The notes beneath the pieces are model-generated. The model had not been told where the DNA came from. It did no database searches and worked only from the letters and a program-made list of their open reading frames with translations. Positions 1-64,000 of a stretch of DNA of 64,000 nucleotides are shown in pieces. The stretch is from contig SVBH01000004.1 of assembly GCA_015058985.1 (NCBI GenBank), positions 34,236 to 98,235 of the forward strand, in the 5' to 3' direction. The stretch is from Erysipelotrichaceae bacterium (GTDB lineage: Bacteria > Bacillota_I > Bacilli_A > RFN20 > DUOF01). Numbering within the stretch: the first letter of the stretch is position 1; every line of letters starts with the position of its first letter. The translations under genes were made by a program, and so were the position numbers.

Positions 1-97
1 TACAATCATCTCCATTTTTATTATTATACCACACTAAAATGTTTTTTCTTTTTTATTTTAGTAAATAATAATATAATAAGTAAAATGAGGTATCGAT

Positions 98-1222
98 ATG
101 AGTGAAGTAATTGTTAAAAAAGTAACAAATAAAAAGGAACTAAAGAAATTCATCAAATTTCCAAATCAATTGTATAAAGACAATCCTTTTTATGTTCCTG
201 AATTAATCAAAGATGAAATCAAATATTTTGATCGAGAAAAAAATCCTTCTTATGAATATTGTGAATCTATTGAAGCATTAGCTTACAAAGATAATAAAAT
301 CGTAGGAAGAATATGTGGATTAATAAATCATCAATACAATAAAAAAATTAACGCAAAACACCTTCGTTTTAATCACTTTGACTTTATTGATGATTACGAA
401 GTCAGCAAAGCTTTAATTGACTTCATTTCTAAATGGGGAAAAGAAAAAGGAATGACCCATTTTAATGGTCCTATTGGATGCACGGACTTAGATAAACAAG
501 GAATGCTAATTGAAGGATTTGATAAACTTGCAATCAACTTTACCTACTACAATTATCCTTATTATATTCAACACTTAGAAAAACTGAAATTTGTTAAAGA
601 TGTCGACTGGGTTGAATATTTAATTAATGTTCCTGAAAAGATGGACGAAAGACTAGCAAAAATATCCAATTTCTTATTAGAAAGACAAGGATTTAAATTA
701 CTAAAATTTAGAAACGCCAAAGAAGCAATGCCTACCATTATTGAAGCATTCAATGTATATAACGACGCCTTTGCTAAACTACATGGGACAGTAAGACTGC
801 CTGAAAGACAAGTTAAGCAATACATCAACGATTACATCTCTCTTGCTAACTTTGACTATCTTTCTTTTGTAGCAGACAAAGAAGGTAAAGTTAAAGGATT
901 TGCTTTTGTTGTTCCTTCTATTTCAAAAGCATTACAAAAAGCAAAAGGAAGATTATTTCCAACTGGATGGTTTCATTTACTAAAATCTTTAAAAGTCAAC
1001 GATACACTAGATATGTATTTAATTGCAGTCAACCCTGGCGATCAAGGATTAGGATTAAATGGAATTATGATGGCAGATATCTTAGGTGCCGCAATTAAAA
1101 ATGGAATAAAATACGCAGAAACAGGACCAGAACTTGAAGATAATAATGAAGTTCAAGCACAATGGAAAAACTTTGAAAGAAAAATCATTAGAAGAAGACG
1201 TTGTTGGATAAGGGAAATATAA
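98..1222 (+). CDS. GNAT-family N-acetyltransferase-like protein
   Basis: 374-aa ORF; N-terminus KFPNQLYKDNPFYVPELIKDE and C-terminal acetyltransferase-like region AVNPGDQGLGLNGIMMADI; upstream gaggtatcgatATG. Confidence 0.6.
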   Translation: MSEVIVKKVTNKKELKKFIKFPNQLYKDNPFYVPELIKDEIKYFDREKNPSYEYCESIEALAYKDNKIVGRICGLINHQYNKKINAKHLRFNHFDFIDDYEVSKALIDFISKWGKEKGMTHFNGPIGCTDLDKQGMLIEGFDKLAINFTYYNYPYYIQHLEKLKFVKDVDWVEYLINVPEKMDERLAKISNFLLERQGFKLLKFRNAKEAMPTIIEAFNVYNDAFAKLHGTVRLPERQVKQYINDYISLANFDYLSFVADKEGKVKGFAFVVPSISKALQKAKGRLFPTGWFHLLKSLKVNDTLDMYLIAVNPGDQGLGLNGIMMADILGAAIKNGIKYAETGPELEDNNEVQAQWKNFERKIIRRRRCWIREI

Positions 1223-1223
1223 T

Positions 1224-1487
1224 ATGAATGATGCATTAAACATAAACTTAGCAATCGAATATTTAAAAGAAAAAGTAACTTTATTTACTATCATTGATAA
1301 AAATAAAATTTACTTCAAAGGAAATAAAGAAAAAGTTAGAGTATCCAACCCTAACTCAGCTTATACTATATCTTATGAAGAATTTAAAACTTTATACAAT
1401 AAACAAGAATTTTATATTTACACCGAGGAATCATTTGAAATAGATGCTTCAAGAGATGAAGAATATTATAAATGGAATCATAAATAA
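1224..1487 (+). CDS. hypothetical protein (87 aa), directly downstream of the GNAT gene
   Basis: ORF starts 1 nt after the preceding stop region; no family recognised. Confidence 0.5.
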   Translation: MNDALNINLAIEYLKEKVTLFTIIDKNKIYFKGNKEKVRVSNPNSAYTISYEEFKTLYNKQEFYIYTEESFEIDASRDEEYYKWNHK

Positions 1488-1513
1488 AAAAGTAGATTGG
1501 ATCTACTTTTTTT
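1486..1513. terminator. bidirectional Rho-independent terminator
   Basis: AAAAAAGTAGA-TTGGA-TCTACTTTTTTT between convergent genes. Confidence 0.75.
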
Positions 1514-1667
1514 CTTTATTCTCAATTCTTTCTAATAAATCTTTTGCTTTTTTTAAGTAAGCAAGATAAGATTCTCTATCATTTTTTCTTTCTGCAAACA
1601 GCATTTTCATTGCATAATATTGAAATTCTTCTTCTAGACTTTCAAATTTTTCTTTGTAAGTTTTCAT
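1503..1667 (-). CDS. small hypothetical protein, 54 aa (MKTYKEKFESLEEEFQYYAMKMLFAERKNDRESYLAYLKKAKDLLERIENKEKK)
   Basis: Manual reverse-strand translation; GAGGAAAT RBS; starts 2 nt after the 1669..3270 stop; not in ORF track because <60 aa. Confidence 0.6.
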   Translation of the reverse strand: MKTYKEKFESLEEEFQYYAMKMLFAERKNDRESYLAYLKKAKDLLERIENKEKK

Positions 1668-1668
1668 C

Positions 1669-3270
1669 TTATTTCCTCATCAACATACTTTCATACTTAT
1701 CCATTGAAGGAGATTGTAAAATATCAGAAAGTATTTCCTTAACATTTTCAGGTACATAATTTAATAAAGACTTATATACACTAATATTTTGCTCTGCATT
1801 TTTATCCTTCAAAGGATTAATTGATGATCGTATAATTCCCCCATAAGCATCCAAATCCAATTGACTTTTAGCCATTTCCATCTCATCAACTAACTCACGA
1901 GGACTCATTTTATGAACACCCTTTTCAAAAAATTGATACTTATATTTTAAAATTGGATAATCTTTATCAACAGACTTCATTACTTCTTCTGCTAGTTCAG
2001 GTTTTTCCATCATTGTAGATATGAAAGTTTGAAATAAAGATTCTAAATCAACTCTTTTAACATTGTCACCAATTATTCTAGTCATATCATGTCTAAATGT
2101 TTTTTCAAAGTTTAACTGATCTAAAACCTTAGATTCAACATCTGCTTTGGTATTAACAATTTGTTTTAAATACTCTGTTGGATTTGCTAAATTCATCAAC
2201 TTAAAATATTCAATTTGAGCTTTAAATTCAGCATCAAATTCAGGACTAAAACAAGCAATGTTACTACGATAATAACTATCATTTTGATAACGAAAAATGT
2301 ACATATGACGAATCAATTTATCCATCGCATATAAGTCAATATCAGGATCTTCTGCAATATTACAAGTTTTAATATTATGGTCTTGAATTGCGTGATTTGT
2401 TTCATGAGTACAATAAAAACCTAAATGAGATAAAGTATCCTTTCTAAACGATTTCTTATTTATAAAAGTTGTAATCTTATTATTCTTAGGATTCCAACTA
2501 GCATCAACCATATTGATACCCGCTTCAGGTATGTTATTCAAGTCAACAGAAACATAATCAATACCTTTATTATGTAAATCTGTTAAAGTTTTCGTTTTTA
2601 TTGAAGCTAAATACAACAAATCTTTACTTTTATCTCTATTAAAATAATTATCATTTTTTTCCTTCATAACAGGGTTATTCACTAACTCCACAGAGATTAG
2701 TTCATCAATAGAATTATATCCCATCTGATTAGCTAATTTTTGATCTATTCCTTCTACATAATTAGAAGAAAAAATCTCACTGAAAACTTGATTCATATTT
2801 TCTTCAATACCATGTTTTTGACAATATCCATCGATAAAATTGGAATCTTTCAAAACTGCACCAGGAACAATAGCAGCAGGTAAACCAAGTTCTAAAATTG
2901 TTTCTCTAAGTACTTTTCTTTCTTCATCATCTAACCAGTCATATTCTCTATTAATTCTTCGTAAAAAAGCTTGAAATGTATCATTAAGATTTTGTTCAAA
3001 ACTATCACCTTGCATTTTCTTTGCAAACATTCTTAAACAAAATGAATTAGTTACACGAAAAGCATTTTCAGGATTACCACTTATAAAAAATTCTTTCCCA
3101 CCAGGTAAAGAGGTAATATCAATTCCATTTTTATTAAGTTCTTTCAAAAAGTCATATAATTCATTTAAATATTCATTTCTACAATTTTCTAATGTCTTTA
3201 TTACATCAGGATCTTTAAGTTTTTCAGGGTTAGACAAAACTACATCTTTTAACGCTCTTATTTCTCCCAT
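1669..3270 (-). CDS. hypothetical protein with HExxH motif (HETNH), metallopeptidase-like
   Basis: 533-aa ORF; FYCTHETNHAIQDHN and downstream FSPEFDAEFKAQI as possible third ligand region; RBS gaggggtaat upstream. Confidence 0.6.
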   Translation of the reverse strand: MGEIRALKDVVLSNPEKLKDPDVIKTLENCRNEYLNELYDFLKELNKNGIDITSLPGGKEFFISGNPENAFRVTNSFCLRMFAKKMQGDSFEQNLNDTFQAFLRRINREYDWLDDEERKVLRETILELGLPAAIVPGAVLKDSNFIDGYCQKHGIEENMNQVFSEIFSSNYVEGIDQKLANQMGYNSIDELISVELVNNPVMKEKNDNYFNRDKSKDLLYLASIKTKTLTDLHNKGIDYVSVDLNNIPEAGINMVDASWNPKNNKITTFINKKSFRKDTLSHLGFYCTHETNHAIQDHNIKTCNIAEDPDIDLYAMDKLIRHMYIFRYQNDSYYRSNIACFSPEFDAEFKAQIEYFKLMNLANPTEYLKQIVNTKADVESKVLDQLNFEKTFRHDMTRIIGDNVKRVDLESLFQTFISTMMEKPELAEEVMKSVDKDYPILKYKYQFFEKGVHKMSPRELVDEMEMAKSQLDLDAYGGIIRSSINPLKDKNAEQNISVYKSLLNYVPENVKEILSDILQSPSMDKYESMLMRK

Positions 3271-3389
3271 ATTACCCCTCCTAATAATTTAATTATACTT
3301 CTAAAACTAAACTTATTCTATAAAACATTACGAATTTATTTAAAACTTCATCAAAAATAACATATAATTAACAAAAAAGGAGGCATTAT

Positions 3390-3929
3390 ATGCTAAGAAA
3401 TGAAGTAGTACTAGTAGATGTAAACGACAATGAAATAAGAAGTGAAACAAAAGAAAATGCCCATAAACAACCATTATTACATCGAGCATTCTCAGTATTT
3501 ATTTATAACAGCAATAATGAAATATTAGTTCAAAAAAGAGCAGCTCATAAATACCATAGCTCTAACTTATGGGCTAATGCTTGTTGCTCCCACCCAAAAC
3601 AAAAAGAAGACGTCAAAGAAAGTGCTAATGAAAGACTAAAAGATGAAGTTGGAATAGAGACAGAAATTGAAGAACTATTTTCTTTTACCTATCTTAATAA
3701 ATTCAATGACAATTTATACGAATACGAATACGATCACGTTTTCCTAGGAAAATATGATGGGGAAATCATTCTTAATGAAGAAGAAGCAAGTGAAACCAAA
3801 TGGATTAGTCTTGATGAACTCGAACAAGATTTAACCTTCAACCCTTTAAAATACGCTTCTTGGTTCATCATATGTGCTCCAAAAGTTATTCAACATTTAA
3901 AAAATCACTCAACGAGTGATTTAATTTAG
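3390..3929 (+). CDS. idi: isopentenyl-diphosphate delta-isomerase type I (Nudix)
   Basis: HRAFSVFIYNSNNEILVQKRAAHKYHSSNLWANACCSHP and YEYEYDHVFLGKYDG motifs; RBS aaggagg. Confidence 0.88.
   Translation: MLRNEVVLVDVNDNEIRSETKENAHKQPLLHRAFSVFIYNSNNEILVQKRAAHKYHSSNLWANACCSHPKQKEDVKESANERLKDEVGIETEIEELFSFTYLNKFNDNLYEYEYDHVFLGKYDGEIILNEEEASETKWISLDELEQDLTFNPLKYASWFIICAPKVIQHLKNHSTSDLI
3902..3922. terminator. terminator hairpin inside convergent idi/tspO 3' ends
   Basis: AAATCACTC-AAC-GAGTGATTT flanked by A6 (U-tract for the minus strand). Confidence 0.65.
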
Positions 3930-4385
3930 AATCCAACAAGCTAAATTCAAAGTAGTAGCAATACTTAACCATAAAGGATAAATGCAAAGTATATAACTAT
4001 AAACTTCACTTGATTTACATATTTCTTTTAACAACAATACACTTAGAATTAAATTCAAAATAATAACAACTAACCCCATAAATAAACCATTTAATGTAAA
4101 AAAGACTAAACACCATAATACATTCAAAATACCATTTATGATTAAAAGTGTTATTATTTTTTTATTGCTTTTCTCCTTTCTAACTAAGTGAATAGTATAA
4201 AAAATAAATACAGTGTAAATAATTGTCCACATTATAGGTATAAAAGCATTAGGAATCCATTCAGAAGGCCTTTGCAATGTTTCATACCAAGCCATACCAT
4301 TATCTACAAAAATCCAACCTAATAAAGCTACTAACAGTATCCCAAAAATAGGAATACCATAATCTAATAACTTTTCTCTATTCAT
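3921..4385 (-). CDS. TspO/MBR family protein
   Basis: WYETLQRPSEWIPNAFIPIMWTIIYT, NGILNVLWCLVFF, YPLWLSIATTLNLACWILN. Confidence 0.8.
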   Translation of the reverse strand: MNREKLLDYGIPIFGILLVALLGWIFVDNGMAWYETLQRPSEWIPNAFIPIMWTIIYTVFIFYTIHLVRKEKSNKKIITLLIINGILNVLWCLVFFTLNGLFMGLVVIILNLILSVLLLKEICKSSEVYSYILCIYPLWLSIATTLNLACWILN

Positions 4386-4500
4386 ATTAATATTTTATGT
4401 AAAAAATCATAAATTATACATTTATATTTTCCACATTATAACTCTCCATAAATCACACTCTTTTATCACTATGATAAACTTTTAAATAGGAAGTGAAATT

Positions 4501-5079
4501 ATGAAAAAAGTATTCTTGTTTTTATATCCAATAAACGAATATTTCCAATTCTATAAATATTATGAAACCCAATATCAAAATCCCTTAGAAATATTAAATC
4601 AATCAATTAATCAAAGATATCGCAATAAAGGATATGAAGTTGTCTTTGCTCTTTTTCCTGATACTAATCTATATGGTATAAACAAGCATGAACAAGACCA
4701 AATAATTTACACTGATATCACATTAGAAAGTTTCATAACTAATCCTGTTCCTGTTTATCCAAACGAACAAAAACTAATAAATCAAATAGGTAATTTCAAT
4801 AAAATCGTCCTAGCAGGATTTCATGAAACAGATTGTGTTAAAAGGGTTGCCCAATATTGCTATCAGCAAGGATATGATACCCTAATAGATATTGATCTTA
4901 CAGATAATTTTTTCGTTTTAGCAAAAGACACCAACTATTTTAAAATTGATGAATATAATCCAATAAAACTTAAAGAACACTTATTATCAAAAGATCCAAG
5001 TGCTAAAAGACTTCTAACAAGAAAATACCAACACCCAATGTACAATATGAATATAGGAAACAAATACAAAAAGAAATAA
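4501..5079 (+). CDS. hypothetical protein, possible isochorismatase-like hydrolase fold
   Basis: 192-aa ORF; NKIVLAGFHETDCVKRVAQYCYQQGYDTLIDIDLTDNFF resembles the G..x.DxCVxxTA...G.x..v..D pattern; aggaagtg RBS. Confidence 0.4.
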   Translation: MKKVFLFLYPINEYFQFYKYYETQYQNPLEILNQSINQRYRNKGYEVVFALFPDTNLYGINKHEQDQIIYTDITLESFITNPVPVYPNEQKLINQIGNFNKIVLAGFHETDCVKRVAQYCYQQGYDTLIDIDLTDNFFVLAKDTNYFKIDEYNPIKLKEHLLSKDPSAKRLLTRKYQHPMYNMNIGNKYKKK

Positions 5080-5212
5080 CAAATCTTTTTTTGTTGCTCA
5101 AACTCAAACATATTTGATTTAATTCTATTGGATTACTTTTATTATCTATCTAAAATTTCTGTGTATATATAAAATATCTATATAAAATTCCAACTAGATG
5201 GTATAACAAAAA

Positions 5213-5234
5213 AACACCTTAATAACAAGGTGTT
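5213..5234 (-). terminator. terminator downstream of tRNA-Glu(CTC)
   Basis: minus strand AACACCTT-GTTATT-AAGGTGTT followed by TTTTT. Confidence 0.75.
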
Positions 5235-5249
5235 CTATTTTTTATTTGG

Positions 5250-5323
5250 TGACCTGTACGGGATTCGAACCCGTGAATGCATCCTTGAGAGGGATGTGAG
5301 TTAAGCCACTTCTCCAACAGGCC
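5250..5323 (-). tRNA. tRNA-Glu (anticodon CTC), CCA encoded at 5247-5249
   Basis: cloverleaf GGCCTGT...ACAGGTC; anticodon arm CATCC-CTCTCAA-GGATG; T-arm GGGTTCGAATCCC. Confidence 0.88.
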
Positions 5324-5432
5324 AAGTCAACATTAATAAATATATATTAATAATAATTTTTTTTCAAGTAAAAGAAAACTGTTTCTAAGTTTATGTTTAT
5401 ATGCTAAAATCGAATCAGAAGGAAGTGATTTT

Positions 5433-5792
5433 ATGCGTTTAATTAAATTAGCATTAGTTTTATTAATTTCTTATTTTATTTTAGCTTATTATAATATTTT
5501 TAGTGTTGAACACGGTTTTATGAAAAAGGAAGCTAATTTTGAATTTTTTGATGTTCTTAAATTAGATGATGTAGAATCATTTAAAAATCCATTTAAGGAT
5601 GATAAATACATTGTAACTTTTGAAATTAAAGATAAAGTTTATTATTCTACGGTTACTGAAGATGAACTAGAAGCATTAGATGTTTCTCTTGCATTCATTG
5701 ATGAAGAAGTAGAACATAAATCACTAGTCCCTGCGATAGTTGGTGCAGTAGGAATAGTGGTTGTTATCTTATTTGTAAGAAAAAGAAGGTAG
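5433..5792 (+). CDS. hypothetical membrane protein (119 aa)
   Basis: TM segments at both ends; ggaagtg RBS; stop lies inside a terminator hairpin. Confidence 0.55.
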   Translation: MRLIKLALVLLISYFILAYYNIFSVEHGFMKKEANFEFFDVLKLDDVESFKNPFKDDKYIVTFEIKDKVYYSTVTEDELEALDVSLAFIDEEVEHKSLVPAIVGAVGIVVVILFVRKRR

Positions 5793-5804
5793 TCTCTACC
5801 TTCT
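5784..5804. terminator. bidirectional terminator between convergent genes
   Basis: AGAAGGTAG-TCT-CTACCTTCT + T run. Confidence 0.85.
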
Positions 5805-5808
5805 TTTT

Positions 5809-6597
5809 TTATCCCAATGTTATTTCTAGTATCATCATAACTATAAATCCTAACATAAAGCCCCAACTACCAAAGTGAGAATCTGATGATAGTTTTGCAT
5901 CTGGGATTAAATCTTCGATTGTAACAAAGATCATTGCTCCTGCGGCAAAAGCCAACATCCAAGGCATAATTGATGATAAAAGATTTGCTACTAGTAATCC
6001 TACTACAGCAAATAAAGGTTCAACTATGGCACTTAAACTGCCCAAGACAAACGCTTTATTTTTACTTCCAGTTTCTTCTTGTAAAGGTAAAGCAATAGCA
6101 ATTCCTTCTGGAAAGTTTTGGATAGCAATACCAATTGCTAAACTTAAAGCAGATAAATAAGCTGATAATGTTCCTATTTGCATCGCACTTGAAAAAGCTA
6201 TACCTACTGCTAAACCTTCTGGAATATTATGAATCGTTACTGCTAAAAATAGTTTTTTAGCCTTACTTAAATGATTCTTTGGTCCTTCTTCCATCATTTG
6301 ATTTTTATGAATATGAGGAACAAGTTTATCCATGACCACTAATAGTAATGCTCCTAAAATAATTCCTACTGTAATAGGAACAAAACTCCAATTACCCCAA
6401 GAGGCAGAATCCTCTATAGCAGGAATAATAAGGCCAAATACTCCGGCAGCAATCATCACTCCTGCTGCAAATCCTAAAATAGAGGAATTAACTTTTGGAT
6501 GTAATTTTCCTTTGAAAAAATAAACACATAGACTACCTAAAGCAGTAGATAAAAATGTAATAAATATTCCTATTATTAAGATCAATGTTTTACTCAT
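5809..6597 (-). CDS. ZIP family metal transporter
   Basis: HNIPEGLAVGIAF and QNFPEGIAIALPL motifs, 8 TM-like segments. Confidence 0.88.
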   Translation of the reverse strand: MSKTLILIIGIFITFLSTALGSLCVYFFKGKLHPKVNSSILGFAAGVMIAAGVFGLIIPAIEDSASWGNWSFVPITVGIILGALLLVVMDKLVPHIHKNQMMEEGPKNHLSKAKKLFLAVTIHNIPEGLAVGIAFSSAMQIGTLSAYLSALSLAIGIAIQNFPEGIAIALPLQEETGSKNKAFVLGSLSAIVEPLFAVVGLLVANLLSSIMPWMLAFAAGAMIFVTIEDLIPDAKLSSDSHFGSWGFMLGFIVMMILEITLG

Positions 6598-6618
6598 AAT
6601 AATCCTCCTTTTTAAAAA

Positions 6619-6640
6619 AGTATTCTATCACTAGAATACT
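6619..6640 (-). terminator. terminator downstream of gltX
   Basis: minus strand AGTATTCTA-GTGA-TAGAATACT-TTTTT. Confidence 0.8.
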
Positions 6641-6646
6641 CTTAAA

Positions 6647-8311
6647 TTATAACTTATTAATTACCTTATTTATTCTTTCAGTGTATCCTTTTACACCTAA
6701 GATTTTTAAGATAAAATATAGATTTGGAGTTTGTTTTCTAGTAGTAATGGCAATTCTTATGATTTCTGCGACATCTCCAATATGTCCTTTAAATGCTTCT
6801 TTGTTTTTCTTATATTCTTTAACATTAGCAGCAAAACCACAAGAAGAGGCAATTTCTTTTAAGTTAGCAAACCAATTCTCTTCATCTAAATCCATATTGT
6901 TTTTAGCAATAAAAGTATTTAAGACATTCTTAATATCTTCTTTGGCAATATTTGGATTCCAAGGTAATTCGTTATTTAACATCTCATTATAGTAATCATC
7001 ATAGAAGAACTTAATAGACTCTTTGATATCACCATATTTTTCATAGTCTTTACGAGGATTTTCTTTTTCCCTTTCAATATTCATAATAGATTTGAAATAT
7101 TCGAAATCTCTTTCAATTAATCCTTGTAATTCTTTGTCAAATTTCTTAGACCACTCATAAGTCTTTTCACTTATTTCTTGAGAATTCATTCTACTTAAGA
7201 CTTCTTTACAAATAAAACTTACTTTACCCATATCAAATAAAGCTCCATCTAAGCTCATCTTATCAAATCTAAATGGGAAATCAAAAATAGAAAGGTTTTT
7301 GTTTTCTTCTCTCCATTCCTCAAAGTTAGAGTTTACAACAGTCATTAAATATTCTAAGAAACCTTCAGTAGGATAACCTGCTTCAATAAAGAATGATGTA
7401 GCAGCTTCTTTGTCTTTTCTTTTAGAAAGTTTTCTTCTAGTACCATTTTCATCAATCTTCATAATAACAGGTAGATGACAATAAGCAGGCGCTTCCCAAC
7501 CTAATGTTTGGAAAAGTTGTAAGTGAATAGGTAAACTTGGTAACCATTCTTCTCCTCTTATAACATGAGTTGTACCCATGAAATGATCATCAACTAAGTG
7601 AGCAAAGTGATATGTTGGTAATCCATCACTTTTACAAATAACGATATCTTGATCATTTTCAGTGATATCTACTTGTCCTTTGATTTCATCATATGCTTTA
7701 TATTTATTTTTTTCATTTCCTTCAGATTTAAATCTAATAACATAAGGTTTTCCCTCTTTTATCAATTTAATTGCTTCCTCAGGGCTAAAATGATGGTATT
7801 TTGCATAGATTCCATAGTAACCTGGTCTTACTTTATTAACTTCTTGAACTTTTCTTAACTCAGTTAATTCTTCTTCAGTGCAAAAGCAAGGATAAGCTTT
7901 ATTTCTTCTAATCATTTCTTTTAAAACAATATCATAGATTTCTTTTCTTTTAGATTGAACATAAGGTCCATATATACCTTTTTCTTCGTCTCCAAAATAA
8001 CCTTCATCATTAACTAAACCAAAAACTTTTAATTGCTCAATTAAATCCTTACCAGAACCTTCAATCTCTCTTTTTTGATCTGTATCTTCAAGTCTTATAT
8101 AGAAAACACCATTACTTTGTTTAGCAGCAATGTAATCTACTAAAGTTACAAATAAAGATCCAGTATGCAAAAAACCAGTAGGAGAAGGAGCAAATCTAGT
8201 TACTCTTTGACTCTTATCTATATTTCTAACAGGATATCTTTTTTCTAAATCCTCTAAAGTTTCAATAACATTAGGGAATATTAAATCAGCTAATTCATTA
8301 TATTTATCCAT
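6647..8311 (-). CDS. gltX: glutamyl-tRNA synthetase
   Basis: RFAPSPTGFLHTGSLF, IRLEDTDQKRE, RRKLSKRKDKEAA class I aaRS signatures. Confidence 0.92.
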   Translation of the reverse strand: MDKYNELADLIFPNVIETLEDLEKRYPVRNIDKSQRVTRFAPSPTGFLHTGSLFVTLVDYIAAKQSNGVFYIRLEDTDQKREIEGSGKDLIEQLKVFGLVNDEGYFGDEEKGIYGPYVQSKRKEIYDIVLKEMIRRNKAYPCFCTEEELTELRKVQEVNKVRPGYYGIYAKYHHFSPEEAIKLIKEGKPYVIRFKSEGNEKNKYKAYDEIKGQVDITENDQDIVICKSDGLPTYHFAHLVDDHFMGTTHVIRGEEWLPSLPIHLQLFQTLGWEAPAYCHLPVIMKIDENGTRRKLSKRKDKEAATSFFIEAGYPTEGFLEYLMTVVNSNFEEWREENKNLSIFDFPFRFDKMSLDGALFDMGKVSFICKEVLSRMNSQEISEKTYEWSKKFDKELQGLIERDFEYFKSIMNIEREKENPRKDYEKYGDIKESIKFFYDDYYNEMLNNELPWNPNIAKEDIKNVLNTFIAKNNMDLDEENWFANLKEIASSCGFAANVKEYKKNKEAFKGHIGDVAEIIRIAITTRKQTPNLYFILKILGVKGYTERINKVINKL

Positions 8312-8350
8312 TTTCTAACCTCTTTTCGTTCGTTAATTAGTATACACTAA

Positions 8351-9991
8351 TTAATTTATGTGAGCAACCTCAATAATGCTACGAGCAATAAAAGTCATAT
8401 GATCTCCAATTCTTTCCAAATCATTGACAATTCTTTCATAAACTCCGCCACTGATAATTTCACATTCTTTATTAGATAATCTTTCAATATGATTATCGAC
8501 AGCCTTCTTTCTTAAAACATCTAACTCATCTTCAACTTTTTCAGTTTTTTCCAATAATTTTATATCACGCTTATTAAAAGTATCAAAAGAAACATCAGAT
8601 AACTCCCACAATTTATCTAACATAACCTTAATATCTTGATAAGCTGTTTCAGTAAAATTAATATTATCCTTTTCAATTCCCTGACTACATCTTTCTATTC
8701 CTACAGCTAAATCACTAATTCTATCAATATCAGAAATAACATGATGTAAACTGGAAACTCTAACTCTTTCCTTTTCAGATAATTTACTACTAGTAAGTTT
8801 AATCAAAAACTCAGTAATTAACACATTTGATTTACTTACCTTTTCCTTTAAAGCAACTGCTTTATTAAAATGCTTTGTCGATTTATTCATCAAATCATCA
8901 CTAGCTAAAACCAAACTTTCTTTTGCGTCATTATACAAATAATTAATTTCCTTAATAGCCATAGACACCGCAATAGAAGGAGTTTTTAGTAATCTATCAT
9001 CAATATATTTTAAAGAAGTTCCTTTTTCACCATTATCCTTAATCAACCTTGTAGCAACTTTAACTAAAGCACCTGCAAAAGGCAACAAAACTAAAGTAGT
9101 AACAACATTAAAGAAAGTATGGAACATCGCAATCTGAGTAGATTGATGTTTAAACAACTTAGCCAAAACTTCAACAGCAAAATCGCGATAGATAACTAAG
9201 AAAATAAAGAATAATAAACTTCCTATTAAATTAAACAACAAGTGAATCAAAGCAGTTCTTTTACCATTAGCATTAGCACCTACCGAAGCAATTGCCGCAC
9301 TAATACAAGTACCAATATTAGTACCTAAAATAACATACAAAAAAGAATTACCACCATTACCAATAACTAATCCATTAGCAACAATGGCAATTAAAATTCC
9401 CGTCATAACAGAGGAACTTTGAACAATTGCTGTAAAAACAGCTCCTGCAAGTAACAATAAAAATGGATTACTAATAGAAGTTAAAATATCAACAAAAACA
9501 GGATTATCTTTTAAAGTAGAAACTGATAAAGTCATACATTTAATACTGAAGAAAATAAGACCTAATCCCACCAAAGCATAACCTATTTTTTTAACCATAT
9601 CCTTCTTCGATAACACATTCATTAAAACACCAATAAATGTAAAAATCAAAAAGATATCAGTGAAACTATAACTTTGCAAAGCTGCAATTTGAGCAGTAAT
9701 AGTAGTACCTATGTTTGCACCCATTATAATGTAAGTAGCTTGAAGTAAAGTTATAACGGCAGCATTAACTAAACCAATAGTCATAACAGTAGTAGCAGAA
9801 GAACTCTGAACAATCGCTGTAGTAGCAATACCAATTCCTACATTAGGTAATCTTTTACTTGATATCTTACTAAACATCGATTTAACTTTTCGATCTGCTA
9901 AACTTTCTAAACCTTCTGAAATTATCTGAGTAGAAAGAATAAAAAGTCCAATAGAAGCTAATAAAAACATAATATTGTAAAGTGTTTCCAT
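8351..9991 (-). CDS. Na/Pi cotransporter family protein with C-terminal PhoU-like domain
   Basis: duplicated QSSSATTVMTIGLVNAA / QSSSVMTGILIAI motifs, C-terminal helical PhoU-like region. Confidence 0.88.
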   Translation of the reverse strand: METLYNIMFLLASIGLFILSTQIISEGLESLADRKVKSMFSKISSKRLPNVGIGIATTAIVQSSSATTVMTIGLVNAAVITLLQATYIIMGANIGTTITAQIAALQSYSFTDIFLIFTFIGVLMNVLSKKDMVKKIGYALVGLGLIFFSIKCMTLSVSTLKDNPVFVDILTSISNPFLLLLAGAVFTAIVQSSSVMTGILIAIVANGLVIGNGGNSFLYVILGTNIGTCISAAIASVGANANGKRTALIHLLFNLIGSLLFFIFLVIYRDFAVEVLAKLFKHQSTQIAMFHTFFNVVTTLVLLPFAGALVKVATRLIKDNGEKGTSLKYIDDRLLKTPSIAVSMAIKEINYLYNDAKESLVLASDDLMNKSTKHFNKAVALKEKVSKSNVLITEFLIKLTSSKLSEKERVRVSSLHHVISDIDRISDLAVGIERCSQGIEKDNINFTETAYQDIKVMLDKLWELSDVSFDTFNKRDIKLLEKTEKVEDELDVLRKKAVDNHIERLSNKECEIISGGVYERIVNDLERIGDHMTFIARSIIEVAHIN

Positions 9992-10073
9992 AATTTCACC
10001 TCAGATAAAATTATAATATTTTATATTATATTTTCCAATATTTAGTTTAATCAAAATAAAAATAATAAAAAAA

Positions 10074-10093
10074 GTTGTTAGTTTCCTAACAAC
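10074..10093 (-). terminator. terminator of the PH-domain gene
   Basis: GTTGTTAG-TTTC-CTAACAAC, minus-strand T6 tail. Confidence 0.8.
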
Positions 10094-10095
10094 AA

Positions 10096-10488
10096 TTAAT
10101 TATGGATTATACTAGTAGTATTTTCTTTAGTAATTATCTTAGATTCAAGATATTCAGCTAATCCTTGAGGGTCTTTAACATTCTTAGTATTGATATCCCA
10201 TCTACCAGTTACATCAACCTTAACATCACCAAATCCTAAAATTCTTCCTAACCATCTTTGATCAACATAAACACTAGTTACCCCTAAAAAAGCACTTTTC
10301 CTTGTCTTTTTATTGATGATTCCAGATTTACTTATAACTTGGTTTTCATAGAATTCAATTCTTTCACTCTTTAAAACAAAAAGATCAATTACCATCAATA
10401 CTACTGGAACAATCAACCAACAAAATACAACTCTCATCAAAGTAATTGCAGCCCATGCACTTTTAGTTGCCACGTATTCAGCTTTCAT
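10096..10488 (-). CDS. PH-domain (bPH2/YdbS-like) membrane protein
   Basis: N-terminal TM region then RIEFYENQVISKSGIINKKTRKSAFLGVTSVYVDQRWLGRILGFGDVKV. Confidence 0.7.
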   Translation of the reverse strand: MKAEYVATKSAWAAITLMRVVFCWLIVPVVLMVIDLFVLKSERIEFYENQVISKSGIINKKTRKSAFLGVTSVYVDQRWLGRILGFGDVKVDVTGRWDINTKNVKDPQGLAEYLESKIITKENTTSIIHN

Positions 10489-10522
10489 TATAAATCCCTC
10501 ATTTCCTTATTTTTCTGTAATA

Positions 10523-10553
10523 AGTATACCCCCCCCCGCTTCCTTTTTGTCAA
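10523..10553 (-). promoter_or_regulatory. promoter TTGACA-N19-TATACT with G9 homopolymer in the spacer
   Basis: minus strand TTGACAAAAAGGAAGCGGGGGGGGGTATACT; -10 at 10523-10528, -35 at 10548-10553; ATG 35 nt downstream of the -10. Confidence 0.75.
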
Positions 10554-10629
10554 CATAAAAAAAACGAACTTATCTAGATCGTTTTATATTAATTTAATCA
10601 CCAATCATATAATACCATAAAACAAAAAA

Positions 10630-10651
10630 GAACCCTTCTTTCGAAGAGTTC
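10630..10651 (-). terminator. terminator of the 5-tRNA operon
   Basis: minus strand GAACTCTTC-GAAA-GAAGGGTTC-TTTTTT. Confidence 0.85.
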
Positions 10652-10668
10652 GTATTCGTATAGTTTGG

Positions 10669-10748
10669 TGCGGGAAATGGGACTCGAACCCACACGGTCA
10701 CCCACTAGATCCTAAGTCTAGCGCGTCTGCCAATTCCGCCATTCCCGC
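10669..10748 (-). tRNA. tRNA-Leu (anticodon TAG), CCA encoded at 10666-10668
   Basis: GCGGGAA...TTCCCGC acceptor; CTAGA-CTTAGGA-TCTAG; long variable arm. Confidence 0.9.
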
Positions 10749-10770
10749 ATAATTGACTAAAAAAAAATGG

Positions 10771-10843
<73 letters not shown>

Positions 10844-10859
10844 ACAAAACTTATAATGG

Positions 10860-10933
10860 TGACCTGTACGGGATTCGAACCCGTGAATGCATCCGTGAAA
10901 GGGATGTGAGTTAAGCCGCTTCTCCAACAGGCC
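10860..10933 (-). tRNA. tRNA-Glu (anticodon TTC), CCA encoded
   Basis: GGCCTGT...ACAGGTC; CATCC-CTTTCAC-GGATG. Confidence 0.92.
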
Positions 10934-10943
10934 AATAAAATGG

Positions 10944-11016
10944 CGCCTATCGTAGGGCTCGAACCTACGACCTAACGGTTAACAGCCGTTTGCTCTGCCA
11001 ACTGAGCTAGATAGGC
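10944..11016 (-). tRNA. tRNA-Asn (anticodon GTT), CCA encoded
   Basis: GCCTATC...GATAGGC; AACGG-CTGTTAA-CCGTT. Confidence 0.92.
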
Positions 11017-11043
11017 ATTTTCTATACATTCTATAATAAATGG

Positions 11044-11117
11044 TGGGTCTGAATGGGATCGAACCATCGACCTTACCCTTATCAGGGGTACGCTCTAACC
11101 AACTGAGCTACAGACCC
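11044..11117 (-). tRNA. tRNA-Ile (anticodon GAT), CCA encoded
   Basis: GGGTCTG...CAGACCC; TACCC-CTGATAA-GGGTA. Confidence 0.92.
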
Positions 11118-11138
11118 GCAACTTTCGAATGCTTTTAC

Positions 11139-11167
11139 ATTGTAACATTAATATATGAAACTTGCAA
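11139..11167 (-). promoter_or_regulatory. promoter of tRNA operon
   Basis: TTGCAA-N17-TACAAT upstream of tRNA-Ile. Confidence 0.65.
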
Positions 11168-11217
11168 CAAAAATTTTACAAAGTTTTTTTAATGTTTAAA
11201 AAAAGAGAAAATAGAAT

Positions 11218-11841
11218 TTATTTTCCCTTTAATTCATCATATTTTTTTGCCTTTTCTTTAAGTTCCTCATATTCTTTTTTTGTTATTTTTACATACTCTT
11301 CAGAGACATAATCAGCTGATTTATTAGCCAAAACTGAAACAGTAACAAAAGAAACTATAGATAAAACCAGTAGAATCAAGAATACAGATAAAATATCGCC
11401 AATTTTTAAAACTCCAAAGATAGATAAAACACAAAGAAGAATAAATATAGATAAGATTGAATAACTTCCTATTTGGACCAAAAACTGCTTATTTCCTAAT
11501 TTTAGTTTAGTGGAAACAATAAAATTAAATAAAACTGATAACAGAGCAAAAGTAAAAGTAACATCTCCAAATACAGATCCAGTATCAAATAAAACAGTCG
11601 ATATTACTAAAACAACTGCCACTCCAATCAAACTTGTTGAAACAATTCCCAAAGTTTTATTCCTTTTTAAGACTTCTGCGCTACTAATAGAAAAATATCC
11701 TCCAACAGTCAAAGTAGCAACAATCAATAATAAATCTAATCTAGTTCCTTTAAAAAAACTTATTCCTAAAATACTAAGAATCAACATCAGAGCACATAAA
11801 CCAAGACCTATTAAAGTTCCTATTGTTAAACCTTTTTTCAT
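11218..11841 (-). CDS. hypothetical multi-TM membrane protein (207 aa)
   Basis: six hydrophobic segments, charged C-terminal tail; gaggtg RBS. Confidence 0.55.
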   Translation of the reverse strand: MKKGLTIGTLIGLGLCALMLILSILGISFFKGTRLDLLLIVATLTVGGYFSISSAEVLKRNKTLGIVSTSLIGVAVVLVISTVLFDTGSVFGDVTFTFALLSVLFNFIVSTKLKLGNKQFLVQIGSYSILSIFILLCVLSIFGVLKIGDILSVFLILLVLSIVSFVTVSVLANKSADYVSEEYVKITKKEYEELKEKAKKYDELKGK

Positions 11842-11891
11842 AATAACACCTCTTTTTTATATTTTACCATTTCTAATCCTTAAGTAAACAA

Positions 11892-11911
11892 AAAAAGACC
11901 CGAAGGTCTTT
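11892..11911 (-). terminator. rpsI operon terminator
   Basis: AAAAGACC-TTCG-GGTCTTTT on minus strand. Confidence 0.85.
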
Positions 11912-11924
11912 TGAAAACAAAATA

Positions 11925-12326
11925 TTAACGTTTTGAGAATTGAGGTGCTTTTCTTGCTTTCTTTAATCCGTATTTCTTACGTTCTTTAGCTCTAGCATCT
12001 CTAGTTAACATACCATTAGCTTTTAAAACTGGTCTATAAGAATTTTGACTAGCTTCAAGTAATGCTCTAGCGATTCCAAGTCTAACTGCTCCAGCTTGTC
12101 CTGAGAATCCACCACCATTTACATTAGCACTGATATCAAATTTAGTTTCGTTTTCAGTAAAAGTTAAAGGTTGTTTTAAATCCATAACTAATGTTTCGTA
12201 TGGGAAGTATTCATTTACATCAACACCATTTATAACGATGTTTCCTTTACCAGGAGTTAAGATAACTCTTGCTACAGAACTTTTTCTTCTACCAGTTCCA
12301 CGGTATTGTACAGTATTTTTAGCCAT
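11925..12326 (-). CDS. rpsI: 30S ribosomal protein S9
   Basis: [12 protein letters not shown]..., [25 protein letters not shown]. Confidence 0.97.
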
Positions 12327-12340
12327 TGTTATTCTCCTCC

Positions 12341-12784
12341 TTATAATCCTTTAATTTCTAATGCTACAGGTTGTTGAGCAGCATGTTTATGAGTATTTCC
12401 TGCATAAACATATAATTTTTTGTAGATTTGTCTTCCAAGTCTACCTTTTGGTAACATACCCCAAATTGTTCTTTCTAATAATTCAACAGGATATTTGTTA
12501 ACCATTTCTTTAGCAGTTCTTACTCTTAATCCACCTGGATATCCAGAGTGATTATAATATTTTTTATTTTCTAATTTGTTACCAGTTAATACTACTTTTT
12601 CAGCATTTATAATGATAACATTGTCTCCACAATCAACATGTGGTGTATAGATTGGCTTGTTCTTACCAGTTAACACGAAAGAAACTTCACTTGCTAATCT
12701 ACCAAGGTTTTTACCTTCAGCATCAATAACATACCATTTTCTTTCGATTGTTTTTTCATTTGCCATAGTTGTTTGACGTTGCAT
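12341..12784 (-). CDS. rplM: 50S ribosomal protein L13
   Basis: [41 protein letters not shown] after GGAGGAAATTATT. Confidence 0.97.
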
Positions 12785-12794
12785 AATAATTTCC

Positions 12795-12852
12795 TCCAAT
12801 TTACCAAAGTCTAGTTTTACCGGGACTACACTTGGCTTTTGTGCCGTATATA
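12795..12852 (-). promoter_or_regulatory. structured 5' leader of rplM (L13-leader-like)
   Basis: GGCACAAAAGCC hairpin and AGTCCCGGTAAAACTAGACT between promoter and rplM; position matches the L13 leader family. Confidence 0.5.
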
Positions 12853-12881
12853 ATGATATAAAAAATAGAAAGTTTTGTCAA
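12853..12881 (-). promoter_or_regulatory. rplM promoter
   Basis: TTGACA-N17-TATCAT. Confidence 0.7.
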
Positions 12882-12913
12882 ACAATATTTACATATTGTG
12901 GATACATAAAAAT

Positions 12914-13504
12914 CTATTTTTGTATCCCTTTGACCTCTTTTTCTATTTCTTCTTGTTCTTCTAACTCATATTTATATCTATAAGGATTATCAAAAGCTTT
13001 ATTTTCACTTAATTTATTTTCAAGCAAACTAATATAGTTTTCAACTTGATTCAATTTCACTTGAAGCTTTGATATTTCTATTTCATAACGATTATAAATG
13101 TCCATTTCCTCAATAATATTTGCCAACATCGACCAGTTTTTAATCACAGTCTTTTTAGCAGTATCCATATATTGCTTTTTATAGCGAGCATAAGATACAT
13201 TCAAGTAAGCAGCTCCTATTGCAACAATTGCTAAGTTTATTAAAGAAATTAGACTTTGACCAAACATAAAACCAACTGCAAAAGGAAAATTTACCAAAAT
13301 AGCAACTATACTAGTTATGATAGTTTTCTTATGATCTTCTATATAAAAATCTCTTACAACCCTTTTAGCAATTTTATCGATAATAATATCATTTCGTTCG
13401 ATACATAAATCATCAATCTGATGACTCAATAATTTATACTCTTTCTTTAGTTCATCTAAACTCATTATAGAGTAATTATTTTCTTTATTAGATACTTCTT
13501 CCAT
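12914..13504 (-). CDS. hypothetical 2-TM/coiled-coil protein, paralog 1 of 3
   Basis: YSIMSLDELKKEYKLLSHQIDDL; TM pair; C-term NPYRYKYELEEQEEI. Confidence 0.65.
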   Translation of the reverse strand: MEEVSNKENNYSIMSLDELKKEYKLLSHQIDDLCIERNDIIIDKIAKRVVRDFYIEDHKKTIITSIVAILVNFPFAVGFMFGQSLISLINLAIVAIGAAYLNVSYARYKKQYMDTAKKTVIKNWSMLANIIEEMDIYNRYEIEISKLQVKLNQVENYISLLENKLSENKAFDNPYRYKYELEEQEEIEKEVKGIQK

Positions 13505-14054
13505 GATTCATTTCCTCCTCTAGTTCGTCCTCAAAACGATAACGACTAGGGTTATGAGAAACTCTAACAGGTTTAGTAACTTCTTTTAAATATTGAAGTT
13601 GTTCCTCTATTGCTATAATACCATTAGCAATCTTAACTAAATCAATATCATTCTCATCAATTTGATACTCAAAACGAATTTCCTTAGCTAGCAATTTATT
13701 TTTTTCCTTTTGAAAGTTTTCTTTCATGAATTTTTTATAATCTCTATTTGTTTTTATCCATCCAAAATAAAGCCCTGTAGAAGATAAGATTATTGAAGCC
13801 ATGTTTAAAAAACCTAATGCAGGTATTAGATTAGATAAAATCAGTAATATCATTGCAATCATAACTAAAATCATATTTATTTTGGAGTTTTTTCTACGAA
13901 CAGGAGCAAATTGTACAAATAATTTTTTATTTATATAATCGTCTATTGCTTCATTAACTCTTTGAGTCATAATTTCATTAAATTCATTAATTAAATTTTC
14001 ATGCTCTTTCTCTAACTCTTGAATGCTCATCATTCGATAATTCTTTTGTTCCAT
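13488..14054 (-). CDS. hypothetical 2-TM/coiled-coil protein, paralog 2 of 3
   Basis: YRMMSIQELEKEHENLINEFNEI; C-term NPSRYRFEDELEEEM; overlaps next gene start. Confidence 0.65.
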   Translation of the reverse strand: MEQKNYRMMSIQELEKEHENLINEFNEIMTQRVNEAIDDYINKKLFVQFAPVRRKNSKINMILVMIAMILLILSNLIPALGFLNMASIILSSTGLYFGWIKTNRDYKKFMKENFQKEKNKLLAKEIRFEYQIDENDIDLVKIANGIIAIEEQLQYLKEVTKPVRVSHNPSRYRFEDELEEEMNHGRSI

Positions 14055-14126
14055 GATATCACCTGATACAAGTCTATCACAGCCAAAAATGCTTGTGTTG
14101 AACGAATAAACTTATCCACAAAAAAA

Positions 14127-14142
14127 AGATAGTTTCCTATCT
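14127..14142 (-). terminator. terminator overlapping stop of 14137..14712
   Basis: AGATAG-GAAA-CTATCT-TTTTTTT on minus strand. Confidence 0.7.
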
Positions 14143-14712
14143 TCCTCTTGATGGTTCTTCTTCAATTTCTTCCTTCATCCTAGATGCACTTTCAAAAATT
14201 CTAACTTCTGTTTTATCTGCTTCTCTTTTTAGTTTTAGATAATTTCCTGCCCAAACTTTTTCTTTAGAGATTTCATCTAGTCTGACATCTTCATCAAATC
14301 TAGTATCATACTCTTCAACCTTTTTTTCGTATTCTTCAGGATGATCCAAATAATATTGCTTATATTCATCATAATATTTATTTATAAGTTTTTTACAACC
14401 TACCCTATGTAAAACTATTGGTATCGCAATGCTTGCAATAGCAGAAAGACCAGATACAGTAGCTTTAAACCAATTTGGTCCACCTATAATAAAAGGCAAT
14501 ATTTCACTAATTTGAAACCATATTGCTCCTGTACCTACCATGACTATATCAGACCAAAATCTTTTATTAACTATTTCACTTTCCATCACATGTTTGAATA
14601 ATTTTTCTTCTCTTTTCTCACTAAGAACTTCCTCTTCTTCATCTAATGAAGTAATAACTTTTTCTAATTCTTCAATACTTAAAACTTTCAATACTTTTTT
14701 TGGATATTTCAT
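14137..14712 (-). CDS. hypothetical 2-TM/coiled-coil protein, paralog 3 of 3
   Basis: KVLSIEELEKVITSLDEEEEVL; TM pair; C-term EEIEEEPSRGR. Confidence 0.65.
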   Translation of the reverse strand: MKYPKKVLKVLSIEELEKVITSLDEEEEVLSEKREEKLFKHVMESEIVNKRFWSDIVMVGTGAIWFQISEILPFIIGGPNWFKATVSGLSAIASIAIPIVLHRVGCKKLINKYYDEYKQYYLDHPEEYEKKVEEYDTRFDEDVRLDEISKEKVWAGNYLKLKREADKTEVRIFESASRMKEEIEEEPSRGR

Positions 14713-14763
14713 ACTCCATCACCTGTAAAGATATTAACACATTCGAAAAAGAATAAAAAAAAA

Positions 14764-14787
14764 TAACCTATCTTTGTGGATAAGTTA
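14764..14787 (-). terminator. terminator embedded in the 3' codons of truA
   Basis: minus strand TAACTTATC-CACAAA-GATAGGTTA-TTTTTTTTT. Confidence 0.7.
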
Positions 14788-15508
14788 CTTTCATTAAATA
14801 CAAACCTTCAGAAGGAACTTTATAAATAGTTCGATTTGGACATCTTTCATCTAAGGAAAATTTAATATTGTCCAAATCAACCTTTCCATCATTATACGCT
14901 ATCATTGTTCCAATAATCATTCTAACCATATAACGTAAAAATCCAGTTCCAACAATCGAAATAATAATTATATCATCCTTTTTACTAATGCTAATTTTAT
15001 TAACAGTACGGACATAAGTCTTTTTTTCTTCCTCATCATTAGTACAGAAATTTTTAAAATTATGAGTACCCACAAAAAGTTTAGCAGCTTTTTTAAGCTT
15101 TTTAACATCTAAATCATATCCATGCTGATAAACATAATTTCTTTCAATAGGATTGAAAGTTCCAATATTGATTTTATAAACATACTCTTTATTTTTGATA
15201 CTACCTCTTGGATGAAAACTATCATCTACTTTATTTACATTTATGATAGAAACATCCTTAGGTAAATAAGTATTTAAAGCTTTCTTTATCTTATAAGGTT
15301 CAATTTCTTTTTCAGTTTCATAACTAAATACTTGACCATAAGCATGAACCCCTTTATCAGTTCTCCCAGAACTACTAATTTTTATTTCCTTCTGATAAAG
15401 CTTGGCCAAAGCAATTTGAATCTCATTTTGTATTGTTCTTTTGTCTTTTTGAATTTGATATCCATCAAAAAGAGTACCATCATAACTAACAATAACTTTA
15501 TATCTCAT
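14768..15508 (-). CDS. truA: tRNA pseudouridine(38-40) synthase
   Basis: SSGRTDKGVHAYGQ motif, GTGFLRYMVRMIIGT. Confidence 0.96.
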   Translation of the reverse strand: MRYKVIVSYDGTLFDGYQIQKDKRTIQNEIQIALAKLYQKEIKISSSGRTDKGVHAYGQVFSYETEKEIEPYKIKKALNTYLPKDVSIINVNKVDDSFHPRGSIKNKEYVYKINIGTFNPIERNYVYQHGYDLDVKKLKKAAKLFVGTHNFKNFCTNDEEEKKTYVRTVNKISISKKDDIIIISIVGTGFLRYMVRMIIGTMIAYNDGKVDLDNIKFSLDERCPNRTIYKVPSEGLYLMKVTYPQR

Positions 15509-16311
15509 TATAAACTCACCCTTTTAACATTAATAGCAACTACAAAAACTAAAATCACTAGAACAAAACTTACACAATCAGACCATTTCAATTTATAAAC
15601 CTTATACCTCGTTCTTTTTCCTTCAGGATTATATCCCCTGACAACCATTGCACTTGCTAGTTCATCTGATCTTTGAAAACTAGAAATAAATAAAGGAATA
15701 ATCAAAGAAATAATAGCACCTATTTTTTCCTTTAAAGATCCATTCTCATAATCAACCCCTCTACTAGCCTGAGCATTAATTAACCTATTGGTTTCTCCTA
15801 ATAAAGTAGGAATAAATCTTAAAGCAATAGAAATAATCATTGCAATCTCATGAGCAGGAAATCTAATAACCTTCAAAGGACTTAAATAAAACTCCAAACC
15901 ATAAGTAATATCCAAAGGTTTTGTAGTAGAAGTCAAAATCATCGTAAACGCTAACATTAGTGCAAGTCTAAAGAAAATATATAATGATTGAAAAATAGCC
16001 TCCTTATAAATAGGATAATTCCCTATCGTCAATAAAACCTCACCACTACGAATAAAGATGACATTGAAGACAAAAAGCAGCAACAACATAAACCACATTG
16101 CTTTTAAAGATTTAAAAAATGTTTTAATTCTAACCTTAGCGCAAATCATCATTAATAAGGTGAAAATACTTAGGAAAATAAAGCCATTTATACCAATTGG
16201 CATAAAAACACCAACAGTTAATAAAACTAGCATAAACAATTTAATTCTAGGATCTAATCTATGAATAAAAGTGTTATAAGGCACATAGCGTCCTAAAGCT
16301 ATATTTTTCAT
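15508..16311 (-). CDS. ecfT: ECF transporter transmembrane protein EcfT
   Basis: SRGVDYENGS and VVRGYNPEGKRTRY, syntenic with ecfA genes. Confidence 0.93.
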   Translation of the reverse strand: MKNIALGRYVPYNTFIHRLDPRIKLFMLVLLTVGVFMPIGINGFIFLSIFTLLMMICAKVRIKTFFKSLKAMWFMLLLLFVFNVIFIRSGEVLLTIGNYPIYKEAIFQSLYIFFRLALMLAFTMILTSTTKPLDITYGLEFYLSPLKVIRFPAHEIAMIISIALRFIPTLLGETNRLINAQASRGVDYENGSLKEKIGAIISLIIPLFISSFQRSDELASAMVVRGYNPEGKRTRYKVYKLKWSDCVSFVLVILVFVVAINVKRVSL

Positions 16312-17162
16312 CTTTTCACCTCCCTAAGAAGGTTAGAAATCAAAAAATCTAAATCATATGTTTCTTTCTTCTCAAAATTAACCCCTTTTTCAGCCAATAA
16401 AGACTTAAATCTTATCAAATCAGGTTCTTTCAAAGCAAAAGAAGAAAGTTTTTCCTTATCATCGAAAAGCTCATTTTTAGAACCTTGATAAACAATTTCA
16501 CCATTAGACATCACAACCACTTTATTACAATATTCATAAACAACATTCATATCGTGAGTAATTAAAATAATTGTTTTACCTTTTTCATTTAAAATTTTAA
16601 AAATGTCCATGATTTCTTTACTACCAACAGGATCTAAACCTGCCGTAGGTTCATCAAGAATAATAACATCAGGATTCATTGCTAAAATACCAGCAATGGC
16701 AACCCTTCTTTTTTGACCACCAGACAAGTCAAAAGGAGATTTATCAAATAAAGATTCATCAATACCAACTGTTTGTAAAGCTTCCTTAGCAAACCTTAAA
16801 GAATCATCCTCACTAAATTTGAAATTCTTAGGGCCAAACATAACATCCTTTAAAACAGTTTCTTCAAATAATTGATACTCAGGAAATTGAAACACTAAAC
16901 CACAAGTTTTTCTAATTTTCTTAAAATCAACACTCTTCTTATTATTTATGATTTCCAAACCATTTACCTTAACTTTACCTTTTGTAGGTAATAAAAGAGC
17001 ATTTATATGTTGAACTAATGTACTCTTTCCAGAACCAGTATGTCCAACCACACCATAAAATTTACCATCTTCGAAAGTTACATTTACATCCTTTAAAGCT
17101 AAATGTTCAAAAGGGGTCTTAGGAAAATAGATGAAATCTACTTGTTCGAATGTAATTGCCAT
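16308..17162 (-). CDS. ecfA2: ECF transporter ATPase EcfA2
   Basis: GHTGSGKST, LSGGQKRRVAIAG, VIILDEPTAGLDP; stop TGA overlaps ecfT ATG. Confidence 0.93.
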   Translation of the reverse strand: MAITFEQVDFIYFPKTPFEHLALKDVNVTFEDGKFYGVVGHTGSGKSTLVQHINALLLPTKGKVKVNGLEIINNKKSVDFKKIRKTCGLVFQFPEYQLFEETVLKDVMFGPKNFKFSEDDSLRFAKEALQTVGIDESLFDKSPFDLSGGQKRRVAIAGILAMNPDVIILDEPTAGLDPVGSKEIMDIFKILNEKGKTIILITHDMNVVYEYCNKVVVMSNGEIVYQGSKNELFDDKEKLSSFALKEPDLIRFKSLLAEKGVNFEKKETYDLDFLISNLLREVKR

Positions 17163-17968
17163 AATTTACTAATCAACTCACTTTCATCTTTAAAATTCCC
17201 TATATCTATACCTTTCTCTTTTAATTTATCATTAACTTCATATATAAAAGGTTTTTTTAAATTAATACTATTTAAATCAAGATTAATAAATCCATTTAAA
17301 TCACCATTATAAAAAACTTCACCTTTATTCATAACAATAATGTTATCTGCAGTCAGTACCTCATCAACATTATGAGTAATAGAAATAATAGTTAAATCAG
17401 GATTTTCTCTTTTAATCTTATCAACTAAATCATTTATCTCTTTCTTTCCAGCAGGATCTAACATTGTAGTTGCTTCATCTAAAATAACTACCTTACTATC
17501 TAAAGCTAAAATAGAAGCAACTGCCACTCTTTGCTTTTGTCCCCCACTTAAATTAGCAGGTTCCTTATCTAAAAATTCAATCATACCTACTTCCTTAGCA
17601 AACTTATTTATAATACTATCCATTTCCTTTTGAGGAACACATTTATTTTCTAAACCAAAAGCAATATCATCTCTTACAGTAGCACCAACAAACTGATTAT
17701 CAGGATTTTGAAAAACAATACCTATATCTTGTCTTAAACTATCAATATTTTTATTATTAGCCTCATTTCCAAAAAGAAATAACTTTCCATGACTAAAATT
17801 TAGCAAACCACAAATCAGCTTAGCAATCGTTGATTTACCAGAACCATTATGACCTACAATAACGGTCTTAGATTTTTCTTTTATATCAATGCTTACATTT
17901 TTTAAAGCAAGGTTTTTATTATCATAAGAATAAGAAATATTTTCAAGTCTAATAATAGAATCTTTCAC
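17138..17968 (-). CDS. ecfA1: ECF transporter ATPase EcfA1
   Basis: GHNGSGKST, LSGGQKQRVAVAS, VILDEATTMLDP; GTG start. Confidence 0.93.
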   Translation of the reverse strand: MKDSIIRLENISYSYDNKNLALKNVSIDIKEKSKTVIVGHNGSGKSTIAKLICGLLNFSHGKLFLFGNEANNKNIDSLRQDIGIVFQNPDNQFVGATVRDDIAFGLENKCVPQKEMDSIINKFAKEVGMIEFLDKEPANLSGGQKQRVAVASILALDSKVVILDEATTMLDPAGKKEINDLVDKIKRENPDLTIISITHNVDEVLTADNIIVMNKGEVFYNGDLNGFINLDLNSINLKKPFIYEVNDKLKEKGIDIGNFKDESELISKLWQLHSNK

Positions 17969-18115
17969 TTAGTTCATTCCTTCAAATAAAGCTGCAAAAG
18001 CAACCAACACTAAAACTGTAACAACAACAATAGCACTTATTCTTTGAAACAAAACTCTTCTCTTTTCTTTTTTTAATTCAATTTCTTTTTTTGTTAATAC
18101 TTTTTTCTCAGCCAT
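17969..18115 (-). CDS. small single-TM protein, 48 aa (MAEKKVLTKKEIELKKEKRRVLFQRISAIVVVTVLVLVAFAALFEGMN)
   Basis: manual translation; stop abuts the ecfA1 GTG; AAGGAGTG RBS region. Confidence 0.7.
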   Translation of the reverse strand: MAEKKVLTKKEIELKKEKRRVLFQRISAIVVVTVLVLVAFAALFEGMN

Positions 18116-18175
18116 AAACAAACACTCCTTATATCATACAAATAATAACATAAAAGAATGAAAAGAAAAAGAAAA

Positions 18176-18196
18176 AGTAGGTATAACATACCTACT
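18176..18196 (-). terminator. terminator of 18198..19193
   Basis: AGTAGGTAT-GTT-ATACCTACT-TTTTC on minus strand. Confidence 0.75.
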
Positions 18197-18197
18197 A

Positions 18198-19193
18198 TTA
18201 TTTACTAATTGTTTGACTTGGATCTTGAACTTCAGGTTCAACAGTAAGAACAGGATCTTTATAAGAACCATTACCAGTAATCATATTCAATAAATTTGGT
18301 TCTGCAATTAATTCTTTTTCTTCATCAGTTAATAGATTTAATCCTTCAAACATTTCAGGAGTATAATCAGCCATATAACCATTGATTATTTCATATTGAG
18401 ATTTCTTTTCTCTAGCATTTGCATATGGTTCATATTTTAATTCAACTACACAAGTTTGACCTTGATTATCAACAAATCCAAATGAACCCATCATACATTT
18501 ACCATTTTCAGTTATATATTCACGAGCAACACCATCAAGTCTAGAACCATCATCTAATTTAACAAGTTTAGCACTTTCCCAATCAAGTTTATCTTCATAA
18601 CCTTCTAAACTAGAACAATAACCTACTAAAGCTTCTTCATAATCTTGATCAACACCATAAGTACAAATTATTTTCATGTCTTCTTCTTTTGCTTCAGCAA
18701 TTGCAGCTCTTACAGTTTCTTGACTAGCAACTTGATCTTTACTTAATTCAATTCCCATAATTACTCTTGTGATATCAAATTCTGCATCTTCCAATGAAGG
18801 ATCAACATTTACATATTGTTCATAATCTCCAATTAGACAAGCCATATATTTACTATTTCCTTCAGAGTCTTGACTAACACTTATTACATAAGGTAAAGTT
18901 TCTCCTGCTTGTAATTTAAATTCAACATTAGAAATTCCAGTTTGATTTTGAACATCATCAATAATGACATCTTCAACTTTATCTTCAAAAGGTTTTTCTA
19001 CTTGAGGTTGAGGTTTCTTCAAAGAATAAGTTAAAACTACACCAGCTACTACAAGTACGACTACTACAGAAATAACTGCAGCCATAGCTTTTCCTTTTCT
19101 TTTTTGAGGTTTTGTCTCAACTACTTCTTCCTCATTAGTTTCAAAATCGTTTTCAATGATTTCTTCTTCTTTCTTTTCAAATTCTTCAGCCAT
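18198..19193 (-). CDS. hypothetical single-TM anchored protein (acidic cytoplasmic N-terminus, extracytoplasmic C-terminus)
   Basis: KGKAMAAVISVVVVLVVAGVVLTYSLKKPQP TM; no family recognised; two Cys-containing segments. Confidence 0.6.
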   Translation of the reverse strand: MAEEFEKKEEEIIENDFETNEEEVVETKPQKRKGKAMAAVISVVVVLVVAGVVLTYSLKKPQPQVEKPFEDKVEDVIIDDVQNQTGISNVEFKLQAGETLPYVISVSQDSEGNSKYMACLIGDYEQYVNVDPSLEDAEFDITRVIMGIELSKDQVASQETVRAAIAEAKEEDMKIICTYGVDQDYEEALVGYCSSLEGYEDKLDWESAKLVKLDDGSRLDGVAREYITENGKCMMGSFGFVDNQGQTCVVELKYEPYANAREKKSQYEIINGYMADYTPEMFEGLNLLTDEEKELIAEPNLLNMITGNGSYKDPVLTVEPEVQDPSQTISK

Positions 19194-19298
19194 AAATATC
19201 CCTCGCTTTTCTTATTCACGCAAATAAATGATAACATAATAAAGAACTCCTGAAAGTATTTTTACTAACGATTGTGAATAACTCAATAAAAACAAAAA

Positions 19299-19320
19299 AA
19301 GTGCCAGTAATCTGACACTT
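19299..19320 (-). terminator. alpha operon terminator after rplQ
   Basis: AAGTGTCAG-ATTA-CTGGCACTT-TTTTT. Confidence 0.8.
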
Positions 19321-19326
19321 AATTTA

Positions 19327-19719
19327 TTAAACTAATTCAACTAAAGCCATTGGTGAATTATCTCCACGTCTATTATCTAATTTGATAACACGAGTATATC
19401 CACCTTGACGGTCTTGATATTTTCCAGCAATTTCACTGAATAATTTTTGTAAAGCTGTTTGTGTTTCTTCTTTATCAGCATAAACATCTCTAACAACTTT
19501 AGCTGCTTGTCTTCTAGCAGCTAAATCACCTTTTTTAGCTAAAGTAATCATTTTTTCTGCTAAAGGTTGTAATTCAGTTGCAGTTTTTTCTGTTACTTCA
19601 ACTTTTCCATGAATGAATAATTCAGTAACAACATTACGCAACATAGATTTATTTTTAGATGTTGTATAACCAGCTTTGAATCTAACACCAGTTTTTCCAC
19701 GAACATTTTTTCTTGGCAT
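19327..19719 (-). CDS. rplQ: 50S ribosomal protein L17
   Basis: SKNKSMLRNVVTELFIHGKVEVTEKTA. Confidence 0.96.
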   Translation of the reverse strand: MPRKNVRGKTGVRFKAGYTTSKNKSMLRNVVTELFIHGKVEVTEKTATELQPLAEKMITLAKKGDLAARRQAAKVVRDVYADKEETQTALQKLFSEIAGKYQDRQGGYTRVIKLDNRRGDNSPMALVELV

Positions 19720-19738
19720 GATTAATTCTCCTTTTTAA

Positions 19739-20689
19739 TTAATTATTTTCTTTAAAAGATAGATTATAACTAGCTAATTTATCTTTTACTTCTTTTAATG
19801 ACTTCTTACCTAAGTTACGTACTTTCATCATATCTTCTTCACTCTTTTGAGTTAATTCCATAACTGTAGATATTCCTGCTCTTTTTAAGCAATTATAAGA
19901 ACGTACAGATAAATCTAAATCTTCAATAGTCATATCTTGGTTCTTAGTCTCGTTTTCAACGATAGTTTCACCGATGATATCTACGAATTTGTCTAAATTA
20001 GTTAATTCAGTAAATAAAGCGAAATGTTCAATTAGGATTTTAGAAGCTAATGCAATAGCCATTTGAGGTTCCATTGAACCATCAGTCCAAATATCCATAA
20101 TTAATTTATCATAGTTAGCATTTCTTCCAACTCTAGCTGCTTCAACTTCATAAGCAACTTTTTTAATTGGAGAATAGTTTGCGTCAGTAGGAATTATACC
20201 AAAATGAGTTCTAGCATCTTTGTTTTGTTCTGCAGTGAAGAATCCTCTACCATTTCTTGCATATATTTTCATCTTTAAACTAGCACCAGCCGCTAAAGTA
20301 CAAATATAAGCCTCTTTAGATAAAACTTCTACACCAGTTGGACAAACAATATCTTCACCAGTTACTACTTTTGGACCTTTAACATCAATTGTTAATTCTT
20401 TCTTACTTTCATCATCTTCATCTATTGCTAGATTAAGTTCTTTAAGATTTAAAATAATACTTACTACATCTTCTTTAACTCCTGGAACTGTTGAAAACTC
20501 ATGTTGAACTCCATCGATTTCAATTGCAAATACGCTCGCTCCAGGTAAAGCAGATAATAAAACTCTACGTAGTGCATTACCTATTGTTATACCATATCCT
20601 TTTTCTAATGGTTCAACGATGAAACGCATATAGTTATCAGTTTCACCATTTCTCTCAATCTTAAAATTTGGTTTTTCAAACTTTCTCAT
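19739..20689 (-). CDS. rpoA: DNA-directed RNA polymerase subunit alpha
   Basis: FIVEPLEKGYGITIGNALRRVLLSALPG; LSVRSYNCLKRAGI. Confidence 0.98.
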   Translation of the reverse strand: MRKFEKPNFKIERNGETDNYMRFIVEPLEKGYGITIGNALRRVLLSALPGASVFAIEIDGVQHEFSTVPGVKEDVVSIILNLKELNLAIDEDDESKKELTIDVKGPKVVTGEDIVCPTGVEVLSKEAYICTLAAGASLKMKIYARNGRGFFTAEQNKDARTHFGIIPTDANYSPIKKVAYEVEAARVGRNANYDKLIMDIWTDGSMEPQMAIALASKILIEHFALFTELTNLDKFVDIIGETIVENETKNQDMTIEDLDLSVRSYNCLKRAGISTVMELTQKSEEDMMKVRNLGKKSLKEVKDKLASYNLSFKENN

Positions 20690-20731
20690 TGTTTTCCTCC
20701 TATAAGTAATATTTGTAAACGTTAGTTATTA

Positions 20732-21124
20732 TTATCCACGAGGTCTCTTTGGTGGACGACATCCATTATGTGGAATTGGAGTGACGTCTTTAATACTTAA
20801 AATTTCAAGTCCTGCTACTTGTAAAGCTCTGATTGCAGATTCTCTACCTGGTCCAGGTCCTTTAACTTCAACATCAACTTTTACTACTCCATAGTCTTTT
20901 GCTTTGTTTGCTGCAGCTTCAGCAGCTGTTTGTGCAGCAAATGGAGTTGATTTCTTAGAACCTTTAATTCCTAAAGATCCTGCACTAGCCCAAGTTAGTG
21001 TGCATCCATTCATATCAGTAATAGTTACGATTGTGTTATTGAATGTAGATTGGATATGAGCGACACCATTTTGAACTTTTTTAGTAATTTTCTTTTTTCT
21101 TTGTGTATTACTTTGTTTAGCCAT
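20732..21124 (-). CDS. rpsK: 30S ribosomal protein S11
   Basis: [33 protein letters not shown]. Confidence 0.98.
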
Positions 21125-21142
21125 TGTCTCTATCCTCCCTTA

Positions 21143-21517
21143 TTATTTAGAAGCAACTTTCTTGTTTGCTATAGTCTTCTTAGGTCCTTTTCTAGTTCTA
21201 GCATTAGTTTGAGTTCTTTGTCCTCTAACTGGTAGACCTCTTCTATGTCTAATTCCTCTATAACATCCGATTTCAATTAATCTTTTGATGTCTAAAGCAG
21301 TATCTCTTCTTAAGTCACCTTCAACTTTGTATTTAGAAGCTTCTGCTCTTAATTTTGATAATTCTTCTTCTTTTAAATCTTTAACTCTTACATCTGGACT
21401 AATTCCAGCATTTTTACAGATGTCCGCAGCTCTAGATGGTCCAATACCATAAATATATGTTAATGAAACAACTACTCTTTTATCATTTGGGACATCAACA
21501 CCTAATATACGTGCCAT
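21143..21517 (-). CDS. rpsM: 30S ribosomal protein S13
   Basis: [45 protein letters not shown]. Confidence 0.98.
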
Positions 21518-21539
21518 TTATTTCTTTTCCTCCTTAAAA

Positions 21540-21665
<126 letters not shown>

Positions 21666-21679
21666 CTAAAATCTTTCTT

Positions 21680-21901
21680 TTAATTTTTGTATCTAAATGT
21701 GATACGCCCACGTGTTAAGTCATATGGTGATATGTCTACAGTAACACGATCCCCCGGTAAAATGCGAATGTAATGCATACGGATTTTACCAGAAACGTGA
21801 GCAAGTATTACTGCCCCATTCTCAAGTCTAACCTTGAATTGGGAATTAGGTAGTGCTTCCACAACTACAGCCTCAACCTCAATATAATCTTCTTTTGCCA
21901 T
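21680..21901 (-). CDS. infA: translation initiation factor IF-1
   Basis: [39 protein letters not shown]. Confidence 0.98.
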
Positions 21902-21919
21902 CAAATGCCCTCCTTCTTA

Positions 21920-22669
21920 TTATAACGTTGTTAATATAATATATCCTTTATCTGTAATAGCAATTGTATGTTCAAAATGAGCAGACAACTTACCATCAAC
22001 AGTAACAACTGTCCAATCGTTATCAAGAGTTCTTAACTCTTCTCTTCCTTGGTTTACCATAGGCTCGACTGCGATAACTAGTCCAGGTTTTAACAGCATT
22101 CCTTTACCGGCGTTGCCATAATTAGGAACCACAGGATCTTCATGAACTTCTCTCCCTACTCCATGACCAGTATAATCTTTAGTCATTGTATATCCGTTTT
22201 CTAAAACATGATTAGATATAGCAAAACCAATATCACCTAGTCTTTTTCCAGGAAGGGCTTGTTCTAACCCTTTATATAACGCTTCTTCATTTATACGTAA
22301 CAATCTTTTAGCTTCTTCACTAATCTCTCCAACAGGATAAGTCCAAGCAGAATCTCCATGATAGCCCTTGTAACATGCCCCTATATCAATTGTTACTATA
22401 TCTCCTTCTTTTAAAATCTTTGTTTTAGATGGTATTCCGTGTAATATTTCTTCATTAACAGAAATACATACAGAACCAGGAAATCCATACAAACCTTTAA
22501 ATGAAGGTTTTGCATTATATTTACGTATTGTTTTTTCAGCAATTAAATCCAACTCAAGAGTAGAAATACCAGGTTTAATATGTTTCTTTAATTCTTCATG
22601 AGTTAAAGCAACAATTCTTCCTGCTTCTCTTAATAATTTTATTTCCTTATCAGTTCTTAAAATTACCAT
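21920..22669 (-). CDS. map: type I methionyl aminopeptidase
   Basis: [35 protein letters not shown] motifs. Confidence 0.97.
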
Positions 22670-22670
22670 T

Positions 22671-23318
22671 TTACTCTCCTTTTAGAGCATCTTTAATGCT
22701 TTGGAAGACATTTTGAGTACTATCTTCCCCATTTATATTCACAAGAATATTTTGTGCTTTGTAATAATTTACTGCTTCAGTTGTTTGATCCAAGTAAGTT
22801 TGATAACGAACCTTTATGCTTTCTTCATTATCATCTTTTCTTTGATATAATTTAGCACCACATTCTTCGCAAATATCACCTTTAGCAGAAGGCATAGTAT
22901 AAATGTTATATACCTTTGCACAATTTTCACAAGTACGACGACCTGTGATTCTTTTACAAATAAGATCAAAACTTACATCAAGTAAGATAACCTTATCAAT
23001 TTTTTTCCCTAAATCATTTAATGTTCTATTTAATTCAATAGCTTGATTTAATGTTCTAGGAAAGCCATCTAGGATAAAGCCATTTTTACAATCAGCTTTA
23101 CCTAGACGATCTATTACTAGTTTAATAGTTAACTTATCAGGCACTAATAATCCATTATCAATATAACTTTTAATTTCCACTGCAAGAGGATCATTCTTAG
23201 AAGCAATAGCCCTAAATAAATCACCAGTTGAGATATGAGGAATCTCAAACTCCTCTTTCATTAAAGAAGCATATGTCCCCTTACCTGCTGCAGGTGGACC
23301 CATAAAAATTATATTCAC
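22671..23318 (-). CDS. adk: adenylate kinase (zinc-finger lid type)
   Basis: [20 protein letters not shown]...[14 protein letters not shown]. Confidence 0.96.
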
Positions 23319-23334
23319 AACGCATCCCTACCTT

Positions 23335-24624
23335 TTAATAAGAAAAACCTTTATATTGTTTTGTATTTAATTTACTTTCAATTTGAGTATTAACTTCATT
23401 TACAACACCAACTACGATGATAAGTCCTGTTCCACCAAAAGCGATAGCAGCATCTAAATCAGTAAAGATAATTGGTAATAAAGAAGGTAATAATGCAATA
23501 ATTAAAAGTCCAAACATTCCCAAGAAAGTAACTCTGCTTAATACTCTACTTATATGAGCAGATGTATCTTTTCCAGGTCTAATTCCAGGAATATATGCAT
23601 TACTCTTTTGTAAATCTTCTGAAGTTTCTTGAGGTCTAACTTGCGCATTAGATTGATAATATGCAAATAGAACAATTAAAACTGCATAAATAATAGTTCC
23701 CCAATAAACACCTTTATACTTCACACCTAAAGAGCAAATCTCTGTAATTGCCTCATTATCACCAAAGAATCCAGTAATAAGAATTACAGCCATCATAAGT
23801 GAATTTGCATAAATTACAGGCAATACTCCAGATGAATTAATCTTAATAGGTAAGAATGAAATATCCTTTTTCATGTTTATTTGAGTTGTATTTGTTGAAT
23901 ATTGTAAAGGAATCTTTCTGATAGATTTTTCCATAAAAACAACAAATGCGATAATCGCTAAATAAGCAATTATGTAAATTGAGAATTTTAATAATCCACT
24001 AAATACTGCATCATTAACCATACCATTTGGTAGGAAAGTATTGAAAGCATCTATAATTTGTTTAGGCATTGTGGAAACAATACCAGCAAAAATGATAACT
24101 GATATACCATTTCCAATACCCTTAACAGAAATTTGATCACCCAACCAAACAACAAAGCAACTTCCTGCTGTAATAATAGAAACTACATATACTATATCAG
24201 CAAAGCTTAGTGTTTCGTGAAGCCCTAAGGTTCTTAACATTCCATATCCTTGGATAACACAGAACATTAATGATAGATATTTATTAATAGATTCAATTTT
24301 CTTTCTACCCTGCTCTCCTTCTTTTTTTAATTCAGCTAAGGCAGGGAGCATATTATCACTAGACAAAATATCAGTAATAATAGATGCCGTAATGTAAGGA
24401 GATACTCCTAACGCAAAAATTGAAAATTGAGATAAAGATCCACCACTCAATATATCCATAAGTTGTGCAAAACTTCCTGCACTTTCAAGGAAGTTAGCAC
24501 CTAATGTTACTCTAGGAACTGTGATAGTAGTTCCTAATTTATAAATAAATAAAACTCCAAGGGTAAATAAAATTCTCTGTCTAATATCTTTATTTTTAAA
24601 TGCTTCGATGACCTTTTTAAACAC
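23335..24624 (-). CDS. secY: preprotein translocase subunit SecY
   Basis: LGVSPYITASIITDIL; position between adk and rplO. Confidence 0.97.
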   Translation of the reverse strand: MFKKVIEAFKNKDIRQRILFTLGVLFIYKLGTTITVPRVTLGANFLESAGSFAQLMDILSGGSLSQFSIFALGVSPYITASIITDILSSDNMLPALAELKKEGEQGRKKIESINKYLSLMFCVIQGYGMLRTLGLHETLSFADIVYVVSIITAGSCFVVWLGDQISVKGIGNGISVIIFAGIVSTMPKQIIDAFNTFLPNGMVNDAVFSGLLKFSIYIIAYLAIIAFVVFMEKSIRKIPLQYSTNTTQINMKKDISFLPIKINSSGVLPVIYANSLMMAVILITGFFGDNEAITEICSLGVKYKGVYWGTIIYAVLIVLFAYYQSNAQVRPQETSEDLQKSNAYIPGIRPGKDTSAHISRVLSRVTFLGMFGLLIIALLPSLLPIIFTDLDAAIAFGGTGLIIVVGVVNEVNTQIESKLNTKQYKGFSY

Positions 24625-25065
24625 CTAGATCACCTCTACTTTTCCACCAGCAGCTTCGATTGCAGCTTGAGCAGTTTTTGAAAATTTATTTGCAGAAACA
24701 GTTAAAACTTTGCTAACTGATCCATTTCCTAAAATCTTAATTCCATCGTATTCATTCTTAACTAAACCAGCTTCTTTTAATAAAGTTGGTGTTACGTTTG
24801 TATTATTTTCAAATCTGTTAAGTTCTTCAACGTTAACGATTGCATAATTTATACGATTGATGTTAGTGAAACCACGTTTTGAAACTCTACGATATATTGG
24901 GTTTTGTCCACCTTCAAATCCTAAACGAACGCCTCCACCAGAACGAGCATTTTGTCCTTTATGTCCAGCACCAGCTGTTTTACCAAGACCAGAACCCATT
25001 CCACGGCCTCTACGAGTTGCTTTTTGACGTGAACCTTCAATTGATTTTAGTTCATTTAATTTCAT
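24625..25065 (-). CDS. rplO: 50S ribosomal protein L15
   Basis: [44 protein letters not shown]. Confidence 0.97.
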
Positions 25066-25119
25066 ACTTTGCACCTCCATATCCTTGTTATATTTTATAT
25101 TTTATACCTTATATGTTTA

Positions 25120-25743
25120 TTATGCTAATATTTCTTTAACACTTTTGCCACGAAGAGCTGCTACTCTTGAAGCTGTTGTAGATCTTTTGATTCCATCGAT
25201 TGTAGCTCTAACTACATTGACTGAAACTCTTGATCCATATACTTTTGAATAAATATTTTTGATACCTGCAAGTTCAAGAACAGCTCTCACAGGTCCTCCA
25301 GCGATAATTCCAGTACCTTCAGGAGCAGGTTTTAAGAAAATCTTAGCTGCGCCATATTGTCCCATGATTTCATGAGGTAAGGTATCAGGTTTAACCATAG
25401 GTACTCTGTATGTATTTTTCTTAGCATCATCTAATGCTTTTCTAATTGCATCTGGTACTTCGTTTGCTTTTCCAAGTCCGAATCCAACTGTTCCTTTTCC
25501 ATCTCCGATAACTACTAAAGCTGAGAATCTCATACGACGTCCACCTTTAACAGTTTTAGAAATTCTTTTAATAGTAACTACTCTTTCTTGGAATTCTTTT
25601 TCTTTTCTTAAAGGTCTAGCAGCTTTTTTATCAAATTTTCTTTTTCCTTCTGTTCTAGGAGCTTTTCCTTTTTCAGAAGTTGTTTTTTCTACTTTTTCTT
25701 CAGTTGCTTCAACAACTGCATTTTCTTTTACTTCTTCAGCCAT
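25120..25743 (-). CDS. rpsE: 30S ribosomal protein S5 with about 50-aa charged N-terminal extension
   Basis: [31 protein letters not shown] core; [20 protein letters not shown]... extension. Confidence 0.96.
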
Positions 25744-25762
25744 TTATTTTCGCGCCTCCCTC

Positions 25763-26119
25763 TTAGAATTTTAGTCCAGCTTCTCTAGCTGCTTCTGCTA
25801 ATGCTTTAATACGTCCATGATAAATATATCCACCACGGTCGAATACAACATTTTCAATTTTCTTAGCTAATGTTGCTTCAGCTACTGCTTTACCAACAAC
25901 TTTAGCTGCTTCAATGTTAGATCCATTTTCAAGTTTTAATGAAACTGAACTAGCACTTGCAAGTGTTACTCCATTTACATCATCAATAACTTGTGCATGA
26001 ATGTGTGCATTAGAACGAAATACGCTTAATCTAGGACAAGTTGGAGTTCCAGATACTTTTTTACGTAATCTTGTATGACGTTTTAATCTTTCATCATTTT
26101 TACTAACTTTATTTATCAT
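25763..26119 (-). CDS. rplR: 50S ribosomal protein L18
   Basis: [44 protein letters not shown]. Confidence 0.97.
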
Positions 26120-26135
26120 AATTTACTCCCCTTTC

Positions 26136-26678
26136 CTATTTCTTTCCTGCTTTTTTACCTTCCTTACGACGGATTCTTTCAGTTGTATAAGCAATACCTT
26201 TTCCGCCATATGGTTCAGGTTCTCTAACAGCTCTAATATTAGCTGCTACTTGTCCTACTCTTTGTTTATCAATTCCTGAAACAGAAATTTCTGTAGGTGA
26301 TTTAACTTCTATTTTAACGCCATCTTCTTCAAGTACTTCTACTTGGTGAGAATATCCAACGTTTAATACTAATTTACTACCAGCCTTTGAAGCACGATAT
26401 CCGATACCAGTAATAACTAAGTCTTTTTTAAATCCTTTGCTTACTCCTTCAACCATACCATTTAATAAAGCTCTTGTAGTTCCATGTAATTGTTTAGAAG
26501 CTTTTTCATCATTGATTCTTGTAACAACTACATTTCTATCTTCAACATTAACTTTAACTCTATTTGAGAATTCTTTACTTAAAGTTCCTAAAGGTCCTTT
26601 AACTTCAACATTACATCCATTTACTGTAACTGTAACATTTTCAGGTAATACGATAATTTTATTTCCAATACGTGACAT
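26136..26678 (-). CDS. rplF: 50S ribosomal protein L6
   Basis: MSRIGNKIIVLPENVTV...; EPYGGKGIAYTTE. Confidence 0.97.
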   Translation of the reverse strand: MSRIGNKIIVLPENVTVTVNGCNVEVKGPLGTLSKEFSNRVKVNVEDRNVVVTRINDEKASKQLHGTTRALLNGMVEGVSKGFKKDLVITGIGYRASKAGSKLVLNVGYSHQVEVLEEDGVKIEVKSPTEISVSGIDKQRVGQVAANIRAVREPEPYGGKGIAYTTERIRRKEGKKAGKK

Positions 26679-26684
26679 ATATAA

Positions 26685-27077
26685 TTACCATACATAAGCG
26701 ACTACTTCGCCGCCTACACCTTTCACTCTAGCTTGTTTGTCAGTTAACATACCATTTGATGTAGAAATAATAGCAATTCCTAAACCATTTAATACTTTTG
26801 GTAAATCTTTAACTGAAGCATAAACTCTTAAACCAGGTTTTGAAATTCTCTTTAAACCAGTGATAACTCTTTGAGTTCCTGCATATTTTAGAATTAATGT
26901 TAATACTTTCTTTTCAGATTCTTCGATGATGTAATCATTGATAAATCCTTCCTCTTTCAAAATTCTAGCAATTTCAACTTTTGTTTTTGAATGAGGCATT
27001 TTAACTATTTCATTTCTCATTTGATTAGCATTACGGATACGTGTTAGCATATCTGCAATTGGGTCTGTCATACTCAT
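26685..27077 (-). CDS. rpsH: 30S ribosomal protein S8
   Basis: [29 protein letters not shown]. Confidence 0.97.
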
Positions 27078-27096
27078 ATCTTGTTCCTCCTAACCA

Positions 27097-27282
27097 TTAC
27101 CAACTTGCCTTTTTAAGTCCAGGAATTTGGCCTTTATAAGCTAATTCTCTTAAACAAATACGGCATAATTTAAATTTTCTAATAACAGAGTGAGGACGTC
27201 CACATCTTTCACAACGTGTATATTCTCTAACCCCAAATTTCTTTGGTTTGTTATATTTTTCTATCAACGCTTTTCTTGCCAT
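27097..27282 (-). CDS. rpsZ: 30S ribosomal protein S14 type Z
   Basis: 61 aa, [38 protein letters not shown]. Confidence 0.97.
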
Positions 27283-27296
27283 GTGTCAATTCCTCC

Positions 27297-27836
27297 TTAT
27301 TTTGCAAAAGGCATGCCTAATTCACTTAATAAAGTGTAAGCTTCCTCGTCCTTTTGTGCTGTTGTAACAATAACAATATCCATTCCACGAACTCTAGATA
27401 CGTTTTCGTAACTAATTTCTGGGAAAATGATTTGTTCTTTTACACCTAATGTATAGTTTCCTCTGCCATCAAATGCATCTTTAGAAACTCCTCTGAAGTC
27501 TCTAACTCTTGGTAATGAGATATTAAATAGTTTGTCTAAAAATTCATACATCTTTTGTCCACGTAATGTGACTTTACAACCAATTGGCATCCCAGCTCTT
27601 AACTTGAATGAAGCAATTGATTTTTTAGCTTTTGTAACAACTGGTTTTTGTCCAGCTAAAGCAGCTAATTCTTTTACTGAGTCATCGATTAATTTAGAGT
27701 TAGAAGTTGCATCTCCTACTCCAATATTAATAACAACTTTTTCAATCTTAGGAGCTTGCATAATTGATGAATATTTATATTTATTCATTAATGAAGAAAC
27801 TACTTCATTTTTGTATTTTTCATGTAATCTATTCAT
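27297..27836 (-). CDS. rplE: 50S ribosomal protein L5
   Basis: [43 protein letters not shown]. Confidence 0.97.
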
Positions 27837-27847
27837 ACTGCTCCTCC

Positions 27848-28156
27848 TTATGCTATCTTAGAGCCACTTGCTTTTGTAACTCTAACTTTCTTATCATTTA
27901 CGATTTGGTACCCTACTCTTGTAGCTTTTTTAGTTTTAGGATCGACTAATGCAACTTTACATGCATAGATAGGATGTTCTTTAATTTCTTTTCCTCCATC
28001 AGGATTTACTTGAGAAGGTTTAACGTGTTTAGTTTTTAAGTTAACTCCTTCAACAACTACCATTTCATCCTTTAAAGAAACAGATAATACATTTCCTACT
28101 TTACCTTTGTCTTTACCACTTAATACAACAACTTTGTCGCCTTTTTTGATTTTCAT
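27848..28156 (-). CDS. rplX: 50S ribosomal protein L24
   Basis: [24 protein letters not shown]. Confidence 0.96.
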
Positions 28157-28168
28157 AAGTGCTCCTCC

Positions 28169-28543
28169 TTATAATACTTCAACAGCAAGTGAAGCAATCT
28201 TCAAACCTGTGTCGCCTAATTCTCTAATTTCTCTAGCTACTGGACCAAACACACGAGTACCAATTGGTGTTCCATCCTTTTTAATTAATACGATAGCATT
28301 GTCATCAAATCTGATGTTTGCTCCGTCTTTTCTAATAATTTCTTTTTTAGTTCTTACGATAATTCCTTTAACAACATCGCCTTTTTTAACAGTTCCATTA
28401 GGGATTGCATCCTTAACAGCACACATAACGATATCACCAATGCTAGAACTTTTTCTAACAGATCCACCGATTAATCTAAAGACTCTTACGGATTTAGCAC
28501 CAGAATTATCAGCAACTTTTAAATTAGTTTCATTTTGTACCAT
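28169..28543 (-). CDS. rplN: 50S ribosomal protein L14
   Basis: [41 protein letters not shown]. Confidence 0.97.
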
Positions 28544-28566
28544 AATTTCCTACATCCTTCCTTAGA

Positions 28567-28830
28567 TTAAGCAATTTCTGCTTTCTTAACAATTTTAACT
28601 AAACGGAAATGTTTGTCAGCTGATAGAGGTCTAGTTTCCATAATTTCAACTGTATCACCGATTGAAGCAATTTCTTGTTCATCGTGTGCTTTATACTTTT
28701 TAGAGTATTTAACTCTCTTTCCGTATAGTGAATGGTTTTTATATGTAGATACTAAAACAACAATTGTTTTTTGCATCTTATCTGAAACTACAACACCTTG
28801 TAGTTTACGACGACTATTTCTCTCTTCCAT
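28567..28830 (-). CDS. rpsQ: 30S ribosomal protein S17
   Basis: [37 protein letters not shown]. Confidence 0.96.
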
Positions 28831-28833
28831 CGA

Positions 28834-29040
28834 CTATTTCTCCTCTCCGCTTACTGCTTTTCTTTCGTTTAGTACAGTAAGAATTCTAGCAATATCTCTT
28901 CTTAAAGTTCTCATTTTACTTGCATTTTCAGCTTTTCCACTTGCTTGTTGGAATCTTAATGAGAATAATTCTTGTTTTAATTCAACAACTTGTTTTTGCA
29001 ATTCAGCTGTTTGTGTTTCTCTGATTTCTGTTACCTTCAT
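28834..29040 (-). CDS. rpmC: 50S ribosomal protein L29
   Basis: LKQELFSLRFQQASGKAENASKMRTLRRDIARILTVLNE. Confidence 0.96.
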   Translation of the reverse strand: MKVTEIRETQTAELQKQVVELKQELFSLRFQQASGKAENASKMRTLRRDIARILTVLNERKAVSGEEK

Positions 29041-29042
29041 TC

Positions 29043-29465
29043 TTACTCACCACACTTTTCTTCTTTTACTACTACTTTGCATCTAACTGGTAGTTTATAA
29101 GCTGCTAAACGTAAAGCTTCTCTTGCTAGATTTTCAGGAATTCCTGCCATCTCAAACATGATACGTCCTGGTTTAACAACTGCAACCCATCCATCAGGTG
29201 CACCTTTTCCAGATCCCATACGAACTTCTAATGGTTTCTTAGTTTTTGCTAAATGAGGGAAAATACGAATCCATATTTTACCTGCTCTTTTTGTATATCT
29301 TGCTAATGTAATACGAGCTGCCTCGATTTGACGGTTAGTAACCCAAGCTCCTGTTGTAGCTTGTAGTCCGTAGTCACCAAATGCTAACTCAGTACCAGCT
29401 TTAGATTTTCCTTCATATTTAATGATATGAGGTCTTCTATATTTGACTCTTTTTGGCATTAACAT
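29043..29465 (-). CDS. rplP: 50S ribosomal protein L16
   Basis: [43 protein letters not shown]. Confidence 0.97.
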
Positions 29466-29471
29466 AGTTGA

Positions 29472-30134
29472 CTACTCTCCTTCCTTTTTATTTTCTTTCT
29501 TAGCACCAGGTATTTTTCCTTCTCTACAAATCCAAACTTTAACACCTAATTTTCCATAAGTTGTATCAGCTTCAACTGCAGCATAGTCAATATCAGCTCT
29601 TAATGTTTGTAAAGGAACGATACCTTCTGAATATCCTTCACTTCTAGCAATTTCTGCTCCACCAAGTCTACCAGAAACTAATGTTTTGATTCCTTTAGCT
29701 CCTGCTTTCATAACTTTTTGAACAGCTTTCTTTTGAGTAGCTCTAAATGATGCTCTGTTTTCTAATTGTTCTGCGATTGCTTTAGCTACTAAAGTTGCGT
29801 CGAAGTCAGGATTCTTAACTTCTAATACATTTAATTTTAAATCTTTTTTATGAGTAATTTTGTTGATTTTCTTCTTTAATTCTTCAACTCTTTTACCATC
29901 TTGACCAATAACAACACCTGGACGAGCAACATAAACATTTAATGTTACATTTTTAGCAGTTCTTTCAATTTCAATTTTAGAAAGAACAGCATCTTTTAAT
30001 TCTTTATTTAAGAACTCTCTAATCTTAACATCTTCAATTAGGAAATCAGCAAAGTTCTTTTTGCTATACCATCTTGATTCATAGTCACGATTAATTCCAG
30101 TTCTCATTCCGATTGGACTAACTTTTTGACCCAT
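29472..30134 (-). CDS. rpsC: 30S ribosomal protein S3
   Basis: [36 protein letters not shown]. Confidence 0.98.
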
Positions 30135-30147
30135 TTAATGTTTCCTC

Positions 30148-30483
30148 CTACTCTTTCTCAGTTACAACAACAGTAATGTGGCTGCTTCTTTTAGTTACGA
30201 TTGAAGCACTTCCTTTTCCCATTGGCATTGTTCTTTTTAATTTTCTACCTTCATCAACAAATAATTTGCTGATTACTAAGTTTTCTTCATTCATTTTGTT
30301 GTTATTTACGGCATTTGCTGCTGCTGATTCAATTACTTTTTTCATTGGGTAAGCAGCTCTTTTAACTGTGCTACTTAAGATAGCTACAGCTTCTTTTACG
30401 CTTTTTCCACGAACTAGGTCTGCAACAAGTCTAGCTTTTTGTGGAGATACTTTTGCGTTTCTTAAAATTGCTTTTGCTTCCAT
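30148..30483 (-). CDS. rplV: 50S ribosomal protein L22
   Basis: AKVSPQKARLVADLVRGKSV; RRKL-type basic C-terminus. Confidence 0.96.
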   Translation of the reverse strand: MEAKAILRNAKVSPQKARLVADLVRGKSVKEAVAILSSTVKRAAYPMKKVIESAAANAVNNNKMNEENLVISKLFVDEGRKLKRTMPMGKGSASIVTKRSSHITVVVTEKE

Positions 30484-30500
30484 TTTAATTCCTCCACCTA

Positions 30501-30797
30501 TTATTTCTTAGCCTTGTGAGCAGCTTTATCTTCTGCTGTATGACCAGTATGTCCTTTATAAAGTCTTGTTGGAGCAAATTCTCCTAATTTATGTCCTACC
30601 ATATCTTCTGTAACGTAAACAGGGATATGTTCTTTTCCATTGTAAACTGCAAATGTATGTTCTATAAACTCTGGAAAAATGGTAGATCTTCTAGACCATG
30701 TTTTGATAACTTCTTTTTTACCAGCCTCATTAAGTGCTACTACTTTTTTCATTAAGTGAGCATCACAGAAAGGACCTTTTTTCAAACTTCTTCCCAT
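30501..30797 (-). CDS. rpsS: 30S ribosomal protein S19
   Basis: [49 protein letters not shown]. Confidence 0.98.
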
Positions 30798-30808
30798 TTC
30801 TATTCCTC

Positions 30809-31642
30809 CTATTTACCATTACGTCTTCTTACTATTAATTTAGTAGAAGCTTTTCTATTATTTCTTGTCTTAACTCCAAGAGCTCTTTTACCCCATGGAG
30901 TTCTAGGTGCATCACGTCCAACTGGACATTTACCTTCTCCTCCACCATGAGGGTGGTCATTAGGGTTCATAGCAGATCCTCTAACAGTAGGTCTAATACC
31001 TAACCATCTACTACGTCCTGCTTTACCAATTTTAACTAATGAATGGTCTTCATTACCTACAACACCAATTGTTGCTTTACATGTAGCTAAGATTTTTCTA
31101 ACTTCACTTGAAGCCATTCTAACTATTACATAATTACCTTCTCTACCAAGTACTTGAGCACTTGTTCCTGCAGAACGGATTAATTGTCCACCTGCACCAG
31201 GTTTTAATTCAATATCGTGAATCATTGTACCTTCAGGAATATTATCAAGTGGTAAACAGTTACCAGGTTTGATATCAGCATCTTTTCCAGATAAAACTGT
31301 TGTTCCAACTGTTAATCCTTTTGGACAAATGATATATCTTTTTTCTCCATCAGCATAATTTAATAAAGCAATATTTGCTGATCTATTTGGATCGTATTCA
31401 ATTGAGCTAACTTTAGCAGGAATACCATCTTTATTTCTTTTAAAATCAATTAAACGATACTTTCTCTTGTGTCCGCCACCAATATGACGACATGTAATCT
31501 TTCCATGAACGTTACGTCCACCAGTTTTCTTTAATGATACAATAAGAGATTTTTCAGGAGTTGATTTTGTAATTTCTTCAAACGTCAAGCTAGTCATATT
31601 TCTACGAGAAGCTGATGTAGGTTTATATGTTCTAATAGCCAT
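30809..31642 (-). CDS. rplB: 50S ribosomal protein L2
   Basis: [54 protein letters not shown]. Confidence 0.98.
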
Positions 31643-31671
31643 TTTTAACTTTTCCTCCTATATTTTTCTTC

Positions 31672-31980
31672 TTATTTAACTAGGTCTAATGTTTGGCCTT
31701 CAGCTAATGTGATTATAGCTTTCTTATAACCACTTACTTTTCCTTCATAACGACCCATTCTTTTGGCTTTTGCTCTCACATATGATGTATTAACATTAGT
31801 TACTTTAACACCGAACAATTTTTCAAATGCTTCTTTAATTTGAACTTTATTAGTTCCTTTAGCAACTTTAACTGTTACTTTGTTATAGTCTTGAGTTAAT
31901 TTCATTGATTTTTCAGTAACAATTGGCTCGATAATGACATCGAAATCATGAATTGCTAATTTTACTTCTTTATTTGCCAT
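31672..31980 (-). CDS. rplW: 50S ribosomal protein L23
   Basis: DVIIEPIVTEKSMKLTQDYNKVTVKVAKGTNKVQIKEAFEKLFGVKV. Confidence 0.96.
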   Translation of the reverse strand: MANKEVKLAIHDFDVIIEPIVTEKSMKLTQDYNKVTVKVAKGTNKVQIKEAFEKLFGVKVTNVNTSYVRAKAKRMGRYEGKVSGYKKAIITLAEGQTLDLVK

Positions 31981-32606
31981 TATGCTAATGCCTCCTCTAT
32001 ATTACTAATTGCTTTTGATGTGAATACAAATGAAGAATAATTTAATAATTCATATGTATTGATTTCATCATAGAATAATACATTTACATTTCCTAAGTTT
32101 GCTGCAGATAATAAAGTTTCAATATTAACACTTTCATCATCCACAACAATCAATGTTGTTCCTTCAACATTTAATGCTTTTAATAATTTAACCATTTCTT
32201 TTGTTGATGGTTTTTCAAATTTAATTGAATCTACAACAGTTATTTTATCAGCGATTTGAGTTAAAGCACTCTTAATAGCTAAGTCTCTAACTTGTTTATT
32301 CATTTTTAAAGTATAGTTTTGGTTTCCATCTGGACCGAAGACTGTACCTCCACCTCTCCATTGAGGAGAACGTCTACTACCTTGTCTTGCTCTACCAGTT
32401 CCTTTTTGTTTCCAAGGTTTTCTTCCACCACCTCTAACTTCGCTTCTTACTTTTGTTTTAGCAGTAGCTTGTCTAGAGTTAGATAAGTAAACTTGAACAG
32501 CATCGAATAATGCTTGATCGTTAACTTTGACACCAAATACTTCTTTATTTAAGTTTAGGTCTCCAACTTTTTCACCTAGTTGGTTCTTAATGTCTAATTT
32601 AGCCAT
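31980..32606 (-). CDS. rplD: 50S ribosomal protein L4
   Basis: GRKPWKQKGTGRARQGSRRSPQWRGGGTVFGP. Confidence 0.97.
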   Translation of the reverse strand: MAKLDIKNQLGEKVGDLNLNKEVFGVKVNDQALFDAVQVYLSNSRQATAKTKVRSEVRGGGRKPWKQKGTGRARQGSRRSPQWRGGGTVFGPDGNQNYTLKMNKQVRDLAIKSALTQIADKITVVDSIKFEKPSTKEMVKLLKALNVEGTTLIVVDDESVNIETLLSAANLGNVNVLFYDEINTYELLNYSSFVFTSKAISNIEEALA

Positions 32607-32623
32607 GTTTTACCTCCTAAGCA

Positions 32624-33310
32624 CTATTGAGCAGCTGAAGCACTATAATCAACTAAATTCTTAATTGAATTAGCTTTCTTTTGTGCTTTAATTGCTGATC
32701 TAACAGTTACTAATCCTTTCTTTGCTCCAGGTATTGCACCTTTTATTAATAATGCGTTCTTTTCAACATCAACGCTTACAACTTCAAGGTTTAATACAGT
32801 AGTTGTTTTGTTACCATAATGACTAGGCATAATTCTTCCTGGGTGAATTCTGTTATTACAACGTCCGTTAGTTGCTAATGTACCTACACCTCTGTGGTAA
32901 CCTGAACCATGTCCTTTAGGTCCAATACTTTGATTTCTCATTTTAACTAAACCTGTGAATCCTTTACCCTTAGAAACACCAGTTACATCAATTGCTTCTC
33001 CAGCTTGGAATAAATCAACAGTGATAGAATCTCCAACATTGTATTTACTCATTTCATCACCTTTAACTTCTTTAACAAATTTCTTAGGTGTTGTGTTAGC
33101 CTTAGCAAAATGTCCTGCTTGAGGTTTATTAGTTAAATTTTCTTTTTGGTCTTCATAACCAAGTTGTAATGCTTCATAACCATCTTTTTCTAAAGTTTTC
33201 TTTTGTAAAACAACGTTAGGTAATACTTCAACTACAGTAACTGTAACTGCCTCACCTTCAGTAGTGAAAACTTGAGTCATTCCAACTTTTCTTCCTAATA
33301 TAGCTTTCAT
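32624..33310 (-). CDS. rplC: 50S ribosomal protein L3
   Basis: KAILGRKVGMTQVFTTEG; GVSKGKGFTGLVKMRNQSIGPKGHGSGYHRGVGTL. Confidence 0.97.
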   Translation of the reverse strand: MKAILGRKVGMTQVFTTEGEAVTVTVVEVLPNVVLQKKTLEKDGYEALQLGYEDQKENLTNKPQAGHFAKANTTPKKFVKEVKGDEMSKYNVGDSITVDLFQAGEAIDVTGVSKGKGFTGLVKMRNQSIGPKGHGSGYHRGVGTLATNGRCNNRIHPGRIMPSHYGNKTTTVLNLEVVSVDVEKNALLIKGAIPGAKKGLVTVRSAIKAQKKANSIKNLVDYSASAAQ

Positions 33311-33324
33311 TCCGTGGCTCCTCC

Positions 33325-33636
33325 TTATAATTTAATCTCAATGTCGACGCCACTAGGTAAATCCAATCTTGTTAATGCATCAACTGTTTGTGGTGTTGGA
33401 TTTAATACATCTATTAAACGTTTGTGAGTTCTCATTTCAAATTGTTCACGTGAATCTTTGTGTTTGTGAACTGAACGTAGAATAGTGTAAATTTGCTTCT
33501 CTGTTGGAAGCGGTACTGGACCAACTACCTTTGCGCCAGTACTCTTAGCTACTCCCACAATTCTTTCAGCAGCTGCATCAAGAACTTGGTGTTCGTATGC
33601 TCTTAGATTAATTCTAATCTTGTTAGTTTTAGCCAT
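33325..33636 (-). CDS. rpsJ: 30S ribosomal protein S10
   Basis: [58 protein letters not shown]. Confidence 0.98.
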
Positions 33637-33654
33637 TTATTTTCCTCCTTGTCT

Positions 33655-33770
33655 AAAATCTAGCTTAGACATATGCTCCGTACAAATTCCCAAATACACA
33701 CGCATACGTTATTGTCCACTAACATGGGTGTATCTGCAACCTCGCACTTCAACGCACAGACTACAGTTGA
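33655..33770 (-). promoter_or_regulatory. structured leader of the S10 operon
   Basis: inverted complementarity GATACAC...GTGTATT around TTAGTGGACAATAACG and a second CAACTGTAG...TGCGAGGTTG region between promoter and rpsJ. Confidence 0.45.
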
Positions 33771-33771
33771 A

Positions 33772-33801
33772 ATTATAACAAAAAAACACTCCAAGAGTCA
33801 A
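33772..33801 (-). promoter_or_regulatory. S10 operon promoter
   Basis: TTGACT-N18-TATAAT. Confidence 0.7.
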
Positions 33802-33840
33802 TATTTTTTTACTTAATTCACTTTTTGTGGACAAAAGAAA

Positions 33841-33858
33841 AAATCCATCTCTGGATTT
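33841..33858 (-). terminator. terminator of lipoprotein gene
   Basis: AAATCCA-GAGA-TGGATTT-TTTC on minus strand. Confidence 0.65.
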
Positions 33859-34493
33859 TAGTTTTCATTCAAATTAATAATAAAAGATTTATTATTACCA
33901 ATTAAGTCTTTTACTTCAAATAAGATAAAGTTTTTACCTTCTTTGTTTATTGAAAGAGGATCTAAATAATTTGAAGTAACAATAATAGGATTTTCACAAC
34001 TATCGGTAGCATTATCTACTAAACAATAAGAAACACTTTTAATATCTGCCTCCACATTATTAAAGGACACAGTAGCATTTTCTGTAAAATTAGATATTAC
34101 TTCTACCCCTAAAGTAGGTTCAGATTTAGTTAAATCAATTTCGACTAAATCACTACTATAATTTTTTAAATTTTTACCTTTAACAGTAACAAAAAGATAA
34201 TGCATGCCAGAACTATATTCTTCATAAGATACAGTAAATTTACCTTCTGGCATTTTTTCACTATACTCATGAAGTGCATTACCAAAATTATTAGATTCAT
34301 AATCTTCTTTTGAAATTAAATATACTTTTGCATCCTCAAAACTATTAGGACTAACCCTAACATCAAAAGTAATAAAACTTCCTTGTATATATTCTAAATT
34401 TTTTATTTCAATCACTTTAATCTTAGCTTTATCGACATTACATCCTGTTAACACAAACAAAAAAGCCATTAATATGGACAATATTCTTTTCAT
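33858..34493 (-). CDS. putative lipoprotein (211 aa)
   Basis: MKRILSILMAFLFVLTGCNVDK signal peptide with lipobox LTGC. Confidence 0.7.
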   Translation of the reverse strand: MKRILSILMAFLFVLTGCNVDKAKIKVIEIKNLEYIQGSFITFDVRVSPNSFEDAKVYLISKEDYESNNFGNALHEYSEKMPEGKFTVSYEEYSSGMHYLFVTVKGKNLKNYSSDLVEIDLTKSEPTLGVEVISNFTENATVSFNNVEADIKSVSYCLVDNATDSCENPIIVTSNYLDPLSINKEGKNFILFEVKDLIGNNKSFIINLNEN

Positions 34494-34603
34494 TAAATCA
34501 CCTATATATAAACACGGAAAAACCCGTTTAAAACTCTCTTTTCCTTATATTATATTACAAAAGGCAAAAAATCAAGACCATTTGAATTACTCCTTTTTCA
34601 CAA

Positions 34604-34636
34604 AAAAAAGTAAGAGCTGCAGTCTCTTACTTTTTT
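34604..34636 (-). terminator. terminator of tuf
   Basis: AAAAAAGTAAGAG-ACTGCAG-CTCTTACTTTTTT. Confidence 0.88.
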
Positions 34637-34656
34637 AGAATTTAATTTTTATAAAA

Positions 34657-35844
34657 TTAAGCTAAGATTTCTGTTACGTTTCCAGCACCAACAGTTCTTC
34701 CACCTTCACGGATAGAGAACTTAGTACCTTGTTCAACAGCGATTGGGTGAATTAATTCAACAGTCATTTCAACGTTGTCACCAGGCATAACCATTTCTAC
34801 ACCTTCTGGTAATTGGATGATACCAGTGATATCTGTAGTACGGAAATAGAATTGAGGTCTATAGTTTGCAAAGAATGGAGTATGTCTTCCACCTTCTTCT
34901 TTAGAAAGAATATAGACTTGTGATTTGAATTTTTGGTGAGGTTTAACACTTCCTGGTTTAGCTAATACTTGTCCACGGATAACTTCGTCTCTGTTAACTC
35001 CTCTTAATAATGCTCCAATGTTATCTCCTGCTTCTGCGAAGTCTAATAATTTACGGAACATTTCGATACCTGTGATAACTGTGTTCTTAGTTTCTCTAAT
35101 ACCAACAATTTCAGCAGCATCATTTAATTTAATTTGTCCTCTTTCAACTCTACCAGTTGCAACAGTTCCACGTCCAGTAATTGTGAAAACATCTTCAACA
35201 GGCATTAAGAATGGTTTGTCCATTTCTCTTGGAGGTAATTGAACATAAGCGTCAACTGCATCCATTAATTCAAGGATTTTTCCTTCCCATTTTGGATCTC
35301 CTTCTAATGCTTTTAAAGCAGATCCTTTAATGATTGGACAGTTATCTCCATCGAAACCATAGAAACTTAATAATTCTCTGATTTCCATTTCAACTAATTC
35401 TAATAATTCTTCATCTTCAACCATGTCACATTTGTTCATGAATACAACAATACTTGGAACTCCAACTTGTCTAGATAATAAGATGTGTTCTCTTGTTTGT
35501 GGCATTGGTCCATCAGTTGCAGCAACAACTAGGATTGCTCCATCCATTTGTGCAGCTCCTGTAATCATATTTTTAACATAGTCAGCGTGTCCTGGGCAGT
35601 CAACGTGTGCATAGTGACGAGTTGCTGTTTCGTATTCAACGTGAGCAGTGTTAATAGTTATTCCTCTAGCTCTTTCTTCTGGAGCTCCATCGATTTGATC
35701 GTAAGCCATTTTTTTAATGTTTGGATCATTTTTTGCTAATACTGTAGTAATAGCTGCAGTTAATGTTGTTTTACCGTGGTCAACGTGACCAATAGTTCCA
35801 ATATTAACGTGGCTTTTACTTCTGTCAAATTTTTCTTTTGCCAT
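34657..35844 (-). CDS. tuf: elongation factor Tu
   Basis: [46 protein letters not shown]. Confidence 0.99.
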
Positions 35845-35913
35845 AGTTAATTTTTTCCTCCTAATATATAACTGACATAATAATAATTTATTTAAAGAAT
35901 AAAATCAAGTATT

Positions 35914-37989
35914 TTACTCTCCACCATTATTCTTTTTCATGATTTTTTCAGAAATAGATTTTGGTGCTTCTTCGTATTTTGAGAATTGCATTACATAAGA
36001 TCCTCTACCTTGAGAGAATGAACGTAAATCTGTTGCATAACCGAACATTTCTGCAAGTGGAACGAATGCTCTAATGATTTGAGCGTTTCCTCTAGCATCC
36101 ATAGATTCAATTTTACCTCTTCTAGAGTTTAAGTCACCAATTGCGTCTCCCATGTATTCTTGAGGAACAGTAACTTCAACATCCATTACAGGTTCTAATA
36201 ATACTGCATCACATTTCTTAGCAGCTTCTTTTAAAGCCATTGAAGCAGCAATCTTATATGCCATTTCAGATGAGTCAACATCATGGTAAGATCCATCAAA
36301 TAATGTTGCTTTAACATCAATTACAGGATATCCAGCAATCATACCATTTTCCATAGCATTGATAAGTCCATCACATGTTGGTTTGATATATTCACGAGGA
36401 ACAACTCCACCAACGATACTGTCAACGAATTCAAATCCTTTACCTGGGTTAGGTTCAAATTTAATCCAAACATGTCCATATTGTCCACGTCCACCTGATT
36501 GACGTACATATTTTCCTTCACAATCATTAGTTTTTCTTATAGTTTCTCTATAAGCAACTTCTGGTGCTCCAACATTTGCTTGAACATTGAATTCTCTTTT
36601 CAATCTATCAACGATGATGTCTAGGTGTAACTCACCCATACCAGCAATGATAGTTTGCCCTGTTTCAGCATTAGTATGTGCCTTAAATGTTGGGTCTTCT
36701 TCAACAAGTTTAGATAAAGCAATAGTTAATTTATCTTGATCAGCTTTTGATTTTGGTTCAATAGCTTGTTCAATAACAGGTTCTGGGAATTCCATTTTTT
36801 CAAGAATAATTGGGTTATTTTCAGTACATAATGTATCTCCAGTTGTAGTATTCTTAAATCCTACAGCTGCAGCGATATCTCCAGAATATACTTCTCCAAT
36901 TTCTTCTCTTTTATTAGCGTGCATTTGAACTAATCTTCCGATTCTTTCTTTAACACCTTTAGTAGAGTTATATACATAAGAACCACTTGTCATAGTTCCT
37001 GAATAAACTCTAATGAATGTTAATCTTCCAATAAATGGGTCAGTCATGATTTTAAATGCTAATGCTGCAAATGGTTCATTGTCACCAGGTTTACAAGCAA
37101 CTTCATTACCATCTTCATCAGTTCCTTTAATACTTGGAACATCAACTGGTGATGGTAAATAATCTAACATAGCATCTAGTACTTTTTGGATACCTTTATT
37201 TTTATAAGCAGATCCACCTAGAACTGGGAAGAATTCACCTGTGATAACGGCTTTTCTAATAACTGCTTTAATTTCAGCAACAGTTGGTTCTTCTCCTTCT
37301 AATACTTTCATCATGAAATCATCATCGAATTGAGCTAATTTTTCTAATAATTCTGCTCTTAATAATTCGATTTTTTCAACATAATCTGCAGGAATTTCTT
37401 CCTCAGTCATTTTAATACCCATATCATCGTGGTAAATAGTTGCTTTTCTTTCGATAATATCAATTACACCACGTAATTGGCTTTCAAGTCCAATTGGGTA
37501 GAAAATTGGGTGAGCATTAGCACCAAGTCTTGTATGTAATGATTTAACACACATATCAAAGTCAGCACCAATTGCGTCTAATTTGTTTACGAATACGATA
37601 CGAGGAACTCCATATTTAGCTCCTTGTCTCCATACAGTTTCAGTTTGAGGTTCAACACCATTCTTACCATCAAGAACAGCAACTGCTCCATCTAAAACTC
37701 TTAAAGATCTTTCAACTTCTACAGTAAAATCAACGTGTCCTGGAGTATCGATGATATTGATTTTATGGTCTTTCCAAACAGCTGTAGTAGCAGCAGAAGT
37801 AATAGTAATACCTCTTTCTTGCTCTTGAGCCATCCAGTCCATAGTTGCAGTACCATCATGAGTTTCTCCAATTTTGTGAGTCTTTCCTGTGTAGTAAAGA
37901 ATACGTTCTGTTGTAGTTGTTTTACCAGCATCAATGTGAGCCATGATACCGACGTTTCTAGTTTTTTCTAATGAAATACTACGAGGCAT
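35914..37989 (-). CDS. fusA: elongation factor G
   Basis: [53 protein letters not shown]. Confidence 0.99.
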
Positions 37990-38010
37990 GCTTTAATTTC
38001 CCCTCCTTTA

Positions 38011-38484
38011 TTAATTCCAATTAAAGTGAGCAAATGCTTTATTTGCTTCTGCCATTTTGTGAGTGTCATCACGTTTCTTAACAGATGCTCCTGTTCCTTT
38101 AGATGCATCTATAATTTCGTTAGCTAATCTTTCATCCATATTCTTTTCATTTCTTAATCTAGAATAGTTAACTAACCAACGTAAACCTAAAGTGATTCTT
38201 CTAGCTTGGCTTGTTTGAACAGGAACTTGATAGTTAGCTCCACCAATACGTCTTACTTTTAATTCAAGTGAAGGCATAATGTTATTTAATGCTTGTTCAA
38301 ATACTACCATTGGATCTTCACCAGTTTTTTCTTTAATTAAATCAAATGCAGAATAAAGAATTGTTTGAGCAGTTCCTTTTTTTCCATCTAACATAATTCC
38401 ATTAATTAACTTAGTAACTAATTTAGATTTGTACACTGGATCAGGTAAAACATCACGTTTAGGTGTATTTCCTTTTCTTGACAT
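38011..38484 (-). CDS. rpsG: 30S ribosomal protein S7
   Basis: [37 protein letters not shown]. Confidence 0.98.
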
Positions 38485-38525
38485 ATGTATATTCTCCTTT
38501 CTTAAAGATTAATTTCTAATTAAAT

Positions 38526-38948
38526 TTATTTTGCTGCTGCTTTTGGTTTTTTAGCACCATATAAAGAACGTCCTTGCTTTCTGTTGTTAACTCCAGCACA
38601 GTCCATAGTTCCTCTGATAATGTGGTATCTAACTCCAGGTAGGTCCTTAACACGGCCTCCTCTAATTAATACAGCAGAGTGTTCTTGTAGGTTGTGTCCG
38701 ATTCCACCAATATAAGCTGTAACTTCAATACCATTACTTAAACGTACTCTCGCATATTTTCTTAATGCAGAGTTAGGTTTCTTTGGAGTCATTGTAGCAA
38801 CTCTGGTACAAACTCCTCTTTTTTGAGGTGAAGATGTCTTAATTGGTTTCTTTTCTAATGCATTGTAACCTTTACCTAAAGCAGGTGATTTAGATTTAAC
38901 AATACTTTTAGATCTTCCACTTCTTACTAATTGATTAATTGTTGGCAT
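38526..38948 (-). CDS. rpsL: 30S ribosomal protein S12
   Basis: [46 protein letters not shown]. Confidence 0.99.
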
Positions 38949-39010
38949 TCCCAGTTTCCTCCTTTAAATTTTTGTAACACACCAATCCGGGTGTTTCCAA
39001 ATACTCCAAT

Positions 39011-39039
39011 ATTCTATAATATACGTTAAAAAAAGTCAA
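39011..39039 (-). promoter_or_regulatory. rpsL operon promoter
   Basis: TTGACT-N17-TAGAAT. Confidence 0.7.
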
Positions 39040-39060
39040 TATATTTTGATTTTTCCACAC

Positions 39061-39097
39061 AAAAAAAGCAAAAGGGTTACCCCCCCCTGCTTTTTTT
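39061..39097 (-). terminator. terminator with G8 tract in the hairpin
   Basis: minus strand AAAAAAAGCA-GGGGGGGGTAACCCTTT-TGCTTTTTTT. Confidence 0.65.
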
Positions 39098-39103
39098 ATA
39101 GTC

Positions 39104-39667
39104 CTATAATCTCCTTGTAAAATAATTTTCTTGCTGCTTCTCAACTTTTAGTTCACGTGGTTTATTTATTCCAATATTACGATTCAATGAAGCAACATCT
39201 GAAATTAAATTCATTATATTTAATGTACTATTAGAATACTCCAAACTATCATTTTTATATTCTCTTTTAAAATTATCTATTGAATAATAAGGTATATTTT
39301 CTGCCCTACTCGCTATATCTCTAAATTCATTTAAATTACTCATTCCTAAATTATTTTTCAATATATTAGGATCAGAACTAACAATAGTAGCATCCATTAT
39401 TTCCTTGTGTTCATTCAAAATTGGATTTAAAAGGTTAATTGTATTATCATATCCAGTACCAAAACGTTCAGAACGAGGATAAGATATATTCTCTTTTTCT
39501 TCTTCCAAATGAGAAGGCCAATTCCATACAACATTAGTAACTCTATCAACAAAATCATCTACATCAACATTTTGAACCTCTCCATTTCTTGTTAAAACTT
39601 TTTTCTCATTGTCAGCAATAATTTCAGTAGAGTTCAAATTAGTTACAGTTCTAATATATAAAATCAT
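39104..39667 (-). CDS. chimeric hypothetical protein: N-terminus like 42309..42629, C-terminus like the HExxH protein 41189..42322
   Basis: N: EIIADNEKKVLTRNGEVQ...VVWNWPSHLEEE vs EIIIDDEKSIFMRNGKTE...IVNSWPEYVEEK; C: LLNPILNEHKEIMDATIVSSDPNILKNNLG vs LLEPILDDHRELFEASILTSDPNLLKNNLG. Confidence 0.65.
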   Translation of the reverse strand: MILYIRTVTNLNSTEIIADNEKKVLTRNGEVQNVDVDDFVDRVTNVVWNWPSHLEEEKENISYPRSERFGTGYDNTINLLNPILNEHKEIMDATIVSSDPNILKNNLGMSNLNEFRDIASRAENIPYYSIDNFKREYKNDSLEYSNSTLNIMNLISDVASLNRNIGINKPRELKVEKQQENYFTRRL

Positions 39668-39686
39668 CCAAAAAATCTCCTCGCAA

Positions 39687-41174
39687 TTAACTTTTTTTAA
39701 AGTTAGGCCCTATAGACACATATTTAAATGGCTCTAATAGTTCTAATAATTCTTCTTCCATTTCCTCTAAATTGAAAGAATTATACAATTCGCTTCTTTT
39801 ATCAAAAGGACATCTAATAAAATTGTCCGCATTTTCAATATACTTTAACAAATAATTATAATTATCTTTTCCAATGACACTTTCAATTGCATTAGAATTA
39901 TTACTAATGATAGGAGACTGCATAAGTTTTTTGTTTTGTCCAAACAAACTTCTTACATATCCTACAACTTCATATCCATCTGTCATTCTACCAGCAAAAG
40001 AAGCAATACATAAACCTTTTCGATGCATTTTCATTGCAATTTCCTCCGCAGTTAAATCGACAATAGCTTCATCTAAAGGTATTTCGGTTTTATTTCTATC
40101 ATTTGTTTTTATATCATTTGATGTATTATTAATGTTTACTTCACATGCACCATACTTTGCAACATATCCATCTTGTTTCTTTTCTATAATATCTGCCCCT
40201 AAAACATGTAACAACTCATGAATTAGGTCAACATCTAAATTCTCGTTTTGAATAGGAGAAATTATAACAGATTTCATTCTATCATCAACTTCATCAAGAT
40301 AGTGACAAGTAGTAGCAATGGTTTGTCCAGATAATCCTCCAGAAAAATAGTAATTAAATAAAACATTATCGATATTTTTCTTTTCTGCCTCACTTGTTTG
40401 TAATCCGTCTATCAAAGCAGAAGAATCTTTATAAAAACCTGTATTTTTAATAACATTTTTCAAATCATTATCGTTTTTATTTAACAATACACGTAATTCT
40501 TTATTAAATGCAAAATCAATAAATCCTTTATTACTTAAAAGTTCTTCTAAATCGAATTCCTCACTTCTATAGTAAAGTATGCCCATACACTTAAGGATAT
40601 TCTTAGATGATTCGCTATTTATGTTATCCTTATTAATACCGAGAAGCTTTTTGTACCATTTTTTAAAGTTAGGTTTTTTCTCCTGCCCACCATAAATATA
40701 CTTGAAAGCAATAGCATCAGTATCAATATCTTTTTTTTCAAAAAAATCATCTATATATTGTTTTTCTTTTGCTAAAAATTCACACGCTTTGTCAACAGAA
40801 ATAATCGCATCATTCAGATTGTTAAGGGTATATTCTTTTAGTTCTTCATTTACTACATCTTGAGAATTAAACCAATTTTCTATATTGGAAACATCTCTTT
40901 CAGACAAACTTACTATTTTTGGAGGAACACATACAAAAGTTACATCATTAATCTTTTGAGTTATTTTTTCGCGATAATCTTCTCCAAAATAAGCGACAAA
41001 TTCTTCAATAATTAATTTCCTATTTTTTTCTAAAAAACTAGCAGTTACAGTTGACTTAGCAGAAGTGGTTGTAATTTTTCCAGTGGCAGCGGCTGTACCT
41101 GCATTAGTATGAACGTTTTCTCCAGTAGCAGCAGGTCCACCAGGTGAAGTCATTCCATTTTTTCCATCTTCCAT
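39687..41174 (-). CDS. HExxH metallopeptidase-like protein (paralog C)
   Basis: LIHELLHVLGADII; LDEAIVDLTAEEIA; N-term LIIEEFVAYFGEDYREKITQKINDVTFVCVP shared with paralogs. Confidence 0.65.
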   Translation of the reverse strand: MEDGKNGMTSPGGPAATGENVHTNAGTAAATGKITTTSAKSTVTASFLEKNRKLIIEEFVAYFGEDYREKITQKINDVTFVCVPPKIVSLSERDVSNIENWFNSQDVVNEELKEYTLNNLNDAIISVDKACEFLAKEKQYIDDFFEKKDIDTDAIAFKYIYGGQEKKPNFKKWYKKLLGINKDNINSESSKNILKCMGILYYRSEEFDLEELLSNKGFIDFAFNKELRVLLNKNDNDLKNVIKNTGFYKDSSALIDGLQTSEAEKKNIDNVLFNYYFSGGLSGQTIATTCHYLDEVDDRMKSVIISPIQNENLDVDLIHELLHVLGADIIEKKQDGYVAKYGACEVNINNTSNDIKTNDRNKTEIPLDEAIVDLTAEEIAMKMHRKGLCIASFAGRMTDGYEVVGYVRSLFGQNKKLMQSPIISNNSNAIESVIGKDNYNYLLKYIENADNFIRCPFDKRSELYNSFNLEEMEEELLELLEPFKYVSIGPNFKKS

Positions 41175-41188
41175 ATAAATCCCTCCTA

Positions 41189-42322
41189 TTAGTTGTTAAA
41201 TTTTTTATATCCAATATCATTTTGTTTATTTTTACTAGCTTCTTGAACAACAATTTCTCTTGGAATAATCCTATTCATAACTATATTTAGTTCATCGATT
41301 TTTTCCTTTATCTCTTCTTTTTTAGAGAATCCACATTCATATCCATTTAAATCATAAGCTTGTTTAGCAATATCAATTAGCACATTACTATGCTCACCTA
41401 AATTATTTTTTAACAAATTAGGATCACTTGTTAAAATTGAAGCTTCAAATAATTCTCTATGATCATCCAATATAGGTTCTAACAAATCCACCATCGTCAT
41501 ATAAGCATTACCTCTCATCGAAGGAAAACTAACACTTATATTATTACTTCTCATCATTTTAGCAATCTCACCTGCAGTGTATTCTACAACTGATTCATCT
41601 ATATATGTTTCATTTTTATCACGTAATTCACCATTTGAGCACAAAGTCAATCCCGATTTAACTTGCCCAATTCCATCTTTATCATAAATTAAATCACTTC
41701 CAATAACATGCAATAATTCATGAATAATAGTTTGATCTCTTAGTTCATATCTTAAAGGAAATACCACAAAATGTTTTAATTCTTTGTCTTTTTCATCTAT
41801 ATAATGTTTTGTAAATGCTTGCGAATTACTTTTACCTGTCATAAAATCCTCAATTGCAAATAAACAAGTATCATAATCTGTATCAGGCATATTTAAGTCA
41901 AGTAAAGCATCAGTAGAGTCTCGATAAAATGACGATTGCTTAAAACCTGTACTATCTGGATATTTTCTTCTGTCTTTTACAATTTGACTACTGTTATTAT
42001 CTATTTCTGCTAATAATTGTTCTTTTTCATTTTTTGGAATAGAACCAGGCATTAAAGTTTCCATAAGACTAATATCATCAAGTACTCTATCCTTAAATTC
42101 TCTTACATCTTTACTAATACGATATAATCTTTCTTCCTCAGTTTCATTTTCAATTTTTCTGTATATTCCTCGTGATACATCCACCATATCTCTAGGAACC
42201 ATTACAACAGTGGTATTATTTATTCTTTCAACAATTCTGTCTCTATGTTTTTCACCAAAATATTCAACAAAAACTTCAATTAAAAGTTCTTTTTTATCAT
42301 TCATAAAATTAACTTCTGACAT
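41189..42322 (-). CDS. HExxH metallopeptidase-like protein (paralog B)
   Basis: IIHELLHVIGSDLI; IDESVVEYTAGEIA; LLIEVFVEYFGEKHRDRIVERINNTTVVMVP; start at ATG after GGAAGGTGATGTTT. Confidence 0.65.
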   Translation of the reverse strand: MSEVNFMNDKKELLIEVFVEYFGEKHRDRIVERINNTTVVMVPRDMVDVSRGIYRKIENETEEERLYRISKDVREFKDRVLDDISLMETLMPGSIPKNEKEQLLAEIDNNSSQIVKDRRKYPDSTGFKQSSFYRDSTDALLDLNMPDTDYDTCLFAIEDFMTGKSNSQAFTKHYIDEKDKELKHFVVFPLRYELRDQTIIHELLHVIGSDLIYDKDGIGQVKSGLTLCSNGELRDKNETYIDESVVEYTAGEIAKMMRSNNISVSFPSMRGNAYMTMVDLLEPILDDHRELFEASILTSDPNLLKNNLGEHSNVLIDIAKQAYDLNGYECGFSKKEEIKEKIDELNIVMNRIIPREIVVQEASKNKQNDIGYKKFNN

Positions 42323-42629
42323 AAACATCACCTTCCATCAATCTTATAAACTTACAATAATTATGAGGCTTAGCGTTTATTCCAATATATTTTTTTTGTA
42401 ATTTATCATTATTAAAAATCTTTATTTCATAGGATTCTTCATGATGAAAATCTCTACTTTTTTCTTCTACATACTCCGGCCAACTATTAACAATAGAATT
42501 AAATTCAGTCAAAAATTTTAAGATATTAATCTTCTCTGTTTTGCCATTGCGCATAAAAATAGACTTCTCATCATCTATGATTATTTCAATGAATTGGATA
42601 TTTCTTCTAATCTTAGCAAAAATAATCAT
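42309..42629 (-). CDS. small partner protein of the HExxH cluster
   Basis: MIIFAKIRRNIQFIEIIIDDEKSIFMRNGK; GAGGAGG RBS; overlaps next gene; homologous to the N-terminus of 39104..39667. Confidence 0.6.
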   Translation of the reverse strand: MIIFAKIRRNIQFIEIIIDDEKSIFMRNGKTEKINILKFLTEFNSIVNSWPEYVEEKSRDFHHEESYEIKIFNNDKLQKKYIGINAKPHNYCKFIRLMEGDVYVRS

Positions 42630-42740
42630 ATTGGCCTTCCTCCTCATAATTTAAGTATAAATCTTTTGTAAATATTTAACAATGAATTCGTTTGAAACTG
42701 TTAAGTTTACAAGAAAACAGTCAAAAAAAAGAAAAGTTAT

Positions 42741-44027
42741 TTAAACTTTCCTTCTTATTTTTAAATCTCTTTGTTCATCTAATTTATAAATTTTTTCACT
42801 TATCACTTTACACTTTTCGACGCTTTCTTCATTATTAAAATTGTTAATCAAATCTATTAAGTATTCATAATCTTCTCCATAATAAGAAGAAAAATAATTT
42901 ACATCATCTTGCATATAATGTTCTTTGATTGCTTCTATATGTTTTTCTAAAAAATCATTCAATAATCTACTTACCACATTATAAGTATTTCCACTCCATG
43001 ACGCTTCAAAGAATATAGGTAAATCATCCACTAATTTCAATATTTTACTAGTCAAATAATCATTAACAATTTCATCAAATAAATCATATCTATCATCATT
43101 TTCCTTTACCACTATAACATCATCTTTACTAATATCATTAGAGTACGTATTAATAGTCAAACCTACCTTAATATTAGTTTCCTCATCGTTTGAATTAATT
43201 AAATTAGATGCTATTGCGTGATTACATTCATGAATAAATGTATTCTTAGACAAATTAAATATCAAAGGTAAAATACAAATACTTTTAATTTGCTCCTTAT
43301 CTAAATAAGGTATACATGCTCCTTGCCAATTACCCTGTTCATATACATATTGAAACAAAAGAGCTTCGATTGCTTCGTCTAAACTTTTAATTTTCAAAGA
43401 TTTCAATTTACTTAAAGCTGTATTATAAAAAACGTTATCTGTAATTTGTTTTGATAAATTTTCATATTCCTCGTTAGCTTTCAATATTAAAGTATTGTAT
43501 CTATCCTGATAATTTTCTCTCCAAATATTAGAACCCATTTTTAATTTTTTTAATAAATATTTTACATTTGTTTCATCATTTAACCATTCTTGACAAATTT
43601 TGATTGTTTTTTGCCCTTCTTCGGTACTTACATCTAATTCTTCATCTATTTGCCCTGAAAGAACAGAAACAATTTCAAAAAAAGCTAATTCTTGTTCCTC
43701 ATTCATTTCAGATTGACTTTTCAAATTGTCATAAATCTCACAAATTACACCAGGAGTCAAATATCTTATCGTTATCTTCTGACCTAAAACTTTTTCATTA
43801 AAATCATCTACTAAACACAACGCATCATAATAACAATAAGCTGTAATCAATTCCTCTAAATCATTATTTTCCTTTGGAAGATGCAAAAAAGTGATAGAAT
43901 TGAATCTTTCTTCAATTCTACTTCTATTCTTTTCACCATAAAAAGAAACAAAAATCTCGATAAAATATTGCTTATAATTTTTTATAGGATTAATTACATC
44001 AATGTTATTTAAAGTCTTAATAGCCAT
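42741..44027 (-). CDS. HExxH metallopeptidase-like protein (paralog A)
   Basis: FIHECNHAIASNLI; LFDEIVNDYLTSKI; YFIEIFVSFYGEKNRSRIEERFNSITFLHLP. Confidence 0.65.
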   Translation of the reverse strand: MAIKTLNNIDVINPIKNYKQYFIEIFVSFYGEKNRSRIEERFNSITFLHLPKENNDLEELITAYCYYDALCLVDDFNEKVLGQKITIRYLTPGVICEIYDNLKSQSEMNEEQELAFFEIVSVLSGQIDEELDVSTEEGQKTIKICQEWLNDETNVKYLLKKLKMGSNIWRENYQDRYNTLILKANEEYENLSKQITDNVFYNTALSKLKSLKIKSLDEAIEALLFQYVYEQGNWQGACIPYLDKEQIKSICILPLIFNLSKNTFIHECNHAIASNLINSNDEETNIKVGLTINTYSNDISKDDVIVVKENDDRYDLFDEIVNDYLTSKILKLVDDLPIFFEASWSGNTYNVVSRLLNDFLEKHIEAIKEHYMQDDVNYFSSYYGEDYEYLIDLINNFNNEESVEKCKVISEKIYKLDEQRDLKIRRKV

Positions 44028-44105
44028 TTTAACACCTTCTGATAATTATTATAATAAGTTAAAATATTATAGATAAATACATATCATCCATTTTGTGAAA
44101 AAAAA

Positions 44106-44127
44106 AGAGTCAGCTTTCGCTAACTCT
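44106..44127 (-). terminator. rpoBC operon terminator
   Basis: AGAGTTAGC-GAAA-GCTGACTCT-TTTTTTT. Confidence 0.85.
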
Positions 44128-44139
44128 AATTTTAATATA

Positions 44140-47100
44140 TTAGAATATTTCATCATGGAATGAGAAGTCGAAATCTTCATCTTCAGTTTCTTCATCTTCA
44201 ACAGTTTCCTCAATTCCAAAGTTTTTAAGTCCTGTTCCTGCTGGAATAAGTTTACCAACAATTGCATTTTCTTTAAGTCCAGATAAGAAGTCTCTCTTAC
44301 CTTTAATTGCAGCATCTGCTAAAACTTTTGTAGTTTCTTGGAAAGATGCAGCAGATAAGAATGATTCAGTTTCTAGAGCAGCTTTAGTAATTCCTAGTAA
44401 TACTTGTCTTCCAACTGCAGGTCTTTTTCCTGCAAGTAAAGCAGCTTTATTAGCTCTCATAAATTCATAGTTACTTACTTTAGTACCATATACCAAATCA
44501 GTATCTCCAGTTTCAATAACTAATATTTTTCTTAACATTTGGTGAACAATAACTTCAATATGTTTATCTGAAATATCTAGTGATTGGCTCTTATAAATCT
44601 TATTAACTTCTTTTAAGATGTAGTTTTGAACCGCAACTGGTCCAGCTACTTCAAGTAAGTTCTTAGGATTAATAGAACCTTCAGTTAATTTTTGTCCTGT
44701 TTCAACTTCTTCACCAACTTTTACAAGTAATTTAGAACCAAATACAGGGTTATATGTGAATGAATCTAAATCATTTGCAACAACAATCTCATACATTCCG
44801 CTTTCTTCTTTAATGGATACTACCTTACCATTAATATTAGAAATTACAGCTTCTTTCTTAGGATTTCTTGCTTCAAATAATTCCTCAACTCTAGGTAAAC
44901 CTTGAGTGATATCGCTACCAGCAACTCCTCCTGTATGGAAGGTTCTCATTGTTAATTGAGTACCTGGTTCTCCAATTGATTGAGCAGCCATAGTTCCAAC
45001 AGCTTCACCAATGTTGACGACCATACCAGTTGCTAAGTTTGTTCCATAACATTTTTGACATACACCATTAGCACATTCACATGTGAATAATGATCTAACT
45101 TCTACCTCTTTGATTCCAGCTTGTTCAATTTTCTTAGCAGCAAATGCTGTAATTAAATCTCCTGCTTTAACAATGATACTTCCATCATTTGGATCAATGA
45201 TGTCTTTAACAGAGAATCTACCAACTACTCTGTCTACAAGTTTAACCATTGTTGCAGCTTCATCACCTAAATCTTTAACGATAAATCCATGGTCAACACC
45301 ACAATCTTCTTCTCTTATGATAACATCATGAGATACATCAACAAGTCTTCTTGTTAAGTATCCAGATTCAGCAGTTTTTAACGCTGTATCGGTATTACCT
45401 TTACGAGTACCGTGAGTAGAAATAAAGTATTCAGATACTGTTAAACCTTCTCTAAAACATGATTTAACAGGAATTTCAATAGGTTTACCAGAAGTATTAG
45501 CCATCAATCCTCTCATTCCAGATAATTGAGTAAAGTGTGATGCACTACCTCTAGCTCCAGAGTCAGAAATCATAACAAGTGGGTTATATGGATCTTGTTT
45601 TCTTTGTTCAGTAAGTTCAGATTGAACTCTGTTCTTAACTCCATCCCATAATCCAATAACATAGTTATATCTTTCTTCATTTGTAAGATAACCATTATCA
45701 TACATTCTCTTAATTTCATCGATTTTTGCTTCAACGTCTTTGAAATACTCTCTCTTCTTATCAAAAGGAGTGATATCAAATAAAGAAATAGTAAACGCTG
45801 CCTTAGTAGACATTTTAAATCCTAAATCTTTCAATTTATCAAGCATAATAGAAGTTTCAGTAGTTCTAAATCTATTGAATACTTCATCGATAATCATTCC
45901 AAAATTTTTCTTAATAAAAGGTTTAATTAATGGTGATTCTGAAATTAATGTTTTAACATCAGTTCCAGGTTCAACAATATATTTTCTTGGTGTATCTTTT
46001 AAGTTTTCTTTTGTAGGTTCATTTAAATAAGGTAATTTAGAAGGCATAATGCTATTAAAAATTAACTTACCTACAGTAGTGATTAAATATTTGTCATAAT
46101 CACTTTCATCAAAATACATTTTATTTAAGCCACCAATTCGAACAGCAATTCTGTTATGCAAATCAACTTTACCAGTTTCATATGCAAGAATTACTTGATC
46201 ATAAGTAGCAAATATTTTTCCTTCACTTTCAGCAAATAAATCATATTTTTCTGCTTCAAGTTCTTCTCCATTTTCTCTTAATTCTTGTGCTTTATGCTCA
46301 TATACAGCTTTATCATATTCCATAGTAATATAGAAATTTCCTAAAACCATGTCTTGAGAAGGAGTAACAATAGTTCTTCCATCTTTAGGTCCTAATATAT
46401 TGTTAGAAGCTAACATAAGAATTCTAGCTTCTGCTTTAGCTTCTTCTGATAAAGGTACGTGAACAGCCATTTGGTCTCCATCGAAGTCAGCATTGAATCC
46501 ACCACAAACTAATGGGTGAAGTCTAATTGCTTTTCCATCTACTAATTTAGGTTCAAATGCTTGAATACCCAAACGGTGAAGGGTTGGAGCACGGTTTAAT
46601 AATACAGGGTGTTCTTTAATGATAACTTCAAGAACATCCAACACCTTTTCATCATATCTACTAATCATACGATCAGCTTGTTTATGAGAAGTAGCAACTT
46701 CTTGTTTAATTAGTTCAGCTGCGATGAAAGGTCTTAATAAAGATACTGCCATTTCACGAGGAATACCTGCTTGATACATCTTTAGGTCTGGTCCAACTGC
46801 GATAACTGAACGTCCTGAATAGTCAACACGCTTTCCTAATAAGTTAAGACGGAAACGACCTTGTTTTCCTTTTAAAGCACTAGATAATGATTTTAATGCT
46901 CTACCACCAGCACCTGTTACTGCTTTACCTCTTCTACCATTATCGATTAAAGCGTCAACAGATTCTTGTAACATTCTCTTTTCATTCATTAAGATAACGC
47001 TAGGTGCATTAATATCAATTAATTTTTGTAAACGAGTATTTCTTGTAATTACTCTTCTATATAAATCATTTAAATCACTTGTAGCAAAACGTCCACCATC

Positions 47101-47973
47101 AAGTTGTAACATAGGTCTTAAATCAGGTGGTATAACAGGAACTACATCAAGAACCATGTGTTCAGGTTTATTGTTACTCTTTAAGAAAGAATCAATGACA
47201 TCTAATCTTTTTAATAGTTTTTGTCTTCTTTGATTTTTCTTTCCTACTGTTTCTTTTAATTCTGCTTCAATTTTGTCATATTCAGCTTGAATATCAACTT
47301 CACTTAAAAGTTGTTTAATTGCTTCTGCACCAGTTCCAAACTTAGCACCTGTATGTCTTGAAATATAGCTAGCATAAGCGATGAATTCAAATGGTTCTTT
47401 AATATTTTCCATTTTTTCAATCATCATTTCTGTTCCAGCATATTCACTAGATTCAGGATCCAATTTAGTTAAGATATCTCTAGTAATAGCAGCAAATTTC
47501 ATTCTTGCTGTTTTTTCATCTAAAACTTCACATTTAGATAAATGAGGAGTATTTCCTGGGTCTAAAACAATATTAGAAATGAAGTATACAACTTCTTCTA
47601 AAGACTTAGGGCTAACATCTAATACCATTCCAATACGACAAGGAATACCTTTTAAATACCAAATATGTACAACAGGAGTAGCTAATTTAATGTGTCCCAT
47701 TCTTTCTCTACGAACAGATTTAGTTGTAATTTCAACTCCACATTTTTCACAAACCATTCCTTGATAACGAATCTTTTTATATCTTCCACAATGACATTCG
47801 AAATCTTTACTTGGTCCGAAAATTCTTTCACAGAATAAACCATCTGGTTCAGGTTTTAATGAACGATAGTTTATAGTTTCAGGTTTAGTAACCTCTCCAT
47901 AAGACCATTCTAGGATTCTTTCAGGAGAAGCAAGACCTATTTGCATTGATCCATAACGATTAACATCTATCAT
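44140..47973 (-). CDS. rpoC: DNA-directed RNA polymerase subunit beta'
   Basis: [40 protein letters not shown]. Confidence 0.99.
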
Positions 47974-47988
47974 CCTACTTTATCCTCC

Positions 47989-50900
47989 TTACTCTTCATC
48001 CTCGAAGCTTTCAAACTTTTCATATTGGAAATCTTCGTATTTATTCATTTCATCTTTTAAAGTTGTAACTAATTCAGTTTCTTCTTTTTCGATTGCTTTT
48101 GAAGCTGCTTTATTATCAATTAATTCTCCATCTACATCATATAGTTTAACATCAATTGCTAAACCTTGTAATTCCTTAACCATAACTCTAAATGATTCAG
48201 GAACTCCAGGTGTAGGTAATGGTTTTCCTTTAATAATAGCTTCATATGTTTTTGCTCTACCAATCATATCATCTGATTTGATAGTCATAATTTCTTGTAA
48301 TAAGTGCGCTGCTCCGTATGCTTCACAAGCCCATACTTCCATTTCTCCAACTCTTTGTCCACCATTTTGAGCTTTACCTCCAAGTGGTTGTTGAGTAACC
48401 ATTGAATAAGGTCCAATTGCTCTAGCATGCAGTTTATCATCAACCATGTGGTTTAACTTAATCATATACATGACTCCTACTGCTACTCTAGCATCAAATC
48501 TTTCACCCGTTCTTCCATCACGTAAGACTTCTTTTCCATCAGGTGCCATTCCTGATTCTGCCATTAATTTGACAAGTTCATCATTTGTAACTCCTTCAAA
48601 TACTGGAGTAGCAAATTTAACACCTAATCTCTTTCCAGCCATACCTAAGTGGAATTCTAGAATTTGTCCAATGTTCATACGAGAAGGAACTCCTAATGGG
48701 TTTAACATGATATCTACTGGAGTACCATCTTCTAAGAAAGGCATATCTTCTTGAGGTAAGATTTTAGAGATAACACCTTTGTTTCCGTGTCTTCCAGCCA
48801 TCTTATCTCCTTCTTGGATTTTACGTTTTTGAGCAATATATACTCTAATAACTTCATTTACTCCAGGAGCCATTTCATGTCCTTGTTTTCTTGAGAATAC
48901 TTTAACATCTACAACAGTTCCTGCTCCACCATGTGGAACCCTTAAAGAAGTATCTTTTCCTTCTTTAGTCTTTTCTCCGAAGATTGCCATTAATAATTTT
49001 TCATCAGGTGATGGTTCAGTTTGTCCTTTTGGAGTAATCTTTCCAACAAGGATATCACCATCTCTAACATCAAATCCTGGTACAACAATACCTCTAGAGT
49101 CTAATTGTACTTTTGAATCTTCACCAACATTAGGAATATCTCTAGTGATTTCCTCATGTCCTAATTTAGTATCTCTACACTCAACATCATATGATTCAAT
49201 ATGAAGTGAAGTATAAACATCATCTTTAATAACACGATCAGACATAATGACAGCATCCTCGAAGTTATAACCATTCCATGTCATGAATGCTACAACAACG
49301 TTTTGTCCTAATGCCATTTCACCATTTTGAGTTGCAGGTCCATCAGCAATGATTTCCCCTGCTTTAACTTTTTGTCCAACTTCTACGATTGGATGTTGAA
49401 CGATTGCAGTACCTTGGTTAGATCTTTGGAACTTATGTAATCTATAAACTTCAGTTCCTTTCTTACCTTCGACTTCTATTCTATTTCCATCTACATATTT
49501 AACAGTTCCATCTTCCTTAGCAAGAACACAAACTCCACTATCGTGAGCAACATATTTTTCCATACCTGTTCCAACGATAGGTGAATCAGGTCTTAAAAGA
49601 GGAATTGCTTGTTTCTGCATGTTTGCACCCATCAAAGCACGTTGTCCATCATCATTCTCTAAGAAAGGAATACAAGAAGCTGCAACAGAAATGATTTGCT
49701 TAGATGAAACACCTACAAAGTCAATATCTTCTTTACTAGCTTCAATATTTTCACCTTTATGACGAGCAACTACTCTATCTTCAGCAATTCTGCCTTCTGC
49801 ATCTAATTTAATATTTGCTTCTGCAATATAATATTCATATTCATCATCTGCAGACATATAAATACATTCATCTGTTAGCTTACCTGTTTCTTTATCAACT
49901 TTACGATATGGAGTTTTAATAAATCCATATTCATCGATAATAGCATAGTTAGCTAAGTTATTGATAAGACCGATATTTCCTCCTTCAGGAGTTTCAACAG
50001 GACAGATTCTTCCATAGTGAGTAACGTGAACGTCTCTGACGACCGCTCCAGCTCTTTCTCTTGTTAATCCTCCTGCTCCTAAAGCAGAAATACGTCTCTT
50101 ATGACTTAATTCAGACAATGGGTTAACTTGGTCAGCATATTGTGATAATTGGCTACTTGAGAAGAATTCTTTAATAGCAGCAGTTAAAGGTCTAACATTT
50201 GAAATGTTTTGAGGAGTCATTCCTGTTGTATCAGAAATAGACATTTTTTCTTTAACGCTTCTTTCCATTCTTGATAATCCAATCTTAAATTGGTTTTGGA
50301 TTAATTCACCAACTGGTTTAACACGTCTATTACTTAAATGGTCAATATCATCGTTAACACCAAATCCTTCTAACATATTCATAGTAAATGAGAATGTAGC
50401 AACAATATCAGACATTGTTACATATTTCTTTGTTATAGACATGTCAGTACCAATAATATTCATAATTCTATCTTGGTCTTCTGATGTGTATACTTTTACG
50501 ATTTGAACATTACAATCATCATCTAAATCAGTATTTAAATCTAATGTAACTTTATGAGCACCATTTTCAAAGAATTTAATACTTCTTAAATAGTCTAATT
50601 TTTCTTTATCAATAAATGTACCTTTTTTATAGACAATTTCACCATCAGCATCAACTAGATGCTCTGCAATAATCTTGTCTAATAATCTTTCATATACATT
50701 TAACTTTCTATTTAATTTATATCTACCTGCTTTAGCAAGATCATATCTTTTACGATCAAAGAATCTTTGGATAAGTAAAATCTTAGATCCTTCTTCAGTA
50801 GCAGGTTCACCTGGTCTTAATTTGTTATAGATTTCAATCATAGCTTCTTTAGTTGAAGCAGTGGAATCTTTTTCTAAAGTATTGATTAAACGATAATCAT

Positions 50901-51543
50901 CACCAAACAAATCAATTAAAACTTCATTTTGTTCGATACCAATAGCTTTTAATAATACAGTAGCAGGTAATTTCTTAGTTCTATCAATTCTAACGTTGAT
51001 TAAATCATTACCATCTGTTTCAAATTCAATCCAAGTACCTCTGGTAGGAATAATTTCTCCCCCATAAGTCATTTTACCTTTGTTAACATCCATCACTTGA
51101 CTAAAGTAAGCCCCTGGAGATCTAACTAATTGAGAAATGATAACTCTTTCTCCTCCATTTATGACGAAAGTACCACTATCAGTCATAATAGGGAAATCTC
51201 CCATGAAAATCTTACTTTCTTTAATTTCACCTGTTAACTTATTAATTAATCTGAATGTAGCTCTTAAAGGCATTGAATATGTTAAGAATTGTTCTTTACA
51301 ATCATCAATACTATAAGTTGGCTCTCCAAATTCATAATCAACGAATTGAAGTTCTAATGAACCATTAGCATTTTCAATTGGATAGATTTCTTCAAATACT
51401 TCTCTTAAACCATCTTTTAATAACCACTTAAAAGAGTTAATTTGAACTCCAATAAGGTTAGGTAAAGGAAGTACATCTTTAACCTTTCCATAGTTGATTC
51501 TTTCTTTAAATTTTTCTGTTGTTGGAAGTGTTGATTTTGCCAC
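47989..51543 (-). CDS. rpoB: DNA-directed RNA polymerase subunit beta
   Basis: [78 protein letters not shown]. Confidence 0.99.
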
Positions 51544-51605
51544 TAACAGTCACCTCTTTCAAACATTTGTTTTTGGCCAGAAATGTCTTTTTTACACATT
51601 CTACA

Positions 51606-51634
51606 ATTATATTTTTTACTATAAGTAAAGTCAA
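51606..51634 (-). promoter_or_regulatory. rpoB promoter
   Basis: TTGACT-N17-TATAAT. Confidence 0.75.
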
Positions 51635-51647
51635 TTTAATAACCTAA

Positions 51648-52247
51648 TTATCCACATTTAATGGACTTTAAAATATAGAAACCTTTTTTCTTTTCAAGAA
51701 TTTCACAATTTCCAAATAATTCTATTAACTTTTTCTCACTACTCTTCGCACCATGACTTTTCCTATTCACTACATATAGGATTCCATTTAAATCTAAACA
51801 GTTGTACGCCTGTGAGAAAAAACTAAATACAACTTCTTTGCCTGCCCTAATTGGAGGATTAGTTACTACCATATTAAATAATCCTTTTACATTAGAACAA
51901 ATATTACTTTCATAAACCTTATAATTATTAATCTTGTTTAGAAGGATGTTCTCATTACACAAAGATAAAGCTCTCTCATTGACATCTACTCCTTCAATTT
52001 TACTTTCAGGAAAAATAGAAGCAAGTGTAATGCCCAAACATCCAATTCCACAACCAAGATCTAATATTCTACCATTTAAAGATTCTTCTTTAAGTACATT
52101 CAAGAAGATAGCAGTTCCCTCATCTAATTCATCTTTAGAAAAAACTCCAAAATCAGATTTCATAATATATTCTTTATTATTAAAGGTATATTTAAATTCC
52201 ATCTTTTTTGATTTTAAGTCTTTATCATTTTCAAAATAATGAGACAT
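51648..52247 (-). CDS. class I SAM-dependent methyltransferase (RsmC/YbxB-like)
   Basis: ILDLGCGIGCLGITLA; MVVTNPPIRAGKE; position between rplL and rpoB. Confidence 0.88.
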   Translation of the reverse strand: MSHYFENDKDLKSKKMEFKYTFNNKEYIMKSDFGVFSKDELDEGTAIFLNVLKEESLNGRILDLGCGIGCLGITLASIFPESKIEGVDVNERALSLCNENILLNKINNYKVYESNICSNVKGLFNMVVTNPPIRAGKEVVFSFFSQAYNCLDLNGILYVVNRKSHGAKSSEKKLIELFGNCEILEKKKGFYILKSIKCG

Positions 52248-52271
52248 CTTTGCTACCTCCTTAAACGACCA

Positions 52272-52299
52272 AAACCTGCATTGAATTTACTGCAGGTTT
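52272..52299 (-). other. hairpin between rplL and the methyltransferase gene (possible attenuator/processing site)
   Basis: AAACCTGCA...TGCAGGTTT with weak U tract. Confidence 0.5.
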
Positions 52300-52316
52300 A
52301 GTTTTTATTAGGCTAA

Positions 52317-52694
52317 TTATTTTACTTCAACTTCAGCTCCAGCTTCAACTAATTTAGCTTTTGCTTCTTCAGCTGCTGCTGGTGATACTTTTTCTTTAAT
52401 TGCACAAGGTGCACCATCTACTAATTTCTTAGCATCGATAAGTCCAACACCTGTTAATGCTTGAACTGCTTTGATAACTGCAACTTTGTTAGCTCCAACT
52501 GATTTTAAGAATACGCTAACTTCGCTTGGTGCTGCTGCTGCTTCTGCTTCAGCTGCTGGTGCTGCTGCTCCAGCTACAGGAGCTGCTGCAACTACTCCAA
52601 ATTCTTCTTCGATTGCTTTGACTAATTCATTAACTTCTAGGATAGTCATTTCCTTTAAACTTTCAATAATTTCTTGAGCACTTAATTTTGCCAT
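52317..52694 (-). CDS. rplL: 50S ribosomal protein L7/L12
   Basis: EKTEF-like C-domain: [43 protein letters not shown]; Ala-rich hinge. Confidence 0.97.
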
Positions 52695-52712
52695 TTTAAT
52701 TTTCCTCCTCTA

Positions 52713-53204
52713 TTAAGCTTCTTTTGCTTCGCCTACTGCTTTAACAGCACATGCAAATTTGATGATAGGTGTTTGTAAACATCCTAATAACATTGAAATC
52801 ATACCTTCTTTGTTTGGTAACTTTGCGATTTCTTTAATTTCTTTTTCTCCTAATACTTTTCCTTCAACAACTCCAGATTTGATTACTAAGTTTTTCTCTT
52901 TCTTAGCAAATTTACTTAGAATTGCAGGAGCAGTAGTAGCTTCTTTACCTAATACAATTGCGTTAGGTCCAACTAGACTTTCTGTAAGTCCTTCATATCC
53001 TAGACTTTGCGCAGCTCTTACAACTAAATTGTTTTTGTAAACTTTAATACTTGCATTTTCAGCACGTAATTGTCTACGTAAGTTAGTTAAAGCAGCAACT
53101 GTTAATCCACGATATTCTACAACAACTACAGATCCGCTTTCTTTCATCATAGTAGCGATTTGTTCTACAGTTTGTTGTTTTGCTTCGATTGTTCTTTGAT
53201 TCAC
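52713..53204 (-). CDS. rplJ: 50S ribosomal protein L10
   Basis: VVVEYRGLTVAALTNLRRQLRAENASIKVYKNNLVVRA. Confidence 0.97.
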   Translation of the reverse strand: MNQRTIEAKQQTVEQIATMMKESGSVVVVEYRGLTVAALTNLRRQLRAENASIKVYKNNLVVRAAQSLGYEGLTESLVGPNAIVLGKEATTAPAILSKFAKKEKNLVIKSGVVEGKVLGEKEIKEIAKLPNKEGMISMLLGCLQTPIIKFACAVKAVGEAKEA

Positions 53205-53214
53205 TTAAGTTTCC

Positions 53215-53370
53215 TCCTTTTTATTTTTATTAAAAAGTACCAATATCCAAAACAAAACCCTGTACAAAGACAGGGTGAGTTTAAGAAATAACATTCTCTT
53301 TACACCTCGGTAACCTTATTAAGTCTAACTTCGACCGTTACTGTCTTTGGCTATTGAATACGCTTTAATC
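53215..53370 (-). ncRNA. L10 leader (autoregulatory 5' leader of rplJ-rplL)
   Basis: conserved ...GGTTACCGAGGTGTAAAGAG... core and CCCTGTCTTTGTACAGGG hairpin between rplA and rplJ. Confidence 0.75.
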
Positions 53371-53378
53371 TAATTTAA

Positions 53379-54062
53379 TTAAATTTTTTCTACTAAAACT
53401 TTTACTGAAGGTCCCATTGTAGTACTTAATGCTACATTCTTCATATATAGACCTTTAACAGTAGATGGTTTAGCTTTTACTAAAACATCATAAATTGCTT
53501 TGAAGTTTTCTTGTAATTTAGTAGGTTCGAATGAAACTCTACCGATTGATAAGTTGATGTTTCCTTCTTTATCAACACGGTATTCTACTTTACCAGCTTT
53601 AACTTCAGATACTGCTTTTGCGATATCCATAGCAACTGTTCCAGTTTTTGGGTTTGGCATTAAACCTTTAGGTCCTAATAAACGACCAATTTTACCTAAC
53701 TCTCCCATCATATCTGGAGTAGCTACGATAACATCATATCCAAACCAACTTTCTTTTTGGATCTTTTCGATCATTTCTTTTCCACCAACATAGTCAGCTC
53801 CAGCTGCTTTAGCTTCTTCTACTTTATTAGTAATAGCTAAAACTACTTTTGTTTTTCCAGTTCCATTAGGTAAAACTAGAGCTCCTCTGATTTGTTGGTC
53901 AGCATATTTTGGGTCAACCCCTAATCTAAATGAAACATCTACAGATGCATCAAATTTAGATGGATTAGTTTTCTTAACTAATTCGCAAGCTTCTGCAATT
54001 GGGTAAGCTTTGTTCTTTTCAACAAGTGCAGCAACTGCTACATATTTTTTTCCTTTCTTCAT
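53379..54062 (-). CDS. rplA: 50S ribosomal protein L1
   Basis: [48 protein letters not shown]. Confidence 0.97.
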
Positions 54063-54106
54063 AATTTCCTCCCTGTGGTATTAACGGATTTTCCTCCCAC
54101 TCTATT

Positions 54107-54520
54107 TTATTCTTCTACTGTAACGCCCATGCTTCTAGCGCTTCCTGCAATAATCTTCATTGCAGCTTCTACGTCATTAGCGTTTAAATCAACCATTTTA
54201 GCTTCAGCAATTTTCTTCAAATCTTCTTTTTTCAAAGTTCCAACTTTAACAGTTTTAGCTTTTGCAGATCCAGATTTAACACCTGCATACTTTTTGATAA
54301 GATATGAAGCTGGTGCTGTTTTTACAACAAAATCAAAACTCTTATCTTCATAAGCTGTGATAATTACAGGTACAGGTTCTCCTGATCTGTCTTTTGTTTT
54401 GTCGTTGAACTCTGTACAAAACTTAGGCATATTAACACCAGCTGATGCTAATGCTGATCCTGGTTTTGCAGCTCCGCCTGGAAGTTCTAACTTAACAACC
54501 TTTGCGACTTTCTTACTCAC
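54107..54520 (-). CDS. rplK: 50S ribosomal protein L11 (divergent N-terminus)
   Basis: GVNMPKFCTEFNDKT; TVKVGTLKKEDLKKIAEAKMVDLNANDVEAAMKIIAGSARSMGVTVEE; GTG start after AGGAGG. Confidence 0.93.
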   Translation of the reverse strand: MSKKVAKVVKLELPGGAAKPGSALASAGVNMPKFCTEFNDKTKDRSGEPVPVIITAYEDKSFDFVVKTAPASYLIKKYAGVKSGSAKAKTVKVGTLKKEDLKKIAEAKMVDLNANDVEAAMKIIAGSARSMGVTVEE

Positions 54521-54612
54521 GTGACACACCTCCTATTATTTTTGTCCGTGCTGTGGTCATAACAAACTTACGTTCTGCCACTGCGCAATCTTGCACACCC
54601 GTGCACTTTGAT

Positions 54613-54641
54613 ATTTTATTACAAATATAATATATTTGCAA
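54613..54641 (-). promoter_or_regulatory. rplK promoter
   Basis: TTGCAA-N17-TAAAAT. Confidence 0.55.
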
Positions 54642-54772
54642 GAAATTTATAAAAAAGCCATTTTCATTGTGTAAAACTTTTGAAAACTAGTTGCTTTTGA
54701 ACAAAAAAAGCGTTTTTACTTTTTTTATAATCTTAATTAGATTATACTATAACCATAGAGGAGTTGATTATC

Positions 54773-55924
54773 ATGGAAATGAACATTAACAAAACAAGTG
54801 TTGATGATTTCTACAAAGAAATGTTCAAAGGATCAGACAAAAATCAACAACTAAGATCATTAGAATTATCTTTTAATGCTCTATTTGATAACAAAATGTC
54901 AATTTTAAACAAAGAACTGTATAAACTAGGAAAACACAATGTTTTTAATCAAAACGGATCCTTAACCATGGAAAAAATACAAGATGGAGGATTTGTTTTT
55001 GAAATCAAAGACATTAAGATTTTAAATACAAATTACACTCCTATCTACTTAAAGGGAAATGATATCTTAAACCTTATGGATCAGTTAATTGAAAATATTT
55101 CTTATTTAGAAGCTTTTGTTAATATTGCAGAACAATCTACTAAAAATTTAAAACCTGAAGAAAAAAAGAAATTCACTGATAAAATCATGGATGAAGCTTA
55201 CGATAATTTTCCAAATCCTACTACCAATACAAAGCAAATTGAAAAAGAAGCAAAAATTGAAGTAGAAGTTAAAACAAAAATAGACAAAATCATTGATAAG
55301 TTACCACCAAAAATAAAGCACTTTGTAGAAACTGATTTAACTAACAAATATCTTTTAGAACACGTATCAAAACAAGTTGGAGACCCCGAAGCAAACTTAG
55401 AAAACATTGTAAACGAAAAGGTTGCTAAAAAGGTCGCAGAAGTTATAGAGCAAAAAGCCCCTGCTATCATTCATAGCTTAGATCCAAAAGGCAAAAAAGA
55501 ATTAGCACAATCCGTAGACAATGCTATCAAACAAACTGCAGCTACTCAAGACGTAAACATCCAATTAGCTCCTAATAAAAACGTTCCTGAAAAAGAGGAA
55601 ACAATTGCTAACCTTGAATACGTTGATCAAGTTGTCAATACACTTGATATCAATACTCTTAAAAAAGACGACAAAAAAGGCGAAAAAGGAGTTACAGAAA
55701 GACCTCTTAATGAAGAAGAAAAAGCTAAAATTGAGAAAAATCTTGGAACTGCTAAAAATATGTTCTCTGGAATCAACTTAGATTTTATTGAGAAAAATAA
55801 AGATATGGACTTCAAAGAATTAAGCGTGGAAGAATTCCAACAATTAAGCCCTGAAGAACAAACTGAATACTTGAAAAAACAAGAAGAATTTGAAAAGAAT
55901 TTTGTAGGTCCTCGTAGACCATAA
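54773..55924 (+). CDS. hypothetical Lys/Glu-rich cytoplasmic protein (383 aa)
   Basis: ATG after GAGGAGTTGATTATC; no TM; no family recognised. Confidence 0.6.
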   Translation: MEMNINKTSVDDFYKEMFKGSDKNQQLRSLELSFNALFDNKMSILNKELYKLGKHNVFNQNGSLTMEKIQDGGFVFEIKDIKILNTNYTPIYLKGNDILNLMDQLIENISYLEAFVNIAEQSTKNLKPEEKKKFTDKIMDEAYDNFPNPTTNTKQIEKEAKIEVEVKTKIDKIIDKLPPKIKHFVETDLTNKYLLEHVSKQVGDPEANLENIVNEKVAKKVAEVIEQKAPAIIHSLDPKGKKELAQSVDNAIKQTAATQDVNIQLAPNKNVPEKEETIANLEYVDQVVNTLDINTLKKDDKKGEKGVTERPLNEEEKAKIEKNLGTAKNMFSGINLDFIEKNKDMDFKELSVEEFQQLSPEEQTEYLKKQEEFEKNFVGPRRP

Positions 55925-55931
55925 AAAAATT

Positions 55932-55960
55932 AAAAGTCCTAAGCAAAAATTAGGACTTTT
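55932..55960. terminator. bidirectional terminator between 54773 gene and nusG
   Basis: AAAAGTCCTAA-GCAAAAA-TTAGGACTTTT. Confidence 0.85.
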
Positions 55961-55969
55961 TCTTTTTAA

Positions 55970-56560
55970 TTAAATTTTTTCAATATCAGTAAATGCAACT
56001 TCAACAGGAGTTTCTCTGCCAAAGAAGATAGCACTTACAACAACCATTTTTCTTGCTGTGTCAATTGATTGAATAGTTCCTTCACTACCAGCTAAAGGAC
56101 CTTGAAGAATTCTAACATCATCACCAGCTTGATATCCACAGAACATATCATCTTCAACCATTCCCATTCTCTTTAACACAGGTTCAATTTGTTCTTTAGG
56201 TAAAGGAAAAGGTTTAGCTCCACGTCCACTTGATCCAACGAATCCAGTAACTCCAGGAGTATTTCTAACAACATACCATGCTTCATCAGTCATAATCATT
56301 TCAACAAATACATATCCAGGATATGTATTTTTCATTTTAACCTTACCAGTATTAACGCCATCTTTCATTACACTTACAGGTTGCTCAGCGACGATAACTC
56401 TATAAATATAATCTTGCATATTCATACTTTCAATTCTTCTAATAAGATTATCTTTTACTTTATTTTCATGTCCAGAATAAGCATTAACAACATACCATTT
56501 TTTTTCATTGGAAACTTTATCTTCTTCTAAAATTGGTTCATTCATTCTATTTTCTTCCAT
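55970..56560 (-). CDS. nusG: transcription termination/antitermination protein NusG
   Basis: KKWYVVNAYSGHENKVKDNL; VFVEMIMTDEAWYVVRNTPGVTGFVGS; ILQGPLAGSEGTIQSID. Confidence 0.97.
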   Translation of the reverse strand: MEENRMNEPILEEDKVSNEKKWYVVNAYSGHENKVKDNLIRRIESMNMQDYIYRVIVAEQPVSVMKDGVNTGKVKMKNTYPGYVFVEMIMTDEAWYVVRNTPGVTGFVGSSGRGAKPFPLPKEQIEPVLKRMGMVEDDMFCGYQAGDDVRILQGPLAGSEGTIQSIDTARKMVVVSAIFFGRETPVEVAFTDIEKI

Positions 56561-56575
56561 CTCTATCACCTACAA

Positions 56576-56767
56576 TTACATAGTTAATCCAATTATTTCA
56601 AACATTTTAACAATAACTGCATTTAATACATGAAATAACAATCCAAAAAATACAAGATACAATAAAACCTTAATAGTAGTAAAAACAACTTCTTTTGGTT
56701 TAGCCCATCTTACTTTAGTAGATTCATAAGCAACACCTTTAAAATATCTTCCAATTGTTCTAAACAT
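56576..56767 (-). CDS. secE: preprotein translocase subunit SecE
   Basis: 63 aa; STKVRWAKPKEVVFTTIKVLLYLVFFGLLF. Confidence 0.93.
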   Translation of the reverse strand: MFRTIGRYFKGVAYESTKVRWAKPKEVVFTTIKVLLYLVFFGLLFHVLNAVIVKMFEIIGLTM

Positions 56768-56781
56768 ATTCTTTATCCTCC

Positions 56782-56928
56782 TTACTTACTTTGCTTATGC
56801 AAAGTATGCTCGTTACATTTTTTACAATGCTTAATTACTTCTAGTCTTTTATCATCCGAAGTTTTAACTGTCGTGGTGTAATTTCTAGATAAACACTTCG
56901 TGCAAACAAGTAACACTTTTTTTCTCAT
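56782..56928 (-). CDS. rpmG: 50S ribosomal protein L33 (48 aa)
   Basis: manual translation [48 protein letters not shown]. Confidence 0.92.
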
Positions 56929-56996
56929 AAAAGCACCACCTTACCTTTAAAAATTTATCACATGTGCGATTAATAGTCAATTTTTATTACGATTTT

Positions 56997-57593
56997 TTAG
57001 CAATTTGTTAATTTTTTTCTGATCTTGTAAATAACATAATCTACTCTCTTAAAAGGTATTCCTACAATCTCTCCAATTTCTTTATAACTTTTACCTTCGC
57101 TTTTTAAAGTGATAATCTTTAGTTCCTCATTACTCAATTTGGAAAGTATTTCCTTTATACTATCACTTTTATCAGCAACGTCATAATTACCAGATACATC
57201 ACTAATAATATATTTAGACTCAACAGTATCAAGATAATTGATATCATCTAAACCATTCAAAGATGCATCTAAAGACAAAGCACTAGCTAATGCTTTCTTA
57301 CCATTAGAATTCTCACTTCTAATTTTCTTAATGATAAATCGATCCAAACATACCTTTAAATAAGAAATAAAACGACCTAAATTGCTATCATATTCATCAA
57401 TATAATTATCGAACACAGATAAGAAATCATTAAAAATATCTTCTACCTCGATCTTATTAAATCTCAGCAAACCTTTTTTATTATTAATCCATTTTAAAAC
57501 AATTTTCTTATATCTATCGAACAATAGATTATATGCTTCCTTATTATCTTCCCTAACAAGACTTATAAGTAAATCATCGCTACACTCATCCAA
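56997..57593 (-). CDS. sigma-70 family RNA polymerase sigma factor (SigH-like by synteny)
   Basis: LISLVREDNKEAYNLLFDRYK...; C-terminal LSNEELKIITLKSEGKSYKEIGEIVGIPFKRVDYVIYKIRKKL. Confidence 0.82.
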   Translation of the reverse strand: MDECSDDLLISLVREDNKEAYNLLFDRYKKIVLKWINNKKGLLRFNKIEVEDIFNDFLSVFDNYIDEYDSNLGRFISYLKVCLDRFIIKKIRSENSNGKKALASALSLDASLNGLDDINYLDTVESKYIISDVSGNYDVADKSDSIKEILSKLSNEELKIITLKSEGKSYKEIGEIVGIPFKRVDYVIYKIRKKLTNC

Positions 57594-57604
57594 ATTTATT
57601 CCTC

Positions 57605-58330
57605 CTATAATGGATTTTGTTGTGAATGAATTTGATATAAAAGTATCCCTGTAGCTACAGAAACATTTAAAGAATTAACATGCCCAACCATTGGTAAATT
57701 AACTTTAAAATCGCAGTTTTTTAAAACTAATTTGGAAATTCCTTTTCCTTCAGAACCTACAACAAGAGCAATCTTTCCTTTGTAATCTACTTGGCGATAA
57801 TCCAAAGAATTATCTTCCTCTGCGCCAACCAACCAATAACCAATAGTTTTTAAATCTTCTATTAATCGATTAAGATTAGTAACTTGACATATACGAACAT
57901 GTTCAATAGCTCCAGTAGAAACCTTTGCAACTGTATCATTTAAAGGTGCATTACCAAATTTTGGTACAAAAACAGCATCTACCCCAATTGCATCACATGT
58001 TCTCAAAATCGCACCAAAATTATGAGGATCTTCAATTCCATCTGCAATTAGTACAATTGAATCTTTTTTATCTTTGATAATTTTTTCAACTGACTTATAA
58101 TCTCGATACTCATAAGACTTTACTTTTGCTAAAATTCCTTGATGCAATCCTTTATTACTTAATTTATCAGCTTTTTTGCTATCTATATAAGTAATTTTTA
58201 ATTTGTTATCACTAAGAAGCTTTAGAACCTTAGAATCAGAAAAATTATCTACCAATAAAATTTGTTCAATATCTTTCTTACTTTTTATCCTTTCACTTAC
58301 AACATTTTTTCCATATATATATTGTGCCAT
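57605..58330 (-). CDS. rlmB: 23S rRNA (guanosine-2'-O-)-methyltransferase RlmB / SpoU family
   Basis: IADGIEDPHNFGAILRTCDAIGVDAV; LVVGSEGKGIS; NLPMVGHVNSLNVSVATGILLY. Confidence 0.92.
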   Translation of the reverse strand: MAQYIYGKNVVSERIKSKKDIEQILLVDNFSDSKVLKLLSDNKLKITYIDSKKADKLSNKGLHQGILAKVKSYEYRDYKSVEKIIKDKKDSIVLIADGIEDPHNFGAILRTCDAIGVDAVFVPKFGNAPLNDTVAKVSTGAIEHVRICQVTNLNRLIEDLKTIGYWLVGAEEDNSLDYRQVDYKGKIALVVGSEGKGISKLVLKNCDFKVNLPMVGHVNSLNVSVATGILLYQIHSQQNPL

Positions 58331-58390
58331 ATTTTCACTCCTTAGTGGTCTCATCTTTTTCCCATATTAGTTTACCATTTTATTCATAAA

Positions 58391-58416
58391 AGAAAAAGGA
58401 ACATTTGTTCCCTTTT
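58391..58416 (-). terminator. terminator of the 1182-aa protein gene
   Basis: imperfect hairpin GAAAAGGGAAC...GTTCCTTTTTC. Confidence 0.55.
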
Positions 58417-58426
58417 CTAATAATTA

Positions 58427-61400
58427 CTATTCAAAATAGACAATTTTCTTAAGTGCATCCTTACCAGTTGTAGGAGCATCTAAATTATCAATTTCACTGA
58501 CGATTGTATTGTAAACAAGTACATTATCAATAGCAATCTTCTTTTCATCTGGAATATCGTTAGAATTGATAACAGAAGCAACAATAACAGAATTTGCAAT
58601 CTTCTTAAACAATCCATCTTCACCAAACAATTCATTTACATTAGATGCATCAATTGTGAAATCTTCAAGAGGTAACATTGTTTCTAGTCCATCTTTAACA
58701 GCAAGTTCATTAGTCCAATTAATATCCTTAATGACTAAACTATCTACAAATTCAACATTAGTTGCAGTACTGACATCATTATCAATATCAATTTCTCCTA
58801 AAACAGATTTTAATCTAGACTTAATCTCTCTTTCAGCAACAGGACCAAAAATTGTAGAATCAGCTAGAACAAGCTTCAACTCATCAAGTTTAGGACCAAA
58901 TTCGTCACTTTCATCGCTAACACCATCAAATTCTTGTAATTTATCATAAACGTTGAATTCTTTTCTATAGTCAGCACCAAAGATATCTAAATTATCAATA
59001 TAATCCTCATATTCAGCTGTTTCAGAAGTTGTAGGATTATCTACATCTTCAAAGAAATAAGGTTTTACTAAACTCTTAATTTCATCAAATAATGTATCTT
59101 CAACAATATATTTAACAACTGTTGTGTCAGCAGCAGCAGTCATTGCAGCAGTAAGCTTATCTCCATCTCCACCTTCAACATTACTATAATCAGCATCTCC
59201 TGGATAATGGATAATCTCAAATTGATCTTTAACAGATACTTCATTATCCCAATTTACACTACCATCATTGTTATCATCAAAAATATCCAATGAATTAATA
59301 AATGTATCTTCAAATAAAGCAGTACCATCTTCTGCCTTTATAACAGCCAAACCATCTTTAACCTTTGTAGAAACTAAATCCTTAACTACGACAGTTTCTT
59401 TTGCACTATCAATAAAACTAGGAATCATTTCTATTTCTACATCTTTTTGAGTTTCGTGAGTAGCATCATCTGTTATATTCCACAACAATTCATTAGCAGC
59501 AGTTAATTCAACACTCCAAGATACTCCATCTGTTAATTCTTCTTGCGTTTTCTTATCAGTTCCATCTAATTCTAATAATTCATTAACTTTATTAGTAATT
59601 GAAGGTCCAAGAGTTTTTGACTCCAACAAGTTAGAAACAATAACACTTACATTATTTATTCTAATTTGAGTATCACTAGCACTAGGATCCATTTTTCCAA
59701 TGTTTTCAAAATCATTAACAGCATCTTCATTATCTAAAGCATTAACCAATAATTTTATTTCATTTTTCCAATCAGACTTAGTAAAATCATCAGTGCTTCC
59801 AACAACTAATGTTTCTCCATCAAATTCAAAACTATCAAGTTCTGTATTCAATTTACTAGTAACTACTTTATAAATAACATTAGATGCAAACAAAGTATCA
59901 ATATTAGCATCAACTTTTAAGATATCAACCATTATATCAGTAGTTTCTGCTCCATCTGCAAAGAACCCTTCATTAGATAACATTTTATATGCTCTTAATA
60001 AATTTTCTATTTCTTCTTCCCAAACAATTTCATCATAAGTTAAAGTCTCATCAATAGATTTAATTTGAGATTCAATAATATCTGGGAAAACAGCCATAAA
60101 TACTTCAGAAGAAACAATTGCATCACTTAATTCTTCTATCTCATCAACTTCTCCATCTACTTCTAATTCTGCTATAAATGTATTGACATCAAAATCATCT
60201 TCGAATGCACCGCCATCATAAAATACTTTCGCAGCTACTAATAAAGCTTCCATTTCAGTAGACCAATCAATGTCTTCTGGTAAAGAGACAGTTCCTTCTT
60301 CCATCATTGAAGTTAAAGTTTCTTCAAGAGTTGGTTCAATAATTTCAGGAATAAGAGCAGTTATAAGTTTAGAAGATCCCATCTTTTGTCCTAATAAAGA
60401 TACTTTTTCTTTAGTAGGTCCCAAAATAGCTTCTAACATATCCTGGTCATTTTCAATGGCATCAATAACACCCTCCTTAGAAAGAAGTACAGCTAATGAA
60501 ACAATATTTTTAATTTCAGTAGACCAACTAACATCTCCTAAATTTAAGTCTTCACTAGTATAATCTTTATCCAAAGTATCATTAAAATATTTAATAACAA
60601 ATGGTTCAACAACATTTCCAATAACTTGGGAAATTAAACTAGATTCAAATAAAGAATCTACCAACTCATTTGTCTCAGTTTCATTAACGTTTGATAAAAT
60701 TGCACTTCCTTTTGCAGAAAGCTCATATTCATTTGTCTCTGCATTCAACACAATTACACCAGTATCTTTAAATTTACTTACAGCAGTTAAAATAGCATGT
60801 AATTCTTCACTAAAATCAATTCCTTCTGTGTTAATAGTAACAGTCTTAGTTCCTCCAAAAGAACTAATTAATTCTTCTACCATTTCATCAAACTTAGGAA
60901 CCAAATAAGTATCATATAATTGTGTAATTAAATTAGATTTTTTAATACTTTCAACCAATCCATCAATATGTTCACCATCTAAATTTGCGACAATATTGTA
61001 GTAATTATCAGTTATTTCTGTTCCTTCAAATAAAGGCAACTTAACGATTTCACTTGCTATATTGAATAAATTTTGAATTTCTTGCTTAGCACTAATCTTA
61101 GTTAAATCAAAACCTTCTGGTAAATCCAACTCTTTCTCAATAACTTTAAATCCAACTTTTTCAATAATAGTAACTAATAATTTAACACTAGAAATAGAAT
61201 TACCTAACCTAGTTACATCCTCAGAAGTCAATTTACTTGCCAAAGCAGCAGCGTCCATTTCGCCTTCTAAAGATAATCCCTTTTTTTCTAAAGTTAAGTA
61301 AATATCAAAAGTATTCTTTAAATCTTGTTGAAGATTTATCTTTTCGCCATAAAGTTTCATATTAGACATTAATCTAAACATTCCTTTATCTAAATTAGCA

Positions 61401-61975
61401 ACAGACATAATTTTAGAAAAAGTACTATCGGTATAATAATTAGTGATATCACAACTATTAAATCCATCTAAACTAATACACTTAGTATTTCCTTTACTAT
61501 CCCTCAAAGTAGATAAAACACCTGTAAAAGGAGTAAGAATTAATACGAACGTTAAGAAACAGTTAGCAACACTGACTGCTGCTCCTCCAAATCTTGTTCC
61601 CCAAGTTTTTGCTCTTTTCTCCCCTTTAAAGATAATCTTTCTAAAAATTCTTCTAATAATTAATTTAATAGGGAATAAAACAATCCTTAAAACAAACCAA
61701 ACAATACCAGAAGCGAATATTCTAATTAAACTACTTAAAAATTCTTCTAGTTCTGAAGTTGTCATATATTCTGTCATATCATTTAGTGCTTCTTTTGGAA
61801 TCATATTCACTATCACTGACCCTAAAATAGGCATCAATAACCAAACTATCAAAAACAACACTAAATTATAACAAATGTTAAATGTGCTCTTAAACAATCC
61901 TTTCCATAATCCTAATAAAAAGGATAATCCTAAAAAACCAAAAAATACTATATCAATAATTGCTGATATTTCCAT
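58427..61975 (-). CDS. large CvpA-like membrane protein with about nine degenerate C-terminal modules
   Basis: N-terminal MEISAIIDIVFFGFLGLSFLLGLWKGLFKS + TM segments; recurrent (I/V)xW(S/T/E/K/D)xE(I/L/M/V) modules. Confidence 0.65.
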   Translation of the reverse strand: MEISAIIDIVFFGFLGLSFLLGLWKGLFKSTFNICYNLVLFLIVWLLMPILGSVIVNMIPKEALNDMTEYMTTSELEEFLSSLIRIFASGIVWFVLRIVLFPIKLIIRRIFRKIIFKGEKRAKTWGTRFGGAAVSVANCFLTFVLILTPFTGVLSTLRDSKGNTKCISLDGFNSCDITNYYTDSTFSKIMSVANLDKGMFRLMSNMKLYGEKINLQQDLKNTFDIYLTLEKKGLSLEGEMDAAALASKLTSEDVTRLGNSISSVKLLVTIIEKVGFKVIEKELDLPEGFDLTKISAKQEIQNLFNIASEIVKLPLFEGTEITDNYYNIVANLDGEHIDGLVESIKKSNLITQLYDTYLVPKFDEMVEELISSFGGTKTVTINTEGIDFSEELHAILTAVSKFKDTGVIVLNAETNEYELSAKGSAILSNVNETETNELVDSLFESSLISQVIGNVVEPFVIKYFNDTLDKDYTSEDLNLGDVSWSTEIKNIVSLAVLLSKEGVIDAIENDQDMLEAILGPTKEKVSLLGQKMGSSKLITALIPEIIEPTLEETLTSMMEEGTVSLPEDIDWSTEMEALLVAAKVFYDGGAFEDDFDVNTFIAELEVDGEVDEIEELSDAIVSSEVFMAVFPDIIESQIKSIDETLTYDEIVWEEEIENLLRAYKMLSNEGFFADGAETTDIMVDILKVDANIDTLFASNVIYKVVTSKLNTELDSFEFDGETLVVGSTDDFTKSDWKNEIKLLVNALDNEDAVNDFENIGKMDPSASDTQIRINNVSVIVSNLLESKTLGPSITNKVNELLELDGTDKKTQEELTDGVSWSVELTAANELLWNITDDATHETQKDVEIEMIPSFIDSAKETVVVKDLVSTKVKDGLAVIKAEDGTALFEDTFINSLDIFDDNNDGSVNWDNEVSVKDQFEIIHYPGDADYSNVEGGDGDKLTAAMTAAADTTVVKYIVEDTLFDEIKSLVKPYFFEDVDNPTTSETAEYEDYIDNLDIFGADYRKEFNVYDKLQEFDGVSDESDEFGPKLDELKLVLADSTIFGPVAEREIKSRLKSVLGEIDIDNDVSTATNVEFVDSLVIKDINWTNELAVKDGLETMLPLEDFTIDASNVNELFGEDGLFKKIANSVIVASVINSNDIPDEKKIAIDNVLVYNTIVSEIDNLDAPTTGKDALKKIVYFE

Positions 61976-62451
61976 TATTGTTCCTCCTCTTTTTTATTAT
62001 TTTTGGAAAATAAATATTCCACATACATTTTTTTATAATAAATAATTCCAAACACCATATAAGATAAAAATACAAAATGAATTAAAAAACTTATAACATC
62101 ATATGAATAAAAATATAAAAACATATCTAAGAAATAAAAAGCTACAAAAGCAATGAAGAATTTTATCCTTCCTTTCTGCGACTCTTTCCATAGTAGAAAT
62201 ATCATGACCGATATCACTAGACTCATAGAAACATCTACAATAGGACCTAAAAATTTAGCATAACTAGAAACAAAGACTCCAAGCAGATTTGTCATTCTAT
62301 TAATTTCTAGCAAATAAATCATATGTTCATTACCAAACAAAAAGAAAATTGTTCTGATAATAACAAATGCACTTACAAGAAGTAATCCATTCGTTGATTT
62401 CAAATACTTTAAACGGTATTTTTGTACTAAATTACTCATTATTTTAATCAC
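61975..62451 (-). CDS. hypothetical membrane protein (158 aa), translationally coupled to the 1182-aa protein
   Basis: four TM-like segments; TAATG stop/start overlap. Confidence 0.6.
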   Translation of the reverse strand: MIKIMSNLVQKYRLKYLKSTNGLLLVSAFVIIRTIFFLFGNEHMIYLLEINRMTNLLGVFVSSYAKFLGPIVDVSMSLVISVMIFLLWKESQKGRIKFFIAFVAFYFLDMFLYFYSYDVISFLIHFVFLSYMVFGIIYYKKMYVEYLFSKNNKKEEEQ

Positions 62452-62601
62452 CTGATAATATTATATATTATTTAAATCATTCTGTTAATTACTTTTTAAC
62501 TTCTTTCCATTATAAAAACATAAAAGTAATACACATTTATCGTTTTTATTATTGTTAATTTTTTTTCACCCTTTTAAAATAGTTTTCGTGAGGTGAAAAC
62601 C

Positions 62602-63870
62602 ATGTATTTAAAGAGTAGAATTTTCAAAATTACAACTTTTTTATTAACATTAGCTGTTGTCATAGGAATTGGTTATGTTATTTACACCAATTGGGACGCC
62701 ATAAAATTTAAAACTAGAAAGACTATCGACAGCAACACAAAGAATAGTTACATAAAAATAAACGATGGTGCAAGAAACACTAATTCATTAGATGTTGAAG
62801 TAAGAGTTTCAACAGATAATATCAAAGCAAACTATATTTCATACCAAACTTGCTTTGATCCATTAGAAGGAAAGATAGTATGTAATGACTGGACAAATCA
62901 TTTAGACACTCCATTTATCAACTACATGGGTAAAGATATAAACTCTGACGCAGCATGGAAAAAAACAATAAGATTATATGATGGTTTACCAGATGAGCAA
63001 TTACAAGGAAGACACATAGTCAAAGTAAAATATTTCTATGTAGAACAAATCTTCGCAGGATCATCTGGATCAATAGAAGTATTAGAAACAAGATCAAATT
63101 ACATATACTATGATTCAATTGCTCCTAAGATTACAACAAACTCAACAAATGCTTGGACAGACAATAACTATTTAGAAGTAAAATATGACGATAAATCAAC
63201 AGTTGATTATATTGCATCTGGAGTAAAATCAATCAAATACAAACTTTGTTTAGACTTTGAAACAGTTACTGGAACAACGACATGTACAGAAGAAGCACCA
63301 GAAGTAAAAGTTAAAAAATCTCTAAATGGAAAATTCAAAATCAATTTAGAATTACCAAAAACATTTGTAACAATTACAGTCAAAGATAAAGCGGGTAATG
63401 AAACAATATTCTCTCAAGTATTAAGAAAAGATGATACAAATCCTGTAGTAACAATTAATCAAGTAAAAGACCCTGAGACAGGAAAATTATATTCTATTAA
63501 CGTATCAGCAACTGATACTAACTCTATGTTAAATACTTTAAAATATACATTCTCAAATAGCGATATTAGACCAAACGAAGCTGAATTTACTAACGAATTA
63601 TTTGAATACGACAATGTATCAATTGATCTTCCTACTAAAAACAAAACTTATTATTTATGGGTTAGAGCTGAAGATTACGCTGGAAACGTAACTTATAAAA
63701 ATAGTGGGCCATTATACATATGCGATAGTGTAGAATCTTGCGCCAAACTAACAAATGATAAAAAAGATTATATGACATTATTGTATGCTTCGATTGGAGT
63801 TGCAATTATAGCAACAGTATCAATATTTGTTATCTTATCTTCAAATAAAAAAAAGAAACACATTAAATAG
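62602..63870 (+). CDS. cell-surface protein with Ig-like repeats, N-terminal signal-anchor and C-terminal TM
   Basis: ATG after GAGGTGA; ITVKDKAGNETIF and VRAEDYAGNVTY Ig-like strands; C-term IGVAIIATVSIFVILSSNKKKK. Confidence 0.7.
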   Translation: MYLKSRIFKITTFLLTLAVVIGIGYVIYTNWDAIKFKTRKTIDSNTKNSYIKINDGARNTNSLDVEVRVSTDNIKANYISYQTCFDPLEGKIVCNDWTNHLDTPFINYMGKDINSDAAWKKTIRLYDGLPDEQLQGRHIVKVKYFYVEQIFAGSSGSIEVLETRSNYIYYDSIAPKITTNSTNAWTDNNYLEVKYDDKSTVDYIASGVKSIKYKLCLDFETVTGTTTCTEEAPEVKVKKSLNGKFKINLELPKTFVTITVKDKAGNETIFSQVLRKDDTNPVVTINQVKDPETGKLYSINVSATDTNSMLNTLKYTFSNSDIRPNEAEFTNELFEYDNVSIDLPTKNKTYYLWVRAEDYAGNVTYKNSGPLYICDSVESCAKLTNDKKDYMTLLYASIGVAIIATVSIFVILSSNKKKKHIK

Positions 63871-63890
63871 ATATGAAGTTATAAGATAAA

Positions 63891-63916
63891 TGTAGACACA
63901 AAAAAACGTGTCTGCA
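63891..63916 (+). terminator. terminator of 62602..63870
   Basis: TGTAGACAC-AAAAAAAC-GTGTCTGCA-TTTTTT. Confidence 0.8.
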
Positions 63917-63948
63917 TTTTTTGTTATAATGAAATTGGAGGTACAGAT

Positions 63949-64000
63949 ATGGCAAGAATTAGAAAAGGACCAAATAGATATTGGTCAAAAGATGATAAAC
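63949..64000 (+). CDS. partial CDS, N-terminus MARIRKGPNRYWSKDDK, truncated by window end; possibly a transposase-type helix-turn-helix N-terminus
   Basis: ATG with TTGGAGGTACAGAT RBS; only 17 codons visible. Confidence 0.4.
   Translation, partial: MARIRKGPNRYWSKDDK

Follow-up and report, generated by a model that had tools for sequence, protein, structure and literature searches.

The window, that is, the whole stretch of 64,000 nucleotides analysed here, contains a minus-strand gene for a small PH-domain membrane protein that lies downstream of a tRNA operon. The features of the locus are listed below, with the source of each in brackets.

10548..10553, minus strand: -35 hexamer TTGACA, 6/6 (sequence and promoter scoring)
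10538..10547, minus strand: non-repeat part of the spacer, AAAAGGAAGC (sequence)
10529..10537, minus strand: G9 tract (sequence and assembly run count)
10523..10528, minus strand: -10 hexamer TATACT, 5/6 (sequence and promoter scoring)
10496..10500, minus strand: Shine-Dalgarno-like GAGGG, 7 nt 5' of the ATG (read directly)
10096..10488, minus strand: gene for a 130-aa bPH_2 (PF03703) membrane protein, the presumed switch target (translation and Pfam)
10074..10093, minus strand: terminator-like hairpin and T run 3' of the PH gene (terminator scan)
10630..10651, minus strand: terminator of the upstream tRNA Ile-Asn-Glu-Thr-Leu operon (terminator scan)
10557..10585, minus strand: weaker second hairpin and T run (AAAACGA...TCGTTTT-TTTT) just 5' of the -35 hexamer (read directly, absent from the terminator scan)

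Upstream of the gene, a well-matched -35/-10 pair has a homopolymer in its spacer, which is 19 nt long in total and ends in G9 on the minus strand; the ATG at 10488 is 34 nt downstream of the -10 hexamer. The pair scored 11/12, and every other promoter-like pair in 10489-10630 scored at most 7/12; between the upstream terminators and the ATG, no promoter other than TTGACA/TATACT is credible. It is insulated, because the terminator of the tRNA operon sits upstream. Since a terminator-like hairpin follows the PH gene, the gene is probably monocistronic. An earlier reading made from the letters of this DNA (the sequence-only reading) had given the sequence and coordinates of the promoter and its 19-nt spacer exactly to the base, and had called both hexamers near-perfect.

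The protein matched PF03703 at residues 48-114 (E = 4.7e-8; 33.6 bits vs a Pfam gathering cut-off of 22), and its translation has a hydrophobic N-terminal stretch. NCBIfam gave no useful name for this protein or for the array proteins described below. The gene is single copy in its own genome. Homologs were patchy and distant: within the order, 15 other genomes have them, at 21-34% identity, and a search of genome contigs gave one further distant homolog in a Clostridia MAG (38% identity). No homolog was found in the family genomes G001-G003. The tRNA cluster is conserved in G001 and G003, and in G001 a different gene adjoins it. Because of this other neighbour and the lack of a homolog in the three family genomes, the PH gene and its promoter look like a local gain. 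A DNA search with the region upstream of the gene matched the tRNAs only and not the promoter, and the exact promoter DNA pattern had 0 matches in viral contigs.

The promoter scan upstream of the PH homologs covered L208, L209, L005 and L210-L214, with L215-L219 left out. L208 has TTGACT-17-TAAAAT and no G tract, and L209, which is close to it, has no clear 17-nt pair. The distant homolog L038 has TTGACA-17-TATACT, also free of a G tract, with a -10 hexamer identical to that of the window. At L038:4900-5000 the promoter spacer is palindromic (ATCACGTTTTTCGTGAT) and stands beside a divergent HTH-regulator-like gene, so the PH gene family may elsewhere be under repressor control. In G012 (L112:5579-6028), a poly-G promoter precedes a gene whose protein has a weak, below-cut-off match to bPH_3 (E = 0.066) and is possibly a second PH-domain target.

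The tract in its own genome

The assembly comprises 836,898 b with a GC content of 29%. A run count over all contigs showed that no other G or C run in the whole assembly is as long as this G9. Four runs reach at least six (G6, G7, C8 and G9), while runs of five number 69 and runs of ten 0. The tract had been described as atypical for such AT-rich DNA, and the count bears this out. Sites of the form TTGACA-15..20-TA...T (at least 5/6) occur 16 times in the 1.67 million strand positions of this genome. Because there are only 16 such sites, the probability that a given tract lies in such a spacer by chance is about 1e-4.

The C8 run, at 39080-39087 of the window on the plus strand, is the only other G/C run of at least eight in the assembly. 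It sits in a strong terminator-like hairpin upstream of rpsL (-23.8 kcal/mol, z = -5.6), not in a promoter, and slippage in it could alter that terminator.

Poly-G promoters in the order and class and their target genes

We found that the pattern TTGACA-N-G7+-N-TATANT had 42 matches in 21 of the 279 genomes of the order, and that the reversed-pattern control had 0 in every one of them. A poly-C control (C7 for G7) gave a single match with a 27-nt spacer and no promoter, and a poly-C variant of the promoter was rejected for this reason. The class scan gave poly-G promoters in 37 of 395 genomes (control, 0). A phylum-level scan added little, because every sampled genome belonged to this same class. 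The family has four genomes, and the window promoter is the only poly-G promoter among them. A G18 tract lies between TTGACA and TATATT at G675:C7:8293-8330, in a small-genome family otherwise without poly-G promoters. In the open-licence full-text literature, we found no earlier description of such promoters for this group.

A census of tracts of at least G8 was taken in 15 genomes, namely the window's own, three family members and eleven picked for having matches. Promoter spacers accounted for 49 of the 98 tracts, a share that holds for such genomes and not for the whole order because of the way the eleven were picked. Flank shuffles gave an expectation of 1.1 promoter spacers (maximum 5 in 300), and the opposite orientation gave 1. 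This shuffle census and the per-tract probability given above reject a chance origin.

The genes downstream of poly-G promoters were then compared with their neighbours. TM or signal segments were called by a simple rule on hydropathy instead of a trained predictor; 82% of 84 downstream genes had such a segment, vs 41% of 244 neighbours (P = 3.5e-11). The targets are thus mostly envelope or surface genes, and the bPH_2 protein of the window with its hydrophobic N-terminus is of the same kind. BspA-type LRR lipoproteins and Ig-like-domain proteins are among them.

Gene families with one poly-G promoter per gene were found in G601, G298, G495, G489 and G371. In G601, seven MKNLKMF... secreted-protein genes occupy one 19-kb stretch (L240, L241; G601:C6), six of them about 2 kb apart, and every gene has TTGACAAAT[TC]GAATAC-G8/9-TATAAT; the two array proteins tested had no Pfam match. 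Three tandem secreted-protein genes of G298 (L244; G298:C5) have TTGACAGAC-Gn-TATGTGTTATACT with n = 9, 11 and 10. Four copies are found in each of G495, G489 and G371, every copy with its own poly-G promoter.

Tract length, promoter spacing and the explanations weighed

Within the lineage, tract length varied between promoters that resemble each other. Of 52 such pairs, from paralogs or sister species, 25 were unequal in tract length, although pairs inside one array are included and are not independent. Promoters whose 40 flanking nt are free of substitutions were one G apart in G601 (G8/G9), G495 (G8/G9) and G371 (G9/G10), and the copies in G298, which have 2-3 substitutions between them, carry G9, G10 and G11. 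Orthologs of 93% identity in G054 and G108 have G9 vs G10; they come from a zinc-ribbon set of 6 genomes, which is too small for a wide promoter comparison. Judged by these sequence comparisons, slippage occurs in this lineage at poly-G promoters. Full-length MutS1 was found in the window's own genome and in 19 of 20 tested genomes, and lost mismatch repair was rejected as the cause of the tracts on the latter count. Because MutS1 is full-length in the window's genome, slippage rates need not be extreme.

We then examined promoter spacing. Near-consensus promoters upstream of 499 SD-ATG starts of the window's genome had a spacing of 17 nt in 50 cases vs 8 in the reversed control; 25 were at 16 nt, 21 at 18 nt and 16 at 19 nt (control 10). 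A separate genome-wide spacing count for this genome also gave 17 nt. In the window promoter, G7, G8 and G9 correspond to spacers of 17, 18 and 19 nt. With the peak of the genome at 17 nt, the best length should be G7, with G9 away from the optimum, and the earlier claim that G7 restores the 17-nt optimum agrees with this. By geometry, slippage would thus move the spacing through the optimum of the organism.

The poly-G promoters of the class peak at 18-19 nt, whereas ordinary promoters at the same loci peak at 17 nt. Spacers of 18-20 nt were found in 61 of 83 poly-G promoters vs 15 of 74 ordinary promoters, and the spacer lengths of poly-G promoters range over 13-21 nt. Either most copies have been caught in an OFF or low state, or G-rich spacers shift the optimum or tolerate a longer one. 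The Treponema tp0126 promoter argues for an ON spacing of 17 nt (PMC7864442). The sequence-only reading had proposed that G9 is OFF and that the gene is ON at G7-G8. The optimum of the own genome favours this proposal, but the longer spacers of the class make it doubtful.

Based on these sequence data, we put at about 0.8 the probability that the G9 tract is a length-variable spacer in the sigma-A-type promoter of the PH gene, that it switches expression, and that it is one of a lineage-wide set. Replication slippage would add or remove Gs in the tract, and the -35 to -10 distance would shift around the 17-nt optimum. Transcription of the PH gene would then alternate between a stronger and a weaker state, and each change would be heritable and reversible. 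The window promoter would be one of the poly-G spacer promoters that are dispersed over the order and class and mostly drive membrane or secreted proteins. A length-switch promoter had been claimed before. The class-wide recurrence without reversed controls and the length differences between otherwise identical promoters support the claim for the lineage; for the window locus itself, we infer that the tract would vary within the species and that transcription of the PH gene would change with it. Heterogeneous expression of envelope proteins under host, phage or bacteriocin pressure may be the selective reason.

We give only a small chance to fixed promoter tuning, in which a stable G tract sets constant expression through the length or stiffness of the spacer, with no useful switching. 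In several genomes, tract length is unequal between promoters whose flanks are identical, the spacer lengths are widely spread, and a plain spacer needs no unbroken G8-G11 run in DNA of this GC content. These facts outweigh the points that suit fixed tuning, namely that the class peak may reflect an optimum that is shifted in G-rich DNA, that MutS1 is present, and that some orthologs keep equal lengths (G10 in G033 and G027, G8 in G020 and G015).

It is highly unlikely that the tract is a site for a regulator that binds G-rich DNA, or forms a G-quadruplex or other structure, instead of acting as a ruler. This would fit the strict strand bias, with G on the non-template strand, and the conserved context AAC-Gn-TA, but the same context is also found inside genes, and a single run of G8-G11 falls short of what an intramolecular quadruplex usually needs. 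Moreover, the tract directly follows the -35 hexamer in G495 and G298 and directly precedes the -10 hexamer in most others. Because its position differs between groups, what all of these promoters share is spacing, and a fixed binding site was rejected.

Scarcely credible is a spurious G run beside promoter-like sequence, by chance or as an assembly artefact. This reading is largely refuted by the recurrence of the architecture in dozens of other genomes, where reversed controls gave 0, and is also opposed by the low chance per tract and by ordinary sequence on both flanks. In its favour, this is a single MAG in whose consensus the exact tract length may be off by one because homopolymers are error-prone.

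Known systems and the context of the tracts

To our knowledge, almost all promoter switches known to work by slipped-strand mispairing are those of pathogens (Neisseria, Treponema, Mycoplasma). In Treponema pallidum, the promoter of tp0126, which encodes an OmpW homolog, has poly-G in the -35/-10 spacer and is best transcribed at 17-nt spacing, and the related tprL promoter has G7-G11 within isolates, mostly G9 (PMC7864442). The window promoter likewise has poly-G between the -35 and -10 hexamers. Unlike tp0126, which has an outer-membrane target in a spirochaete, it belongs to a PH-domain membrane protein in an AT-rich genome with few tracts, and is known here from sequence. In Neisseria meningitidis, porA has poly-G in this spacer, and one G gained or lost changes transcription (PMC3899988, PMC7864442). 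The poly-G spacer is shared, but porA encodes a Gram-negative porin, and the C-Gn-T context is that of the present lineage and not part of the cited porA descriptions. Two Neisseria genes had been proposed as parallels. That with porA stands, and that with opc is loose, because the poly-C tract of opc covers the -35 hexamer itself (PMC7864442). By analogy of architecture, porA and tp0126 are the right parallels. The kind of promoter is known from these two, and what is new here is the spread of poly-G spacer promoters through a lineage.

In Mycoplasma hyorhinis, the length of a promoter poly-A tract switches the vlp surface lipoproteins, with one switch per family gene, and in M. mycoides a dinucleotide repeat in the promoter spacer switches the surface lipoprotein vmm (PMC10502178). 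The arrays of G601 and G298 are like vlp in having one switch per gene; unlike vlp and vmm, the present lineage uses poly-G. MutS1 is present in the window's genome, whereas mycoplasmas, as far as we know, lack MutS.

YdbS and YdbT, which we take to be bPH_2 membrane proteins and so to share a Pfam domain family with the PH protein of the window, come from a SigW-regulated operon. The likeness is one of domain family only, and we know of no poly-G at YdbST. In Bacillus subtilis, YdbST protects against amylocyclicin (PMC8144471).

The results indicate that mostly uncultured, AT-rich relatives of the window's organism use this device on dozens of genes for membrane or surface proteins, among them tandemly arrayed secreted paralogs that each have their own switch. 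Phenotypic heterogeneity could thus be predicted from the sequence of these bacteria and tested for in metagenomic reads that already exist.

Long tracts have a characteristic context. C precedes 51 of 57 long promoter tracts and 34 of 49 others, but only 4-7% of the G3-G5 runs of the window's genome. T follows long G tracts far more often than short G runs, both inside and outside promoters. In one genus, the AAC-Gn-TA context surrounds tracts both in promoters and elsewhere, and several of these tracts lie in coding sequence. We know of no mechanism for the preceding C or for AAC-Gn-TA. A dedicated lineage-wide poly-G phasome in this mostly uncultured, small-genome class has, in our view, a small chance of being correct; a sequence-specific process that recognises or leaves AAC-Gn-TA would make or keep the tracts, with G always on the non-template strand at promoters, in promoters and coding sequences alike.

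Long G tracts in AAC-Gn-TA context were also seen in or near the start of coding sequences (for example L176:812, L177:236, L154 and L171), in genera with many poly-G promoters. In these, the frame is open at one tract length and meets an early stop at others, which resembles translational phase variation. At L151:1502 (G001), a G8 tract occupies the Shine-Dalgarno position (AGAGGGGGGGGTGAAATAATG) and is a possible translational length switch.
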